Part shown: positions 1 to 64,000 of the stretch, piece after piece
Layout: each line of letters starts with the position of its first letter
Position numbering within the stretch: position 1 is the first letter of the stretch
Assembly: GCF_008195825.1 (NCBI RefSeq)
Contig: NZ_CP043329.1
Location: 372,001 to 436,000, forward strand
DNA length: 64,000 nucleotides
Origin: Pedobacter aquae
Lineage (GTDB): Bacteria; Bacteroidota; Bacteroidia; Sphingobacteriales; Sphingobacteriaceae
Reading direction: 5' to 3'
Made by a program: the position numbers and the translations under genes
The notes under the pieces: generated by a model
Seen by the model: the letters and a program-made list of their open reading frames with translations, nothing else
Database searches by the model: none
What the model was told of the DNA's origin: nothing

Positions 1-53
1 GTGCTGCAATTTTATTGCCTACTGGGAATTTATCTATTGTAGTTACAAACTAA
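1..53 (+). CDS. C-terminal end of an upstream gene (partial)
   Basis: The third frame is open from the window edge to a TAA at 51-53. It gives about 16 residues ending in LSIVVTN, which resembles the last beta strand of a secreted Bacteroidota surface protein. The next start codon follows after one base, so the two genes are probably one operon. Too little is present to assign a function. Confidence 0.45.
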   Translation, partial: AAILLPTGNLSIVVTN

Positions 54-54
54 G

Positions 55-1269
55 ATGAAAAAAAGATTTATACTTTTTTCTCTCATTTTTACTGGAACCG
101 TTTTTCTCAAGACACAAGCCCAATTTGTAAGTAACGGGCTTTTGTCTGTAAGAAGCAATGGTTTATTGTCTGTTAAGAGTGATTTCATTCTTACTGGTAA
201 TAATAGCATAATCCTTAATGATGGATTGATTAATATTGATGGTAACTGGATAAATAATTCTGCCGGGGCAGGTTTCAATCCGGTTTCAGCTGGAAGCGTT
301 GTGCTTTCAGGTGGTAATCAATCTATAAGCGGATTATCTGTAACTCGTTTTCCAGGCTTAACCCTCGCTGGTACAGGAATCAAAACTCTTACTATCAATA
401 CAGATATTAATGTTGGATTAGACTTAACAGATAGAGAATTTAAACTGGATGATAAAATACTTACTGTTTTAACAGGTAGGGCAGATGCTGTGAAAACAAC
501 AACTGGTTTTGTAAGTACCAATGCTGGAGGTAAATTTCAAAGATCAACCAATCTTACTGATAGTTATTTATTTCCTTTAGGTTCTGATGAAGGAGGAACA
601 TTAAGACTTAGTCATCTTGTTGTGAGTCCTAAAGATAATACAGATAATATTTATGGTGTTACTTTTATTAATAGAAATCCTTCTGATGATGGTTATGTAA
701 CTACCCAAAAGAGGTTTGATGTTAATACCGTAAACGATAAATACTATTATATTTTAGATCATCCTACAGGGAATACTCCGGCAGATTTTACTTTGCTTTA
801 TAATGCTGTTAATGATGGTAGTTTTAATCAAATTGTAGGTTGGCTTAAGCCGCTAATAGGTTGGGAAAAAGCTGGTATATCCAACTACCAAGGCATTAGG
901 GGTAATACAAATGGCTTAGACGCTTCTCTAACTTTCTCTTCATTAAAGTCTTTTACAGATATACCGGTAACCTTTGCCGGTACTTTAGCTAATAATGACC
1001 CCTTAACTTTCTTCAACACGTTTACACCTAATGGAGATGGAAAAAATGATAGATGGGAGATTAAAAACATCGATTTATTTCCGGATAACGAACTAATTAT
1101 TCTGAATAGATGGGGAGCAGAAGTGTTTAATATCAAAAATTTTAATAATAGTAAGGCTTGGGATGGTTCTGGCTTAAGCTCAGGAACTTATTATTATTTA
1201 TTGAAAGTTAATGTAAACGGCGAGCCAAAAGTTTACAAAGGATTTATTGCTTTACTTAAAAATGAATAA
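55..1269 (+). CDS. T9SS type B sorting domain-containing surface protein
   Basis: The 404-residue protein starts with a signal peptide (basic MKKR, hydrophobic core, cleavage near TQAQ). Its middle is beta-rich and repetitive, without an enzyme motif. From about residue 320 it carries FTPNGDGKNDRWEI, NRWGAEVF and WDGSG, then a GTYYY strand and KGFIALLK. That is the gliding-motility-associated C-terminal domain (type B sorting signal) which directs export by the type IX system and retention at the surface. It starts one base after the preceding stop and is followed after 3 bases by a PorP/SprF gene, the usual partner of type B cargo. The cargo function, probably adhesin-like, is inferred only from the layout. 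Confidence 0.85.
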   Translation: MKKRFILFSLIFTGTVFLKTQAQFVSNGLLSVRSNGLLSVKSDFILTGNNSIILNDGLINIDGNWINNSAGAGFNPVSAGSVVLSGGNQSISGLSVTRFPGLTLAGTGIKTLTINTDINVGLDLTDREFKLDDKILTVLTGRADAVKTTTGFVSTNAGGKFQRSTNLTDSYLFPLGSDEGGTLRLSHLVVSPKDNTDNIYGVTFINRNPSDDGYVTTQKRFDVNTVNDKYYYILDHPTGNTPADFTLLYNAVNDGSFNQIVGWLKPLIGWEKAGISNYQGIRGNTNGLDASLTFSSLKSFTDIPVTFAGTLANNDPLTFFNTFTPNGDGKNDRWEIKNIDLFPDNELIILNRWGAEVFNIKNFNNSKAWDGSGLSSGTYYYLLKVNVNGEPKVYKGFIALLKNE

Positions 1270-1272
1270 GAA

Positions 1273-2247
1273 ATGAGAAAAATCCTTTTAAACTTCATTT
1301 TACTAGTAGCTAGTTTAAATGTATGGGCTCAACAAGATGCTCAATACAGTCAGTATATGTTTAATAGTTTAGTTATAAACCCTGCTTACGCTGGATATAA
1401 AGAGACTGTTAACCTAAGCTTACTTTACAGAAACCAATGGGTTGATGTGCCTGGGGCGCCTAAAACTCAATCTTTAGTTTTAGATGCTGCTGTTGCAGAT
1501 GATAAAATTGGTTTAGGTCTTAGTGTTGTTAATGATAAATCAGGTATACAAGATCAATTTTCTGCTTTTGCTAATATCGCTTATCGAATTCCTTTAGCCG
1601 GAGAATCAAGATTATCTTTTGGTTTAGGTGTAGGTTTTACTCAATTAGGAGTTAATGGTAGTGCAGCAATTATAGATGATATTTCTGATACTGAATTCTT
1701 ATCAGGTAATTCAACCGGTTTAGCTCCTGATATCAGATTTGGTATTCATTACAGTACTGAAAAATTATATATCGGTTTATCAGCCATCAACTTAATGGAA
1801 AAAGCTGTAGATTTTAGTACATCATCCCAAACTTTGCAAGTTAAACAAAGCCAAAACTACTTTTTAACAGCAGGTTACTTGGTAGAGGTTTCTGATTTTT
1901 TAAAGTTTAAGCCTTCCATTATGGTTAGGGAAGATGTTAAAGGACCTACAAATTTAGATATCAATAACTTTTTCTTATTGGGAGAACGTATTTGGCTTGG
2001 CGCTTCTTACCGTACTTCATTAAAATTATGGGATAAACCAGCAGTTATTGGTATGCCACGTTCTAATAATGCAGTTGTTGGTTTGGTAGAGTTTTTTGCA
2101 GGTAAATCTTGGAGAATAGGTTATGCTTACGATTATTCATTATCTAATATAAGAGGATATGATAATGGTACGCATGAGATTTCTTTAGGTTTAATTATTA
2201 ACGGTGGGAAAAGAGATTTAACAATTTTATCACCTAGATATTTTTAG
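1273..2247 (+). CDS. PorP/SprF family type IX secretion membrane protein
   Basis: A signal peptide ending near VWAQQ is followed by the family hallmark QDAQYSQYMFNSLVINPAYAG and by alternating strands of an outer-membrane beta barrel, 324 residues in all, which is the usual length. In Bacteroidota such proteins are encoded next to type B sorting-domain cargo and are thought to help export or anchor that partner. Here the cargo gene lies 3 bases upstream and an OmpA/PD40 gene starts 2 bases downstream, so the three genes look like one operon. Which SprF paralogue this is cannot be told from the sequence alone. Confidence 0.9.
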   Translation: MRKILLNFILLVASLNVWAQQDAQYSQYMFNSLVINPAYAGYKETVNLSLLYRNQWVDVPGAPKTQSLVLDAAVADDKIGLGLSVVNDKSGIQDQFSAFANIAYRIPLAGESRLSFGLGVGFTQLGVNGSAAIIDDISDTEFLSGNSTGLAPDIRFGIHYSTEKLYIGLSAINLMEKAVDFSTSSQTLQVKQSQNYFLTAGYLVEVSDFLKFKPSIMVREDVKGPTNLDINNFFLLGERIWLGASYRTSLKLWDKPAVIGMPRSNNAVVGLVEFFAGKSWRIGYAYDYSLSNIRGYDNGTHEISLGLIINGGKRDLTILSPRYF

Positions 2248-2249
2248 AT

Positions 2250-4256
2250 ATGAGATTCAAGAATCTATTCATAATAGGAGGAAGTATTTGCATGATAACT
2301 TTAGGGGTATTAATTGCACCTAAAATGCTTAAATCTGATGATTTAGGTAAGGCAAATAAATATTACGAAAAATACGATTACAAGTTTGCTATAGATATTT
2401 ATGAAAAGCTTTTAGAAAAAAGCCCAAGTTTAGAAGTGGCGCAAAAATTAGCAAACTGTTATAGGTTTGTTAACAATACCATAGCTGCTGAGAGAGCCTA
2501 TGCTACTGTTTTAACTTTTCCTGGTTTTGATCCTATAAACTATATCTATTATGCAGGTATTTTAAAGCAAAATGGCAAATTCGATCAAGCAAAGCGTAAT
2601 TATTTAATGTATGCAGAGCGTGTACCAGAGAAAAGTGATTATGCCGTGAAATTAGCTAATAGCTGCGATGCTGCTAGGTTATGGCTTCAAAATCCTGATG
2701 TAAATGTTGATATCGAGAACGAAAACTCCTTCAATTCAGAACATTCGGATTTTTCTCCAATAGCTTATGCTAATGGTTTTTTAATAATTTCAGATAGATG
2801 GTTTTTAAAATCTCCTGAAAACGATAAAAATGCAAAAGTTTATGGTTGGACAGGTAATTCTTTCCTTAAAATTTATCAAGCAGAGCAAGCTAAAGATTCT
2901 GCTGCTGGCGTGATGCAATTAACGCTTTTACCAGAACAAATTAATGATAAATACCATAACGGGCCTGCTACTTTAAATGCAGATGGAAGTGCTATTTATT
3001 TTACCAGAGCAGGTGTTGCTGATGATGTTGATTTAAAAAAGGCTAAAGATGTGGTTTTTAGAAAAACTATATACTTAGCTTCTAAAATTAATGGCATATG
3101 GTCAGAAGCTACACCTTTTCCTTATAATAGTCCTTATGAGTATTCTGTACAACACCCAGCCTTAAGTCCTGATGGCAATATTCTTTATTTTGCTTCAGAT
3201 ATGCCGGGAGGTTTTGGTGGAATGGATTTATATTATTCGGAAAAATCTTCAAATGGATGGTCTAAGCCTATAAATTGTGGTAACATCATTAATTCTGATG
3301 AAGATGAAGTGTTTCCCTTCGTTAGAAAGGATGGAACTTTATATTTCTCTTCAAGAGGGCATATCACCATTGGTGGTTTAGATATTTTTTCATCAAAAGG
3401 AGATAAAAACTCATGGAAAGAGCCAGAGAATCTTAAATCTCCGTACAATTCTACTAGAGATGATTTTGGTATTTTCTTTTTTCAAGATAACTTAAGTGGT
3501 TATTTATCTTCTAACCGACCTGGTGGTAAAGGTGCTGATGATATTTATAGATTTTATCAAAAGCCAAAAGAACAATTTTACGCTGTTGAAGGAAAAGTTA
3601 ACGAGAAAGGAACTGGTAATCCATTATCAGGGTTGAAAATTTTCTTAATCAATAAAAAAACTGGTGAAGAGAAAACCACGATTTCTGCGGAAGATGGTTC
3701 TTTCAAGTTTGCTTTAGAAAAAGAAACAGATTATACGGTTAGAGGGGATATGGATAAATTTTTCTCGAGACAAGAAGGCGATATTACTACTAAAGGAGCA
3801 ACGGAATCTACTGTTTTTAATGTGAAATTTGAGGTTGAGAAGGTAGAAGAGGCTTATTTGGTAAGACTTAAGAATATTTATTACGATTTTAATAAATACA
3901 ATATTAGAAAAGATGCAGAGCCAGAGTTAAATAAGGTTGTTGCTTTCTTAAACAATACACCTAGCGTAAATATCGAGCTAAGATCTCATACTGATGCTAG
4001 AGGAAAAGCAGCTTATAATCTTAAACTATCAGAGTTAAGAGCTGCTTCTGCAAAAGATTATTTGAAAAATAAAGGAATTGGAAAAGAACGTTTGAGTTCT
4101 AAAGGTTTCGGCGAGAGTCAGCTTTTAAATGCTTGTGCAGATGGTGTTAAGTGTTCTGATGAGGAACATCAGTTAAACCGCAGAACAGAATTTAAAGTGG
4201 TAAAAGTAAGTCCGGTTTTATCTTACTTACCTGCACCTTTTAAGAATTTCAGATAA
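2250..4256 (+). CDS. OmpA family protein with PD40 repeats
   Basis: The 668-residue protein has an N-terminal membrane or signal segment, a TPR-like helical part (about 30-150), WD40-like PD40 beta-propeller repeats (about 150-440; LSPDGNILYFASDMPGGFGG is one), a carboxypeptidase-regulatory/CNA-B-like beta domain (about 445-530), and a C-terminal OmpA domain (about 545-655) with NIELRSHTDARG and LSELRAASAKDYL for peptidoglycan binding. This architecture is that of T9SS-linked OmpA proteins such as PorE. It probably ties the PorP/SprF barrel encoded just upstream to the cell wall. It is the last gene of the operon and is followed directly by a bidirectional terminator. Confidence 0.88.
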   Translation: MRFKNLFIIGGSICMITLGVLIAPKMLKSDDLGKANKYYEKYDYKFAIDIYEKLLEKSPSLEVAQKLANCYRFVNNTIAAERAYATVLTFPGFDPINYIYYAGILKQNGKFDQAKRNYLMYAERVPEKSDYAVKLANSCDAARLWLQNPDVNVDIENENSFNSEHSDFSPIAYANGFLIISDRWFLKSPENDKNAKVYGWTGNSFLKIYQAEQAKDSAAGVMQLTLLPEQINDKYHNGPATLNADGSAIYFTRAGVADDVDLKKAKDVVFRKTIYLASKINGIWSEATPFPYNSPYEYSVQHPALSPDGNILYFASDMPGGFGGMDLYYSEKSSNGWSKPINCGNIINSDEDEVFPFVRKDGTLYFSSRGHITIGGLDIFSSKGDKNSWKEPENLKSPYNSTRDDFGIFFFQDNLSGYLSSNRPGGKGADDIYRFYQKPKEQFYAVEGKVNEKGTGNPLSGLKIFLINKKTGEEKTTISAEDGSFKFALEKETDYTVRGDMDKFFSRQEGDITTKGATESTVFNVKFEVEKVEEAYLVRLKNIYYDFNKYNIRKDAEPELNKVVAFLNNTPSVNIELRSHTDARGKAAYNLKLSELRAASAKDYLKNKGIGKERLSSKGFGESQLLNACADGVKCSDEEHQLNRRTEFKVVKVSPVLSYLPAPFKNFR

Positions 4257-4277
4257 GATTAACCTTAAATAAAAACA

Positions 4278-4309
4278 AAAAGCCTTTTTCTAATCAGAAA
4301 AAGGCTTTT
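4278..4309. terminator. bidirectional rho-independent terminator
   Basis: A 13-bp perfect stem (AAAAGCCTTTTTC at 4278-4290 with its complement at 4297-4309) has a 6-base loop and a T tract on either strand. It lies between the convergent OmpA and bcp genes and probably serves both. Confidence 0.85.
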
Positions 4310-4330
4310 GTTTTTTAATTTTCAAGGATT

Positions 4331-4789
4331 TTATGCAATGGCTTCTAATAATTGTGCAGAAGCATTCTTAGTGTCTACTTTTGAAATGATAGCTTGTATA
4401 GTGCCATTTTCATCTATTACAAAGGTTTTTCTGTCTGTACCCATATATTTTTTACCATACATACTTTTCTCAACCCAAACCCCATACTTTTCTACAATGT
4501 CTTTTTCAGTATCAGCTAGCAAGGTAAAAGGAAGTTCAAATTTCTCTACAAATTTTTTGTGCGATTTTTCATCATCTGTACTTACACCTAAAATTTCAAA
4601 ACCTTTAGCTTTTAAACTCTGATAGTTGTCTCTAAAATCGCAAGCTTCTGCTGTGCAACCTGGGGTATTATCTTTTGGATAAAAGTATAAAACAACTTTT
4701 TTTCCAATAAAATCACTCAAAGAAACAGTGTTTCCGTGTTGGTCTTTTGATGTAAATTCTGGGGCTTTATCTCCTTGTTTTAATTCCAT
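4331..4789 (-). CDS. bcp: thioredoxin-dependent thiol peroxidase (Bcp/PrxQ)
   Basis: This 152-residue peroxiredoxin reduces hydrogen peroxide and organic peroxides in the cytoplasm, using thioredoxin as reductant. The motif YPKDNTPGCTAEACDFRD contains the peroxidatic Cys (about 45) and the resolving Cys five residues later (about 50), the pattern of the atypical 2-Cys PrxQ class. Length and the N-terminus MELKQGDKAPEF match the family. It lies 17 bases downstream of the M23 peptidase gene on the same strand, so it may be co-transcribed with it, and it ends at the shared terminator. Confidence 0.93.
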   Translation of the reverse strand: MELKQGDKAPEFTSKDQHGNTVSLSDFIGKKVVLYFYPKDNTPGCTAEACDFRDNYQSLKAKGFEILGVSTDDEKSHKKFVEKFELPFTLLADTEKDIVEKYGVWVEKSMYGKKYMGTDRKTFVIDENGTIQAIISKVDTKNASAQLLEAIA

Positions 4790-4806
4790 TTGATTTAATT
4801 TTTAAC

Positions 4807-6516
4807 TTATCTAAAAAAGTTGAGTTGAAGTGTTTTTGTGTTTTTCTTCATATCGCTAACAACTAAGGTAAAAGTATGTTTGCCAAAGCCGGTTCTTTCA
4901 TCAAAGTTGTGCCAAAGCAAACCTTTTTTATAATCGTATTCCATTAAAACCCACTTGCCATTGATATAACCTTTAAATTCTTTTATCCCAGATAAATTGT
5001 CGCTAATTTTTAAAGAAATAGCTTTTTGTAAAGAGAGATTTGCATTATTCGTTATATTCATTGGAATTATATTTGGAGCAATACTATCAATCTTTAGATA
5101 AAACTTCCCAAACGACTTTGGGTAGGCTCTTATATATTCATTTATAACTTCGCCACCTTGGTAAGCACCATTTTCATTTACCACAACCAATTTGTCTTTT
5201 ACTTTATTTAATGAAGTATCTGCTTTTATCATAATCTCAAAAGCTTGGTGTAAAGGAGTTAGTTTATTATGGATGCTGTGGATAGGAGATAAACTACTAG
5301 CTGTTTTTGGTGATTTTGAATATGTAAAATCAACATCATCATAAAAAATCCCTTTTGGAAATTTAATGTTAATATCTTCTTTGGTGATGATGTTCTCTTG
5401 TTCGTGGTTTAAGAGTGCTCCTTTAGCTTTATATGCCGTTGGTATGCTGGTATCAGTACTTTTGATTTTAAAGTTCAAGACAGATTCGTTTCCATTAACA
5501 TCTTTAATCAGATATTTGATATCGTGGATTTGGTTGTCTTGTAAATAGATAATACCATTATTTACCAATGTTTTATGGAAACTTGTTTTACCTCCTTTAC
5601 TGATAAAGCCTTTTTCTATAACTCGGCCAGAAGATATTTTACTGGGATAATCTATATAAGTATTAACAGTTCTGGTTTGGTCAAAGTAAAATTGGTCTGC
5701 TTGGGTTTCATAAATTTTCTCTTGGTCTAGCCAAATGGTGGTGCTATAAACGCCATTTCTATTTCCAGAACCATTCATGAGGTCATTAGTCATGATACCT
5801 AAACCTATTTTTCCTGAAACATTAACTACGTTTACCTTATTTAGGTTATATTTTTCGTTAGCACCAACAGTTTGAAAATATTGTTTCGGTGTAAATTCGT
5901 TAAATGGTGCATTGTTTACTTTATAGATGTAAAATCCATTTATTTGAGGTTTAACATCATCTTGTATTTTGATACCTAAAACTAAAGGGTTTATAGTTTG
6001 CTCGGTCTTTGTATTTCTAATTTCAAAATGTAGATGTGGTCCTGCGGAGCCACCTGTATTACCAGACCAAGCAATAATATCTCCTTTTTTAACAGGTATT
6101 TCTATCGGCGTTAGCGGAAAATCTGCTTCAAAAGTTTCTTTAAGATATTGATAGTTTTTGATGGATATGCTTATCTTATCATTAAACCTTTGCAAATGTG
6201 CATAAACACTAGTTAATCCGTTTGGATGATTGATATAAACAGCATTTCCAAAACCTCCAATTTGTACCCTTAATCTTGAGATATATCCATCGGCTACAGC
6301 ATAAACCGGGTAGCCTTCTCTTTGATTGGTTTTAATATCTATACCTGAATGGAAATGATTTGATCTTACTTCACCAAAAGTACCAGATAAGAAAAGTTTG
6401 ATATCTAATGGATTTAAGAAATAATTAACAGGTATTTCTGGAAGTTTATCTTGCTGAGAAAAAGAACAAAAAGGGGATAAGCAAAAAAAAAGTAAAGCGG
6501 CTTTAACCAATCTCAT
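4807..6516 (-). CDS. M23 family metallopeptidase
   Basis: A signal peptide (MRLVKAALLFFCLSPFCSFS) precedes a LytM/M23 zinc peptidase domain. HFHSGIDIK at about residue 54 supplies the first His and Asp ligands, and GPHLHFEIRN at about 160 supplies the HxH pair. The remaining 400 residues are beta-rich and probably Ig-like. Family members cut peptidoglycan cross-bridges or act as scaffolds in the periplasm. I start it at the ATG at 6516, where the signal peptide begins, and not at an in-frame TTG 24 bases upstream that lies inside the preceding gene. The FAH gene ends 10 bases upstream, suggesting an operon with bcp. Confidence 0.85.
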   Translation of the reverse strand: MRLVKAALLFFCLSPFCSFSQQDKLPEIPVNYFLNPLDIKLFLSGTFGEVRSNHFHSGIDIKTNQREGYPVYAVADGYISRLRVQIGGFGNAVYINHPNGLTSVYAHLQRFNDKISISIKNYQYLKETFEADFPLTPIEIPVKKGDIIAWSGNTGGSAGPHLHFEIRNTKTEQTINPLVLGIKIQDDVKPQINGFYIYKVNNAPFNEFTPKQYFQTVGANEKYNLNKVNVVNVSGKIGLGIMTNDLMNGSGNRNGVYSTTIWLDQEKIYETQADQFYFDQTRTVNTYIDYPSKISSGRVIEKGFISKGGKTSFHKTLVNNGIIYLQDNQIHDIKYLIKDVNGNESVLNFKIKSTDTSIPTAYKAKGALLNHEQENIITKEDINIKFPKGIFYDDVDFTYSKSPKTASSLSPIHSIHNKLTPLHQAFEIMIKADTSLNKVKDKLVVVNENGAYQGGEVINEYIRAYPKSFGKFYLKIDSIAPNIIPMNITNNANLSLQKAISLKISDNLSGIKEFKGYINGKWVLMEYDYKKGLLWHNFDERTGFGKHTFTLVVSDMKKNTKTLQLNFFR

Positions 6517-6526
6517 AGGAAGTATA

Positions 6527-7137
6527 TTATTTAATCTCAAAATTTAGAAGTTCTTGTTCTTCAATATAGCCTTGTAATCTGTCTCCAATATTAATTTTGC
6601 CAACGCCAGCAGGGGTACCTGTAAAAATTAAATCACCTTTTTTAGTGTGAAATATTGGGAGACAAAGCAAATGATATCATCAAAACTAAACATCATATGG
6701 CTGGTATTACCTTGCTGTTTTATTTCGTTATTGATTTTTAAAGAGAAATTTAAGTTGTTTAAATCTTTAAAAGAGCTAATAGACAAAAAATCACTTACCG
6801 GAGCAGAGTTATCAAAACCTTTGGCTAATACCCAAGGTAATCCTTTAGATTTTAATTCAGATTGTAAATCTCGAGCTGTAAAATCTATCCCTAAACCTAT
6901 TTCTTCATAGTATTTATGTGCAAATTTTTTGGCAATATGCTTTCCTTCTTTGGAAATTTTTAAGACCAATTCAACTTCATAATGAACATCTTTAGAAAAA
7001 TCAGGATGATAGAATGGTTTGTTACCTTTTAATAAGGCTGTGTCTGGCATCATGAAAATAACAGGCTGTTCTGGTACAGCGTTATTTAATTCTTTGGCAT
7101 GTTCTGCGTAATTACGCCCAATAGCTATAATTTTCAT
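6527..7137 (-). CDS. fumarylacetoacetate hydrolase family protein (frameshifted)
   Basis: The N-terminal 165 residues read MKIIAIGRNYAEHAKEL, with VHYEVELVLKISKEGKHI and GIDFTARDLQ typical of the FAH/YisK family of metal-dependent hydrolases or decarboxylases. The frame ends early after YFTLKK. Adding one base to the T6 run at 6638-6643 (plus strand) restores GDLIFTGTPAGVGKINIGDRL and a stop at 6527-6529, giving 203 residues, the normal length with the conserved GTPAGVG motif. The break is therefore either a recent mutation or a homopolymer sequencing error. The substrate is not predictable. Confidence 0.85.
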
Positions 7138-7161
7138 ATATCATGTATGTGTTAAACAAAA

Positions 7162-7190
7162 AAGCCCCAATTGCATAACAATTGGGGCTT
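7162..7190 (-). terminator. rho-independent terminator
   Basis: A 12-bp perfect stem (AAGCCCCAATTG at 7162-7173, complement at 7179-7190) with a 5-base loop is followed on the minus strand by a T tract. It ends the transcript of the sorting-domain gene that stops at 7207 and separates it from the FAH gene. Confidence 0.85.
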
Positions 7191-7206
7191 AAAGTTAAGT
7201 CTTTAT

Positions 7207-7758
7207 TTATAATACAGAGATTCTTTTGATAACAGACTCTGAACCGGCAACCACTCTAACAAAGTATAATCCGCTGCTAAGTTTAGTGTTTAGGTTAAAA
7301 GAGTTTACCTGTTCACCAGCGGCAACTTTTTGAGATAAAAGGGTCACTACTTCATTTCCTAAAATATCTAGGATCTTAACCGTTACCTGATTTTCTTTGC
7401 TTAGCGTATAAGCAATGTTTATTTGTGTAGAAATAGGGTTTGGGTAAATTTTAACATTATCTAGAGGCTTTTGAGCTTCTGCATTAGTGCTTATACTCTT
7501 ATTGTTTTTTAATGTTAAGCTCTTGTTTGAAGTATTGATAGATTTTATAGCAGAAACCTTAATCATAAAAGATTGGAAATCTGCTGCAACCGGAGGCAAG
7601 AACGTTGGTCTATTGGGTCTACTATCTTTTAACTTGAGGGTAGTTTTGGTAGAATCTATAATACTTTTTATATCGTTTACAACAGCAAAAGACACACTTG
7701 TGTAAAGCACAATTGTGATAGCTGTTAAAAACGTAATAAAGGAGTATTTATTTTTCAT
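7207..7758 (-). CDS. T9SS type A sorting domain-containing protein
   Basis: The 183-residue protein has a signal peptide (hydrophobic stretch to about residue 26), a short Ser/Lys-rich middle with no known domain, and a C-terminal domain of about 75 residues beginning VKIYPNPISTQINIAYTL and ending VIKRISVL. This is the type A sorting signal (YPNP start, KxxxxK-type end) recognised by the type IX secretion system. Most of the protein is sorting domain, so the mature cargo is very small, about 80 residues. It is transcribed alone between its own promoter and terminator. Confidence 0.82.
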   Translation of the reverse strand: MKNKYSFITFLTAITIVLYTSVSFAVVNDIKSIIDSTKTTLKLKDSRPNRPTFLPPVAADFQSFMIKVSAIKSINTSNKSLTLKNNKSISTNAEAQKPLDNVKIYPNPISTQINIAYTLSKENQVTVKILDILGNEVVTLLSQKVAAGEQVNSFNLNTKLSSGLYFVRVVAGSESVIKRISVL

Positions 7759-7774
7759 ACCTAATTATATACTT

Positions 7775-7782
7775 CAAAAATA
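7775..7782 (-). promoter_or_regulatory. -7 promoter element (TATTTTTG)
   Basis: It matches the Bacteroidota consensus TAnnTTTG on the minus strand, 16 bases upstream of the ATG at 7758. Confidence 0.5.
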
Positions 7783-7894
7783 TAAATAAAATTATAACAA
7801 TAATTAAACTTCACTAAAAAAGGCCATTTTTTTAACAGAATTTAACATCTGTAATTATTTATTTTTTAACTCTTACGTAAATATGCTGCTAAGG

Positions 7895-7925
7895 TTGTGT
7901 TTGTTAAGAAGTTGAATTACTTTTG
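7895..7925 (+). promoter_or_regulatory. kup promoter (TTG - 20 bp - TACTTTTG)
   Basis: A TTG at 7895-7897 and TACTTTTG at 7918-7925 are spaced by 20 bases, as in the Bacteroidota -33/-7 promoter. The position decides the kup start: transcription would begin after the in-frame GTG at 7897, so the GTG at 7948 is the likely initiator. Confidence 0.6.
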
Positions 7926-7947
7926 TCCCCGACTAATACAAATAGAT

Positions 7948-9912
7948 GTGTCTGCACACAAAAAATTAAATAAATTAACCGCGGCTGGTGTTCTCATCAG
8001 TTTAGGTATTATCTACGGCGATATTGGTACTTCTCCTTTATATGTTTTTAAAGCAATTATTGGTAGCCATATTATTACTAAAGAGCTTATTTACGGGGGA
8101 TTAAGTTGCGTTTTCTGGACATTAGCTTTACAAACAACGCTTAAATATGTTATCATTACTTTAAGGGCAGATAATAAGGGAGAAGGTGGAGTTTTTTCTC
8201 TTTACTCATTAGTTAAAAGAAAGGCCAAATGGCTTATTGTGCCTGCAATTATTGGTGGTTGTGCACTTCTGGCAGATGGTATTATCACTCCTCCAATTAC
8301 AATTTCTGCGGCTATAGAAGGTTTAGAGATTTATTATCCAGACTTACAAACTATCCCCATTGTTATAGGTTTAATTACGCTTCTTTTTGTGATTCAGCAG
8401 TTTGGAACTTCTTTAGTAGGAAAAGCTTTTGGTCCTATTATGTTTTTATGGTTCACCATGATGGGGATTTTAGGTTTTAGTTATGTTATAAAAGATCCAT
8501 CTGTTTTAAATGCTATTAACCCATACTATGCTTATCAGTTAATTGTTAATCCACCGCTCATACTAAATGAAACTCATACGGCATCTATTTTGGGTATTCT
8601 TGCAGCTGTTTTTCTTTGTACCACAGGGGCAGAGGCTTTATATTCTGATTTAGGGCATTGTGGAAGACCTAATATCCGGGTAAGTTGGATTTATGTAAAA
8701 AGCTGTTTATTGTTAAACTACTTTGGACAAGGTGTTTTCTTATTAAGCTTACAAAACGAACTCCTAGATGGTAGAAATCCATTCTATAGAATGATGCCAG
8801 AGTGGTTCTTGGTATTTGGAATTTCATTGGCAACAATTGCAGCTATTATAGCCAGCCAAGCTGTAATCTCTGGTTCTTTTACCATGATTTCTGAAGCAGT
8901 AAGATTAAACATTTGGCCTAAAGTAAAAATCAATTATCCAACAGAGCAAAAGGGACAATTATATGTTCCTAGCACAAATTGGTTATTATGGGTGGGCTGC
9001 ATAATTGTAGTTTTATACTTTAAGAAATCAGAAAATATGGAAGCCGCTTATGGTTTATCAATTACCATGGCGATGCTTATGACCACCATTTTGCTATCCA
9101 TTTATCTTCATAAAAAGAAATATCCTATTTATCTTATTGTTGTATTTTTTGCCACTTATATATTCTTAGAGAGTGTTTTCTTTATCAGTAATTTAACTAA
9201 GGTATTTCATGGCGGTTGGGTAACCATTTTTATTGCAAGTATTATGTTCTCTGTTATGTGGGCATGGTATTCGGCCAGAAAAATCAAAAACAGGTTCTTG
9301 AAATTTGTTGAGATAGAACAGTATTTTGATATCATTAAAGAGTTAAGTGAGGATGAATCTGTTCCTAAATATGCTTCGCAACTGGTTTACTTAACTAGTG
9401 CAAATTTTCCATCAGAAATAGAATCAAAAATTATATACTCTATTCTTCAAAAGAAACCTAAAAGAGCCGATGTTTATTGGCTAGTTCACGTAGATGTTGT
9501 TGATGAGCCTTACAGATGCGAGTATAAAGTGGAGCATTTGGTAGAAGGTAAGCTCATTAGGATAGATTTTAAACTTGGTTTTAGAATAGAGCAAAAAATT
9601 AGCGCTTTGTTTAGAAAGGTAGTAGAAGACCTGGTTAAAAACGATGAGGTTGATATTACTAGCCATTATAAATCATTAAACAAGCATAAAATAGTAGGCG
9701 ATTTTAGATTCGTAGTTTTAGAAAAAACGCTTTCAAGAGCTAATAATTTATCTTTTTGGGATAAGCTCATCATGGGCTACTACTTTAACCTTAAAAAGGT
9801 TAGCTTATCTGAAGAGAAAGGTTTTGGATTAGATTTGAGTTTTGTAACCTTAGAAAAAGTTCCTTTAATGGTTACACAAACAGAAAAAATAGAAATTACC
9901 AGAATAAACTAG
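7948..9912 (+). CDS. kup: KUP family potassium uptake protein
   Basis: This low-affinity K+ transporter of the inner membrane probably works as a K+/H+ symporter. The protein has about 12 membrane segments followed by a cytoplasmic C-terminal domain of roughly 200 residues, 654 residues in all, the normal family length. The N-terminal family motif GIIYGDIGTSPLYVFKAI is present. I start it at GTG 7948 (fMet-SAHKKLNKLTAAG) because the promoter lies just upstream and the 17 residues before it do not resemble the family. It stands alone, convergent with a small minus-strand ORF. Confidence 0.9.
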   Translation: MSAHKKLNKLTAAGVLISLGIIYGDIGTSPLYVFKAIIGSHIITKELIYGGLSCVFWTLALQTTLKYVIITLRADNKGEGGVFSLYSLVKRKAKWLIVPAIIGGCALLADGIITPPITISAAIEGLEIYYPDLQTIPIVIGLITLLFVIQQFGTSLVGKAFGPIMFLWFTMMGILGFSYVIKDPSVLNAINPYYAYQLIVNPPLILNETHTASILGILAAVFLCTTGAEALYSDLGHCGRPNIRVSWIYVKSCLLLNYFGQGVFLLSLQNELLDGRNPFYRMMPEWFLVFGISLATIAAIIASQAVISGSFTMISEAVRLNIWPKVKINYPTEQKGQLYVPSTNWLLWVGCIIVVLYFKKSENMEAAYGLSITMAMLMTTILLSIYLHKKKYPIYLIVVFFATYIFLESVFFISNLTKVFHGGWVTIFIASIMFSVMWAWYSARKIKNRFLKFVEIEQYFDIIKELSEDESVPKYASQLVYLTSANFPSEIESKIIYSILQKKPKRADVYWLVHVDVVDEPYRCEYKVEHLVEGKLIRIDFKLGFRIEQKISALFRKVVEDLVKNDEVDITSHYKSLNKHKIVGDFRFVVLEKTLSRANNLSFWDKLIMGYYFNLKKVSLSEEKGFGLDLSFVTLEKVPLMVTQTEKIEITRIN

Positions 9913-9932
9913 AGCTAAGCCTAGTTTATTCT
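9901..9932. repeat. 12-bp inverted repeat spanning the kup stop codon
   Basis: AGAATAAACTAG at 9901-9912 is exactly complementary to 9921-9932, with an 8-base loop. One arm holds the kup stop, the other the stop of the minus-strand small ORF. It may act as a shared terminator, but there is no clear T tract. Confidence 0.6.
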
Positions 9933-10139
9933 TAACATCAATAATCTCGTATTTGGATTTTCTATAGAAACCCTTTTCGTGGATTCTTTTTCCTTGTTTC
10001 TTTTAGATTTCAAGATTAACTCTGCCTCATCTTTAGATTTTGCATAGCCTTCAGGGTTAACTTTTTTCCAATGGTATTCATTCATAAAATAGTAAGCACC
10101 CGTACAAGTAAGAAAAATTGATAATATTAAAGTCTTCAT
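9921..10139 (-). CDS. small hypothetical protein, one membrane segment
   Basis: The 72-residue ORF begins MKTLILSIFLTCTGAYYF, a hydrophobic signal anchor, followed by a strongly charged Lys/Glu-rich tail. I recognise no family. Codon use is like that of the neighbours, and the ORF fills the gap after kup on the opposite strand. It could be a real small membrane protein or a chance ORF. Confidence 0.4.
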   Translation of the reverse strand: MKTLILSIFLTCTGAYYFMNEYHWKKVNPEGYAKSKDEAELILKSKRNKEKESTKRVSIENPNTRLLMLRIN

Positions 10140-10411
10140 CTCGAATTAGTTTAGGATAAACCTTATCCAATTTTGAGTCCGAAAAACGAGAGGGTTAATT
10201 CATGTGAAAAATAGAAAGAATTATATTTATTTAAATGTCTGATAATAAGATGTTTGATATAATTTTTATTTAAATTATAAGTAAAATTGAGTTATTATCT
10301 CTACAAAGTGTAGAAGATTCTCAATTGGGTTATTTTTCAGTTGATAAACAGGTTTTCTGGGAACCGTGTAAAAGTGTTGATTTTTGGGTAATTCCTGTAT
10401 CTTTTTTATTC

Positions 10412-12126
10412 TTAGCTCTGTTTCTGATTGAGTTTACTTTTTCTTATACCATAACAAAAGTAAATAACAAGACCTATTCCTAACCATATAAGAAATCTTA
10501 GCCAATTGGTATATCCCAATTCTGTCATTAAATAGCTACAGCTTAAAAGCCCTAAAACAGGTATTAAGGAAAGATTTTTTAAATAGGACAATACAGCCAT
10601 AAAAAGGGCTAAAATTATAAAGAGGTAAAAAGGAATTTGTTCTTTTATGGTTTCCCAGCCTTGGCTAAAATCAAAAAAATTTAATATTTGGCTATAAAAT
10701 GCAATTGTTAATCCTGTTAATAGTAAGGGTATAATGTATTTGCTATTGATGTAAGGCATTTTAAACCTTTTTCTGCTGCTCTCGTTTTCTTCTTCTTTTG
10801 GTAGAAGTAAAACGCCACCACACACCAATACGAAGGCAAATAAAGTACCAATACTTGTTAAGTCTGTTACCTCTGTAAGGTTCATAAATAAGGCGGGAAT
10901 GGCTACAACAAGACCAGTAACAATGGTTGAAAAAGACGGTGTTTTAAATTTAGGATGTATTCTAGAAAAAGCTTTAGGCAACAATCCGTCGCGGCTCATA
11001 CTCATCCAAATTCTGGGCTGCCCCATTTGAAATATCAATAAAACACTTGCGGTAGCAATAACAGCACTCACAGAAATGATATAACCAATTTGGTTTAGTC
11101 CTACTCTCTCAAAACAAAGGCTAAAGGGTCTGAAACTTGTAGCTCTTTATAGTTTACCATACCTGTAAGCACTAATGCTATCAATATGTAAAGTACAGTA
11201 CAAATCACCAAAGAATAAATCATACCTTTTGGTAGGTCTTTTTGTGGGTTCTCACATTCTTCAGCAGTGGTTGATATAGCATCAAAACCTATATAAGCGA
11301 AGAAAACACCAGATACACCTTTCATCATCCCACTAAAACCATTGGGTAAAAAAGGATGCCAGTTTGCAGGTGTTACATAGAAGAAACCTACTACAATAAC
11401 AGCCAACACCACAACTATCTTTAAAATAACCATGGCATTTGTGGCTCTTTTAGTTTCTTTTATACCTATGTAAACTAAGAAGGTTATTAAAAATACAATT
11501 ACCAAAGCGGGTACATCAGCTATAATTTTTAATCCACCAATACTAGGAGCGCCTGCCCATGCTTGGGCTGCGTTTAAGGTGTTTTCACTTAAAGTACTTA
11601 AAGAAGAACCACTTTTGCTTAAGGCAGCAACTTCTTCGCTTGCTTTATAGGCACTTAAGTAATCCATTGTAAGATAGCCTGGGATATTGATGTTAAATCC
11701 TTGTAAAAGATTTACAAAATAACCGCTCCATGAAATAGCTACTGCAATATTACCAATAGCGTATTCCATTAATAAATCCCAGCCAATTATCCATGCTATT
11801 AGTTCGCCAAAAGATGCGTAAGCATAAGTATATGCACTGCCAGAAACTGGTATTCTTGATGCAAATTCGGCATAACAAAGTGCAGAAAAACCACAAGTTA
11901 TGGCTGTTAAAATAAAAAGTATGGATACCCCTGGACCTCCGTTATAAGAAGCTTCACCAATAGTAGAAAATATACCTGCACCTATAACTGCAGCTATACC
12001 CATAAAAGTAAGATCTTTTACTTTTAAAATTTTATTTAAGCCGTGGTTTTCGCCGTCGCTAAAGCCTTCTTGGCTATCTTGAAGTATTTTGGCAATACTT
12101 TTCTTTCTTAGTAAATCTCTCTTCAT
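10412..12126 (-). CDS. APC family amino acid permease (frameshifted)
   Basis: The 5' part (341 residues from ATG 12126) contains IGAGIFSTIGEASYNGGPG and FAYIGFDAISTTAEECENP, hallmarks of the cationic-type APC permeases. The 3' part (10412-11071) continues with QPRIWMSMSRDGLLPKAFSRI and the last membrane segments. They join if one base is added to the A4 run at 11111-11114 (plus strand), giving FVFERVGLNQIGY and a 571-residue protein with 12 or more membrane segments. It would import an amino acid with H+; the substrate is unknown. A second permease of the same type lies at 48794-50257. As written, the gene is broken. Confidence 0.85.
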
Positions 12127-12261
12127 ATTGAAATCTTAACAAAATAAAGATTATTGCACCATTTAGAGAAGGAAAATGAAAAAATGAGTTATAATTTTTA
12201 CAGATTTAGTTTCTGAACTCGTTTAGCAGAGTTAAGTAGCAGATAAAGAAAAGATAATATT

Positions 12262-12300
12262 TACGAGATAAGCGATGAATGATGAATCGCTTATCTCGTA
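12262..12300. repeat. 15-bp inverted repeat (possible terminator)
   Basis: TACGAGATAAGCGAT at 12262-12276 pairs perfectly with 12286-12300 around a 9-base loop. It lies 8 bases downstream of the Dabb gene stop on the minus strand. The tail is AT-rich but not a clean T tract, so the terminator role is likely but not certain. Confidence 0.65.
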
Positions 12301-12308
12301 AAGAAAAC

Positions 12309-12605
12309 TTAAATAGAATCGTAAATGATTACTTTTTCAAATAAAACTCTAAACTCGTCTAAGAAAGCTAGATGAACAGGATGTGTTTGATAAACATCAT
12401 GGCCTGCTAGGTCTTCAAATAGAGTGATTAAAGAGAAGGTGTATGTAGTATCTACCACCGCTCTTTCTATAGGTGCTGGTGTACCAATAAAAATAGATTT
12501 AACAGTTTCTACTTTTTCTAAAGATTCTAATCCTTTGCGGAATGCCTTTTTTTGATCTTCGGTTGTATCGGCTTTAAGCCAAAATAATACGTGATGAGTT
12601 AGCAT
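12309..12605 (-). CDS. Dabb family protein (stress-responsive alpha/beta barrel)
   Basis: The 98-residue protein begins MLTHHVLFWLKADTTEDQKK and ends in HPVHLAFLDEF and VIIYDSI, the pattern of the Dabb (stress-responsive A/B barrel) domain, a dimeric ferredoxin-like fold. The function of bacterial Dabb proteins is mostly unknown. It is a single-gene unit with its own -7 box at 12623-12630. Confidence 0.88.
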   Translation of the reverse strand: MLTHHVLFWLKADTTEDQKKAFRKGLESLEKVETVKSIFIGTPAPIERAVVDTTYTFSLITLFEDLAGHDVYQTHPVHLAFLDEFRVLFEKVIIYDSI

Positions 12606-12622
12606 AAATAATAAATTTTTGC

Positions 12623-12630
12623 CAAATATA
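12623..12630 (-). promoter_or_regulatory. -7 promoter element (TATATTTG) of the Dabb gene
   Basis: It is an exact TAnnTTTG match on the minus strand, 17 bases before the Dabb start. It overlaps the most upstream possible start (TTG 12619) of the divergent Fic gene, which argues for a later Fic start. Confidence 0.5.
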
Positions 12631-12693
12631 GCTTTTGAGAAAAATAAATTAGTATCGTTTGATAGTAAAAATATAAATACCGATATTTGGGGA

Positions 12694-13646
12694 GTGTGGG
12701 AAGTAGATTTATCATATAGAGAAGACTATAATTTAGTTTTTGAGCGGCTAAACGTTAAGCTAGAAAAGCTTAAGGCTAGCAGGCCTTTGTCCACAAGCGC
12801 CCTTAATAAAATAAAAGAGAGTTTAGTTTTAGAATGGACTTATAATTCTAACTCAATAGAAGGTAATACGCTTAATTTAAGAGAAACACAGCTGATAATT
12901 CAAGAAGGGATAACCATCAAAGGGAAATCTTTAAGAGAGCATTTTGAAGCTTATAACCATGATAAAGCTATTGATTATTTATATGGTTTGGTAGATGAAA
13001 AGTATCAGTTAAGGGCTATTGATATTCTTTCTTTACATGGTTTGGTCTTAAAAAGTATTGAGGATGATTTTGCTGGGAGGTTAAGAAATGGTGGTGTAAG
13101 AATTTCTGGTGCTAACTTTATTCCGCCTAATGCAAATAAGGTTTCAGATTTGGTTGATGAACTTATTGGCTTTGTGAATGATAATCCTTTAGGTTTAAAT
13201 GATATAGAATTAGCTACGGTTTTTCATCACAAATTTGTTTGGATTCATCCTTTTTTGATGGTAATGGAAGAACAGTACGTTTAGCCATGAATTTATTATT
13301 AATGCGAAAAGGCTTTCCGCCTGCTATCATTTTAAAAAACGATAGAAAAAAGTATTACGAAGCATTAAATCAGGCTAATAATGGTAACTATAGCAAATTA
13401 ATTTTATTGATAACTCAAGCTGTAGAGCGTACGCTTAATATTTATTTAAATGCAATGCCAGGTGCTGATGATGGCTTCATGGAAATTGCTTCTTTAGTAC
13501 AAGAACCAAACTTTGGTTATGGGCAAGAATATATAAGTTTACTTGCTAGAAGAGGTAAAATTGATGCTTATAAAGAAGGTAAAAACTGGCTTACTTCTAA
13601 AGAAGCTGTATTGGAATATATGGCAAATAGAAAACGTAAAAGGTAG
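12694..13646 (+). CDS. Fic family protein (frameshifted)
   Basis: Two overlapping frames together encode a Fic protein of about 317 residues. The first part has an N-terminal helical region with LEWTYNSNSIEGNTL, the Fic_N-type motif whose SxxxE resembles the inhibitory helix of class II Fic proteins. The frame breaks inside the catalytic loop. One extra T in the T6 run at 13251-13256 restores HPFFDGNGRTVRLA, the HPFx(D/E)GNGRxxR signature of AMP-transferring Fic enzymes. The C-terminus resembles a winged helix. The start is uncertain: GTG 12694 is preferred to TTG 12619, because the latter overlaps the promoter of the divergent gene. It probably AMPylates or otherwise modifies a cytoplasmic target. 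Confidence 0.82.
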
Positions 13647-13660
13647 TTTTGACTTATAAA

Positions 13661-13693
13661 ACAAGAAAGCCGATCTTAAATCGGCTTTCTTGT
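13661..13693. terminator. bidirectional rho-independent terminator
   Basis: A 14-bp perfect stem (ACAAGAAAGCCGAT at 13661-13674, complement at 13680-13693) with a 5-base loop lies between the convergent Fic and M3 peptidase genes. Confidence 0.85.
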
Positions 13694-15398
13694 TAATCTA
13701 GTTTTTTAAGCTCATCTTTTATGAAGGATGCTAAATCTTTTACGTAGCTGGCACTAAAATTAAATTCTATACCGGCTGTTTTATATACTTCTTTGATAGA
13801 TTTAGTATAACCTAACTTTAAAGCATCTAAATAATTGCTTAAGCCTTTTTCTGGATTTTCTTTATAATTTTTCCAAACAGCGATGGCTCCTAATTGGGCA
13901 ATGGCATATTCTATATAATAAAAAGGAACTTCAAATATATGGAGTTGCTTTTGCCAAAGATTTTCTAATGCGTCGCTATGTTCTGTCCAATCCACAAAGT
14001 TGGCTCCAAATCTGGTAAATATTTCTTTCCAAGCTTGAGTACGTTCTTGCGTGGTATGCTCTGGGTGGGTGTAAATCCAGTGTTGGAAGGCATCAACCAC
14101 AGCCACCCATGGAAGCGTTTTTAGAACATCTTTAAGCTGATATTTTTTTGCTCTTTTTAATTCTTCCGGGTCGGTGAAAAACTCATCCCAATGGTCCATA
14201 GAGATTAATTCCATAGACATAGAGGCTAGTTCCGCTACTTCAGAAGGGCAGTGTTTAAAATCATTTAATTCTAAATCTGCGGTAACGAAAGTATGAATGG
14301 CATGTCCGCCTTCATGTACCATAGTTGTTAAATCTCTAAAAGAACCTGCCGAGTTCATGAAAATGAAAGGAGCGCCAGTTTCTGCTAAAGGATAATTATA
14401 ACCACCCGGAGCTTTACCTTTTCTACTTTCAACATCAAAAAAGCCATTAGCTTTCATGATAGCTAGTTTTTCGCCTAAGACAGGGTTTAATTTGTTAAAG
14501 CATTGTATAGATTTATCAATCAATTCTTTACCATTTTCAAAAGGTTTTAGAGCGGGTTTACCCGATGTATCAACCTCTGTATCCCAAGGTTTTAAGCCAG
14601 ATAATTGAAGCGCTTTTTTTCTTTCTTCTGCTTGTTCTGCTAAAATAGGAACAATCTCTTTTTCTATAGCATCATGAAAATCAAAACAATCTTGTGCGTT
14701 ATAATCAAACCTACCTAAAGATTCAAACATGTAATCTCTAAAGTTGTCAAAGCCAGCATTTAAAGCTACTTGATGACGTAAAGCTTTTAGTTTGTTAAAA
14801 AGCTCCTCTAATTTGTCTTTATCTTCTAAACGACGATTTGTGATACTTTCCCAAGCCTCTTTTCTAGTTTCTCTGTTTAAATCTTTTAAAAAATTTGAAG
14901 CTTGTTCTAACGTATATTCTTGTCCGTTTAGGGTAACAGACATGCTGCCAGTAATTGCTTGATATTTTTGCTGCTCTACCTGAAGTTCTGTTTGTAAAGG
15001 GATATTTTCTTCTCTAAAAAGGGCTAGAGCTTTTTTTACTCCTCTTAAATAAATAAAATATTTTTCTTGGTTTAATTGATTTAGAAATGGAGAAGCTACT
15101 AGCTTTTCATTTAATTGATTGCTTAATGGAGCTATTTGTGGCTCAATTTCGGTAGCAAAATATTGGAAACTTTTAACTAAATCTTCATTTGCAGTATCGC
15201 AAGTCATTTTTATGTAGCGCCAAGCGAAATCTTCTTCTAGAGCGGCTTCAAGTTCGCTTCTGTTTTTTAGCCATGCTTCTAATTCTTCTGAAGAATTAAT
15301 TTCTCTATGCAATAATTCCTGAAAAATAGGTTCTAAATTATCCCATTTAATTTCTAGATTTTCAGGAAGATAGGTTCTTTTTTCTTTTCTATAATCAT
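13693..15398 (-). CDS. M3 family oligoendopeptidase (possible indel near the start)
   Basis: This cytoplasmic zinc oligopeptidase is of the PepF/M3B type. The zinc motif MVHEGGHAIHTF (HExxH form) is followed by ELASMSMELI with the third ligand Glu. The open frame runs upstream to 15459 into the prenyltransferase gene with an implausible N-terminus. If one base is added to the T6 run at 15378-15383, translation from ATG 15398 gives MIIEKKKRTYLPENLEIKW, 568 residues, and a classic ATGA overlap with the upstream stop. I therefore put the start at 15398 and suspect an indel. The product degrades peptides of moderate length. Confidence 0.85.
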
Positions 15399-16258
15399 AA
15401 CGAACGGTAGTAAATATCAAATAAAAAGCAAATTGCAAAAGCAACAGATGCAATGCCATTGGTAGTCATAAAAGCAAAATTTACTCGGCTTAAATCATTG
15501 GGTTTAACCAGTTGGTGTTGGTAGGCAAGCATACTAATGAAGATGGTTAAGCCCACATAGTATGGCCAAGAAAAGTTATCAGCAGCAATGAAAATTGGTG
15601 CTATTACAAATATGGCAGATAAGATGTGTAAAATATTGCTTATCCATAAAGCTTTATTTTTGCCAAAATAAGAGGGTATAGAGTGCAGTTTTTCACCTCG
15701 GTCAAACTCTTCATCTTGTAAAGCATAAATAATATCAAAACCACTTACCCAGCATAAAACAGCTAAAGAAAACAATATCGGTAAAAGGGCAAATTCTCCG
15801 GTTACAACCAAATAAGCACCAATTGGCGCTAATGATAAACCTAAACCTAGTACCAAATGGCATAAGGCCGTAAATCTTTTGGTAGCGCTATATCCTAAAA
15901 TAACCAGTAAGGCTATCGGCGAAAGCCAAAAACACAGCATATTAATAAACCATGTTGTAGCAATAAAAAGTAAGCAGTTGGTAAGGGTAAAAACTAGCGC
16001 ATTGTTAGCTGATATTCTTCCGGCAGGTATGTCACGTACTTTTGTTCTTGGGTTTTTAGCGTCTATATCTCTATCTAGGTATCTGTTAAATGCCATAGCA
16101 GCATTTCTTGCGAATACCATACATAGTACCATTAAAACCAATTTAAACCACGAAAAAGAATAATTTGTAGTGTTTACAGCCAGAAAAAAGCCAATAAAAG
16201 CAAATGGCATCGCAAAAATGGTATGCGAAAAAGTTACTAATGATAAATATTTTTTCAT
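15395..16258 (-). CDS. UbiA-type prenyltransferase (MqnP-like)
   Basis: This integral membrane enzyme of 287 residues has 8-9 predicted membrane segments. It carries the two Asp-rich motifs NRYLDRDIDAKNPRT and QDEEFDRGEKLHSIPSYFG that bind the Mg-diphosphate of the prenyl donor. The second motif, with LHSIP, resembles the UbiA-like polyprenyltransferases proposed to act in the futalosine route to menaquinone (MqnP). It may therefore prenylate the menaquinone ring precursor, and the ubiE/menG methylase gene lies nearby at 17105. It sits between engB (3-base gap) and the M3 peptidase (4-base overlap) in one operon. Confidence 0.85.
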   Translation of the reverse strand: MKKYLSLVTFSHTIFAMPFAFIGFFLAVNTTNYSFSWFKLVLMVLCMVFARNAAMAFNRYLDRDIDAKNPRTKVRDIPAGRISANNALVFTLTNCLLFIATTWFINMLCFWLSPIALLVILGYSATKRFTALCHLVLGLGLSLAPIGAYLVVTGEFALLPILFSLAVLCWVSGFDIIYALQDEEFDRGEKLHSIPSYFGKNKALWISNILHILSAIFVIAPIFIAADNFSWPYYVGLTIFISMLAYQHQLVKPNDLSRVNFAFMTTNGIASVAFAICFLFDIYYRSL

Positions 16259-16261
16259 GCT

Positions 16262-16900
16262 TTATTCCTGTTCTTCTTCTTCTTCAAAATCAAATTGTGG
16301 TGCAATAAAATTTTGATTAACTTCTTGGATGAAGTTTAATACATCTTCTTTTCCTAATTGTTTTTCTGATGAGGTTAAAATCATTTGTGGTATTTCCTCA
16401 AAAAAGGCAAGCAGCGCTTTTTTAAATGCTGCCATATTTTGTTGTGATTTAACGTTCGACTGTTTATCAGCTTTTGTAAAAAGCAATATAAAAGGAATGC
16501 TTCTTTCTCCTAGCCAGCAGCAAAATTCTATATCAATTTTCTGAGGTTCAAGTCTGCTATCTATCAAAACAAATACACATTGTAAACTTTCCCTTTTTTC
16601 TAAGTAGTTTCTGATAAATTTTGCCCACTCTTGTCGGTTACTTTTAGAGCTTTTAGCATAGCCATAGCCAGGTAAATCTACTACGTACCAAGTTTTGTTA
16701 ACTAAAAAATGATTTATTAATTGTGTTTTACCGGGTTTTTGCGATGTTTTAGCTAAGCCTTTGGCATTCAAAAGCATATTGATAAGAGATGATTTACCCA
16801 CGTTAGAACGGCCTATAAAAGCATATTCTGGCAATATTGGTGGTGGTAACTTGCTTATTTTGGTATTACTAACGGTAAATTCTGCCGACTTTATAATCAT
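16262..16900 (-). CDS. engB: ribosome biogenesis GTP-binding protein YihA/YsxC (EngB)
   Basis: This 212-residue GTPase of the TrmE-Era-EngA-EngB group is needed for assembly of the large ribosomal subunit. It has G1 GRSNVGKSSLIN, G3 DLPGYGYAKS and G4 TKAD. The C-terminal end is an acidic FEEEEEQE tail. It is the first gene of the engB - prenyltransferase - M3 peptidase operon. A consensus -7 box ends only 4 bases before the ATG, so its mRNA may be nearly leaderless. Confidence 0.93.
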   Translation of the reverse strand: MIIKSAEFTVSNTKISKLPPPILPEYAFIGRSNVGKSSLINMLLNAKGLAKTSQKPGKTQLINHFLVNKTWYVVDLPGYGYAKSSKSNRQEWAKFIRNYLEKRESLQCVFVLIDSRLEPQKIDIEFCCWLGERSIPFILLFTKADKQSNVKSQQNMAAFKKALLAFFEEIPQMILTSSEKQLGKEDVLNFIQEVNQNFIAPQFDFEEEEEQE

Positions 16901-16904
16901 CCTG

Positions 16905-16933
16905 CAAAGGTAAGGTTTAGTTTTTTAGTTCAA
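16905..16933 (-). promoter_or_regulatory. engB promoter (TTG - 18 bp - TACCTTTG)
   Basis: On the minus strand, TTG (16933-16931) and TACCTTTG (16912-16905) fit the Bacteroidota -33/-7 consensus with an 18-base spacer. The start codon at 16900 follows after 4 bases. Confidence 0.65.
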
Positions 16934-17087
16934 TATATACTGTCTATTTATTAGTGCTTTGCTTCATGAATTTAAGAAGTTATGATTTTAACGAACAAAA
17001 CAGATAAGTTTGAGGTTTAACTTATCGAGTATTTAGGGTGAGAATTAAATCATCACTTAAAAAAATCGTAGCTCGTAAAATATATTT

Positions 17088-17095
17088 TATCTTTG
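17088..17095 (+). promoter_or_regulatory. ubiE -7 promoter element (TATCTTTG)
   Basis: It is an exact TAnnTTTG match 9 bases before the ATG at 17105. The -33 element is weak. It also excludes the in-frame TTG at 17093 as the start. Confidence 0.6.
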
Positions 17096-17104
17096 CGCAC
17101 AATA

Positions 17105-17836
17105 ATGGCAGAAAACGTTACCCCTTATAAAAATCAGCAGGCTACAAAAAAAGAGCAAGTAGCTACCATGTTTAATAATATCTCTAAGACTTATGATTTT
17201 CTAAATCATTTTTTGTCTTTAGGTATAGATATTATTTGGAGAAAAAAAGCAATAAAAGAGCTTTTGAAAGATAAACCACAATATATTTTAGATGTTGCTA
17301 CGGGCACTGGCGATTTTGCTTTTGAGGCTTTGGATATTTTAAAACCCAAGAAAATTATTGGTGTAGATATTTCTCAAGGCATGTTAAATATTGCTGATGA
17401 AAAAATCATCAAAAGAAGTAAAAGCGAAGTTTTTGAGGTAAGACTTGGAGATTCTGAAAAGCTATTATTTGATGATGATACTTTTGATGCAGTAACTGTT
17501 GCATACGGTGTAAGAAATTTTGAAAACTTGGAAAAAGGTGTAGCTGATATGTTAAGGGTTTTAAAACCTGGAGGCAAAGCGGTTATTCTAGAGTTTTCTA
17601 AGCCCAAAGCATTTCCTATAAAGCAATTATATAGTTTCTATTTCCATTATATTACCCCAACAATTGGTAAGATTTTCTCTAAAGATGCTAGTGCTTATAG
17701 TTATTTACCAGAGTCTGTAGAAGCTTTTCCGGATGGAAGTAGGTTTACAGATTTGATGGAAAAAGTTGGGTACAAAAATACCAAATGTCGTCCTTTGGCG
17801 TTTGGCATTTGTTCTATATATACAGGAGTTAAATGA
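17105..17836 (+). CDS. ubiE: demethylmenaquinone / UbiE-type methyltransferase
   Basis: This SAM-dependent C-methyltransferase of about 243 residues performs the last step of menaquinone synthesis (MenG activity). It has the family segments MFNNISKTYDFLNHFLSLGID and LDVATGTGDFAFEA (SAM-binding motif I), and ends near FGICSIYTGVK. I start it at ATG 17105 because the promoter overlaps the earlier TTG. It overlaps the following porT gene by 4 bases (ATGA), a pairing seen across Bacteroidota. Confidence 0.93.
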   Translation: MAENVTPYKNQQATKKEQVATMFNNISKTYDFLNHFLSLGIDIIWRKKAIKELLKDKPQYILDVATGTGDFAFEALDILKPKKIIGVDISQGMLNIADEKIIKRSKSEVFEVRLGDSEKLLFDDDTFDAVTVAYGVRNFENLEKGVADMLRVLKPGGKAVILEFSKPKAFPIKQLYSFYFHYITPTIGKIFSKDASAYSYLPESVEAFPDGSRFTDLMEKVGYKNTKCRPLAFGICSIYTGVK

Positions 17837-18606
17837 TAAAAAGTTTATCGGTTCTATTATCGCTTATTTTTCTTGCAATTGGTGTACAAGCGCAAGGTAA
17901 TTGGGGCGGTGGTGTAGACGATGAACCCTTACACTTTGGTTTTACTTTTCAATATATAGGTTCGGAATATAAAATTCAAAAAGGCTTAAACTGGCGAGAC
18001 GATATTATTGAAATAGATGCAGCAGCAGGCAGACCACCAATTAGAGAGCAAGTAAAAAGCATCAGTTCAACACTAAATCCTGGTTTCGGAATTGGCTTAT
18101 TGGCCAATTTATATGTAACCAAACATCTGGATTTAAGATTTACACCTACCCTAATTTTTGCAGATAGAGTTATAGATTACGAGTTTGAGAGTGGTAATTC
18201 TTACGAACAAGAAACGGTAAAATCTCCGGAAGGGTTTACAAGAAGGGCCGTATCGTCTACCATGATAGATTTTCCTTTATTACTTAAATTAAAATCAGAA
18301 AGGAAGGGTAATTTTAGGGCTTATCTTATAGGAGGCTTAAAATATGGTTTTGATATTGGCGCAAAGAAAAATGCTGACGATGCAGATAATACCTATTTTA
18401 ATAAATTATTAAAGAACCAACAAGGTATATTTTCTTATGAAGCTGGTTTAGGCTTTGATTTGTATTTCGAATTTTTTAAGCTTTCTCCAGAAATAAAAAT
18501 TGCTAATTCTGTAAATAGTGTTTTAAGAAGAGGGGAAGACCCATATTCTACTCCATTAGATAAACTTTTTCTAAGAAACTTTATTTTTAGTTTATATTTC
18601 GAGTAA
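17833..18606 (+). CDS. porT: type IX secretion outer membrane protein PorT
   Basis: A signal peptide ends near GVQAQG. The 257-residue protein is an eight-stranded-type outer-membrane barrel ending in a Phe-rich strand (NFIFSLYFE). PorT/SprT is required for type IX secretion and gliding, and its gene typically directly follows ubiE, as here with a 4-base overlap. The assignment rests on length, barrel pattern and this conserved neighbourhood; a generic PorT-fold barrel protein is the alternative. Confidence 0.78.
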   Translation: MIKSLSVLLSLIFLAIGVQAQGNWGGGVDDEPLHFGFTFQYIGSEYKIQKGLNWRDDIIEIDAAAGRPPIREQVKSISSTLNPGFGIGLLANLYVTKHLDLRFTPTLIFADRVIDYEFESGNSYEQETVKSPEGFTRRAVSSTMIDFPLLLKLKSERKGNFRAYLIGGLKYGFDIGAKKNADDADNTYFNKLLKNQQGIFSYEAGLGFDLYFEFFKLSPEIKIANSVNSVLRRGEDPYSTPLDKLFLRNFIFSLYFE

Positions 18607-18645
18607 GAGCCATATTTTAAAATCACATTTCACAAAAAATAAGCT

Positions 18646-19407
18646 ATGTCTAAAATTGTATTGATAACAGGTGCTACATCAGGTATTGGTGAGGCATGTG
18701 CAAAAGCTTTTGCACTGCTTAATTATAAAATCATCATCACAGGAAGGAGAAAAGATAAACTTGAAAATCTCAAACAAAATCTAGAGCGAGATTTTAGTAT
18801 AGAAGTTATCGCCTTGAATTTTGATGTTAGAGATTGCAAAGCCGTTACCCAAAATTTACATGATTTACCTAACGATTGGCGCCATATTGATGTTTTGATT
18901 AATAATGCAGGCTTGAGCCAGGGTTTAGACCCTATACATGAAGGGAGTTTAACAGATTGGGAAACCATGATAGACACCAATATAAAAGGACTGTTATATG
19001 TTTCTAAAATAGTTTCTTCATGGATGATTAGTAGAAAATCTGGCCATATCATAAACATAGGCTCTATTGCCGGAAAAGAAGTTTATGCCAATGGAAATGT
19101 TTACTGTGCTACTAAACACGCTGTAGATGCACTTAATAAAGCTATGCGAATTGATTTATTGCCACATGGAATAAAAGTGAGTGCCATACATCCTGGTGCT
19201 GTTGAAACAGAGTTTTCTGTAGTAAGATTTCATGGCGACCAAGAAAAAGCAGCTAAAGTTTATGAAGGTTATGAACCTTTATTAGCATCAGACATTGCAG
19301 AAACTATAGTTTTTATAGCCACAAGACCAGCGCATGTTAATATAAATGATTTGGTGATTATGCCAACTTCGCAAGCAAGTACTAGTCATCATCTAAAAAA
19401 TATTTAA
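18646..19407 (+). CDS. SDR family NAD(P)-dependent oxidoreductase
   Basis: This 253-residue classical short-chain dehydrogenase has TGATSGIGEA (nucleotide binding, residues 8-17), NNAG (about 86-89), a catalytic Ser in INIGSIAGKEV, and YCATK (catalytic Tyr/Lys, about 150-154). The TGRRKDKL segment suggests NADP preference. It resembles the YdfG group acting on 3-hydroxy acids such as serine or 3-hydroxypropionate. The substrate is not certain. Confidence 0.88.
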   Translation: MSKIVLITGATSGIGEACAKAFALLNYKIIITGRRKDKLENLKQNLERDFSIEVIALNFDVRDCKAVTQNLHDLPNDWRHIDVLINNAGLSQGLDPIHEGSLTDWETMIDTNIKGLLYVSKIVSSWMISRKSGHIINIGSIAGKEVYANGNVYCATKHAVDALNKAMRIDLLPHGIKVSAIHPGAVETEFSVVRFHGDQEKAAKVYEGYEPLLASDIAETIVFIATRPAHVNINDLVIMPTSQASTSHHLKNI

Positions 19408-19455
19408 TTTAGCTTATTAATTTCAGGAAAAGAGGTTTTAATCCTAATTATCATT

Positions 19456-19905
19456 ATGTCTTTAGAAACTACTATCAATCAAGATATTAAAGCTGCTATG
19501 TTGGCTAAAAATGAAGCTCAATTAAGAGCTTTAAGAGCAGTGAAATCGGCTCTATTACTAGCGAAAACAGAAAAAGGTGCTTCAACAGAAATAACTGAAG
19601 AAGCAGAAATAAAGGTTCTTCAAAAGTTGGTAAAGCAAAGAAAAGAATCGGCAGATATTTATAAAAGTCAAAATAGAGCAGATTTATATCAGATAGAAGC
19701 AGAAGAAATTGAAGTTATTGAGCATTACTTGCCAAAGCAACTCTCCGCAGAAGAATTAAACGCTTATTTAAAGCAATTAATGGATAAATTAAATGTAACT
19801 TCTGTTAAAGAAATGGGTAAAATAATGGGTATTGCAAGTAAAGAACTTTCTGGTAAAGCAGATGGAAAGGCAATATCAGAAAGTATAAAAAGCTTGTTAT
19901 CTTAA
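19456..19905 (+). CDS. GatB/YqeY domain-containing protein
   Basis: The 149-residue protein is helical and begins MSLETTINQDIKAAMLAKNE; it contains LRALRAVKSAL and ends KAISESIKSLLS, the stand-alone YqeY form of the tRNA-binding tail domain of GatB. It may interact with tRNA, but no firm function is known. Confidence 0.9.
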   Translation: MSLETTINQDIKAAMLAKNEAQLRALRAVKSALLLAKTEKGASTEITEEAEIKVLQKLVKQRKESADIYKSQNRADLYQIEAEEIEVIEHYLPKQLSAEELNAYLKQLMDKLNVTSVKEMGKIMGIASKELSGKADGKAISESIKSLLS

Positions 19906-20037
19906 AATTTATTGAAATAGTTCTTTAACAAACCGCTTAAAAGACTAATTTTATAAACATTTAATAAGGTTTTGTACCCAAATTAAAAACAGACTATTAT
20001 TTTAGCAGTTGATACACATTATCGAGATATAATTTTT

Positions 20038-20802
20038 ATGGAGTTTACAATTAAAGAGGAAAACGGTTTCAAATATATAGAAGAAGGTGAAGGTGAGGTT
20101 TTGTTGTTGCTCCATGGTTTAATGGGTGCTTTAAGTAACTGGGAAGAAGTTATACTCGAATTTAAAGATCGTTATCGGGTAGTTATTCCAATGCTACCTA
20201 TTTATGATTTACCTCTGTTAACAACTGGTGTAAAAAGTCTGGCTAAATTTGTTCATAAATTTGTGAAGTTTAAGAAGTTCCAAAATGTAATTGTTTTAGG
20301 AAATTCTTTGGGCGGGCATGTTGGTTTAGTTTTTGTTACTTCACACCCAGAATTTGTGAGATCATTGGTTTTAACCGGAAGTTCTGGCTTGTATGAAAAC
20401 TCTTTTGGTGGGTCTTTCCCTAAAAGAGAGAATTACGATTTTATAAAAGAAAAGGTAGAGTTTACTTTTTATGATCCTGCTACAGCAACCAAAGAATTGG
20501 TTGATGAAGTTTTTGAAACGGTAAATGATAGGTATAAAGTAATCAGAATTTTAGCCATGGCTAAATCGGCAATTAGACACAATATGTCTAAAGATTTGCA
20601 TAAGATAAAACTTCCTGTTTCTTTAATTTGGGGCAGAAACGATAGAATTACACCACCAGAAGTGGCAGAAGAGTTTAATAATTTATTGCCAAATTCTGAT
20701 TTATATTGGATAGATAAATGCGGGCATGCACCCATGATGGAACAGCCAGCAGAGTTTAATCAAATTTTAAATAAAGTTTTAGAAAAGATAGAGAATCAAT
20801 GA
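20038..20802 (+). CDS. alpha/beta hydrolase
   Basis: The 254-residue protein has the alpha/beta-hydrolase fold: LLLLHGLMGA (oxyanion-hole region), the nucleophile elbow GNSLGG (Ser about 97), GRNDRITPP (acid Asp) and CGHAPMMEQP (His). These complete the Ser-Asp-His triad. The substrate is unknown. Its stop overlaps the start of the CBS gene by 4 bases, so the two are translationally coupled. Confidence 0.88.
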   Translation: MEFTIKEENGFKYIEEGEGEVLLLLHGLMGALSNWEEVILEFKDRYRVVIPMLPIYDLPLLTTGVKSLAKFVHKFVKFKKFQNVIVLGNSLGGHVGLVFVTSHPEFVRSLVLTGSSGLYENSFGGSFPKRENYDFIKEKVEFTFYDPATATKELVDEVFETVNDRYKVIRILAMAKSAIRHNMSKDLHKIKLPVSLIWGRNDRITPPEVAEEFNNLLPNSDLYWIDKCGHAPMMEQPAEFNQILNKVLEKIENQ

Positions 20803-21464
20803 TTGCAGCTCAACTCATATCAGATGCGATACCATCCATCAAAACCTCTGATACCATTCAGAAAGTTGAGGATCGCATGGCTGAGTTTAGGCTAAATCAT
20901 TTGCCCATTGTAAATGAAACTCAATTTTTGGGTTTAATTTCTGATGAAGATATCATTGAAATTCCTGATTACGATACCACAGTAGCAAACGTGAATTTAT
21001 CTTTAATAAATCCATTTGTTTATGAAGACCAACATATTTACGAAGTTATCAAACTGTTTTACGAGCAAAAATTAACAGCAGTACCGGTTCTGGATAGCAG
21101 CATGAATTATCTGGGTTTAATATCTATTAATACTTTAACAGAATATTTTGCTAAAATAACTTCTGTAACAGACCCCGGAGGTATAATAGTGCTAGAAATT
21201 AGTAACAGGAATAATTCTTTGTCTCATATAGCACAAATTGTTGAGTCTAATAATGCGCAAATTCTAAGTTCTTATGTAGATACAGTTGATAATTCTACAA
21301 AACTAGAAATTACTATTAAAGTAAATAAAACAGATATCAGCCAAATCGTTGCCTCTTTTTTAAGATACGATTACACTATAAAAGCTACCTTTAACCATTT
21401 ACAACGCGATAATGATTCTAAAAATCGTTTTGATTCTTTGATGAATTATCTGAGCTTTGATTAA
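20799..21464 (+). CDS. CBS domain-containing protein
   Basis: The 221-residue protein has two N-terminal CBS motifs (about 1-125; HLPIVNETQFLGLISDEDI and LTAVPVLDSSMNYLGLIS) that would bind an adenosyl ligand, then an ACT-like C-terminal part (about 130-200). It is probably a regulatory sensor. It is encoded directly upstream of nadK (50-base gap), which fits adenine-nucleotide sensing, but this is inference. Confidence 0.85.
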   Translation: MIAAQLISDAIPSIKTSDTIQKVEDRMAEFRLNHLPIVNETQFLGLISDEDIIEIPDYDTTVANVNLSLINPFVYEDQHIYEVIKLFYEQKLTAVPVLDSSMNYLGLISINTLTEYFAKITSVTDPGGIIVLEISNRNNSLSHIAQIVESNNAQILSSYVDTVDNSTKLEITIKVNKTDISQIVASFLRYDYTIKATFNHLQRDNDSKNRFDSLMNYLSFD

Positions 21465-21514
21465 GATTAGCTCATTAAAAATTAATCCTCATTCATTGAT
21501 ATAAAATAAAAGTA

Positions 21515-22395
21515 ATGATCATTGGAATTTACGGCAGACAATTTAATAACTCGGTTTTACCCTATGTACAACAGGTTTTTGATTGTTTGGTAGAGCATGA
21601 GGTAGAAGTTTTAGTTTATCAAGATTTTTTGAATTTGTAAAGGATAAATTATTTCTGCCAAAGCAGTTTGGCACTTTTAAAACTCATTTAGACATCAAAG
21701 ATAAGGTAGATGTAATGATAAGCCTTGGCGGCGATGGAACCATGCTTGATACCGTAACTTTTGTTAGAGACTCTGGCATCCCAATGGTGGGTATCAATTT
21801 TGGAAGATTGGGCTTTCTGGCAAGTGTAAGTAAAGAAGGCATTAAATCAGCTATAGAAGGCCTTATTAATCATAAATTTACTTTAGACGTAAGGCGTTTG
21901 CTAAAGGTAGAATCAAACCAAAACCTTTTCAAAGACCTTAATTTTGCACTTAACGATTTAACCATACATAAAAGAGATAATTCTGCCATGATGCTTATTC
22001 ATTGCTATCAAGATGGTGAATTTTTAAACTCTTATTGGGCAGATGGTTTAATTGTTGCAACCCCAACAGGCTCAACAGCTTACTCTTTAAGTTGTGGTGG
22101 TCCTATTGTGTTTCCACGTTCAGGTAATATGGTGATAACGCCAATTTCTCCTCATAATCTTAACGTAAGACCGGTTGTTTTATCTGATGCTCATACTTTA
22201 ACTTTTGAAATAGAAGGTAGAAGCTCTAAGTATCTGGTTACTTGCGATTCTAGAACAGAAATTGTAGACTCATCTATAAGGTTAAGTGTTAAAAGAGCAG
22301 ATTTTGATATCAACCTAGTTAGACTAAACAATGAAACCTATTTATCTACGTTAAGAAACAAATTACTTTGGGGTATAGATACCAGAAATTATTAA
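21515..22395 (+). CDS. nadK: NAD kinase (frameshifted)
   Basis: NAD kinase phosphorylates NAD to NADP. From ATG 21515 the frame gives MIIGIYGRQFNNSVLPYVQ but stops after about 37 residues. Adding one T to the T6 run at 21625-21630 restores continuous coding into SLGGDGTMLDT (the GGDG catalytic motif) and ATPTGSTAYSLS, giving 293 residues, exactly the family length. NAD kinase is essential in most bacteria and no second copy lies in this window. The break is therefore probably a sequence error, not a real null allele. Confidence 0.9.
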
Positions 22396-23200
22396 ATGTT
22401 TAAATCTTTTAAGCTCCTTTTATTCCTTTGTTTTTTAGGGTCTTACCAAGCTTTTCTCAAACTTGGGAGTTAGGTATTAGCGCCGGAGGTATGGGATATC
22501 AAGGAGATTTAAATCAACATAAGTTTTATAAGTTTAACAATATAGCTTTTGGGGGTTCTGTAAAAAGAAATTTCGATGGTTTTTGGTCGTTAAAATTATC
22601 CGTTTTAAACGGAAAAGTAAATGCTAACGATGCCGATTCTGATTTTGCACAAGAAAGAGAAAGAAATCTTAATTTTTATTCTGGTGTAACCGAGGGGAGT
22701 TTATTAGTAGAATTTAACTTTTTTGATTACGGTTTAAACTTTGGTCAGTCTAGAATTACTCCTTTATATTTACAGGTTTATCTGTTTTTGGTTTCAACCC
22801 TAAAACAGAATATAGGGGAGAAACTTACGAATTAAGATTGTTTAATACAGAGGGGCAACCCAATGGCGAAGCCTATAAAACAATTTCAACATCTATACCT
22901 TTAGGGGCTGGTGTAAAGTATAGAATTAATGAAAAACTCAACATAGCGGCAGAATTTGGGTTTAGAAAAGCCAATACAGATTATTTAGATGACGTAAGCC
23001 AAAGATATCCTAATATAGCCTATGGAAGCACAAGAGCAGCACTTGCAGACCGTTCTATAGGGCAAAATAAATTAGGTAATGTGGCTACGCCAGATGTAAA
23101 AGGCGTACAAAGAGGCGATTTTAGAAAAAAGGACACCTATCTATTTGCGGGTATTACCTTATCTTATACCTTTGTGCGTCAAAATTGTCCGTTATTTTAG
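22396..23200 (+). CDS. DUF6089 family outer-membrane protein (frameshifted twice)
   Basis: The product has a signal peptide (MFKSFKLLLFLCF then PSFSQTWELG) and a beta-barrel-like body, about 268 residues when two one-base losses are repaired: the T6 run at 22431-22436 and the TTT at 22769-22771. The repaired middle reads FTGLSVFGFNPKTEYRG and the last part contains RINEKLNIAAEFGFRK. In Bacteroidota a DUF6089 gene stands between nadK and uppS, as here, directly after the nadK stop. It is probably an envelope protein of unknown role. Confidence 0.82.
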
Positions 23201-23223
23201 TTAAAAATATCTTACATAAATAG

Positions 23224-23964
23224 ATGAGTTTCAGGGAGCAAATTAACGTTTCAAAATTACCAGAACATGTAGCCATTATTATGGATGGCAATGGAAGATG
23301 GGCAAAAGAGCAAGGGAAATTACGAGTATTTGGCCATAAGAATGGTGTTTTAGCCGTTAGAGATACTGTAGAAGGAGCAGCAGAATTAGGTGTAAAAAAC
23401 CTTACCTTATATGCTTTTTCTACCGAGAACTGGAACAGACCAAAATTGGAAGTTACGGCTTTAATGGAGCTTTTAGTAAGTACCATCAGTAAAGAAACAA
23501 GAACCTTAATGGACAATAATGTAAGATTAAATGCTATTGGGAATTTAGACGCTTTACCATCAAGATGTTATAAAGAGTTAAAAGAAGCCATGGCAAAAAC
23601 AGCAGGCAATACACGCTTAACCTTAACTTTAGCGTTATCTTATAGTTCTAGATGGGAAATTACAGAAGCATCAAAGAAAATTGCTGCTGATGTAGTAGCT
23701 GGCAAGCTAAAAGAAGAGGATATTACAGAAGCTTTGTTTTCGTCTTATCTTACTATGCATAATCTGCCAGATCCAGAATTAATGATTAGAACTAGCGGTG
23801 AACATAGAATTAGTAATTATTTGCTTTGGCAATTGGCTTACGCCGAATTATATTTTACCCATAAACTTTGGCCAGATTTTAGGCGAGAAGACCTATTTGA
23901 AGCCATTTTTGATTATCAACAAAGAGAAAGAAGGTTCGGTTTAACAAGCGAACAAATTAGCTAA
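23224..23964 (+). CDS. uppS: isoprenyl transferase (undecaprenyl diphosphate synthase)
   Basis: This 246-residue cis-prenyltransferase makes undecaprenyl diphosphate, the lipid carrier for cell-wall precursors. HVAIIMDGNGRWAKEQG (catalytic Asp, P-loop-like) and the C-terminal IRTSGEHRISNYLLWQLAY, with basic residues that hold the diphosphate, are diagnostic. It lies between the DUF6089 gene and bamA in an envelope-biogenesis block. Confidence 0.95.
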   Translation: MSFREQINVSKLPEHVAIIMDGNGRWAKEQGKLRVFGHKNGVLAVRDTVEGAAELGVKNLTLYAFSTENWNRPKLEVTALMELLVSTISKETRTLMDNNVRLNAIGNLDALPSRCYKELKEAMAKTAGNTRLTLTLALSYSSRWEITEASKKIAADVVAGKLKEEDITEALFSSYLTMHNLPDPELMIRTSGEHRISNYLLWQLAYAELYFTHKLWPDFRREDLFEAIFDYQQRERRFGLTSEQIS

Positions 23965-24025
23965 ATTTTACTTTTAACAAATTTTAACAAAGAATAAAGT
24001 TAATTTAGCCACGATACGTAAATAA

Positions 24026-26548
24026 ATGAAGAAATTATTTTTAGCCATTATATTCATCAATCTTTGTTTTTCTGGATTTGCACAACTACGTCCGTCCTCA
24101 AGAAATAACACTCCAAAAGCCTCAGATGATGAAATAGGATACCTTAATCCAAAAGAATACACTATTGCAGGTATTAAAATCAACGGAGTAAATTATTTGG
24201 ATACCGCCGTTTTATTAACCATTTCTAAATTGGCTGTTGGTGATAGGATTATGGTGCCAGGTGAAGCTACTTCTGCTGCAGTTAAAAACTTATGGGATCA
24301 ACGTTTGTTTGAAGATATTGAACTTTCTATAGCTAAAATTCAAGGCGACTCTGTTTATTTTGATCTTAATTTGGTTGAAGTACCTCGTGTATCATCCATA
24401 AAATTATCTGGTTTAACAAAATCAGAAACTACAGAAATCCAAGAAAAACTTAATAATCAGAAAAGTAAAGTTGTTAATGAGAATTTAAATAAAACCATTA
24501 ATGCTATTATTAAAAAGCACTTTTTTGAGAAAGGTTACCTCAATACAGAAATAGATATTACTTACAAAGCCGATACTTCTGATGCTAACAGTAAAATTGT
24601 TAATGTTAAAGTTGATAAAAACAATAAGGTAAAAGTAAACGCCATCAATATTGAAGGTAATAAAGAGTTTAATGATGCTAAGCTTAAGAAATTCATGAAG
24701 AAAACTCATGAACAAGCATGGTATAAAGTTTTTGGCTCAGGTAAATTTATCCAAGAAAAATACGAAGAAGATAAAGATAAACTGGTAGCTAAAATGCGTG
24801 AAAAAGGCTACCGAGAAGCAGAAATTGTTTCAGATTCTATTTATCCTCATGATAAAAATGCTATCAATATAGATATGAAGATTCATGAAGGGCCTAAATA
24901 CTATTTTGGAAATGTAACTTTTGTGGGAAATGCTAAATATCCAACATCTATATTAAAGCAAGTATTAAAGATAGAAAAGGGAGAAGTTTTTAGTGAAGAG
25001 AAATTAGAAAAAACGCTACGTTCTAGTCCTAACAGTGATGATGTTTCTTCTCTTTACTTAAATGATGGTTATTTAACTTTCAATGTAGACCCTGTACAAA
25101 CAAAAATCTATAATGATACGATTGACCTTGAAATCAGAATATTTGAAGGTCCGCAGTATACCATCAATAAAATTATTTTAAAAGGTAATGAGCTTACAAA
25201 TGATCAAGTAGTTTTAAGGGAGATTAGAACTAAACCTGGTCAGAAATTTTCTAAAGACGCATTAATTCGTTCGCAAAGACAAATTACCCAATTAGGTAAT
25301 TTTGATGAGCAAAAAGTTGATATCAAACCAATACCTAACCCAGCAGATGGTACGGTAGACATACAATATACAGTGGTAGAAAAACCATCAGACCAGATTG
25401 AACTTTCTGGAGGTTTTGGAGGTGGTAGGGTAGTTGGTACTTTAGGTTTAACCTTCAATAACTTTTCTGCAAAGAATTTATTTAACCTAAAAGCTTATAA
25501 ACCGCTACCAAAAGGAGATGGACAAAAGTTAAGTATTAGAGGACAAACCAACGGGAAATTTTTCCAGTCTTATAGTTTCTCATTCTCAGAGCCTTGGTTT
25601 GGAGGTAAAAAACCTATTTATTTTGGTATAAGTGCGTTTACATCTTTACAAAGTAATGGTTTAGCAAACTCTAACCCTGTGCAGCAAAAAATCCGTTTAA
25701 ATGGTGTTACTTTTAGTTTAGGTAAGCAATTAAAATGGCCTGATGACTTTTTTAGAGTAGATTATTCTGCCAACTTACAGCAATTTAGGTTAAAAAATTA
25801 TGCAGGTTATTTGTTTGAAAACGGAGATTCTTACGATTTAAGTTTGTCTCAAGTTTTTAGCAGAAACTCTATTGATGCACCTATATTTCCTACCTCTGGC
25901 TCAAACATTAAATTTACTGTACAGGCTACCTTGCCTTATTCAGCTTTTAACGGTAAAAATTATGGTAATTTACCTACAGCGGAGAGATATAAATTTACAG
26001 AATACCATAAATGGAAGTTCGAATCTCAGTTTTTCCAAAGAGTTTATGGTAAAATGATATTAAAAGCTCAAGCTCAATTTGGTTTCCTTGGCTTTTATAG
26101 TAAAGAAGTTGGTCAAGCCCCATTCGGGAGGTTTAGATTGGGAGGAGATGGCTTGCAAGCATTTGACTTTTTACAAGGCTCTGAGGTTATTGGTTTAAGA
26201 GGTTATGCAAATAACGCTGTTGTACCAGAAGGTGCGCCTACTACAGCTGGTAGCCCAATTTTTAATAAATATGTTTTAGAATTAAGACATCCTATTACTT
26301 TAAGTGAATCAGCTCAAGTTTTTGCCTTAACATTTATGGAAGGTGGTAACACTTGGAATAGATTCGCAGATTTTAATCCTTTTAACGTAAAAAGATCTGT
26401 GGGTGTTGGTGCAAGAATATTCCTGCCAATTTTTGGTTTATTAGGTATAGATTATGGTTACGCATTTGATAGGATACCCGGACAACAGGATGGCGGTAGA
26501 CAGCCATTTACCTTTAGTATAGCACAACAATTAGGAGGGTTTAACTAA
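24026..26548 (+). CDS. bamA: outer membrane protein assembly factor BamA
   Basis: The 840-residue protein has a signal peptide ending near GFAQ, POTRA domains (about 45-440; one begins KVNAINIEGNKEFND), and the C-terminal Omp85 barrel (about 470-840) with LRGYANNAVVP near the conserved VRGY/F loop position. BamA inserts and folds outer-membrane barrel proteins. Two OmpH/Skp chaperone genes follow after 8 and 42 bases, which fits a shared role in barrel biogenesis. Confidence 0.95.
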   Translation: MKKLFLAIIFINLCFSGFAQLRPSSRNNTPKASDDEIGYLNPKEYTIAGIKINGVNYLDTAVLLTISKLAVGDRIMVPGEATSAAVKNLWDQRLFEDIELSIAKIQGDSVYFDLNLVEVPRVSSIKLSGLTKSETTEIQEKLNNQKSKVVNENLNKTINAIIKKHFFEKGYLNTEIDITYKADTSDANSKIVNVKVDKNNKVKVNAINIEGNKEFNDAKLKKFMKKTHEQAWYKVFGSGKFIQEKYEEDKDKLVAKMREKGYREAEIVSDSIYPHDKNAINIDMKIHEGPKYYFGNVTFVGNAKYPTSILKQVLKIEKGEVFSEEKLEKTLRSSPNSDDVSSLYLNDGYLTFNVDPVQTKIYNDTIDLEIRIFEGPQYTINKIILKGNELTNDQVVLREIRTKPGQKFSKDALIRSQRQITQLGNFDEQKVDIKPIPNPADGTVDIQYTVVEKPSDQIELSGGFGGGRVVGTLGLTFNNFSAKNLFNLKAYKPLPKGDGQKLSIRGQTNGKFFQSYSFSFSEPWFGGKKPIYFGISAFTSLQSNGLANSNPVQQKIRLNGVTFSLGKQLKWPDDFFRVDYSANLQQFRLKNYAGYLFENGDSYDLSLSQVFSRNSIDAPIFPTSGSNIKFTVQATLPYSAFNGKNYGNLPTAERYKFTEYHKWKFESQFFQRVYGKMILKAQAQFGFLGFYSKEVGQAPFGRFRLGGDGLQAFDFLQGSEVIGLRGYANNAVVPEGAPTTAGSPIFNKYVLELRHPITLSESAQVFALTFMEGGNTWNRFADFNPFNVKRSVGVGARIFLPIFGLLGIDYGYAFDRIPGQQDGGRQPFTFSIAQQLGGFN

Positions 26549-26556
26549 TTAAAATC

Positions 26557-27081
26557 ATGAGATATATAATATCTGTTCTATTAATCGTTATAAGTAGCAT
26601 TGGAGCTTTTGCGCAACGTTTAGCTTATGTTGATTCAGATTATATATTAAAACATGTTCCAGAGTATTCATCTGCACAAAAACAGCTCGATGGTTTATCA
26701 GAACAGTGGCAAAAAGAAATTGATAAAAAGTTTATAGAAGTAGAAACTTTAAATAAAGCTTATTTAGCAGATCAGGTTTTATTAACTGATGAAATGCGTA
26801 AAAAGCGAGAAGAAGAAATACAAATAAAAGAGAAAGAAGCTACAGATTTACAACAAAAGCGTTTTGGCTTTGAAGGAGAGCTTTATCAACAAAGAGTGAA
26901 ATTAATCAAGCCTATTCAAGAAAAAATAGGAAAGGCCATAGAAGAATATGCCGCCAGAGATGGGTTAGACATCATATTAGACAAAGCTTCTGTAACCATG
27001 CTTTTTGCCAGACCAAGTTATGATAAAAGCAATGATATTATAACAAGATTAGGATATAAGCCAGGTTCATTTGCTAAATAG
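26557..27081 (+). CDS. OmpH/Skp family periplasmic chaperone
   Basis: The 174-residue protein has a signal peptide (to about GAFAQ), the opening strand RLAYVDSDYILKHVPEY and long charged helices with Glu/Lys/Gln heptads, as in Skp tentacles. It would hold unfolded outer-membrane proteins on the way to BamA, encoded 8 bases upstream. A paralogue follows directly. Confidence 0.9.
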   Translation: MRYIISVLLIVISSIGAFAQRLAYVDSDYILKHVPEYSSAQKQLDGLSEQWQKEIDKKFIEVETLNKAYLADQVLLTDEMRKKREEEIQIKEKEATDLQQKRFGFEGELYQQRVKLIKPIQEKIGKAIEEYAARDGLDIILDKASVTMLFARPSYDKSNDIITRLGYKPGSFAK

Positions 27082-27123
27082 AAAAATTTATTATAAACTC
27101 GTAAAACAAAAAGTACAATAGAA

Positions 27124-27636
27124 ATGAAAAGATTATTTAAGATTGCGTTAGTAGCAGGATGTTTGTTTTTTGCTGGGAATGTGGCTAATGCACAGCAGAA
27201 AATTGCTTATATCAATTCTGCAGAGTTAATTAAAGCTATGCCAGAGGTAGCAACAGCAGACAAACAATTAGAAACTTATAAAACTACTTTAGATACAGAC
27301 GGTAAAACTATGTATTCAGAGTATCAAGCTAAAGTTCAAGATTATCAATCTAAAGAAAAAACTTTAAGCGATGCGATGAAAGAGATGAAAATCAAAGAAA
27401 TTCAAGACTTAGAGAAAAGAATTCAAGAATTTCAACAAAAAGCTGGCGAAAACTTCGAGAAAAAAAGAGGCGAGTTATATGACCCAATTCTTAAAAAAGC
27501 AGAAGATGCAGTAAAAGTTGTAGCTAAAGAAAAAGGTTATGCTTACGTTTTTGATACAACCCAACCAGGTATTGTTTACTTTGATGGTGGTATCAATATC
27601 CTTACTGATGTTAAAACTAAATTAGGTTTAAAATAA
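27124..27636 (+). CDS. OmpH/Skp family periplasmic chaperone
   Basis: This second Skp-like protein, 170 residues, has a signal peptide ending near NVANAQQ, then KIAYINSAELIKAMPEV and a long coiled-coil region. It is a tandem paralogue of the preceding gene (same start strand and helix layout). A strong terminator follows, closing the bamA-ompH-ompH unit. Confidence 0.9.
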   Translation: MKRLFKIALVAGCLFFAGNVANAQQKIAYINSAELIKAMPEVATADKQLETYKTTLDTDGKTMYSEYQAKVQDYQSKEKTLSDAMKEMKIKEIQDLEKRIQEFQQKAGENFEKKRGELYDPILKKAEDAVKVVAKEKGYAYVFDTTQPGIVYFDGGINILTDVKTKLGLK

Positions 27637-27664
27637 TATTGCTATAGCGATATAGAATATTTAA

Positions 27665-27699
27665 ATGCGAAGCCATTCTCAAAGGCTTCGCATTTTTTT
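27665..27699 (+). terminator. rho-independent terminator after the ompH pair
   Basis: ATGCGAAGCC at 27665-27674 pairs with GGCTTCGCAT at 27684-27693 around a 9-base loop and runs into a T7 tract. It lies 28 bases after the second ompH stop. Confidence 0.88.
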
Positions 27700-27727
27700 A
27701 TTTTATTTGTAGCTTGTAACCTATTAC

Positions 27728-28540
27728 ATGAAAAAAACACAGCCCATAGGTATTTTTGATTCTGGTATTGGAGGTTTAACTGTAGCCAGCGCTATTAGAA
27801 AAGTGCTTCCTAACGAGAAGATTATTTATTTTGGCGATACAGCCCATATGCCTTATGGCGATAAATCTCCGGAAGCTATAAAATACTACAGTCTTAAAAT
27901 TGGCAAGTTTTTACAGGAAAAGGGATGTAAAGTAATTGTCATAGCTTGCAACACGGCATCATCCTTGGGTTATCAAGATTTAAAAGATTTTTTAGGAGAA
28001 GAACTACCCATTTTTAATGTGATAGACCCTGTGGTAGATTTTATTGTGAATCATCAACAATACCAAAAAGTTGGTGTAATAGCCACCAAAGCCACCATAC
28101 GTTCTAATGTTTACGCTTTAAAAATCCAACAAGCAAAACCTGCTGTTGAAGTTAAATCTTTAGCTACGCCATTATTAGCACCCATGATAGAGGAAGGCTT
28201 TTTTGAAAATAATATCAGCCAAACCATTATCAACTCTTATTTATCATCGCCAAAGCTTAAAAAAATTGATTCGCTTATTTTAGCTTGTACTCATTATCCT
28301 TTAATAAAAAAAGAAATTGAAGCATATTATCATGAAAAAGTTGAAGTGTTAAGTACTGCAGATATTGTAGCTGATGATGTTAAAAGGCAATTAGAAGCAT
28401 TAAATCTCATCAATCCTACAGAAGAGCTTCCCAAAGATGAATTTTATGTTTCTGATAAGACACCATCTTTTGAACGTAGCACTAAAATATTTTTTGGGGA
28501 TAAGATTAACCTCGTTCAAAAAAATATTTGGGATAAATAA
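27728..28540 (+). CDS. murI: glutamate racemase
   Basis: The 270-residue enzyme converts L- to D-glutamate for peptidoglycan. It shows PIGIFDSGIGGLTVAS at the N-terminus (Asp/Ser contacts), ACNTAS with the first catalytic Cys (about 75), and LACTHYPLI with the second Cys (about 187). It belongs to the conserved Bacteroidota block nadK to murI, but a terminator separates it from ompH. Confidence 0.94.
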   Translation: MKKTQPIGIFDSGIGGLTVASAIRKVLPNEKIIYFGDTAHMPYGDKSPEAIKYYSLKIGKFLQEKGCKVIVIACNTASSLGYQDLKDFLGEELPIFNVIDPVVDFIVNHQQYQKVGVIATKATIRSNVYALKIQQAKPAVEVKSLATPLLAPMIEEGFFENNISQTIINSYLSSPKLKKIDSLILACTHYPLIKKEIEAYYHEKVEVLSTADIVADDVKRQLEALNLINPTEELPKDEFYVSDKTPSFERSTKIFFGDKINLVQKNIWDK

Positions 28541-28582
28541 GCTATTTTATCATTCTTAGGGGCATTTTAGAATCTAAATCAT

Positions 28583-28590
28583 TAAGTTTG
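28583..28590 (+). promoter_or_regulatory. nuoH operon -7 promoter element (TAAGTTTG)
   Basis: It is an exact TAnnTTTG match 28 bases before the TTG start of nuoH and 43 bases after murI. It suggests that nuoH-N is transcribed as an independent unit. Confidence 0.5.
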
Positions 28591-28618
28591 CAATCTTAAT
28601 AAACTAAGCTGTTTAAGA

Positions 28619-29689
28619 TTGGACTTTTACATCCTCTATATACTTACCGCAAGCCTTATTTTTGCATTCATTGCAGTGTTTTCTCTATTTGGCGTTTACG
28701 CAGAAAGAAAGATATCTGCTTTTATTCAAGATAGGCTTGGCCCTATGGAAGTGGGTAAGTTTGGGTGGATGCAAACTCTCGCTGACATTCTTAAGCTTAT
28801 CCAGAAAGAATTTATAGTCCCTACCGTTGCAGATAAAGTGCTATTCACTTTAGCACCTGTTATCATATTTGTAGCTGTTTATTTAGGCTTTGCTGCTTTA
28901 CCTTGGGCACCTGGTTTAACACCCGTAAGTATGAATTTAGGCGTTTTTTACGTCTTTGCTATTATTTCTATTGAAGCTTTAGGGATTTTAATGGCAGGCT
29001 GGGGTTCAAATAATAAATACAGTTTAATTGGTGCGGTACGTTCGGTAGCGCAAATAGTTTCTTACGAAATTCCTATTGGCTTTGCTATCATAGCAGCGGT
29101 TATGATAGCTCAAACGTTAGATTTACAGCTTATTGGCTTAAATCAAGGTGTTTTAGCTCAACAAGAAATAAGATTTTTTGGCTTTTGGAATGTTAAAGAT
29201 ATTGGTGGCATTTTCGCATGGAATGTTTTTCAAGCTCCACATTTAATCATCGCTTATATCATCTACTTTATAGCTTCATTGGCCGAGTGTAATAGAGCGC
29301 CTTTTGATATTCCGGAGGCAGAATCTGAATTAATAGGTGGTTTCCATACCGAATATACAGGATTGAGATTCGCCTTTATCTTCTTAGCAGAGTATGCTAT
29401 GATGTTTTTGGTTGCCATGTTTGGTGTTACTTTATTTTTAGGGGCATGGAATACGCCTTTACCAAATATTGGGAACTTAAAACTAGCAGATTATACCACT
29501 GGTATGTTTTGGGGTATATTTTGGGTGTTGATAAAAAGCTTGCTTGTAGTTGCTGCTCAGATGTGGATCAGGTGGACTTTACCACGTTTACGTGTAGACC
29601 AATTGATGAGCTTATGTTGGAAAATACTTACGCCTTTGGCGTTTGCATGTTTAGTTATTTCAGGTTTATGGAGGCTGTTGTTGTTTTAA
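28619..29689 (+). CDS. nuoH: NADH-quinone oxidoreductase subunit H
   Basis: This 356-residue membrane subunit of complex I forms part of the quinone chamber together with NuoB/D. Family motifs include YAERKISAFIQDRLGPM, ADILKLIQKE, and the acidic loop NRAPFDIPEAESELI. The only possible start is TTG 28619, since an in-frame stop lies at 28583-28585. It is the first gene of a seven-gene run, with nuoI 1 base downstream. Confidence 0.93.
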   Translation: MDFYILYILTASLIFAFIAVFSLFGVYAERKISAFIQDRLGPMEVGKFGWMQTLADILKLIQKEFIVPTVADKVLFTLAPVIIFVAVYLGFAALPWAPGLTPVSMNLGVFYVFAIISIEALGILMAGWGSNNKYSLIGAVRSVAQIVSYEIPIGFAIIAAVMIAQTLDLQLIGLNQGVLAQQEIRFFGFWNVKDIGGIFAWNVFQAPHLIIAYIIYFIASLAECNRAPFDIPEAESELIGGFHTEYTGLRFAFIFLAEYAMMFLVAMFGVTLFLGAWNTPLPNIGNLKLADYTTGMFWGIFWVLIKSLLVVAAQMWIRWTLPRLRVDQLMSLCWKILTPLAFACLVISGLWRLLLF

Positions 29690-29690
29690 T

Positions 29691-30275
29691 ATGATAAAAG
29701 GAGCTTTAAACGGATTTACTACAGCCTGGAAAGGTTTATCTTTGACCCTAAAACATTTTTTTAATGCTAAAGCGGATAAGACAATTAAGTCTGTTGAGCA
29801 TAGTGGATATTTTGATCAAGCAGAAGGCATTGTAACTGTTCAATATCCAAAAGAAACTATACCTGTGCCAGAAGTGGGTAGGTATCAATTACATGTAGAA
29901 ATTAACGATTGTATTGTATGTGATTTATGCGCAAAAATATGCCCTGTTAATTGCATTGATATAGAAGCTATTAAAGCCACAGAAGCTATAGGCAAAACAT
30001 CTGACGGTTCTGTTAAAAGATTGTATACGCCAAAGTTTGATATAGATATGGCTAAATGTATGTATTGCGGTTTATGCACTACAGTTTGCCCAACAGAATG
30101 TATCACCATGACAAGCGAATATGATAGAAGCGTAGCTCATATTTCTGATTTGAATTATAAATTTGCGAATATGACCGAGGCAGAAGCCGAAGAAAAAAGA
30201 CAAGCTCTTGAACAACAATTGGCAGAGCGCCAAGCAGCTAAATTAGCAGCACTTAAACAAGACAATAAAGAATAA
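29691..30275 (+). CDS. nuoI: NADH-quinone oxidoreductase subunit I (2x 4Fe-4S)
   Basis: The 194-residue subunit carries two 4Fe-4S clusters: CIVCDLCAKICP and CMYCGLCTTVCP, each CxxCxxCxxxCP. It passes electrons between the NADH arm and the N2 cluster next to quinone. The C-terminus is a charged helical tail of about 30 residues (EAEEKRQALEQQLAERQAAK). It lies between nuoH and nuoJ in the operon. Confidence 0.94.
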   Translation: MIKGALNGFTTAWKGLSLTLKHFFNAKADKTIKSVEHSGYFDQAEGIVTVQYPKETIPVPEVGRYQLHVEINDCIVCDLCAKICPVNCIDIEAIKATEAIGKTSDGSVKRLYTPKFDIDMAKCMYCGLCTTVCPTECITMTSEYDRSVAHISDLNYKFANMTEAEAEEKRQALEQQLAERQAAKLAALKQDNKE

Positions 30276-30325
30276 TTAAGCTTTCTTTTGTTTGACGATA
30301 AAGTCATTCATCAGAAAAATAGAAT

Positions 30326-30868
30326 ATGGTAGAACAGATAGTATTTTACATTTTTGCAGCAATAGCCATTTTAAGTGGTGTTTATGTAGTAGCTAGTCAA
30401 AACTTGGTGCGTTCTGTTTTTATGTTTTTTGTTACCCTGTTAAGTGTTGCAGGATTATATGTTTTTGCCTTAGCAGATTTTGTAGCCTTAACCCAAATTG
30501 TTATTTACGTTGGCGGTGTGCTGGTCATGCTTTTGTTTGTTTTTATGCTTTCTTCAAAAGATTCTTTAGACAATATTGTGAACTTAAAGAAAGAAGCACT
30601 TTCTGCAAACAGAATTCCAGCAACTATAATCACTATAGCCTTATTAGTTATTATCATTTACGCCATTTTATTAGTTGATTTTGAACAATTAGATTGGATA
30701 AAATCTAATAAATTATTGATAGATAAAGCACAAACCAGTAATGTTCATAATATTGGCGTTAACATTATGGGGAGGTTTTTATTACCCTTCGAGTTGATTT
30801 CAATTTTATTGATGATGACCTTGGTGGGTGCTGCTCATTTAGCTAGAAAGGAGCCTAAAAATGATTAG
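30326..30868 (+). CDS. nuoJ: NADH-quinone oxidoreductase subunit J
   Basis: This 180-residue membrane subunit has five hydrophobic segments. VYVVASQNLVRSVFMF and QIVIYVGGVLVMLLFVFML are the family hallmarks, the latter including the pi-bulge helix of the proton path. Its end overlaps nuoK by 8 bases. Confidence 0.93.
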   Translation: MVEQIVFYIFAAIAILSGVYVVASQNLVRSVFMFFVTLLSVAGLYVFALADFVALTQIVIYVGGVLVMLLFVFMLSSKDSLDNIVNLKKEALSANRIPATIITIALLVIIIYAILLVDFEQLDWIKSNKLLIDKAQTSNVHNIGVNIMGRFLLPFELISILLMMTLVGAAHLARKEPKND

Positions 30869-31166
30869 TTTGCAGCATTTTCTATTTATTGCAGCTATCT
30901 TATTTTGTTTAGGTATTTACGCAGTTATCACTAGAAAAAATGCTATACAAGTTCTAATTGGTATAGAACTGATGATAAACGCCTCCATTCTAAATCTGGT
31001 AGCTTTTGCTAAATACGATGTTATCAATAACAATGGGCAGCTTTTTGCATTATTTGTTATTGTATTGGCTGCTGCTTCAGTAGCCGTTGGTTTGGTTATC
31101 ATATTAAACTTCTTTAAAAGGGTAAAAACTATTGACCCTAATAAAGCTAATTCTTTAAGAGGTTAA
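30861..31166 (+). CDS. nuoK: NADH-quinone oxidoreductase subunit K
   Basis: The 101-residue subunit has three membrane helices and the conserved buried Glu in VLIGIELMINASILN plus a second in the ALFVIVLAAASVAVGL region. It belongs to the proton-channel module of complex I (MrpC-like). It overlaps nuoJ by 8 bases and nuoL by 1 base (TAATG), so translation is coupled. Confidence 0.94.
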   Translation: MISLQHFLFIAAILFCLGIYAVITRKNAIQVLIGIELMINASILNLVAFAKYDVINNNGQLFALFVIVLAAASVAVGLVIILNFFKRVKTIDPNKANSLRG

Positions 31167-33217
31167 TGGATAGCATCATCAACATATCAAACCAAGCGGT
31201 GCTAATTTTAGCTTTCTTACTTATTTGTGCGCCATTATTATCATTTTTCTTTAGCTTAATTTTTAAACGTTTTGCTTCTTTTATAGCCATAACAGCAATA
31301 TCAACAAGTTTTATAGCAGCTATTGCCCTGTTTATAAAAGTCTGGTTTGCTAAAACGCTTCATTTTTCAATTCCTTGGATAGTTTTTAAAAATTTTGATA
31401 TCCGTTTAGGTTTTTTATTTAATGACCTAACGGTGCTCATGCTATTATTAATCACCTTAATAGCTTTATTAGTGCATGTTTACTCCGTAGAGTATATGGG
31501 TAAAGACAAACTTAAGCCACGCTATTTTGCTTATTTAAGCTTGTTTTGTTTCTCTATGTTGAGCTTGGTTTTGGCCGATAATCTTTTCTTAATATACATA
31601 TTCTGGGAGTTAGTAGGTTTTTCATCTTACCTCTTAATTGGTTTTTGGTTTGCAAAAGAGCAAGCAGTTTTAGCCAATAAAAAAGCTTTTATCATGAATA
31701 GGCTTGGCGATTTAGGCTTTCTAGCTGGTATCATGATTATGCTAAGCCATTTCCACACTTTAGATATAGATGCTTTATTTGGAAGCGGTAATTTAATGGC
31801 TTCCTCCTTTATAACCAACGGCATGTGGGTAAGTCCGTTTAACATGATGCCCGATTATTGGTTAACTATTGCCGGGCTTTGTTTCTTTGCTGGGGCGGTT
31901 GCAAAATCGGCACAATTTCCATTGCATACCTGGTTGCCAGACGCTATGGAGGGGCCAACAGCTGTTTCATCCTTAATACATGCTGCAACCATGGTAGCTG
32001 CGGGTGTTTTCTTATTGGTAAGGATAGCGCCTTTATTTAATGAAACCGTTTTAGTTGTAATAGCATCAATAGGTGTGTTTACAGCTTTTATGGCTGCCAC
32101 TATTGCACTTACTCAAAATGATATCAAAAGGGTTTTAGCTTTTTCTACCATTTCTCAATTAGGCTTTATGATGTTGGCTATTGGCGTAGGCGATGAAGCT
32201 TCTGCAATTTTTCATCTCGTTACTCATGCTTTCTTTAAGTGTTTACTGTTTTTAGGTGCAGGTATCATTATTCATGAATTACATCACTTAAAAGAAAAGC
32301 ATCAACTTCAGTTTGATGAACAAGATATGACCTTCATGGGCGGGCTCTTCAAAAGTATGCCTATAACAGCTATTGTTTTCATTATAGCCGCTATGGCTTT
32401 ATCGGGTTTACCTTTTACCTCAGGTTATTTATCAAAAGATGCTATTTTAATAAGTGTTTTTGAGTGGGCCGATGTTAAAGGAGGTATTTTCTGGATTTTT
32501 CCAATCATCGTTTCCTTAACCTCTTGGCTAACTACTTTTTATATTTTCAGAGTAGTTTTTAAGGTGTTCTTTGGAGATTTTAGACTTCCTCAATTATTAG
32601 AATTAGATCATCACCAATTTCATATCCACGAAGCTAATGCATGGTTAAAATATCCAGTAATGGTACTTGCGGTTTTTTGTTTGGCATTTGTTTTCTCTTA
32701 TCATCCATTCAGTTTAGAGGCATCTTGGTTGCTCCATCAGTTAGCACCACAGCAGCATATAGGAGGTATTTACCATATTTTGGTACCTGTTTATATCAAT
32801 ATCTTAAGCCTAGGTTTGCTATGGATTACTTATTTGGCTTATGCTAGAAACAAATTCAGTTTTGGTTTAGAACAGACTTGGATTTTTAAGTTTTCTTATC
32901 AACAATGGTACTTTAATGAGATTTATAATACAACCATCGTAAAACCTACTTTACTAAAAGCTAAAGCTTATTACTGGTTTGATAGAAATGTGATAGACGG
33001 TTTGGTAAATTCATCAGCTTCAGCTATTCTCTATATTTCAAGTTTAGCCAATTGGTTTGATGTGCATATTATTGATGGCTTAGTTAACGGTGTGGCAAGT
33101 GTGGTAGAACGTTTGAATATTTGGTTTAGAAATGTTCAGAACGGAAAAGTACAGCATTACATCATATGGATGCTTTTAATCATGATTACTTTCTTTATAT
33201 ATCTAATGATATTTTAA
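31166..33217 (+). CDS. nuoL: NADH-quinone oxidoreductase subunit L
   Basis: This 683-residue antiporter-like subunit is the most distal proton channel and carries the long lateral helix at its C-terminus. HTWLPDAMEGPTAVSSLIHA and the preceding KSAQFP segment hold the central Lys and the conserved His/Pro residues. About 16 membrane segments are visible. It is followed by nuoM after 1 base. Confidence 0.95.
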   Translation: MDSIINISNQAVLILAFLLICAPLLSFFFSLIFKRFASFIAITAISTSFIAAIALFIKVWFAKTLHFSIPWIVFKNFDIRLGFLFNDLTVLMLLLITLIALLVHVYSVEYMGKDKLKPRYFAYLSLFCFSMLSLVLADNLFLIYIFWELVGFSSYLLIGFWFAKEQAVLANKKAFIMNRLGDLGFLAGIMIMLSHFHTLDIDALFGSGNLMASSFITNGMWVSPFNMMPDYWLTIAGLCFFAGAVAKSAQFPLHTWLPDAMEGPTAVSSLIHAATMVAAGVFLLVRIAPLFNETVLVVIASIGVFTAFMAATIALTQNDIKRVLAFSTISQLGFMMLAIGVGDEASAIFHLVTHAFFKCLLFLGAGIIIHELHHLKEKHQLQFDEQDMTFMGGLFKSMPITAIVFIIAAMALSGLPFTSGYLSKDAILISVFEWADVKGGIFWIFPIIVSLTSWLTTFYIFRVVFKVFFGDFRLPQLLELDHHQFHIHEANAWLKYPVMVLAVFCLAFVFSYHPFSLEASWLLHQLAPQQHIGGIYHILVPVYINILSLGLLWITYLAYARNKFSFGLEQTWIFKFSYQQWYFNEIYNTTIVKPTLLKAKAYYWFDRNVIDGLVNSSASAILYISSLANWFDVHIIDGLVNGVASVVERLNIWFRNVQNGKVQHYIIWMLLIMITFFIYLMIF

Positions 33218-33218
33218 A

Positions 33219-34814
33219 ATGGGTTTATTATCAATTTTAATATTTGTGCCTTTACTTTTTGCTTTAATCATCTTATTAATGCCTAAAAAGTATAGTCAAA
33301 CTTTTAAATATTTTACCGTTGCCGTGGCTGTAATACAGCTAGCTATAACGGCTTATTTGTATTGCCAATTCCAAACCGGAGCAGCTTTTGCAGGTGTAAA
33401 TCAGTTAGATAGCTATCAGTTTAAAGAATATTTACCTTGGATACGTTTAGATGTAGGAAAATTTGGCGCTTTACAAATAGATTATTTATTGGGTGTTGAT
33501 GGCTTTTCTATTCCACTTTTATTTTTGTCTGCTTTGGTTATGTTAATTGCGGCATTATCATCATGGGAAATAAAAGAAAATCATAAAGGGTATTTTTCTT
33601 TAATGATGTTGTTGAACACAGCCATCATGGGTGTTTTTTGTGCTCTAGACATCTTTTTATTTTACGTTTTTTACGAGTTGATGCTACTTCCTTTATATTT
33701 CCTTATAGGGATTTGGGGAGGAGTAAGGAGAGAATATGCAGCTATTAAGTTCTTTTTGTATACTTTATTAGGTTCGGTATTTATGTTATTGGTTATTGCA
33801 GGCTTATATTTTTCTGTTATAGACCCTTTAACAGGTAACCATACTTTCAATATCGTACACATGATGAACCCAAAAAACTATGTGCCAAACGGTATATTTT
33901 CTTTCTTAGTGCATCAAGATATTTTAGGTGTCCCGGCAAGGTTGTTAGGATTTATAGTCGTGTTTATAGCTTTTGCTATTAAAGTACCTATTGTACCTTT
34001 TCATACTTGGTTGCCCGATGCCCACGTGGAAGCACCAACACCAATTTCTATCATACTAGCAGGTATATTATTAAAAGTAGGAGGTTACGGTATTATCAGA
34101 ATTGCTTACAGCATATTTCCAGATATAGCCTTAAATCTTTCTTTCTACGTAGGCTTATTAGGTGTAGTTTCTATACTTTACGGGGCTATGGTTGCTTTAG
34201 CGCAAACAGATTTAAAACGCTTAATTGCTTATTCATCTGTCTCGCATATGGGTTTTGTATTGTTAGGTTTAGCATCTCTTACCTCAGAAGGTATTAGTGG
34301 TGCCATGATGCAGATGATTTCTCATGGTTTCTTATCGGTGATGTTGTTTTTTATTGTTGGTGTGGTTTATAACCGCGTTCATGATAGGTATATCTACAAC
34401 TTTAGAGGTTTAGCAACCCACATGCCTATTTACACAGGCTTTGTGATGATTGCTTTTTTTGCTTCCTTAGGTTTGCCAGGCTTCTCTGCTTTTATTGCCG
34501 AGGCGTTTTCTTTAATAGGTGCTTTTAACTCAGAAAGTATAAATGGCCTTATTCCACGCTGGATGGCCATTTTAGGTTCTTTTGGAATATTGTTAGGGGC
34601 TGCCTATTTACTTTGGACATTGCAAAGAATGTTTTTTGGGCAGTTAAGAGTAAAAGAAGAAAGCTGGCTTATAAAATTGAAAGATTTAAATACAAGAGAA
34701 ATTTTAACCCTTGTACCGCTAGCATTTTTCGCCATATTGTTGGGCATCATGCCTTCTTTGGTTTTTAATACCATCAACTCATCTGTAAACCAGTTTATTT
34801 TATTGTTTACCTAA
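33219..34814 (+). CDS. nuoM: NADH-quinone oxidoreductase subunit M
   Basis: This 531-residue antiporter-like subunit shows the family motifs AIKVPIVPFHTWLPDAHVEA and FLYTLLGSVFMLL. The key Glu lies in the helix VFYELMLLPLYFLIG. About 14 membrane segments are visible. Its stop overlaps the nuoN start by one base. Confidence 0.95.
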   Translation: MGLLSILIFVPLLFALIILLMPKKYSQTFKYFTVAVAVIQLAITAYLYCQFQTGAAFAGVNQLDSYQFKEYLPWIRLDVGKFGALQIDYLLGVDGFSIPLLFLSALVMLIAALSSWEIKENHKGYFSLMMLLNTAIMGVFCALDIFLFYVFYELMLLPLYFLIGIWGGVRREYAAIKFFLYTLLGSVFMLLVIAGLYFSVIDPLTGNHTFNIVHMMNPKNYVPNGIFSFLVHQDILGVPARLLGFIVVFIAFAIKVPIVPFHTWLPDAHVEAPTPISIILAGILLKVGGYGIIRIAYSIFPDIALNLSFYVGLLGVVSILYGAMVALAQTDLKRLIAYSSVSHMGFVLLGLASLTSEGISGAMMQMISHGFLSVMLFFIVGVVYNRVHDRYIYNFRGLATHMPIYTGFVMIAFFASLGLPGFSAFIAEAFSLIGAFNSESINGLIPRWMAILGSFGILLGAAYLLWTLQRMFFGQLRVKEESWLIKLKDLNTREILTLVPLAFFAILLGIMPSLVFNTINSSVNQFILLFT

Positions 34815-36289
34815 TGCAAACAGGTTTAGATATAGCGCAATCCACAGAGAATATCATAGCCTCTCTGTCTTACTTTATCCCAGAGTTTATCATAACTGTA
34901 GGCTTTCTGCTGATCATTATAATAGACTTATTTATGAAAAAGGCAGAGCGTTTGGTGTTTTTTGCAACAATGTTTACACTGTTTTTAGCTGCTGTTGCCT
35001 ATCTTATTCAGTTAAATATTATACAAACCAATAGTTTGTTATTGTTTAATGGCATGTTTTTGCATAATAGCTATGTCATTGGGTTTAAGTTATTGGCTTT
35101 ATTTGCTTCATTATTATCCTTAGTGTTTTTTAATCAGGATAAAGATTTAAAAAATCACCCTAAAGGGATAAATGATTTTTATACCATTTTCTTAGGCGGT
35201 GTATTAGGTTTGCTTACGCTGATATCATCTGCAAACTTATTAATGCTTTTTTTAGCCATAGAGATGTTATCCATAGCATCTTATCTGATGGTTTCTTATA
35301 CCAATAAAGAAAAGTTACAAGCAGAAGCAGGGATGAAATATGTCCTTTTTGGAGCCACAGCTTCTGCTATCATGTTATATGGGCTAACATTTTTATATGG
35401 TTTCTCTGGAACTTTAAACCTCTATAACGATCATATTTTTACAGCTTTTGAGCAGGTAAATAGCTTCTCGGCAAGTTTAGTATTGTTAATGGTATTAGCA
35501 GGTATAGGGTTTAAACTATCCTTTGTGCCTTTTCATTTCTGGACACCAGATGCCTATCAGCAAGCGCCTACTTCTGTAAGTTCCTTTTTATCTACAGTAC
35601 CAAAAATTGCAGTTTTCGCATTTTTATTCAGATTGGCAGCACCATTTCAGCTTGTTTCTATACATTTTTCAACCATTATTTTGTTTGCAGCGGGTTTAAC
35701 CATGCTTGTGGGAAATGTGATGGCAGTTTTTCAGAAAGATTTAAAAAGATTGTTAGCTTATTCTTCTATAGGGCATACAGGTTTTTTATTGATGTTGTTG
35801 GTTTTGCCAGATGATAGCACTATGTCTAGCAACTTATGGTTTTATCTTTTTGCTTATAGTATCACCAATATTGGTGCTTTCATGAGTATCGCCTACTTAG
35901 AAGAAAGTTTTAATATTAAAACACTGCAACAATTGAAAGGCTTGGGTAAATTAAATACCATTATAGCACCTTGTTTGGTTGTATTTATGGTTTCTTTAAC
36001 TGGTTTACCTCCAACGGTTGGTTTCATGGCTAAATTTGTTGTGTTTTCTTCTTTAATTTCAGAAACTACAGCTATTGGCTTTCTAGTTCCTATATTAATT
36101 GTGGCAGTATTAACTACTGTGTTGTCTTTATTTTATTATTTTAATATTCCACTTCATATTTATCTAAAGAAACCAGAACAATTAATAGTTAAGGAAAAAA
36201 AATCTCCAATTTTTGATTTCTTCATCATAATTCTGGCTGTTATAGTTCTAATTGCTGGTGTTTTTCCTAGTTTTTTCAAAATATTTTAA
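34814..36289 (+). CDS. nuoN: NADH-quinone oxidoreductase subunit N
   Basis: This 491-residue antiporter-like subunit has FKLSFVPFHFWTPDAYQQAP and KDLKRLLAYSSIGHTGF as diagnostic motifs and about 14 membrane segments. It is the last gene of the nuoH-N run. No clear terminator hairpin follows; a 250-base AT-rich gap separates it from amt. Confidence 0.94.
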   Translation: MQTGLDIAQSTENIIASLSYFIPEFIITVGFLLIIIIDLFMKKAERLVFFATMFTLFLAAVAYLIQLNIIQTNSLLLFNGMFLHNSYVIGFKLLALFASLLSLVFFNQDKDLKNHPKGINDFYTIFLGGVLGLLTLISSANLLMLFLAIEMLSIASYLMVSYTNKEKLQAEAGMKYVLFGATASAIMLYGLTFLYGFSGTLNLYNDHIFTAFEQVNSFSASLVLLMVLAGIGFKLSFVPFHFWTPDAYQQAPTSVSSFLSTVPKIAVFAFLFRLAAPFQLVSIHFSTIILFAAGLTMLVGNVMAVFQKDLKRLLAYSSIGHTGFLLMLLVLPDDSTMSSNLWFYLFAYSITNIGAFMSIAYLEESFNIKTLQQLKGLGKLNTIIAPCLVVFMVSLTGLPPTVGFMAKFVVFSSLISETTAIGFLVPILIVAVLTTVLSLFYYFNIPLHIYLKKPEQLIVKEKKSPIFDFFIIILAVIVLIAGVFPSFFKIF

Positions 36290-36541
36290 GTCTTGTAATA
36301 GAAATAAGATTTTAAGTCATGTTTTTGGATGCTTTTTTTGTTAAATCTTGCATAAAATATGATTTGAAAAATATGTTTTTTTAAAAAAATGTTAAAATAA
36401 ATACCTGATTTTTTTAATGAATTTCATTTATGTTCTTAAAAAAGGTGTTTTTTTTGAAAAAAAACTAAAAAAATATAATATTTAGTATAAATCATATAAT
36501 TATTCCTAATTTTCAGCCATAATAAATCCAAATTTTAAACA

Positions 36542-37855
36542 ATGGCTAAGAAATTATCAAAAGTTCCGTTTATTTTTCTTGCAATTATTGCATTATTAAC
36601 GATTTTTTATCCCTCAGTACCAGGGGAGATGTTTGCTGGTGAGTATAATTCATCAGATATAGCATGGATGCTATGCGCAACAGCATTAGTATTGATTATG
36701 ACACCAGGTTTAGCGTTTTTTTATGGTGGTATGGTGAAAAAGAAAAATGTGATTTCTACCATGCTACAAAGCTTTATTTGTATGGCAATTATCACCGTTA
36801 TTTGGGTGGTTTTTGGTTTTAGTTTAGCTTTTGGCGATTCTATTGGTGGTATTATCGGTGATCCTAGAACATTTTTCATGATGAGTAATGTTATTGACGG
36901 TAAACCTTGGGTATTAGCGCCAACTATTCCTTTAGTATTGTTTGCTTTATACCAGTTAAAATTTGCCATTATAACTCCTGCTTTAATTACCGGAGCTTTT
37001 GCAGAGCGTATCAGATTCATTTCCTACTGCTTATTTATTTGCTTGTTTTTTATTGTAATCTACGCTCCTTTAGCGCATTCTACATGGCATCCTGATGGTT
37101 TGTTATTTCAATTAGGTGTACTTGATTTTGCTGGTGGTACGGTAGTTCACATGTCGGCAGGTTGGGCAGCTTTAGCTTCCGCGTTATATTTGAAAAAGAG
37201 AAACGAGCCTAGCCATTCGCCCGCCAGAATTACCTATGTTTTATTAGGTACTGGTCTTTTATGGTTCGGTTGGATAGGTTTTAATGGAGGTTCTGCTTAT
37301 GGTGCTGGTACGCTTGCCACTGTAGCTTTAGCAAATACCATGGCTGCATCAGCAGCAGCAGCTCTTGCTTGGATATTTTTTGACTCTTATAAAGGTAGAA
37401 AACCATCAGCAATGGGTACTTGTATTGGTGCGGTAGTAGGTTTAGTAGCTATTACACCAGCAGCTGGTTTTGTTACCATACCTCATTCTCTAATTATAGG
37501 TGTTGTAGCGGCTGTTGTAAGTAACCTCATTGTAGATTGGAGAACACGTACTTCTATAGATGATACCTTAGACGTATTCCCTTGCCATGGTGTTGGCGGT
37601 ATGGTTGGTATGTTGTTAACTGGTGTTTTCGCACATCAATCTATTAACGCAGCTAATGAAACGGGTAATGGTTTAATATTTGGAGAAACCCATTTATTCT
37701 TAGTGCATTTAGGCGCTTTGATAGGGGTGTCAATATTTGCATTCTTTGGCTCTTGGTTATTATTGAAAGTAACGGACATGATTAGCCCATTAAGAGTTTC
37801 AGAAGAAGATGAAGATGCTGGTTTAGATATTTCTCAACATGGCGAAAAATTATAA
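36542..37855 (+). CDS. amt: ammonium transporter (Amt)
   Basis: This 437-residue protein with about 11 membrane segments imports ammonium. The signature DFAGGTVVHMSAGWAALASA and the PCHGVGGMVGMLLTG helix, with a pore His, are present. The C-terminal cytoplasmic tail ends acidic (EEDEDAGLDISQHGEKL). No glnK/PII gene accompanies it in the window. The 252-base region upstream is very AT-rich and presumably holds its promoter, but I see no exact consensus. Confidence 0.94.
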   Translation: MAKKLSKVPFIFLAIIALLTIFYPSVPGEMFAGEYNSSDIAWMLCATALVLIMTPGLAFFYGGMVKKKNVISTMLQSFICMAIITVIWVVFGFSLAFGDSIGGIIGDPRTFFMMSNVIDGKPWVLAPTIPLVLFALYQLKFAIITPALITGAFAERIRFISYCLFICLFFIVIYAPLAHSTWHPDGLLFQLGVLDFAGGTVVHMSAGWAALASALYLKKRNEPSHSPARITYVLLGTGLLWFGWIGFNGGSAYGAGTLATVALANTMAASAAAALAWIFFDSYKGRKPSAMGTCIGAVVGLVAITPAAGFVTIPHSLIIGVVAAVVSNLIVDWRTRTSIDDTLDVFPCHGVGGMVGMLLTGVFAHQSINAANETGNGLIFGETHLFLVHLGALIGVSIFAFFGSWLLLKVTDMISPLRVSEEDEDAGLDISQHGEKL

Positions 37856-37888
37856 TAGCTTTATAAGCATTCATATTTAACAAAACAT

Positions 37889-37920
37889 AAATCCCTCTAA
37901 ATTTTTTAGGAGGGATTTTT
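37889..37920 (+). terminator. rho-independent terminator after amt
   Basis: AAATCCCTC at 37889-37897 pairs with GAGGGATTT at 37910-37918, and the stem is followed by T residues. It lies 33 bases after the amt stop. Confidence 0.82.
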
Positions 37921-38024
37921 GGTTTAAAAACACTATCAAAAGATTTAAATAAAGGTTATTACTAATAATGTTACTGGTATGACTTTTTTAATTTTTTTTA
38001 ATTTCCGCATTTAGCAAGAATTCA

Positions 38025-38032
38025 TAATTTTG
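38025..38032 (+). promoter_or_regulatory. -7 promoter element (TAATTTTG)
   Basis: It is an exact TAnnTTTG match 21 bases before the amidophosphoribosyltransferase ATG at 38054. Confidence 0.5.
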
Positions 38033-38053
38033 CACACTTATCAAATAGCTTAG

Positions 38054-39958
38054 ATGAGCGACTCTATTAAACACGAATGCGGAATTGCATTCATCCGCCT
38101 ACTTAAACCATTATCATTTTATCAGGAGAAGTATGGAACATCACTTTATGGCTTAAACAAGCTGTATTTGCTGATGGAGAAACAGCACAACCGCGGACAA
38201 GATGGCGCTGGTATTGCCACCATTAAACTGGATATTAAGCCAGGTAATAGGTATATCAGTAGGTATCGCTCTATGGAGAAAAATGCTGTTCAAGATATTT
38301 TCTCTTACGTGATGAAGAAATTTGCTGCTGTAGAGAAAGAAAATCCAGCTTTATTGAAAGATGCTAATTGGTTAAAAGAACATATCAGTTTTACCGGAGA
38401 AGTATTATTAGGGCATTTGCGCTATGGTACACATGGTAATAACAGTGTGGAAGCTTGCCATCCTTTTTTGCGTCAAAACAACTGGATGACACGTAATTTG
38501 GTTATTGCAGGTAACTTCAACATGACAAATGTTGATGAACTATTGCAGCAATTGTACGATTTAGGGCAACATCCAAAAGAGCAAGCAGATACAGTTACCG
38601 TTCTTGAAAAAATAGGTCACTTCTTAGATGATGAAAATCAGGAGCTTTTTGACCATTTCAAAAAAGATGGACTTGATAATGCTGAAATTTCTCGTTTAAT
38701 AGCTCAGCATCTTGATGTAGGTAAAATCTTAAGAAAATCTGCTAAAACTTGGGATGGTGGTTATACCATCAGCGGAATTTTTGGTCATGGTGATGCTTTT
38801 ATTTTAAGAGACCCAGCAGGTATACGACCAGCGTTTTATTATCAGGATGATGAGATTGTTGTTGCAGCATCAGAAAGACCGGCATTGCAAACAGCTTTCA
38901 ATATAAAAATTGGTCAGGTTAAAGAAATACAACCAGGCCATGCTTTAATCATCAAAAAAGACGGTACTGTAACAGAAGAAATGTTTACAGAGCCTGTAGA
39001 AAAAAAATCATGCTCTTTTGAGCGTATTTATTTCTCTAGAGGTAGCGATGCTGATATTTATAAAGAGCGTAAAAAACTAGGTCAGCTATTATGTGATAAA
39101 ATTTTAGAGCATGTTAACCACGATTTAGAGCATACCGTATTCTCTTACATCCCAAATACAGCAGAAGTAGCTTTTTATGGTATGGTAGAAGGTTTGCATA
39201 CCTACAACCGTAAAATACAAAGAGATGCTTTGGTGCATAGTCGTCATAACCTTACTGATGAAGAATTAGATAGGATTTTAAAGACTACACCAAGAGTAGA
39301 AAAACTAGCTATCAAGGATGTAAAGATGCGTACTTTTATTACGCAAGATGCAGATAGAAGCGATATGGTTTCTCATGTTTACGATACCACTTACGGTTTA
39401 ATAAAACGTGATGTTGATACCCTTGTAGCTTTAGATGATTCTATTGTAAGAGGCACAACTTTAAAACAAAGTATCTTAAGAATTTTTGATAGACTAGGGC
39501 CTGTTAAAATTGTTATTGTATCATCGGCACCACAAATTAGATACCCAGATTGTTACGGTATAGATATGAGTAGGATGGGAGAGTTTGTGGCCTTTGAAGC
39601 AGCTATAAAGCTCTTAAAAGAAAGAGGGATGGAACAATTGATACATGATGTTTACGCTAAATGCAAAGCGCAGGCCAATGTTCCTAAAGAAGAGGTTATT
39701 AACCATGTGAAAGAGATATATGCGCCTTTTACACCAGAGGAAATCTCAGCTAAAATTGCTCAAATTATTACACCACCAGAAATTGGTGCTAAAGTAGAAG
39801 TCATTTATCAAACGCTAGAAAACTTACATGAAGCTTGTCCTAATCATTTAGGAGATTGGTATTTCTCAGGAGATTATCCAACGCCAGGTGGAAATAAAGT
39901 AGTGAACAGAGCTTTCATGAACTGGATGGAAGGTAAAAATGCCAGAGCATACGTATAG
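38054..39958 (+). CDS. amidophosphoribosyltransferase (PurF-like, long form)
   Basis: The N-terminal class II glutamine amidotransferase domain starts after an 8-residue propeptide with Cys9 (HECGIAF) as nucleophile, and includes KQHNRGQDGAGIA and LLGHLRYGTHG. The phosphoribosyltransferase half carries the PRPP loop LVALDDSIVRGTTL. Such an enzyme makes phosphoribosylamine, the first step of purine synthesis. At 634 residues it is about 130 longer than a standard PurF, with extra segments around residues 140-220 and at the C-terminus. Whether it is the only PurF of the organism cannot be seen here. It stands as a single-gene unit. Confidence 0.85.
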   Translation: MSDSIKHECGIAFIRLLKPLSFYQEKYGTSLYGLNKLYLLMEKQHNRGQDGAGIATIKLDIKPGNRYISRYRSMEKNAVQDIFSYVMKKFAAVEKENPALLKDANWLKEHISFTGEVLLGHLRYGTHGNNSVEACHPFLRQNNWMTRNLVIAGNFNMTNVDELLQQLYDLGQHPKEQADTVTVLEKIGHFLDDENQELFDHFKKDGLDNAEISRLIAQHLDVGKILRKSAKTWDGGYTISGIFGHGDAFILRDPAGIRPAFYYQDDEIVVAASERPALQTAFNIKIGQVKEIQPGHALIIKKDGTVTEEMFTEPVEKKSCSFERIYFSRGSDADIYKERKKLGQLLCDKILEHVNHDLEHTVFSYIPNTAEVAFYGMVEGLHTYNRKIQRDALVHSRHNLTDEELDRILKTTPRVEKLAIKDVKMRTFITQDADRSDMVSHVYDTTYGLIKRDVDTLVALDDSIVRGTTLKQSILRIFDRLGPVKIVIVSSAPQIRYPDCYGIDMSRMGEFVAFEAAIKLLKERGMEQLIHDVYAKCKAQANVPKEEVINHVKEIYAPFTPEEISAKIAQIITPPEIGAKVEVIYQTLENLHEACPNHLGDWYFSGDYPTPGGNKVVNRAFMNWMEGKNARAYV

Positions 39959-39980
39959 TTTTCTATCAAATAATATTGAG

Positions 39981-40017
39981 AAAGTCGGTTGGAATAAAAC
40001 ACTAACCGACTTTTTTT
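39981..40017 (+). terminator. rho-independent terminator
   Basis: AAAGTCGGTT at 39981-39990 pairs with AACCGACTTT at 40004-40013, and a T tract follows. It lies just after the amidophosphoribosyltransferase gene. Confidence 0.85.
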
Positions 40018-40030
40018 ATTGGCATAATTG

Positions 40031-40609
40031 ATGAGTTTCAGAGATATGATGCTATTAAAGAAATTTTCAACTGTATTATTTTTTGTTTTGTTGATTGCTG
40101 CTTGTACAGAAAATAAAATTAAGCAAGATGATAAAGCAAAATACGAATTGCTATTAAGAGAAAATGATAGTTTAAAAAAGCTTTTAAATACTCAAGATAG
40201 CTTGAAGAAAGCTCTAAAACCTATAACAGTAAACAAACAAGCTTTAAGGACTGGAAAGCATCCCATTACTTTACAATGGATCAGTTGGGACAAACCCGGT
40301 TATGTTAAGGTAATTCCTATAGCTAATAGTTGGTATTTGATATCAGGTACCCAAAACAATGAAAATGGAGACTATCTCAAAATAGCAGGTAAAATAAGAC
40401 GCTTAAGTGTAAAAGAGCTTGAGTTTGAAGGTAGGATAGAAACGTTAGTGAGTAGTATTAACAAGGGCAAACCTTGTATCAAAGAAGGGAAACAAACCTT
40501 TTATGGAAAAGGAAATCGGAAATACTTTAGGTTGCAAAATATGACAAGTTGCGAAGGCGGTATGGTGGTAGATTATATCGATATCTATCCGGGAACGAGC
40601 AGCTTGTAA
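40031..40609 (+). CDS. hypothetical lipoprotein
   Basis: The protein of about 192 residues has a lipobox (FVLLIAAC) that predicts a lipid-anchored mature protein beginning CTENK. A short coiled coil follows (about 35-65, LRENDSLKKLL), then a beta-rich domain with two Cys residues (GKPCIKEG and MTSCEGG) that could pair. I recognise no family. Several ATG codons are possible (40031, 40046, 40049), and the last gives the tidiest signal peptide. It lies 72 bases after the preceding gene, behind a terminator. Confidence 0.65.
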   Translation: MSFRDMMLLKKFSTVLFFVLLIAACTENKIKQDDKAKYELLLRENDSLKKLLNTQDSLKKALKPITVNKQALRTGKHPITLQWISWDKPGYVKVIPIANSWYLISGTQNNENGDYLKIAGKIRRLSVKELEFEGRIETLVSSINKGKPCIKEGKQTFYGKGNRKYFRLQNMTSCEGGMVVDYIDIYPGTSSL

Positions 40610-41238
40610 TTAAATTAAAGTTTCAGTAAATATCAGGTTATAAACCAATTTCAAAGCAAAGGTTATGATTAAAATGCCAGCTATCCTGTTTACTTTTTGG
40701 ATAGTTTGCTCTCTTATTTTATGTCTTAAACGATGAGCAAAATAGGCTTTTAGCGTGTCCATCCCAAAAAGGGTAATTAAAATAGTTCCAAAAAAGGGTA
40801 GAATTTGTTCACTTTTAAGCTCTCCGTTTAAAGAGTAAATTCCACTGGTTACACTTATCCAATACAATAAAATAAAAGGATTGAAAATGCACATAAAAAT
40901 CCTTTAAGGAAATAACCAGCGTTTTTTCTGGAAGAAGGAATGGGCTCGTAGGTGATTTTTACTTTCTTAAGCAAATAATACAGACCTATCCCAAAAAGAA
41001 TAGCACTTCCTAATATCCCGATAGGTAAACGATATTGGTTTTCAAAATTGAGTAAAGAGGAACCAAATAAAGTTACAGCCACATAAACGGCATCAGAAAC
41101 TACAACTCCTAAAGCCAAAGAAACTCCTGCATGAAATCCCTTCTCAATACTCGTCTTAATCAGCGCAAAAAACACAGGTCCTGTTACAAAAGAGAGTACT
41201 ATCCCTAACCCAATACCCGAAATAATCAATTCTAACAT
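40610..41238 (-). CDS. LysE family translocator (frameshifted)
   Basis: From ATG 41238 the frame gives MLELIISGIGLGIVLSFVTGP, a LysE/RhtB start with the conserved Gly/Pro motif, for 127 residues. It then shifts. Adding one base to the A5 run at 40895-40899 (plus strand) restores GYFLKGFFMCIFNPFILLYW (the conserved NP motif) and about 209 residues with six membrane helices. Family members export amino acids or their derivatives. The stop lies adjacent to the convergent lipoprotein stop. Confidence 0.85.
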
Positions 41239-41474
41239 GTAATAAAGGTTCTTTATGTGATGCTATTATGCGAATATGCAATTTTATTGGTTAAAATTAG
41301 CTGTAAAATTGCATTAGTTACAATTCAAATAAATTTAAGCAGATGAAGAATAAACTACAGATTTAGGAATGTCTTTGACCATCAAAGCAATAGAATCTAA
41401 AAATTAACGGTAAAGATTAAGGCTTATTACTATTTTAGCACATCAAATAAATAAGCAGGAAACATAAAGCATAT

Positions 41475-41927
41475 ATGAAACTAAGTTTCGATTTTATATT
41501 CATGAATTTAGCTTCTGATTTAGCAAAGCGTTCGCATTGTGTAAAAAATCAGGTAGGGGCTGTACTTACAAAAGACACACGTATTATTTCTATAGGTTAT
41601 AATGGGCCGCCGGCAGGTACGCATAATTGCGATGAAGAATGGCCACAAGAGGGTTGCCCTAGAGATTCTAGAAACAGTTGCTCTTTAGCTTTACATGCCG
41701 AGGAAAATGCAATTTTATATGCTGTTAAAAACGGCACACAAATACAAGATTCTACTTTATACACCACTTTATCACCTTGTATTGCCTGTGCTAGATTAAT
41801 CTTATCATCAGGTATAAAGCATGTATATTTTAGAGATTCTTATGCAGCATATAAAGGCTTACCATCAGACGAGGGTGTAGATTTTTTAAATAAGTTTGGA
41901 GTAGTTTGTGAGAAGTTAAGCGAGTAA
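41475..41927 (+). CDS. dCMP deaminase family protein
   Basis: This 150-residue zinc-dependent deaminase supplies dUMP for thymidylate. It has the zinc site HAEEN (about 74-78, with catalytic Glu) and PCIACA (about 100). An extra Cys/His-bearing loop (HNCDEEWPQEGCPRD) is typical of dCMP deaminases with a second zinc. It stands alone, closed by a hairpin terminator. Confidence 0.9.
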   Translation: MKLSFDFIFMNLASDLAKRSHCVKNQVGAVLTKDTRIISIGYNGPPAGTHNCDEEWPQEGCPRDSRNSCSLALHAEENAILYAVKNGTQIQDSTLYTTLSPCIACARLILSSGIKHVYFRDSYAAYKGLPSDEGVDFLNKFGVVCEKLSE

Positions 41928-41931
41928 AAAT

Positions 41932-41971
41932 AAAAACAGGTAAGTTGTGATGAACAACTTAACCTGTTTTT
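41932..41971 (+). terminator. rho-independent terminator (stem with one bulge)
   Basis: Two complementary arms (41932-41948 and 41954-41971) form a stem of about 17 pairs with one bulged base and end in T residues. It lies 5 bases after the deaminase stop and may also serve the convergent lipoprotein gene. Confidence 0.75.
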
Positions 41972-41992
41972 GCTAAGTTTAAATTATTTTCC

Positions 41993-42460
41993 TCATATTG
42001 CTATCGGTATACTTGCTTGTTGTAATGTAAAAGTAACAGCTGCACTCGTAGTGATTTTAGCTTTGTCATCATAAGCCTTAGCAGTAATGGTATTAGCACC
42101 ATTAACAAGAGGAGCGCCTTCCACATATGTAGAATATCTTCTAGAATAATCAATCGGAGTTTCAGTAGCTGAAATAGTTATGCGGTTTTTAGCGTTCAAT
42201 GTTTTTCTGCTATCAGGAATGGTTTCTGTAGCTATTAAAGTAGTGCCTCTATAAAATTCAACTTTAGTAATAGTACCATCGTTATCATAAGCTTCTGCAT
42301 CAATAATGAAATAAGGTTGCGAGCCAAAGTATGTGTAAGTTGTAGTAGTTGAAATAACACTTACAATTGGTGCTTGGTTGTTATCATTGTCTTTTTTACA
42401 AGAAAATAAGCTTAGTACTAAAGCTACAGATAGTGCGGTTTTAAATAAGTTTTTAATCAT
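41993..42460 (-). CDS. hypothetical lipoprotein with Ig-like domain
   Basis: Starting at ATG 42460 (MIKNLFKTALSVALVLSLFSC), the protein has 155 residues. The lipobox LSLFSC is followed by KKDNDNN, and a single Ig-like beta sandwich contains AEAYDNDGTITKVEFYRGT and NTITAKAYDD, which resemble Ig-like domains found in cell-surface proteins. The longer frame to 42514 is rejected because the signal peptide would be internal. The function is unknown. Confidence 0.7.
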   Translation of the reverse strand: MIKNLFKTALSVALVLSLFSCKKDNDNNQAPIVSVISTTTTYTYFGSQPYFIIDAEAYDNDGTITKVEFYRGTTLIATETIPDSRKTLNAKNRITISATETPIDYSRRYSTYVEGAPLVNGANTITAKAYDDKAKITTSAAVTFTLQQASIPIAI

Positions 42461-42483
42461 GATGTATTGTTTAAAATGAGAAC

Positions 42484-42491
42484 CAAAAGTA
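42484..42491 (-). promoter_or_regulatory. -7 promoter element (TACTTTTG)
   Basis: It is an exact TAnnTTTG match on the minus strand, 23 bases before the lipoprotein ATG at 42460. It also supports that start over one at 42514, which would lie upstream of it. Confidence 0.45.
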
Positions 42492-42532
42492 TCATGAAGT
42501 TTTAGATGATGCACTACCCGAAATGGGTAGGT

Positions 42533-43975
42533 TTATTGGTAATTCTTAATAAAGTTATAATAGAAAATTATCCCGCTTTTAAATTCCGTCACTTTTATTC
42601 TTTCATTCACACCATGAAAACCTTCAGGATCTGTAAAAGGGGTAAACCTAAATACCTGTGTGGTTAAATCGCCAAAGAACCTACTGTCTGTAGCGCCCAG
42701 TACCAAATAAGGCGTTACAACAATATCTTCCTGAAAAGCACTGATGGTTTTTTGTAAATAATCAAAAGTTTTATCGTTAACCTTGGCAATTTGGGCTGTT
42801 GCAGAACTGCCTTGCCTTAAGCTAATTTCAATCTCGGGGTTATTAATCACTTTTTTAATATGATTGATGACTGCCAAAGTATCAACCCCAGGTAATGTTC
42901 TAAAATTTATAGTAGCACTTGCCTCACCTGGGATAAGATTCTCTTTTAAGCCAGCATTAAAAATGGTAGTAGCTGTAGTTGTTCTTAAAGTAGCGCTTCC
43001 GGCAGCAGTTTTTTCGTAATTACTTTTAATGATAGCTGAAAACAGCCAGCGGTTAGCCATAGCCATCTTACTTACAAAAGGCATTTCTGGGCCAACATAA
43101 TCCATAAAAAGATTAGTTACAGGGCCTAGTTCTAAAGGGAATTGGTTTTCTTTAAGTTTTACAATGGCTTTGGCAAGCTCATCAATAGCGGTTTGTTTTT
43201 CGGGCATAGAAGAGTGGCCACCTGCAATTTTCGCTTTTAAATCAATACTTACATAGCCTTTTTCTGCAATACCTACAACGGCAGCTGGTTTGCTTAAACC
43301 CGGCACTTTATAATTGGTAATGATACCGCCTTCATCTAAAACTAAAGCTGGTTTTATACCTCTTTGCTTAAATAATTTAGCAATAACCTTTGCGCCTCTT
43401 TTGCCCGTTACTTCTTCATCGTGGCCAAACACAAAATAAATATCGTTTTCTGGGATGAAATTATCTTTTAAAAGAAGCTCAACACTTTCCAAAATAGCTA
43501 TTAGGCTTCCTTTATCATCAATAGTTCCTCTTCCGTAAATAAAATTATCTTTTAAAGCTCCAGAAAATGGATCGGCATGCCAATTCTTTCTGGTTGCTTT
43601 CTCAACAGGTACAACATCTTGGTGAGCCATTAAAATGATAGGTTGTAATGCCTTGTTTTTACCTTGCCAGTGTAAAATCAGACTTAAGTCGTTAACTTTT
43701 TCTAGTTTTAATTTAGAGAAAGTTAAAGGGTAAGCTTGTGCTAAAAAAGTATGAAAATCTAAAAAGGCAGCGCTATCTATTAAATTGGCTTGGTCATAAG
43801 AAATGGTTTTAAACTGAATGGCTTTCTGTAAATTGCCTATGCAACTTTGCGGTACATTAACAAATTCTGCCGGTTCAACAGTAATTTGCTTGCTTTTAAA
43901 AGTGAACGTATTGATTAAAACTATTACTGCTAATAGCAAAAAAGCTATTAAAAGTATAGATGAAAATTTCTTCAT
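42533..43975 (-). CDS. M20 family metallopeptidase (carboxypeptidase type)
   Basis: The 480-residue protein has an N-terminal membrane anchor or signal (about 5-27). Zinc-site motifs MAHQDVVPV, YGRGTIDDKGSL and GHDEEVTGKRGA mark the M20A/CPS1-like group, and the dimerisation domain follows (about 200-330). It probably hydrolyses dipeptides or N-acyl amino acids outside the inner membrane. Confidence 0.88.
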   Translation of the reverse strand: MKKFSSILLIAFLLLAVIVLINTFTFKSKQITVEPAEFVNVPQSCIGNLQKAIQFKTISYDQANLIDSAAFLDFHTFLAQAYPLTFSKLKLEKVNDLSLILHWQGKNKALQPIILMAHQDVVPVEKATRKNWHADPFSGALKDNFIYGRGTIDDKGSLIAILESVELLLKDNFIPENDIYFVFGHDEEVTGKRGAKVIAKLFKQRGIKPALVLDEGGIITNYKVPGLSKPAAVVGIAEKGYVSIDLKAKIAGGHSSMPEKQTAIDELAKAIVKLKENQFPLELGPVTNLFMDYVGPEMPFVSKMAMANRWLFSAIIKSNYEKTAAGSATLRTTTATTIFNAGLKENLIPGEASATINFRTLPGVDTLAVINHIKKVINNPEIEISLRQGSSATAQIAKVNDKTFDYLQKTISAFQEDIVVTPYLVLGATDSRFFGDLTTQVFRFTPFTDPEGFHGVNERIKVTEFKSGIIFYYNFIKNYQ

Positions 43976-44100
43976 GCTGTTTAGATTTTATACAAAATAG
44001 GAAATTTAAGATTAGCATCAAACTAGATAAGATTCTGTAAGCCACCAAAGCTTAGCTAAACTTATTTACCTTATTTACTAGTTACAAAGCTTTAAATTTT

Positions 44101-44108
44101 TACCTTTG
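44101..44108 (+). promoter_or_regulatory. guaA -7 promoter element (TACCTTTG)
   Basis: It is an exact TAnnTTTG match only 3 bases before the guaA ATG at 44112. Transcription would start at or next to the start codon, so the mRNA looks leaderless. Confidence 0.65.
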
Positions 44109-44111
44109 CGC

Positions 44112-45644
44112 ATGCAAGAGAAAATCCTCATTCTAGATTTCGGCTCGCAATATACCCAATTGATAGCCCGTAGGGTAAGAGAGCTAAATGTTTACTGCGA
44201 AATTCACCCCTTTAACAAGGTTCCAGCAATTGACGAATATACAAAAGGTGTCATCCTATCAGGTAGCCCATCTTCTGTTAGACAAGCCGATGCCCCACAA
44301 GTAGATTTCAAACAATTTCATGATAAACTGCCTATATTGGGCGTTTGTTATGGTGCCCAGTATATGGCGCAACATTCTGGCGGACAAGTAGTAGCCTCAG
44401 AAATTAGAGAATACGGAAGAGCAAATCTGGAGTATATTCATGCTAATAATCCTTTACTGCATGGTATCCCTTCCAAATCTCAGGTTTGGATGTCTCATGG
44501 AGATACCATAAAAGAAATTCCTTCAAATTTTGAAGTTATTGCTAGTACAGATACCGTTAAAGTTGCTGCTTACCAAGTAAAAGGAACGCAAACTTACGGT
44601 ATACAATTTCACCCAGAAGTAACCCATTCTACAGATGGTAAGCAATTATTGCAAAACTTCTTGGTAGATATTTGTGGCTGCTCACAAGATTGGACCCCAC
44701 ATGCTTTCGCGGATATTACCATAGATGATTTAAAAAGCCAATTAGGTGATGATAAAGTAGTTTTAGGTTTATCAGGAGGGGTAGACTCATCTGTTGCGGC
44801 ATTGCTTTTGCATAAAGCTATTGGCAAAAATTTACATTGTATTTTTGTTGATAATGGCTTACTACGTAAGAATGAGTTTGAATCTGTTTTAGAATCTTAT
44901 AAAGATTTGGGCTTAAACGTAAAAGGCGTTAATGCTAAACAATTATTTTACGATGCCTTAACTGGTTTAACAGATCCAGAGCAGAAAAGAAAAGCAATAG
45001 GTAGAGTTTTTATAGAGGTTTTTGATGATGAAGCACATCAGATTTCTGATGTAAAATGGCTAGCACAAGGTACTATTTATCCAGATGTGATAGAATCAGT
45101 ATCGGTAAATGGTGGTCCGTCTGCAACTATAAAATCTCACCATAACGTGGGTGGTTTGCCAGATTTTATGAAGCTCAAAATAGTTGAGCCTTTAAAATCA
45201 TTATTTAAAGATGAAGTTAGAAGAGTTGGTAAAGCATTAGGTTTGCCAGAGAATATCTTACACAGGCACCCTTTCCCGGGCCCAGGTTTAGGTATCAGAA
45301 TATTAGGAGAAGTTACTCCAGAAAAAGTAGCTATCTTACAAGAAGCAGATTACATCTACATAGAAAACCTAAAAAAAGCAGGTTGGTATGATAAAGTTTG
45401 GCAAGCAGGAACCATTTACTTGCCTATACAATCTGTTGGGGTTATGGGAGACGAAAGAACTTACGAAAACGTTGTAAGTTTAAGAGCTGTAGAATCTGTA
45501 GATGGTATGACTGCCGATTGGAGTCATTTACCTTACGAGCTATTAGCTAAAATATCTAATGAAATTATCAATAATGTTAAAGGTATAAACCGGGTAGTGT
45601 ATGATATCAGTTCTAAACCGCCTGCTACCATTGAGTGGGAGTAG
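44112..45644 (+). CDS. guaA: GMP synthase (glutamine-hydrolysing)
   Basis: The 510-residue enzyme converts XMP to GMP. The N-terminal class I amidotransferase has [19 protein letters not shown] and GVCYGAQYM with the nucleophile Cys (about 79) and HPEVTH. The ATP pyrophosphatase P-loop is GLSGGVDSS (about 219), and the C-terminal dimerisation domain ends [12 protein letters not shown] 44112 gives the canonical N-terminus [10 protein letters not shown]; the in-frame TTG at 44106 lies inside the promoter. The 3' end overlaps the probable start of a lipoprotein gene. Confidence 0.95.
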
Positions 45645-46861
45645 GGTTTATAGATTACTATTTTTAGCTTTCTTGGCGGCTTGTTCGCCAAAAACCACCC
45701 CTAAAGTTGTAGAACGCATAGAGCCTGCACCTGATAGAGAGGTTAAAACAAAGCCTAAATTAGAAACATTACCCGAAGAAAAACCAGTGGAAAAGCCAGA
45801 AATGGTGCTTTCACTGGTTCTTCCTTTTGAACTTACCAGCATTAATTATAAAACCGCGGGTTTAAAAGACATAGCCAAAGCAGAAATTGCTATTGATTTT
45901 TACCAAGGCTTTAAAATGGGACTAGATTCTGTAGCTCATAATTTAGGAGCTAACTTTAAATTACAAGTTTACGATTCTAAAGACGACCCAGCTAATATTG
46001 CCATACTAGCAGCTAAAGCGGGTATCAAAAATTCTGATTTAATTGTTGGGCCTATTTTTCCTAACGGGATAAAAGCTTTTGCTACTTATAGCAAGAATAT
46101 GCAAAAGTTGGTGGTTTCTCCCTTGGCTGCAAGTGGGCCAGAGCAGTTTAACAATCCCTATTTAATTACCGTTAACAATTCTTTAGAGCAACATACCTTA
46201 AGCGCAGTAAACTTCATCAAATCTGATTTAAAGCCTAAGAAATCGTCATGATTAGAAGTGGCCAAGCAGATGAGTTTAAATTTGCCGTTCCGTTTAAGAA
46301 ATATCGCGATAGCTTACTTAAGCAAACCACATTTTCTGAAATTGGTATAAAAGCCATTGGTTATGAGCATGTATATAAACATTTGAATCCGGTTGGTTTA
46401 AATGTAGTTGTTTTGCCTGCTACAGATAGAAATTTCTTGCTTTCTATCACCAAAGAATTATTGAAGTTAAGCTCGAATTTTCAAATTGCTGTTATTGGTC
46501 ACCCAGGTTGGGAAAAGCTACAGTTCTTAGATGCTGCAACCATGCAAAAGCTTAACACGCATATTACCTCATCTTATAAAGTAGATTATAAAACCCCCAG
46601 AGTAGAGCATTTTTTAGCAAAATACCGAGCTAAATATAGTTTAGAGCCTAGCGAGTATGCTATTAAAGGTTTTGATATTGCTTATTATTTTGCTTCTTTA
46701 ATGAATAAAAAGGTAAGGCTTTCGCCGATGACTTGACTAAAACTTCATTAGAAGGTTTGCACAACCAACTCGATTTTGTGAAGGATGCTAAATGGGGTTA
46801 TTATAACCATAGCTTAATGATTTTAAAGTATCAGGATTTTCAGCTTAAGAAGGTTAAATAA
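45631..46861 (+). CDS. lipoprotein with ABC-type substrate-binding fold (frameshifted twice)
   Basis: Three successive frames make one protein of about 410 residues. It has a signal with lipobox FLAFLAAC, a Pro/Glu/Lys-rich linker, then a type I periplasmic-binding fold with [12 protein letters not shown] and [13 protein letters not shown], like receptor-type (Leu/Ile/Val-binding) family members. Adding one A at 46240-46242 and one A at 46707-46711 restores continuity to the stop at 46859-46861. The start is uncertain; TTG 45631, inside the guaA end, gives the best signal peptide. No permease genes are adjacent, so it may be a cell-envelope protein and not a transporter part. Confidence 0.75.
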
Positions 46862-48025
46862 ATGAAAGCTATTCACCAATTGGCCACGGTAGAGCAAATT
46901 TTAGCTCGTTACCAACAAGACCAGCCTTTGCATCGTTTTCTAGCGGTTTACTATCGTCAAAATAAGCAAATGGGGTCTAAAGACCGTAAAATAGCTAGCA
47001 GATTGATTTACAATTATTTTAGGCTAGGCCATGCACTTCAGCAGGAAACTTTAATAAATCGTTTAATTGTTGCCGATTTTCTTTGTAATACCCTTAGCAA
47101 TTCATTTATTGCTTTTTATAAACCAGAATGGGAAGTTTCTATCAACTTAACCCTTGAAGAAAAGCTTGCTTTGGTGAAACAAGAATTTTCTGATTTTGAT
47201 GTTTTGGCTATTTTTCCTTTTCATCATCATTTATCAGAAGGGGTAGACACCACTTTATTTTGTAGTAAAATTCTAGTACAGCCAGATTTATATATCAGAG
47301 TTAGAAAAGGTGCCGAAAAACGTTTTACAGGGACTTTAATAGACGCTGGTCTAAATTTTCAGCATTTGGGAGAACAAACTTATGCCTTGGCAAACGGTAC
47401 AAAGCTAGATCATTTATTTACCGATAAAGGTTTATATGAGGTGCAAGATTTATCCTCGCAGCAAGTAGGGAATTATTTTAAACCACAGAAATGGGATAAA
47501 TGGTGGGATTGCTGTGCAGCATCTGGCGGTAAATCGTTGCTTTTACATCAGCAACAGCCTGATATTAAACTTTTAGTTTCTGATATAAGAGCTTCTATTT
47601 TAGATAATTTGGATGAACGCTTTTTACATGCAGGTATCAGAAACTATCAGAAAAAAGTACTTGATTTAACCTTAGACCAATCTTTATTCTTACATGATTA
47701 CGAGTTTGATGGTATCATCTTAGATGCACCTTGTAGTGGTTCTGGTACTTGGGGAAGAACGCCTGAAATGATTAATCAGTTTGAAGAACATACCATACAG
47801 TTTTTTCAAGATTTGCAGCGGAAAATCATCCGTAATGTTATGGCCTATCTAAAGCCAGGTAAGCCTCTTATTTACATCACCTGTTCTGTTTTTAAAGAAG
47901 AAAATGAAGCTCAGGTTGCTTGGATAAAAGAAGCGTTTAAATTGCAAGTAGAAAGTCAGGAACTTATCAAAGGCTATCAACATAAAGCCGATACCATGTT
48001 TGTAGCTAGGTTAGTTAAGGCATAA
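46862..48025 (+). CDS. RsmB/NOP family RNA methyltransferase
   Basis: This 387-residue SAM-dependent m5C RNA methylase has an N-terminal helical region, then CCAASGGKSLLLHQ (SAM-binding motif I), ILDAPCSGSGTWGRTPEM (motif IV, with one catalytic Cys) and ITCSVFKEENEAQV (motif VI, with the nucleophile Cys). The substrate is probably rRNA. It starts directly at the stop of the preceding lipoprotein locus. Confidence 0.88.
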   Translation: MKAIHQLATVEQILARYQQDQPLHRFLAVYYRQNKQMGSKDRKIASRLIYNYFRLGHALQQETLINRLIVADFLCNTLSNSFIAFYKPEWEVSINLTLEEKLALVKQEFSDFDVLAIFPFHHHLSEGVDTTLFCSKILVQPDLYIRVRKGAEKRFTGTLIDAGLNFQHLGEQTYALANGTKLDHLFTDKGLYEVQDLSSQQVGNYFKPQKWDKWWDCCAASGGKSLLLHQQQPDIKLLVSDIRASILDNLDERFLHAGIRNYQKKVLDLTLDQSLFLHDYEFDGIILDAPCSGSGTWGRTPEMINQFEEHTIQFFQDLQRKIIRNVMAYLKPGKPLIYITCSVFKEENEAQVAWIKEAFKLQVESQELIKGYQHKADTMFVARLVKA

Positions 48026-48049
48026 ATTAAAATCACTTAAGCGGATATT

Positions 48050-48622
48050 TTACAAACCTGTATTTGTTCTAAACAGTTTTATCGCAATAGCTAAGAGAAT
48101 AATACCAAAAGCTTTTCTTAAAATATGTAAACCTGTGGTGCCAAATAGTTTTTCTAAACGCAAGGTATTCTTGAGGATGATGTAAACAAATAGCATATTT
48201 AGCACAATACCTACCACAATATTTTGCGTAGCATATTCTGATTTTAGAGAGAGTAGGGTAGTCATGGTGCCAGCCCCAGCAATTAAAGGGAAAGCTAAAG
48301 GTACAATAGATACCGTTTCCGGGATTTCTTCCTTAAAAAAATTGATGCCTAGAATCATCTCCATAGCGATAAAGAAGATTACCAAAGAACCAGCAATTGC
48401 GAAAGATGAGATGTCTAAACCAATAACTTTTAGTAAGGCTTCACCAACAAATAAGAAGATAATCATCAACACCAAAGCCACTAAACTTGCTTTTTCAGAT
48501 TGTATGTGACCTGCTTTTTGTCTTAACTGCACAATAACAGGAATAGAACCTAATATATCAATGATGGCAAATAAAATCATCGTTACAGATAAAATCTCAT
48601 TAAAGTTGAAAAAGCTATTCAT
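48050..48622 (-). CDS. MarC family integral membrane protein
   Basis: The 190-residue protein has six membrane helices and begins MNSFFNFNEILSVTMILFAI; it contains DILGSIPVIVQLRQKAG and PLAFPLIAGAGTMTTLLSL, as in the MarC/YhgN family. The physiological role is unknown despite the name. I start it at 48622 because upstream in-frame codons run into a repeat element. Confidence 0.87.
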   Translation of the reverse strand: MNSFFNFNEILSVTMILFAIIDILGSIPVIVQLRQKAGHIQSEKASLVALVLMIIFLFVGEALLKVIGLDISSFAIAGSLVIFFIAMEMILGINFFKEEIPETVSIVPLAFPLIAGAGTMTTLLSLKSEYATQNIVVGIVLNMLFVYIILKNTLRLEKLFGTTGLHILRKAFGIILLAIAIKLFRTNTGL

Positions 48623-48648
48623 AACAAAAGTTTTTTTGATAAACAAAA

Positions 48649-48765
48649 AGGTTGTCTCAAAAATAGTATCTGTCACATTGAGCGGAGTCGAAATGTTCTC
48701 TGATAAGCTTAGAAAAGGCTTCGACTCCGCTCAGCCTGACACAAAATGGTAATTTGAGACAACCT
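48649..48765. repeat. nested inverted-repeat element (hairpin)
   Basis: Outer arms of 13 bp (AGGTTGTCTCAAA at 48649-48661, complement at 48753-48765) enclose inner arms of 22 bp with 3 mismatches around the core TGAGCGGAGTCGAA (48679-48692 and 48720-48733). The whole folds into one long hairpin. On the minus strand it is followed by a T-rich tail, so it could terminate the permease gene that stops at 48794. It looks like a dispersed palindromic element of Bacteroidota genomes. Confidence 0.8.
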
Positions 48766-48793
48766 GTTAAATTTTTTAGATGACTATGTGTGC

Positions 48794-50257
48794 TTATTGC
48801 TTTAAAGAATCGGCGTAGTTTTTTCTAACTACCGAATTTTTCTTGCTGTAGGTAAAGTAAATGATTACCCCTAAAGCCATCCAAATGGCAAGTCTTATCC
48901 AGCTTTCGCCTGGTAAAGAATACATTAAGTAAACACAAACTAATATACCAGCAATAGGCACAAAAGGTACCCAAGGTGTTCTAAATGGTCTTGGCAAATC
49001 TGGTGATGATTTTCTCATCACTAATACACCAACACATACCAAAACAAATGCAAATAAAGTACCTATAGAAACCATGTGGCCTAAATCAGAAACTGGTACA
49101 AAGCCTGCAAAAATGCTTACAAAGCCCATGAAAAATAAATTTGTTTTCCAAGGGGTGTTAAATTTTGTATGAATAGAGCTGAAGAATTTAGGGAGTAATC
49201 CGTCTTTAGACATGGTGTAAAATACCCTCGATTGCCCCATCAACATCACCAAGATAACTGATGTATAACCCGCTAAAATAGCTATGATTAAACCATCTTG
49301 TAAGAAAGAATATCCGGTTACGGCGAAGGCTGTAGCTGCTGGTTTTGCATCGCCTGCAAAATCTTTATAATTTACTAAGCCTGTCATCACGTGTGCAAAT
49401 AATACATACAAAATTGTACATACAATAAGCGAACCTAATATACCAATTGGCATTCCTTTTTGTGGGTTTTTAGCTTCTTGTGCTGCGGTAGATACTGCAT
49501 CAAAACCTATGAAAGCGAAAAATACAACAGCAGCACCAGTAGCAATACCCGTAAAGCCAAATTGCTCGTAAATACCTGTGTTTTCTGGTATGTATGGGGT
49601 GTAGTTATCAGGATTAATATGAGACCAGCCTAAAGTAATGAACATTAAAACCACTGCAACTTTAACAATTACCAAAACGTTATTCATGGTTGCAGACTCT
49701 TTAGTGCCTCGCATAAGTACCAAAGAAAGCATACAAACAATAAAAATTGCTGGTAAATTGATGTAACCGCCTTCAATTACAGTTCCATCGCCCAATTTTA
49801 AGGTTTCAAAAGGAGATACAATTAATTTATGCGGTAAATCTAGATTGTATTTATGGAGAAACTCTAGTAAATATCGAGACCAAGAGACAGAAACTGTGGC
49901 TGCGCCTAAAGCATATTCTAAAACCAAATCCCAGCCAATGATCCAAGCCATAAACTCACCCATGGTTGCGTAAGAGTAGGTATAAGCAGAACCTGCAACC
50001 GGAATCATGCTGGCAAACTCTGCATAACATAAACCTGCAAAACCACAAGCAACTGCTGCCAATACAAATGATAAAGTTACCGCCGGGCCAGCATTTTCAG
50101 CGGCTGCAATCCCTGTTAATGAAAATAATCCAGCACCAATGATAGCTCCAATACCCAGAGCAACAAGATTAAAGCTTGATAAGGTTCTTTTTAAACTTCC
50201 TTCACCAGTATCTGCTGCTTCAGCAAGTAGCACATCCAACGGCTTTTTAAAATTCAT
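48794..50257 (-). CDS. APC family amino acid permease
   Basis: This 487-residue permease has 12 or more membrane helices and the motifs GAIIGAGLFSLTGIAAAENAG, FAFIGFDAVSTAAQEAKNP and SRVFYTMSKDGLLPKFF, the cationic amino acid transporter type. It is an intact paralogue of the broken gene at 10412-12126, with the same motif order. The substrate is unknown. It is a single-gene unit followed by the hairpin element. Confidence 0.9.
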   Translation of the reverse strand: MNFKKPLDVLLAEAADTGEGSLKRTLSSFNLVALGIGAIIGAGLFSLTGIAAAENAGPAVTLSFVLAAVACGFAGLCYAEFASMIPVAGSAYTYSYATMGEFMAWIIGWDLVLEYALGAATVSVSWSRYLLEFLHKYNLDLPHKLIVSPFETLKLGDGTVIEGGYINLPAIFIVCMLSLVLMRGTKESATMNNVLVIVKVAVVLMFITLGWSHINPDNYTPYIPENTGIYEQFGFTGIATGAAVVFFAFIGFDAVSTAAQEAKNPQKGMPIGILGSLIVCTILYVLFAHVMTGLVNYKDFAGDAKPAATAFAVTGYSFLQDGLIIAILAGYTSVILVMLMGQSRVFYTMSKDGLLPKFFSSIHTKFNTPWKTNLFFMGFVSIFAGFVPVSDLGHMVSIGTLFAFVLVCVGVLVMRKSSPDLPRPFRTPWVPFVPIAGILVCVYLMYSLPGESWIRLAIWMALGVIIYFTYSKKNSVVRKNYADSLKQ

Positions 50258-50439
50258 AAATGTTTGTTTAGTTAGTTAATTCTGTTTGTGTGTAATTTCA
50301 AAAGCTAATATATTAAAAAATGTTGTAGAGATATGGCTTTTTGAAATTCGCTTTGGATATTAATATAAAAACCATGATTAAAAAACATGTTTTAGCTTTT
50401 ATAACACGTAAAAATTATGATAAAGGCTGTTTTTTACTT

Positions 50440-51129
50440 TTATTTCGAATATTCTATTTTTAATATAGCTAACATTCTTATAAATTCTGGTTGTAGAGCA
50501 GCTTTTAAATGTAGTTTTTCATTACTCAAAGGATGAAAAAATTCTAATTCTGAAGCGTGTAGCAACATACTTTCCATTTGGAAATGCTCTTTAAAAAACT
50601 TGTTTTGTTTATTACAGCCATGTGGCCTATCGCCAATAATGGGATGAAAAATATGGGCAAAATGCCTTCTCAACTGGTGCATACGTCCGGTTTGCGGCTG
50701 TGCTTCTACCAAAGAATATCTGGATGTTGGGTGTTTGCCCACCGCAAGTGGAATTTCTGTTCGGGCTAAAGTTTTAAAATGGGTAATTGCATCTTGTAAA
50801 GTGCCATTTTCCTTTTTCAAAGGGTAATTAATCAAAAGTTCATCGGGGCTGTGGCCACGTAATACGGCCAGGTACTTTTTTTGCACTTTATTCTCCATAA
50901 ATTGTTGCTGCATCAATCTATCGGTTTCTTTGTTCAGGGCAAAAAGAAGCAGGCCACTGGTTTTTCTATCTAAACGATGGGCTGGCCATACGTGTTGCTG
51001 TATTTGATCTCTTAAAAGTTGTAGTGCAAATTCTTCGGCATTTCTGGCAATGGGCGATTGATGAACCAACAAGCCATGAGGTTTATTAATGGCAATAATA
51101 TTTTCGTCCTGATAAATGATCTCTAACAT
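50440..51129 (-). CDS. RluA family pseudouridine synthase (TruC-like)
   Basis: The 229-residue enzyme carries AHRLDRKTSGLLLF with the catalytic Asp, the substrate loop INKPHGLLVHQSP, and TGRMHQLRRHFAHIFHPIIGD followed by HGCNKQNKFF, which resembles TruC (tRNA pseudouridine 65) more than the RluC/D branch. Start ATG 51129 (MLEIIYQDENI) is preferred to the in-frame TTG 9 bases upstream. It stands alone, with its 3' side facing a 180-base AT-rich gap. Confidence 0.87.
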   Translation of the reverse strand: MLEIIYQDENIIAINKPHGLLVHQSPIARNAEEFALQLLRDQIQQHVWPAHRLDRKTSGLLLFALNKETDRLMQQQFMENKVQKKYLAVLRGHSPDELLINYPLKKENGTLQDAITHFKTLARTEIPLAVGKHPTSRYSLVEAQPQTGRMHQLRRHFAHIFHPIIGDRPHGCNKQNKFFKEHFQMESMLLHASELEFFHPLSNEKLHLKAALQPEFIRMLAILKIEYSK

Positions 51130-51167
51130 GACTCGCAAATTAGGAATTTATAAGTAATTGCGTTCTG

Positions 51168-51359
51168 TTAAGTATTATTTTGCTTTTTCCTCACCTTAAA
51201 CCAATTGATGATTAGCCAAATTAAACTTATCAATACTAAAAATAGGGGTAAGGCTCCTGGTTCATCTTCAACACTAATGGTGAAAACCATGAGTAATATG
51301 CCTATTGCTAAAGTGATGAATGGCATCATATGAAGTTTTGATGTTTTAATAGATTTCAT
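51168..51359 (-). CDS. small membrane protein, hypothetical
   Basis: The 63-residue ORF has two hydrophobic helices (about 13-30 and 38-53) separated by a short acidic loop (VEDEPGA), with basic ends. I recognise no family, but the clean two-helix pattern and positive-inside ends suggest a real small inner-membrane protein. Confidence 0.55.
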   Translation of the reverse strand: MKSIKTSKLHMMPFITLAIGILLMVFTISVEDEPGALPLFLVLISLIWLIINWFKVRKKQNNT

Positions 51360-51517
51360 TTTTTTATTTTAAAAGTACTTTGAAATACAAAGTAAGTTAA
51401 AATATTTGATAACCATTGCAAATCATTAGTTTTTAATTTGGGTTGGATGAAATTGTTCTTCTAATTTTTGGGACGTTTAGGAAGCATCCTTGATAAGATG
51501 ATTTGGGATGAAAAGTA

Positions 51518-52165
51518 TTATTTCAAACGGTTTTTATACTCGTCATGCAAGCCTATACCATTAAAAATTTGGGCTTTATATTTTTCAATTCGGCTCATGC
51601 GTGTTTGACTTTGTTTTGGTTGAGAGAAATGGATGATATAAGCTCTTTGTCTGCCCGGTGTTAAAGCATTAAAGGCTTTCTCAAAAGCTTTATCATCTTT
51701 AAAAGATTCTATCAATTCTTCCGGAAGAGGCTCTGGATTTTTGTTAAGCTCTACTTTTTGTCCGCTTTCTTCTAAAGCGATGGCTTCTTTTATATAGGTA
51801 GTTAAAATGGTTTGTACTTTTTCAATTTCGTTTACCTGCTTAAATCTGATGATTCTGGCTGCCTGAACATTGCCCTGTTGTTGTAAAATTTGATGCTTAT
51901 CACTCAGTAAAGCACCTTTAAAAAAGCCAATATTGGCCGACTCTTTTAAGGCATTTACCAGAATCACATTTTTCCCTTGATGCGTATAAACTGGAGCTCC
52001 CCATTTTATTTCTTCTTTAAGGCCAGTTTCTAAAACAATTTGTCTTAGCAATTCAAGCTCCTCTCTCCACTGATTGACTTTACATTTCGGGGTAGCGCCA
52101 TATTTACATCGCATACAGCCATCTATTAAATATTTATCAACTTGTGGGTTTAGTGTAATGTTCAT
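51518..52165 (-). CDS. YdeI/OmpD-associated family protein with DUF1801 domain
   Basis: The 215-residue protein has a DUF1801-like N-terminal domain (about 25-130; EEIKWGAPVYTHQGKNVILV and ANIGFFKGALL). Its C-terminal YdeI/OmdA region contains PEELIESFKDD and FNALTPGRQRAYIIHFSQPKQ. YdeI-type proteins are linked to resistance to cationic peptides in enterobacteria, but the mechanism is unknown. It is a single gene at the border of the accessory region. Confidence 0.85.
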   Translation of the reverse strand: MNITLNPQVDKYLIDGCMRCKYGATPKCKVNQWREELELLRQIVLETGLKEEIKWGAPVYTHQGKNVILVNALKESANIGFFKGALLSDKHQILQQQGNVQAARIIRFKQVNEIEKVQTILTTYIKEAIALEESGQKVELNKNPEPLPEELIESFKDDKAFEKAFNALTPGRQRAYIIHFSQPKQSQTRMSRIEKYKAQIFNGIGLHDEYKNRLK

Positions 52166-52259
52166 GATGAAATTTTGGAGTAGATGATCTTGTGTTGTAG
52201 CTCTTTGTTTGAAAGGACTTCGAAGAGTAAAATAAATTAAAAGAGTTTATTAGCTTATA

Positions 52260-52418
52260 TTATGAGTCTTCAGGCTTTATTTTGACAATTTTATCGTTAC
52301 GTAAAACTACCAAAACACTGTTTTTAGTTTTCTTAAATTCTAAAAGTTTTTCGTATGTTTTTTCCAGTCCTTTAAGAATTTTGTTTTTTTCCTCTATTTG
52401 AATTTCAATTGTTGTCAT
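52260..52418 (-). CDS. 52-residue partner of the zeta-like kinase
   Basis: This short ORF starts at ATG 52418 inside the end of the kinase gene (14-base overlap, shifted frame), so translation is probably coupled. The protein begins MTTIEIQIEEKNKILKGLEK, an amphipathic charged helix, and ends with a strand-like segment (NSVLVVLRNDKIVKIKPEDS). The overlap and helix-strand pattern suggest a real co-expressed partner, possibly an antitoxin or regulator. I recognise no family. Confidence 0.6.
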   Translation of the reverse strand: MTTIEIQIEEKNKILKGLEKTYEKLLEFKKTKNSVLVVLRNDKIVKIKPEDS

Positions 52419-52988
52419 AGTAATTTTTTAAAAGGTTAAATTTTTTTTGATTGATGATATTTAGAACTCCATCTATTTGTTTATCTGCCAAGAGTTCATG
52501 TTTTCCTTCTGAATTATCAAAAATTAGAGCTCCGTCAACGATTGGAAGATAAATGTCAAACAAATTCTTAATTCCTCTGAAGTATCTTCTTTCAATTATT
52601 GCAGGCTCAATATTGTGGCCACCTTCTGAAACTCTTATTTTTACACGTTCTTTAGCTAAGTCAACGTTTTGAAGCCAAAAAAACAATAATGAAACGCTAT
52701 ACCTCTTTTCTTTTGCTTCGATGATTTTACCTTTATAGCTCTTAGTCGATAAAGTCGTTTCGAATGCAAAGTTTTCATTTTCAGATAGCAATTCATTAAT
52801 TCTATTAAGCATGATTCGACCTGCTTCAAACGAAACTTTTTCAGGTTGAAAAGGAGATAATCCTTTTGCAATTTCATCAGCATTGACAAATTCTTTACAA
52901 TTTAAAATTTCAGGCAAAATAGTGAATGATGCAGTTGTTTTACCTGCCCATTACAGCCCGCTATTATGTAAAGCTTTTTATTAATCAT
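52405..52988 (-). CDS. zeta toxin-like P-loop kinase (frameshifted)
   Basis: From ATG 52988 the protein begins MINKKLYIIAGCNG; adding one C to the CCC at 52947-52949 (plus strand) gives GCNGAGKTTAS, a Walker A motif, and joins the long frame. The 194-residue product has NADEIAKGLSPF (substrate Asp region), FAFETTLSTKSYKGKI, and a lid with RVSEGGHNIEPAIIERRYFRG. This is the zeta-toxin/AAA-type small kinase family that phosphorylates small molecules such as UDP-N-acetylglucosamine. The classical epsilon antitoxin is absent upstream; a 52-residue ORF overlaps its 3' end instead. Confidence 0.8.
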
Positions 52989-53029
52989 GATATTAGCAAA
53001 TTTACAATTTATTTTCTTTGATTTTTTGC

Positions 53030-53319
53030 TTATAATTTTTGATAAATCCCAAACCTTTTTTGGTAATAAATAGCGAAGTAAGTACCGTACTTAAGTAGCA
53101 CACTTTCAGAAATCTGAATGTTTAAATGCTCCGTAGGATATTGGACTATACTTTCTCCTTCTTTTACAAAGATGAAACAAGCTTCATTTTCAAAAACAGC
53201 GGGTATTTAAAAGGTATTTTATCACCAATCTTTTTATAACGCTCTTGTTGTTTAAAGAGAAATGGTTTCTTTCTGAAATCATAGGAAGAGGTTTTTGAGA
53301 AATTTAACGTTTTGCAGAT
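53030..53319 (-). pseudogene. AraC-type regulator N-terminal remnant
   Basis: The minus strand reads DFRKKPFLFKQQERYKKIGD then, after restoring one base at the GGG 53201-53203, ENEACFIFVKEGESIVQYP and SESVLLKYGTYFA before a stop at 53030. This looks like the ligand-binding N-terminal domain of an AraC family regulator. The helix-turn-helix half and the true N-terminus are missing. The gene is truncated at both ends, next to the kinase pair and mazEF. The family assignment is from memory of the pattern and is tentative. Confidence 0.45.
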
Positions 53320-53392
53320 TTAACTATAGGAACATTATCTTCCTATATCATCTTAAAAAAAGAATAAAGTCAGACGCGTTAAAAGATTTCTT

Positions 53393-53716
53393 TTAGTCAA
53401 CAAATGTTTCTCTAATGACACGTTTACATTCGAGTATTTCCTTTTCTGTAAGCGAACCAAACTTTTTTACAATACGAATTTTATCTATTGTTCTTATTTG
53501 ATCAAATACAATCCAACCTTCTTGACCATTGTGTTTAACTTTTACTCTGGTTGGGTAGTTTCTGCTTGTAGAAGTCATTGGTGCAATAACAACAGTTCTT
53601 AGATTGTCATTAATTTCATTTGGTGAGATAATTACACAAGGTCGTGTTTTTTGTATTTCACTACCCAAAGTTGGGTCGAGATTAACCAAAACTATTTGGT
53701 ACTGTTTTACTTCCAT
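53393..53716 (-). CDS. mazF: MazF/PemK family endoribonuclease toxin
   Basis: This 107-residue toxin cleaves mRNA. It begins MEVKQYQIVLVNLDPTLGSE and continues with KTRPCVIISPNEIN, the conserved basic/Thr active-site loop, and VVIAPMTSTSRNYPTRV, the second strand pair of the PemK fold. Its start overlaps the mazE stop by 10 bases. The pair forms a type II toxin-antitoxin module in the accessory island. Confidence 0.92.
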   Translation of the reverse strand: MEVKQYQIVLVNLDPTLGSEIQKTRPCVIISPNEINDNLRTVVIAPMTSTSRNYPTRVKVKHNGQEGWIVFDQIRTIDKIRIVKKFGSLTEKEILECKRVIRETFVD

Positions 53717-53952
53717 TCGTCGAAGTTTTCATCTTCAAAAACATCATTCATTAGGAGCTGGTCATCACCATTTTCATGCATTTTTTGGAATGCTTTATTC
53801 CAGCCTTTACGAGGTTCAGAAATTGGGCGCAAAATGATTTGTCCTTTTTCAAGGATTAATTCTATTTTATCAGTGATGTTATACCTCTCTAAAATGGTTT
53901 TGGTTAATCTAAGTCCCTTTGAATTTCCTATTTTAATGATTGAAACTTCCAT
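53707..53952 (-). CDS. mazE: MazE/AbrB-type antitoxin
   Basis: The 81-residue antitoxin has an N-terminal AbrB/SpoVT swapped-hairpin domain (MEVSIIKIGNSKGLRLTKTI) that binds DNA and dimerises. Its acidic C-terminal tail (NGDDQLLMNDVFEDENFDEWK region) would wrap the toxin. It precedes mazF and overlaps it, the canonical order. Its promoter contains repeated TTACAAA-like motifs that could serve as its operator. Confidence 0.9.
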   Translation of the reverse strand: MEVSIIKIGNSKGLRLTKTILERYNITDKIELILEKGQIILRPISEPRKGWNKAFQKMHENGDDQLLMNDVFEDENFDEWK

Positions 53953-53972
53953 AACTATTATTTATGTAATTA

Positions 53973-54002
53973 CAAAGTTATTACAAATAGTTCTATTCAC
54001 AA
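53973..54002 (-). promoter_or_regulatory. mazEF promoter (TTG - 19 bp - TAACTTTG)
   Basis: On the minus strand, TTG (54002-54000) and TAACTTTG (53980-53973) match the Bacteroidota consensus, 20 bases before the mazE ATG. Two TTACAAA motifs overlap it and may be autoregulatory sites. Confidence 0.6.
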
Positions 54003-54059
54003 AGTTTTTGAGACTAACATTTTGCTAATTACCTTTTACAGCTAATGCTTACATCTGTG

Positions 54060-54422
54060 TCTGAGATGGTGCAACTAGTCTATGTTTTGTGTAAGGGGTA
54101 CAGACGGACTGGAAGAAACCGGAACGTAAAAGGAAAAACCTGATACGATTAGGAGTAGATGCCGACCATGCTTATGCATGGAGCAGGACAAGAAAAGGAG
54201 GATGGCGAATAGCCCAAAGCCCAATCCTTAATACGACCATAACTATTAAACGGTTAAAGCAAAAAGGCTACATACCCATGCTAGAGATTTATTCAAAACT
54301 CAACCCATCAGTTTACGAACCGCCGTATACGAGAACCGTACAGCCTGTCCCGATTTTTCATCGGGATACGGTGGTGTGAGAGGCGCACTCTGTCAGGTTT
54401 CTGGCAGAGCCGTCTACTCGAT
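54060..54422 (+). mobile_element. 3' end of a group II intron (5'-truncated)
   Basis: The segment holds the last part of an intron-encoded reverse transcriptase, then domain V-like sequence (GAACCGCCGTATACGAGAAC ... ACGGTGGTGTGAGAGG) and a 3' end CCGTCTACTCGAT near 54422, as in Bacteroidota group II introns. Everything 5' (domains I-III and most of the RT) is missing, as after incomplete target-primed reverse transcription. A small hairpin is inserted in the domain V loop (54342-54367). The left boundary is approximate. Confidence 0.72.
54095..54379 (+). pseudogene. group II intron reverse transcriptase/maturase, C-terminal fragment
   Basis: The frame is open from 54095 to TGA at 54377-54379 and reads KNLIRLGVDADHAYAWSRT, GGWRIAQSPILNTTI and YEPPYTRTV, the conserved C-terminal part of group II intron-encoded proteins. 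It has no start codon and lacks the RT domains. Its last codons coincide with intron domain V, as is usual in this group. The insertion adds PVPIFHRD before the end. Confidence 0.75.
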
Positions 54423-54436
54423 TATGTGCATACCCT

Positions 54437-54835
54437 TTATTTCGCTTTATCTTTCCTGTGAAATCTATATCCTAAACCAATTGACCAAACCCATTCGTCT
54501 GTGCTGTCGAAATGGAAAAATGGTGCAATTAAAGCGAAGTTTTTATAGTCAATTCGAGGGGCAACTCCAAGTTTAGCACCTGTCTTTCCGTTCTTTATGT
54601 AGAAAGATGGTAAAGCACCAACACCAAGTTTCCAATTGTTATTCAGTCTTAACATTAGGCTTGGACCACCTACATTAAATGCGTAAAAGTCTTTACCTAC
54701 TGCAAATCCTAACATACCTTCTAAACCAATATCCCATTTTGGATTTTCTTCTATTTTTTTCTCTTGTTCTTGGGCATAAGTTAATGTTGAAATTAGAAAT
54801 GCTATGCCTAATATTATCGTTCTTTTAAAATTCAT
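54437..54835 (-). CDS. hypothetical outer-membrane beta-barrel protein
   Basis: The 132-residue protein has a signal peptide ending near STLTYAQ, then about five amphipathic beta strands with Gly turns and a final aromatic-rich strand (WSIGLGYRFH), a short barrel-like pattern. I recognise no specific family. It lies 10 bases after the superoxide dismutase gene on the same strand, so they are probably co-transcribed, and its end touches the intron remnant. Confidence 0.65.
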   Translation of the reverse strand: MNFKRTIILGIAFLISTLTYAQEQEKKIEENPKWDIGLEGMLGFAVGKDFYAFNVGGPSLMLRLNNNWKLGVGALPSFYIKNGKTGAKLGVAPRIDYKNFALIAPFFHFDSTDEWVWSIGLGYRFHRKDKAK

Positions 54836-54845
54836 TCTTTCTTGT

Positions 54846-55571
54846 TTATTTCGTAAGTTTTAGGGCATTTTCTAATCTGTAAGCTGAATTGTCCCAATTG
54901 ATAATGTTAAAAAGATTGTCCACAAAGTCAGCTCTTTTGTTTTTGTATTTGAGGTAGTAAGAATGTTCCCAAACGTCAATTACGAGCAACGGAATAACTC
55001 CCCACTGCGTCAATTTTTCGTGGTTTTCACATTGTAAAATTGTCAACTTGTCGGTGTAAGGTTGATAGCCTAAAATTCCCCAACCATTTCCGTCAACGTC
55101 TTTGGAAGTCTTGGCGAGATACATTTTCAGTTTGTCGTAACTGCCAAAATCTTTTTCAATACGTTTGAGCAAGTCGCCTTTTGGGTCGCTCTTTTTGTTT
55201 GTGAGGTTAGTCCAAAATATGGAATGAAGTATATGCGATGAAAGATGAAAAGCCAATTTCTTTGTCCAAAAGTCAACGGTTTCAAGGTTATTGTCGTCCA
55301 ATGCCTTTCTAATCATCTGCTGGTCTTTGTTTGCCCCTTTTACTGCTCCACCGTGATGAAAGGTATAATGCAAATGCAAAGTTTCTTCGTCCATATATGG
55401 CTCCAAATGATTATTTGTATAAGCCAAAGGTTGATGAATAAAGTTGCCGTCCTTGTCAACCAACTTGTCAATAGTGTTCTCGGTCAGGTTTTGGGCAAAT
55501 GCCGAAGCGGTCGGAACAAGTGTCGCTCCGCCAAGTATAAGTCCTGTTTTTAGAAAATCTTTTCTGTCCAT
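54846..55571 (-). CDS. superoxide dismutase (Fe/Mn family), with export signal
   Basis: The 241-residue protein has a Tat-like signal (MDRKDFLKTGLILGGATLVP, with RK in place of RR) ending near ASAFAQ. Metal ligands appear as HLHYTFHH (first His), ILHSIFWTNL (second His) and DVWEHSYYL (Asp and His). At the position of the conserved gateway Tyr (HHxxY) it has Ala (HHGGA), and a His stands near the usual second-sphere Gln (ENHEK). It would remove superoxide in the periplasm. Its base composition looks richer in G+C than that of the neighbours, which suits its place in an accessory island. Confidence 0.85.
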   Translation of the reverse strand: MDRKDFLKTGLILGGATLVPTASAFAQNLTENTIDKLVDKDGNFIHQPLAYTNNHLEPYMDEETLHLHYTFHHGGAVKGANKDQQMIRKALDDNNLETVDFWTKKLAFHLSSHILHSIFWTNLTNKKSDPKGDLLKRIEKDFGSYDKLKMYLAKTSKDVDGNGWGILGYQPYTDKLTILQCENHEKLTQWGVIPLLVIDVWEHSYYLKYKNKRADFVDNLFNIINWDNSAYRLENALKLTK

Positions 55572-55641
55572 TTTTTATATGTTTAATGTTTGCACTGTCG
55601 TCTTTTAGGGTTGCACATAACTTATATATATGTATAGTTTT

Positions 55642-55681
55642 ACTTCCGTAATACACCCAATATTGGGTGTATTACGGAAGT
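55642..55681. repeat. 40-bp perfect palindrome
   Basis: Positions 55642-55661 (ACTTCCGTAATACACCCAAT) are exactly complementary to 55662-55681 with no spacer. It is followed by T5 on the plus strand and lies 71 bases upstream of the superoxide dismutase start. It could be an operator, a terminator or a mobile-element end. Confidence 0.9.
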
Positions 55682-55849
55682 TTTTATTTCTTTTATTTGA
55701 TAGCTTCATTCTTTTAATAAATCGTAAAAATGACTTTTTATATTTTATTTTAATAAACAAATAGCTGTTATAGCATAAGGCATATTCCCTCTAAATTCAG
55801 GATTTTATGAAAGTTAAATGTTGATTTTCTCTTCGGCACTATAATCAAA

Positions 55850-55990
55850 AGGTAGATTTAACTTTAGCGATAAAGATATAGAATTAATACAAAAATTCAC
55901 GAAACTATAGCAAAATTATATACCCTAAACCACCAACTTTTATTAATAAACTGGCTTGGTAGCGGTATTAATTTTCATTTGCTTTGGTGA
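55850..55990. repeat. diverged direct repeat, copy 1
   Basis: The first 37 bases (55850-55886) are identical to 56464-56500, and similarity continues for about 100 more bases with gaps, through a GGCTTGGTAGCGGTAT segment that corresponds to GGGGCGGCAGCGGTATC in copy 2. It is a non-coding dispersed-repeat type. Confidence 0.7.
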
Positions 55991-56028
55991 AAAAAAACTT
56001 TTCAGACAGATAATGGCTGTATACCTTT

Positions 56029-56278
56029 TTATTTCATAAGAGTTTTGTGTGCTTCTAAGATTTGCCCACATCTATCAGTTTCCTTTATCCACTCCCTCAA
56101 ATCAGCATCTAACCAAGTTAGTATTTCCAATATATCTTGTCTATAAAAATGATTCAGAAATAGCAATATTAGCTTTAAAATGTAGGAGAGCTTTGTCTAA
56201 ATCGTTATAATGTGCTAACAAATAAGGTTTTACTTTATCTTCTGAAAGTATTTTTATTAGTAACCTAGCTCGGTTCAT
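56029..56278 (-). CDS. small hypothetical protein (frameshifted)
   Basis: From ATG 56278 the frame reads MNRARLLIKILSEDKVKPYL, then shifts. Removing one base from the A5 run at 56145-56149 gives an 82-residue helical protein that continues YRQDILEILTWLDADLREW and ends at 56029. I recognise no family. It lies between two copies of a repeat, so it may be cargo or a remnant of a mobile unit. Confidence 0.5.
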
Positions 56279-56463
56279 AAAAATTATTTACATTTGTATT
56301 GTAGTCCCGGTCAATCCTCTCCCAGATATCTTATGCTGGTGATGTAGCCGGGTTCTTTTTTTACATAGAATTTTCTATCGTTCGCTAAATTTTTTGCATC
56401 AACATTCTTATGTAGTGTTTTATAGGTAATAAACGCCTTCACATTTTAAAATCTTGATATTTT

Positions 56464-56620
56464 AGGTAGATTTAACTTTAGCGATAAAGATATAGAATTA
56501 AATCAAAAATTCACAAAACTGTAAGAACAAGAAATTACCCCAAACCCACCAAACCTGTGTAAACTAAACCGGGGCGGCAGCGGTATCTTTTTGCCTTCGG
56601 TAATTTTTTGTGATATGATT
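56464..56620. repeat. diverged direct repeat, copy 2
   Basis: It begins with the 37 bases shared with copy 1 and goes on through CCCAAACCCACCAAACC and GGGGCGGCAGCGGTATC to about 56620. Together with copy 1 it brackets the small broken gene at 56029-56278. Between the copies, 56290-56460 shows no gene. Confidence 0.7.
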
Positions 56621-56687
56621 ACTTTATGGCAAAAAATTTAGCAAAGCACCGGATTGGCGGTTCAAAACTGTGATGCTATTGCTTTCA

Positions 56688-56729
56688 AAAATTCAAAAGT
56701 GAAAATTCAAAAGTGAAAATTCAAAAGTA
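56688..56729. repeat. three tandem copies of a 14-bp unit
   Basis: The unit AAAATTCAAAAGTG occurs at 56688, 56702 and 56716 (the last copy ends in A). It lies in non-coding sequence just before the hppA terminator. Confidence 0.85.
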
Positions 56730-56764
56730 AAAATTACAAAGGTGTAGAAATCTTATTCCAAACA

Positions 56765-56798
56765 AAAAGAGGATGCCTTATTAAGAACATCCTCTTTT
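56765..56798 (-). terminator. rho-independent terminator after hppA
   Basis: AAAAGAGGATG at 56765-56775 pairs with 56788-56798 around a 12-base loop. On the minus strand a T tract follows, 20 bases after the hppA stop. Confidence 0.85.
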
Positions 56799-56817
56799 CT
56801 GAAATTATTTATAACAA

Positions 56818-59058
56818 TTACTTCTGCTTAAACCTATCAGCCATGCCAGGTTTTGCACAGCATGCTTTTACTTCGCCACTTTTCATAGCGGTTTGGCAAT
56901 GCTCTGTTTTGGCTTTAACCTGTACTGTTGGTTGGGTAGCGTTAACGGCTATGTATGGTGCTATCACCAAAGATACAATAGACATTAATTTGATTAAGAT
57001 GTTCATAGATGGGCCAGAGGTATCTTTAAAAGGATCGCCCACGGTATCTCCAGTTACTGAAGCTTTATGTGGTTCTGATTTTTTGTAATACATCTCGCCA
57101 TTAATTAAAACACCTTTCTCGAAAGATTTTTTAGCGTTATCCCATGCACCACCTGCGTTAGATTGGAAAATACCCATTAACACACCAGATACAGTTACAC
57201 CGGCTAACAAACCTCCTAATACTTCTGGTCCGAAGACGAAACCTACCAAAACTGGGGTAACCAATGCGATAGCACCTGGTAACATCATTTCGCGGATAGA
57301 GGCTTTGGTAGATATGGCAACGCATTTTTCATACTCGGGCTTGGCTTTATATTCCATAATGCCTGGTATTTCGCGGAATTGTCTGCGTACTTCTTGCACC
57401 ATATCCATAGCGGCTCTTCCTACAGCTTGTATACATAGGGCAGAGAAGATGAAAGGAATCATCCCACCAACAAATAAACCAGCTAAAACTGGTGCTTTGT
57501 AAATATCTATAGCATCTATACCCGCTATGCCCACAAAAGCTGCAAAAAGCGCTAATGAGGTAAGTGCGGCAGAAGCAATAGCAAAGCCTTTTCCGGTTGC
57601 TGCGGTGGTATTACCTACGGCATCTAAATTATCAGTACGCTCACGTACTTCTGGAGGTAATTGGCTCATTTCTGCTATACCACCAGCGTTATCAGCAATT
57701 GGTCCGAAGGCATCAATAGCTAATTGCATGGCTGTAGTAGCCATCATACCGGCAGCTGCAATTGCTACACCATATAAACCAGCGAAGTAATAAGATGTCA
57801 TGATACCAGCTGCTAATACCAAAATTGGGATTACGGTAGATTTCATACCTACTGATAAACCAGCGATGATATTGGTTGCATGTCCGGTTGACGATTGTTG
57901 TACAATAGAGTCTACCGGAGCTTTACCCATAGCAGTGTAATATTCGGTAACGATACTCATGATAGTACCTACCACTAAACCTACAATGATGGCGTAAAAT
58001 ACATTGATGCTAGAAAAATCGTAACCTCTTAAGCTTAGGGTTTCTGGTAACATCCACATCACAATAAAATAAGAAGCTATTCCGGTTATCACAATAGATG
58101 ACCAATTACCTAAGTTTAAGGCGTTTTGTACGTTTGAATTTTCATCTTTAATGGTTACAAACCAAGTTCCAATGATAGAGAAGATAATACCTAAACCACA
58201 AATGACCATAGGTAATAATATGGGAGACATGCCACCGAAATTATCTTTAACAATGATTTCTTGTCCTAATACCATGGTTGCTAAGATAGTTGCTACGTAA
58301 GAGCCAAATAAATCTGCACCCATACCAGCAACATCACCCACGTTATCGCCTACGTTATCTGCAATGGTTGCGGGGTTACGTACATCGTCTTCGGGGATTC
58401 CGGCTTCTACTTTACCAACTAAATCTGCACCAACATCGGCAGCTTTGGTATAAATACCACCACCAACACGGGCAAAAAGCGCAATAGATTCTGCACCTAA
58501 AGAGAAACCTGTTAGCACTTCAATAGCGGTTTTTACGGTATGCTCACCTAAATCAGCAAAAATAGAAAGGAAAATGATGAATAAGCCTCCTAAACCTAAA
58601 ACTGCTAAGCCAGCAACGCCTAAACCCATTACGGTACCACCTGTAAAAGAAACTTTTAAAGCTTGTTTTAAGCTAGTACGGGCAGCATGTGTTGTTCTTA
58701 CGTTTGCTTTTGTAGCTACACGCATACCTATATAACCTGCTGTTGCAGAAAAAACTGCACCAATAACAAAGGCTATAGAAATGATCCAGCTAGAGTGTAT
58801 TTCTTTTCCGTTAACTTCATGTATAGAGCCCGAGTATGCTAAAAGAATACCTGCAAATAATACGAAGATGCTTAATACTCTCCACTCGGCTTTTAAGAAT
58901 GCCATAGCACCGTCTGCTATGTAGCCTGCAAGTTCGGTCATTTTTTCATCTCCTGATGGTTGTTTAGATACCCAAATGGATTTGGTAATCATCACGAGGA
59001 TACCAATAAGTCCTAATATTGGTACAACATAAATTAAATTAGTTTGTAAGAAGTCCAT
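56818..59058 (-). CDS. hppA: membrane-bound ion-translocating pyrophosphatase
   Basis: The 746-residue inner-membrane enzyme couples pyrophosphate hydrolysis to H+ or Na+ export through about 16 helices. Substrate motifs [18 protein letters not shown] and [18 protein letters not shown] are present. [10 protein letters not shown] has Ala where K+-independent enzymes have Lys, which points to the K+-dependent class. The C-terminus carries an unusual soluble tail of about 35 residues with three Cys ([19 protein letters not shown]). It is a single-gene unit with its own promoter and terminator. Confidence 0.94.
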
Positions 59059-59380
59059 ACATGTAATCGCTTTTTTTTAAATGGTTTATAATTGTGTTAT
59101 TTCAAATTTAGCAGGGTATTTCATAAAAGCAAATTTTTAAGAATAATATTATGTTTCAGGAGCTTAGTTTTTGGTTTTTTTAATGAGGTTTAGTTTTTTG
59201 ATGAGCTGATGGATTGTGGCAGTTAAGTTTAATGTTCAAAGGAACTTCCTAAATATCTGCCATTAGGGGGCTTTCCATTTAATACTCTTAACTGCTGACA
59301 TCGGTCATCAGACTTTATACTTTCAACTTTCCACTATCATTAAATAAAATCAATTATATTTAAAATATAATTAATTAAAC
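59059..59380. other. intergenic region between hppA and an APC permease gene
   Basis: This gap of 322 bases holds the hppA promoter (59103-59132) and, at about 59290-59335, a simple repeated text (CATCGGTCATCAGACTTT then ACTTTCAACTTTCC) related to the flanks of the four-helix-bundle insertion near 62.5-63.0 kb. I see no gene. Confidence 0.5.
59103..59132 (-). promoter_or_regulatory. hppA promoter (TTG - 19 bp - TAAATTTG)
   Basis: On the minus strand, TTG (59132-59130) and TAAATTTG (59110-59103) fit the Bacteroidota consensus, 44 bases upstream of the hppA ATG. Confidence 0.6.
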
Positions 59381-60828
59381 ATGCAAGAAACCACCATGAA
59401 AAGAGAGCTAGGGCTGCTAGACTCTACAATGATAGTAGCCGGCTCTATGATAGGCTCAGGGATATTTTTAGTAAGTTCTGATATTGCCAGACAAGTTGGT
59501 TCTCCGGGTATTATCCTTTTAATTTGGCTTATTACAGGTATTATTACCTTGATAGCAGCTTTAAGTTACGGGGAATTGGCTGGTATGATGCCGCAAGCAG
59601 GTGGTCAATATGTTTATTTAAAAGAAGCTTATAATCCCATGATAGGTTTTCTCTTCGGGTGGACGGTTTTTACGGTTATTCAAACCGGAATTATAGCAGC
59701 CGTAGCCATTGCGTTTGCCAAATATACGGCAGAGATTATTCCCTTTTTCGATCAGAAAAATATCTTATTCAGTTTAGGAGGCTTTAGTTTAAATCATACA
59801 CAATTGCTAGCCATTGTCATGATATGCTTTTTAACTTTTATAAACCTACAAGGAGTAAAAAGTGCAAAGTTGGTACAAACAATTTTTACCATTGCTAAGC
59901 TTTTAGCTTTGTTAGGGCTCATTATAGCAGGTATTTATGTTGGTTTAAATAGTGAAGCTTTCTTTTCTAATTTGGATAATTTTTGGGCTCCTTACCAAAC
60001 AAAAGTGAACGAGGATGGAACAATTTCTACCGAATTGCTTGGTGGTGTTTTACTTTTTGGTGCTATGGGCGCTGCTATGGTAGGTTCTTTATTTTCATCA
60101 GATACTTGGAATAACATCACCTATATAGCTGGTGAAGTAAAAATCCTGAAAAGAATATTCCGCTGAGTTTACTGTTTGGAACTTTAATCGTAACCATATT
60201 ATATATCTTGGCTAATGTGGCTTATTTGATGCTATTGCCTGTAAGTGGTTCGCCAGATGGGGCTACGGTTTTAGAGCGTGGAATCATGTTTGCCTCACAA
60301 GATAGGGTAGGTACAGCTGCGGCTTCGGTCATTTTTGGAAGTGCAGCAGCAGCTATCATGGCCTTATTAATTATGGTATCTACTTTTGGTTGCAATAATG
60401 GTTTAATACTTTCTGGTGCTAGATTATATTATGCTATGGCTCAAGATGGGGTATTTTTCAAAAGAGCAGCAACTTTAAATAAAAAGGATGTACCGGGTTT
60501 TGCCCTTATTCTACAAGCTTTTTGGGCAGCTTTATTATGTTTATCAGGTACTTATGGTCAACTGTTAGATTATAGCGTTTTCTCTGCTTTACTATTTTAT
60601 ATTGTTACCATTGCTGGGATATTTATTTTAAGGATAAAAAGACCAGATTGGAAAAGACCTTACAAAGCTTTTGGTTATCCTTTTTTACCTGCGCTATATA
60701 TACTTTTAGCTTCTGCTATTTGTATTGATTTATTGATTTACAAACCAGATACCTGCGGCTGGGGTTTAGGAATAGTTGTTTTAGGAATTCCAGTTTATTA
60801 TGTTTGGAAATATTTTGATAAAAAATAA
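59381..60828 (+). CDS. APC family amino acid permease (frameshifted)
   Basis: The first 262 residues contain VAGSMIGSGIFLVSSDIARQ and ALSYGELAGMMPQAGGQYVY, the LAT/APA-like APC type. The frame stops after YIAGEVK. Adding one A to the A5 run at 60139-60143 gives NPKKNIPLSLLFGT and joins the rest (LSGARLYYAMAQDGVFF), 482 residues with 12 membrane helices. It would exchange or import amino acids. It differs from the two cationic-type permeases elsewhere in the window. Confidence 0.86.
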
Positions 60829-60842
60829 ACAAAACCTAACCT

Positions 60843-61556
60843 ATGAAAAAAAAATTATTAATTGTAGCGATAGCTTTTGCTAACGCTAAAGGATTTGCGC
60901 AAACCGAAACACCAAAAACTAATGCGCCTGCTGTTACCAGAGAAATTATTGTAGTAGATTCTACAGGCATGCCTTATTCTACAGAATATTGGAATAAAGC
61001 AGTAAAATCAGGTAAATATAAATTAGAGCGCATGTATGAGATGGGGCAGCAACCCAAATTTTTACTGAAGCAGCGAACAGAGGAAGAACTAGATGAGAGG
61101 TTAGAGAAATCTCTAAGACCCCGCTTAAGTACTTGTTTTAAAGATGGAGACACCTTTAAATATTCTAATTTAACAGATATCACAGGTAAGAAAATAGCTG
61201 CTAAAGATTTAGTAGGGAAGATATTGGTTATCAATTTTTGGTTTATCGCTTGTCCGCCTTGCAGGCAAGAAATACCAGAGTTGAATGATTTGGTTAAGAA
61301 ATTTGCCAATGAAAAGGATGTAGTTTTTATAGCCATTGCTTTAGATAAAGCTGAGCAAATAGAAAACTTCCTAAAACTAATTCCTTTTAATTATAGCCAA
61401 GTTCCGGATGCGAGGTATTATGCTGAGAAATTTGGCGTTACTCAATATCCCACCCACGTTATTATAGATAGAAGCGCTAAAGTAAGTTATCATGCTGTAG
61501 GCGGTGGTGCGGTTAATACTTATTGGTTAAAGAAAACCATCAAAGGCTTATTATAA
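60843..61556 (+). CDS. TlpA family thiol-disulfide oxidoreductase
   Basis: The 237-residue protein has a signal peptide ending near KGFAQT, an N-terminal region of about 90 residues of unknown fold, and a thioredoxin-like domain with NFWFIACPPCRQEIPEL (CPPC active site near residue 136) and the cis-Pro in TQYPTHVIIDR. It probably reduces disulfides in the periplasm. It lies 14 bases after the permease locus and may be co-transcribed with it. Confidence 0.88.
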   Translation: MKKKLLIVAIAFANAKGFAQTETPKTNAPAVTREIIVVDSTGMPYSTEYWNKAVKSGKYKLERMYEMGQQPKFLLKQRTEEELDERLEKSLRPRLSTCFKDGDTFKYSNLTDITGKKIAAKDLVGKILVINFWFIACPPCRQEIPELNDLVKKFANEKDVVFIAIALDKAEQIENFLKLIPFNYSQVPDARYYAEKFGVTQYPTHVIIDRSAKVSYHAVGGGAVNTYWLKKTIKGLL

Positions 61557-61611
61557 TTCTCATCTTGATATCATCTATGATATAATCTCATCATAATCCA
61601 TACATAATTGT

Positions 61612-61619
61612 TAATTTTG
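61612..61619 (+). promoter_or_regulatory. aguB -7 promoter element (TAATTTTG)
   Basis: It is an exact TAnnTTTG match 22 bases before the aguB ATG at 61642. Confidence 0.5.
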
Positions 61620-61641
61620 CCGCCTGTTAATAATCTGTGGA

Positions 61642-62514
61642 ATGAATAAAAATGTAAAAGTGGGTATGGTACAGATGTCTTGCACTTCAAATAAGCAAGA
61701 AAATCTAGATAAAGCCATCCAAAAAGTTAGAGAAGCTGCAGCAAAAGGCGCTCAAATTATTTGTTTACAAGAACTTTTTACGTCCCTATATTTTTGTGAT
61801 GTAGAAGATTATGATAATTTCAAACTGGCAGAAAGCATTCCAGGGCCTTCTACAGATGCCTTGCAAAAAGTAGCTGCCGAGCTTGGTGTGGTTATCATAG
61901 CTTCTTTATTTGAGAAAAGAGCAGAAGGTTTATACCATAATACAACAGCAGTTTTAGATGCAGATGGTGCTTATTTAGGTAAATACCGTAAAATGCATAT
62001 TCCGGATGACCCTGGCTTTTACGAGAAATTTTATTTTACTCCTGGAGATTTAGGTTACAAAGTTTTCAAAACCAAATTTGCTACTATTGGAGTTTTAATC
62101 TGTTGGGATCAATGGTATCCAGAAGCGGCTAGGATTACCGCTTTAATGGGAGCAGAAATTTTATTTTACCCTACCGCAATTGGTTGGGCTAATACCCAAG
62201 ACGAAGCAACTAATACCGAGCAATATAACGCTTGGCAAACCATACAACGTTCTCATGCTGTAGCTAATGGTGTACATGTGGTAAGTGTAAACAGGGTAGG
62301 TGAAGAAGCTGGTTTAAGATTTTGGGGAGGTTCTTTTATCTCTAACCCTTTCGGGAGCTTAATTTATAAAGCTTCACATGATGATGAAGAAATTATTGTA
62401 GAAGAATTAGATTTGGCAAAATCAGATAATTACAGAACACATTGGCCTTTCTTACGCGACAGAAGAATTGATTCTTACCAACCCATTGTGAAAAGGTATA
62501 TTGATGAAGATTGA
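61642..62514 (+). CDS. aguB: N-carbamoylputrescine amidase
   Basis: This 290-residue nitrilase-superfamily enzyme hydrolyses N-carbamoylputrescine to putrescine. Its Glu-Lys-Cys triad appears in CLQELF (Glu44), YRKMHIPDDPGFYEKFYF (Lys about 117) and VLICWDQWYPEAAR (Cys about 154). The assignment to AguB, not another nitrilase, is supported by the agmatine deiminase gene downstream, which makes its substrate. The two genes are separated by a four-helix-bundle gene. Confidence 0.92.
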   Translation: MNKNVKVGMVQMSCTSNKQENLDKAIQKVREAAAKGAQIICLQELFTSLYFCDVEDYDNFKLAESIPGPSTDALQKVAAELGVVIIASLFEKRAEGLYHNTTAVLDADGAYLGKYRKMHIPDDPGFYEKFYFTPGDLGYKVFKTKFATIGVLICWDQWYPEAARITALMGAEILFYPTAIGWANTQDEATNTEQYNAWQTIQRSHAVANGVHVVSVNRVGEEAGLRFWGGSFISNPFGSLIYKASHDDEEIIVEELDLAKSDNYRTHWPFLRDRRIDSYQPIVKRYIDED

Positions 62515-62560
62515 TAAGTCTGAAGTCTGATGACCGTTGACCGCAGTCTAAAATATTTTT

Positions 62561-62914
62561 ATGGCATTTAAATTCGAAAGTCTTAAAGTTTGGCAAAAAG
62601 CCATCGACTTGTCGGTAGCTATTGATTTACTTACAAAATCTTTTCCTAAAGAAGAATTGTATATCCTAACCTCACAAATGAAAAGAGCTTGTGATTCAAT
62701 TTCTTTGAATATAGCCGAGGGAAGTACAAACCAATCTAATGCAGAGTTTGCAAGATTTTTATCATATGCTATTCGTTCAAATATAGAGGTTGTCAGTTGT
62801 CTTCACTTAGCAATAAAAAGAGAGATTATGAATCAAGGTGATTTTGATTCTATTTATAAACAGTGTGAAGAGATTCATGCTATGCTTATTGCATTAAAGA
62901 AATCATTAAAATGA
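62561..62914 (+). CDS. four helix bundle protein (S23/IVS type)
   Basis: The 117-residue helical protein begins MAFKFESLKVWQKAIDLSV and contains SQMKRACDSISLNIAEGST and FLSYAIRSNIEVVSCLHLA, the S23/four-helix-bundle family also found in intervening sequences of 23S rRNA genes. Its function is unknown. Its stop overlaps the ATG of the downstream gene (ATGA). Repetitive GACCG/GCGGAC-type text on both sides suggests that it was inserted between aguB and aguA. Confidence 0.9.
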   Translation: MAFKFESLKVWQKAIDLSVAIDLLTKSFPKEELYILTSQMKRACDSISLNIAEGSTNQSNAEFARFLSYAIRSNIEVVSCLHLAIKREIMNQGDFDSIYKQCEEIHAMLIALKKSLK

Positions 62915-64000
62915 AATATTCAGCAAGCCAGCAGACCGATAATAGCAAACTGTCGACTCAAGGTGACAATACAAGTGTCCCAACCAATCAGCGGACAGCG
63001 GACGGCAGACTTTCAACTCACTTGAAAGGCTACTCTTTCCCACCAGAGTGGGCGCCACATGAAGCAACATGGCTTTCTTGGCCGCATAAGGAAGCAAGTT
63101 GGCCGGGTAAAATAGATATGATTTATCCTAGATATGCGGAGTTTATCAAATATTTAGCGCTTTCTGAAAAAGTTAGAATAAATGTAAAAGACGAAGCAAT
63201 GAAAGCTTTTGCGTTAAAGCATATTGAGGCCGCTGGGGCTGATTTATCGCAAATAGAGTTTTATTTTAATCCTAGTAACGATGCTTGGTGCCGAGATCAT
63301 GGTCCGGCTTTCTTGATAAACCCAAATGCGGCTCAAAAGAAAGTTATTGTTGATTGGGGATTTAATGCTTGGGGTGGTAAATATCCTCCTTTTGATTTGG
63401 ATGATGTTATCCCAACTAAAATAGCCGAGCATTTTAATATTCCTGTTTATCATCCTGGTATCATTATGGAAGGTGGCTCAGTAGAATTTAATGGTGCTGG
63501 CACTATCTTAACTTCTAGAAGTTGCTTGTTAAATGAGAATAGAAATCCACATCTTAACCAAGAACAAATAGAACAATACCTAAAAGATTATTATGGTGCC
63601 CAGCAAATTTTATGGGTTAGCGATGGTATAGTTGGGGATGATACCGACGGACATATTGATGATACAGTAAGATTCGTGAATGAAAATACCGTTTTAACTG
63701 TTGTTGAGGATAATCCGGAAGATGAAAACTACGAACTCTTGCAAACCAATTTAAGAGAATTGAAAGAGATGCGTTTACTAAATGGAGATGCACTTAATAT
63801 CATAGAATTGCCTATGCCAGATGCTGTTATTTTTGAAGATACGCGTTTACCTGCCTCATATGCTAATTTTTATATCAGCAATGGCCATGTGATAGTACCA
63901 ACTTACCGTTGCGATAAAGATAAAATTGCTTTAGAAATTATAGCTAAATGCTTTCCTGATAGAGAAACTATTGGGATAGATTCAACAGATATCATTTGGG
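62911..64000 (+). CDS. aguA: agmatine deiminase (3' end outside the window)
   Basis: The enzyme hydrolyses agmatine to N-carbamoylputrescine, the substrate of AguB. The window holds about 363 residues: GYSFPPEWAPHEATWLSWP, DAWCRDHGPAF, GGSVEFNG and DDTDGHIDDTVRF are family motifs of the guanidine-modifying fold. The catalytic Cys near the C-terminus lies beyond the window. From ATG 62911 the first 37 residues (Ser/Thr/Gln-rich) do not look like the family, and TTG 63022 gives a normal start. The extra residues come from repetitive sequence next to the four-helix-bundle gene. Confidence 0.9.
   Translation, partial: MKYSASQQTDNSKLSTQGDNTSVPTNQRTADGRLSTHLKGYSFPPEWAPHEATWLSWPHKEASWPGKIDMIYPRYAEFIKYLALSEKVRINVKDEAMKAFALKHIEAAGADLSQIEFYFNPSNDAWCRDHGPAFLINPNAAQKKVIVDWGFNAWGGKYPPFDLDDVIPTKIAEHFNIPVYHPGIIMEGGSVEFNGAGTILTSRSCLLNENRNPHLNQEQIEQYLKDYYGAQQILWVSDGIVGDDTDGHIDDTVRFVNENTVLTVVEDNPEDENYELLQTNLRELKEMRLLNGDALNIIELPMPDAVIFEDTRLPASYANFYISNGHVIVPTYRCDKDKIALEIIAKCFPDRETIGIDSTDIIW

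Follow-up and report, generated by a model that had tools for sequence, protein, structure and literature searches.

The closest described counterparts of the locus examined here are the canonical integrons (IntI, attI, attC), which share with it a tyrosine recombinase whose attI site lies next to its gene, a G|TTRRRY crossover, cassettes that end in a hairpin-forming attC with R'' complementary to R', an imperfect attC stem conserved in structure rather than in sequence, and arrays of one orientation whose cassettes differ between strains at one platform. In canonical integrons the integrase gene usually points in the opposite direction to the cassettes. The domain specific to IntI is reportedly necessary, a point for which Messier and Roy are cited from 2001.

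Passages of two papers hold this domain to be necessary and use it as a search filter (PMC2426708, PMC9668308); in a passage of the second, on archaeal integrons, the additional domain separates IntI from other recombinases (PMC9668308), and the I2 helix is said in part of a further text to dock extrahelical bases (PMC7790495). As for Bacteroidota, one passage counts them among the phyla with integrons (PMC8618304) and another reports intI genes in the Bacteroidetes/Chlorobi group (PMC2426708). Passages of the IntegronFinder 2.0 paper use the term CALIN for attC clusters without an integrase, credit Bacteroidetes with one complete integron, that of Salinibacter ruber, and state that earlier surveys of Bacteroidetes had met integrases without cassettes only (PMC9024848). 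Across titles and abstract openings of the open-access literature, with subscription journals and preprints outside the scope of the search, we found no description of the system reported below. We propose, with a probability of roughly 0.86, that a palindrome in Pedobacter aquae is the upstream part of an attI-like platform, and that one tyrosine recombinase inserts cassettes in trans at ten such platforms.

A palindrome beside a superoxide dismutase gene recurs in the genome

The window, by which we mean the whole 64,000-nucleotide stretch of P. aquae DNA that was analysed, carries the sequence ACTTCCGTAATACACCCAATATTGGGTGTATTACGGAAGT at 55642–55681, and we confirmed the perfect 40-bp palindrome, two halves of 20 without a spacer, that an initial annotation had seen there. 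Searched with up to three mismatches, the 20-nt half matched only its own two arms within the window, and none of 100 dinucleotide shuffles gave a match. The RNA fold of an 86-nt stretch around the palindrome had an energy close to -31 kcal/mol (z scores of -6.9 for one strand and -9.4 for the other), and the T-rich tract TTTTATTTCTTTTATTT, which had likewise been pointed out, follows the palindrome on the plus strand. The start codon of the superoxide dismutase (SOD) gene is at 55571 on the minus strand and the palindrome stands 71 bases before it, as annotated. The neighbourhood is laid out as follows.

55642–55681, no strand: perfect 40-bp palindrome, attI-like platform of type A (pattern match; in 44 distinct platforms, pooled, palindromes are centred at the same distance from the crossover)
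55621–55641, minus: attI-like core AAAACTATACATATATATAAG, which runs up to the crossover G|TT (comparison of copies; identity with the second cassette copy starts at the G)
55682–55968, minus: leader upstream of the palindrome, common to the orthologous P. puniceum platform (blastn of 55618–55968, 87% identity)
54422–55620, minus: inserted gene cassette of 1199 nt (matched at 100% identity by G000:C1:704429-705627 in the integrase array)
54846–55571, minus: Fe/Mn superoxide dismutase, cassette gene 1 (PF02777, E 1e-32; PF00081, E 4.7e-14)
54437–54835, minus: 132-aa open reading frame, cassette gene 2
54422–54435, minus: R''-type box GGGTATGCACATAA (imperfect inverted match to the cassette start TTATGTGCAACCC)
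54080–54421, minus: element interrupting the cassette attC right after R''TAA, its far end provisional (follows the R'' of two other cassettes too)

With up to three mismatches the half-site pattern occurred at five places in the 3.85-Mb genome, and a looser whole-palindrome pattern found both arms retained at three of the five, so the palindrome is not a single-copy operator. The window copy, with 20 of 20 positions paired, was the most perfect among the copies examined. The conserved unit is longer than the palindrome and extends to AACTTATATATATGTATAGTTTT: when the five places here were compared with five in the relative P. puniceum, it comprised the palindrome plus the core on the minus strand, and the DNA beyond it was different at all ten copies, yet started with GTT and resembled the GTTRRRY start of a cassette. 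The predicted crossover is G55621|T55620 on the minus strand, with the palindrome 21 nt away. The exact arm pattern is narrow, present in 2 of 41 genomes searched (this genome counted) and in one contig of the genome_contigs collection; the exact palindrome was absent from the viral_contigs collection.

To the right of the platform we also noticed a sequence of about 90 bp (aggtagatttaactttagcgataaagatatag... to ...gcggtat) that occurs twice, at 55866–55960 and at about 56466–56570 of the window, and of which the P. puniceum locus (L017) has at least the start. Farther along, the adjacent reading frames at 59381–60166 and 60208–60828 resemble, on inspection, the two parts of a single amino-acid permease gene that may have been frameshifted.

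The superoxide dismutase cassette and its apparent exchange

The sequence from 55620 to 54422 was 100% identical over 1199 nt to G000:C1:704429-705627, 277 kb away, where the second copy sits between two attC matches inside the integrase array. The identity begins one base before the crossover predicted from other loci and ends at the last A of R''. Judged by sequence, the SOD gene and the small ORF are an inserted gene cassette, which appears to have moved as a unit. Searches with the product of the 132-aa ORF found nothing in Pfam (E ≤ 0.001) or in NCBIfam (E ≤ 0.01). In 201 genomes of the family, with two candidates scored in each, nothing else approached the cassette in both length and identity; stretches of 228 to 578 bases that match at 73–74% in three genomes (G061, G119, G185) are presumably related SOD genes.

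The cassette start TTATGTGCAACCC is partnered by the imperfect inverted GGGTATGCACATAA at 54435–54422, and an R'/R'' arrangement of this kind is the known layout of integron cassettes. Similar R''/R' partners close some of the remaining inserts, and behind two of these partners come an evident hairpin stem and another GTT; within the 1.5 kb examined for each, such partners were found for only part of the ten cassettes. The element that follows the R'' box (..TAA|TCGAGTA) is present in three different cassettes (window 54080–54421, L040 near 6475, and the cassette end in L017) and therefore seems to target attC. It bears some resemblance to the end of a group IIC-attC intron; a search of Rfam, the group IIC-attC intron end included, returned no match. 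The element and its far side are common to P. aquae and P. puniceum, and the preceding cassette is different. Near the cassette there are also a MazF/PemK-like toxin gene, accompanied by a small ORF as its partner, and a zeta-toxin-like ORF that falls slightly short of the Pfam cutoff (window 53393–53952, 52405–52917).

Three platforms are common to P. puniceum, with similar flanks and a different cassette in each. At the orthologue of the window site the flanks are 87 to 90% identical beside the platform and another cassette is present, and the NhaA platform and the 1769-kb platform likewise hold another cassette in P. puniceum. These comparisons bear on the suggestion, made in the initial annotation and in keeping with the 71-base distance to the SOD start codon, that the palindrome could be an operator through which a redox or metal regulator controls sod. 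Other copies stand beside unrelated genes; the identical SOD cassette elsewhere is preceded by an attC and has no palindrome in front; and in P. puniceum the same platform bears a different cassette, so that what is conserved stays with the platform and not ahead of sod genes. We rejected the operator, which we regard as having next to no chance of being correct: the palindrome is a feature of the platform rather than of the gene.

attC sites follow the platforms

The genome has ten platforms with two types of palindrome, five of type A and five of type B, and the integrase adjoins one of type B, at 676 kb. All ten palindromes have an identical centre relative to G|TT; the copy at 3028 kb pairs weakly (score 3.7).

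A strict search for attC sites with an exact 7-bp stem returned 6 candidates, where each shuffle gave 0 to 2, and overlooked the majority of the sites found later; a looser scan gave 20 candidates, compared with 2 and 0 in two shuffles. Three of these lacked the common pattern and were dropped by eye, and the remaining 17 were aligned. Their consensus stem showed changes on both sides at 16 of 18 pairs, a covariation that is partly built in because the sites had been picked by stem pairing. A covariance model of the 17 sites matched at least 35 places in the genome at E ≤ 1 (150 of 1942 first-look candidates were scored), and 33 of the 35 lay within 30 kb downstream of a platform in the orientation of that platform, a region that makes up 3.9% of both strands. 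Ten of the matches were training sites, all of which had come from around platforms; among the other 25, 23 were downstream of a platform. The two matches off platforms were a partial one at 2643634 and a marginal one at 2485489. Type B platforms were followed by 12 matches at 676 kb (integrase), 8 at 854 kb, 7 at 998 kb, 2 at 1130 kb and none at 3028 kb, and type A platforms by one each at 1326, 1402, 1451 and 1769 kb and none at 427 kb, the window.

Across 93 distinct attC sites, aligned to our own model, which favours an outcome of A.C mismatches without bulges, one unpaired stem column was A in 93/93 with C opposite in 83/93, and a second was A in 62/93 with C opposite in 83/93. The columns for protruding bases were gaps in 92/93 and 89/93. 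On the other strand the A.C mismatch reads as a G.T pair.

In the family-wide search (201 genomes, up to 16 candidates scored in each), matches to the model at E ≤ 1e-6 were present in all 61 genomes with a relative of the integrase at E ≤ 1e-60 and in 49 of the 140 without one (Fisher 2e-21). These 49 may hold diverged integrases or may have lost them. One genome (G147) has at least 16 attC matches with no integrase at E ≤ 1e-60, and may have another integrase. At L046, 6356–12122, two attC sites enclose about 5.8 kb of DNA whose genes by eye look metal-handling, with heavy-metal-associated domains and a multicopper oxidase-like product.

In P. puniceum there are five platforms of type A and one or more of type B, together with one integrase (E ≤ 1e-60) whose gene directly adjoins a type A platform and points in the cassette direction. 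Platforms without an integrase also occur in G157 (two on one contig) and G129 (on two contigs). The palindromes of the G129 ones nearly match that of the genome's own integrase-adjacent platform; the two in G157 have a different palindrome sequence from the integrase-adjacent platform of that genome. On G157:C28 (L152) platforms with the same palindrome stand in tandem, at 1157 and 6850, as if one array stood in or behind another. A search for further platforms in 16 loci, hand-picked around attC clusters and including the integrase loci of G003 and G012, found six sites in five loci, one of them the known G003 integrase platform, compared with an average of 0.67 in shuffles; at the threshold used, the other 11 loci gave none, and among them the known G012 platform was missed too.

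Since the identical SOD cassette occurs at a platform of type A and again within an array of type B, the sequences suggest that one integrase uses both types, although the cassette may have reached its second site by a route other than a shared integrase. The presence of several copies per genome, and of a leader sequence common to several platform copies, would also suit a small non-autonomous transposable repeat (MITE- or REP-like) made up of palindrome, core and leader and standing near variable genes by chance. Variation sets in at a single, fixed G|TT position and the ends are those of cassettes, however, attC matches lie downstream in the same orientation, and elsewhere in the phylum integrase genes directly adjoin such sites, all of which makes a transposable repeat very improbable. 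The scar of a mobile element had been the nearest of the guesses in the initial annotation: what was called a scar rather resembles a receiving site for mobile gene cassettes.

The integrase

One close homologue of the integrase is present in the genome, at G000:C1:676387-677430, and is 77% identical to the P. puniceum integrase. Three other matches in this genome are weak (29–34% identity) and by our reading include the cell's own Xer-like recombinases. The best curated match of the P. puniceum integrase is the NCBIfam model NF040815 (228.8 bits against a cutoff of 220), whereas its score with TIGR02249, the integron integrase model, was 205.8 bits, below the cutoff of 265. NF040815 describes XerA-type recombinases under the name 'site-specific tyrosine recombinase/integron integrase', which implies that some annotators have noticed the likeness. 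The integrase here differs from those recombinases in being tied to attI-like platforms and attC cassette arrays and in an N-terminal segment of about 70 residues outside the model, which spans residues 74–337.

In an alignment with one IntI1 (L112), a block of about 41 residues was missing from the integrase. Between the KGxKDR and HxLRH motifs, 59 of 61 spans measured 58 or 59 residues, against 100 in IntI1 (62 loci scanned, two of them IMG/VR contigs; the 61 spans came from 59 loci, and 3 had none). The two exceptional spans, of 64 and 66, were a second span in a plasmid stretch (L113), which has an annotated IS91-associated recombinase at that place, and one in the distant L111; two other recombinases of the P. 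aquae genome have spacings of 66 and 64. By this comparison the IntI-specific additional domain (I2 helix) is missing from the integrase.

Relatives at E ≤ 1e-60 occurred in 61 of 201 family genomes and in 98 of 395 Bacteroidota genomes sampled. Among viral contigs there were two relatives at 35–37% identity, and these IMG/VR contigs (L145 and L146, with integrases 37% and 35% identical) also have matches to the attC model. The Chryseobacterium oryzae plasmid NZ_CP094530.1 (L113, 12001–13740) has a 62%-identical integrase, a palindrome, a core and one VOC-family cassette, so a platform can be plasmid-borne; on this stretch the attC model gave a best E of 0.09, which is unconvincing.

The palindrome across Bacteroidota

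A script that looked for an AT-rich core pattern and left the palindrome unscored, with patterns written after many of these sequences were known, found the crossover (core plus G|TT[AG]) in 51 of 54 integrase loci. Behind the GTT, many cassette starts depart from RRRY, GTTACCG being one example. From these we took the 44 platforms that are less than 80% identical to each other; L105–L107, L109–L111, L145 and L146 were omitted from the statistics as truncated, distant or without the motif. The 44 integrase-adjacent platforms have a palindrome of varying sequence centred 40.5 nt before the crossover. Pairing at this centre reached 444 of 880 base cells, compared with at most 295 at shifted centres and, when right arms were swapped between genomes, a mean of 340 and a maximum of 390 (none of 2000 swaps reached 444), figures that are optimistic because related genomes are not independent. 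Pairing above the swapped-arm controls means that the palindrome is kept while its sequence changes. The left arm also resembles its own core more than the cores of others (5.93 against 4.36; 0 of 1001 permutations), as in L119, where TCATACATAT stands beside TCATACATATATAC.

Individual platforms varied, with 1 to 18 of 20 positions paired among the 44. In a scan of single platforms, 26 of 42 scored beat shuffles at p ≤ 0.05, the best of several crossover candidates being allowed. The distant integrase loci L106, L107 and L110 gave palindrome p values of 0.58 to 0.94 in the same scan, and L109 and L111 had no core by the pattern used.

A transcription terminator or insulator, lying outside the recombination site and separating the integrase gene or leader from the cassettes, would fit the strong hairpin, the T-rich tract on the plus strand of the window copy, and the position of the palindrome at integrase-bearing platforms, after the stop codon of the integrase and before the first cassette. 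Yet a T tract (at least six T in 8 nt) follows the palindrome at 2 of the 44 platforms in the cassette direction and at 6 of 44 in the opposite one, the palindrome keeps a fixed distance from the crossover, the arms resemble the core in direct orientation, and the palindrome is kept at platforms without an integrase. Termination, another proposal of the initial annotation, is thus not supported as a general role, although the window copy may act in this way, and we consider this reading unlikely, if less so than a transposable repeat. A role in binding the integrase is favoured because of the fixed distance, the resemblance of arm and core, and the presence of the palindrome at platforms without an integrase; the arms most likely form a paired integrase-binding site.

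Discussion

The comparisons above document the anatomy of the platform, the cassette boundaries, the exact duplicate, the replacement of cassettes between relatives and the fixed distance from palindrome to crossover. On the mechanism that we propose from them, the palindrome would be the conserved upstream part of the attI-like platform of an integron-like cassette-capture system in Bacteroidota. The tyrosine recombinase encoded at G000:C1:676387-677430 would join cassettes through their attC to the G|TTRRRY point 21 nt past the palindrome, acting in trans on ten dispersed platforms, and the SOD cassette would be one of those so delivered. The palindrome arms would supply two inverted integrase-binding sites, and the adjacent core would contain the motif once more in direct orientation. 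Cassettes would pass through circular intermediates, recombination would use folded single-stranded attC, and one integrase would probably serve both palindrome types.

Several observations weigh against this reading. In this genome the platform beside the integrase is of type B, and none of the five type A sites has more than one attC match. The attC of the window cassette is itself broken by the element, which P. puniceum has with another cassette. Lastly, the G157 platforms without an integrase do not have the palindrome sequence of the integrase-adjacent one.

The system resembles CALIN in having cassettes with attC far from the integrase gene; in contrast to CALIN, each dispersed cluster here opens with an attI-like site of its own, and the genome does encode an integrase at another place. 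It departs from canonical integrons in an integrase without the IntI-specific domain and encoded in the same direction as the cassettes, in attC stems with opposed mismatches and almost no protruding base, in an attI with a palindrome 21 nt before the crossover, and in ten attI-like copies against one close integrase. Since the domain is missing and the attC have A.C mismatches with almost no protruding base, we do not file the system as a canonical integron. The joint absence of the I2 helix and of consistent attC bulges fits a different mode of attC recognition. We think it probable, with somewhat less assurance than for the platform itself, that Bacteroidota harbour a separate class of integron, in which the integrase lacks the I2 helix, attC lacks extrahelical bases, and one integrase serves many palindrome-marked platforms in trans, with arms that change together with the core.

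If this is true, the capture of cassettes through hairpin attC sites would not need the protein innovation thought to have enabled integrons, and a widespread system without I2 and bulges would escape domain-based filters. Such a system, having neither I2 nor extrahelical bases, would let the role of I2 be tested by comparison. One integrase feeding ten loci would, moreover, change the view of how cassette capture reshapes a chromosome.
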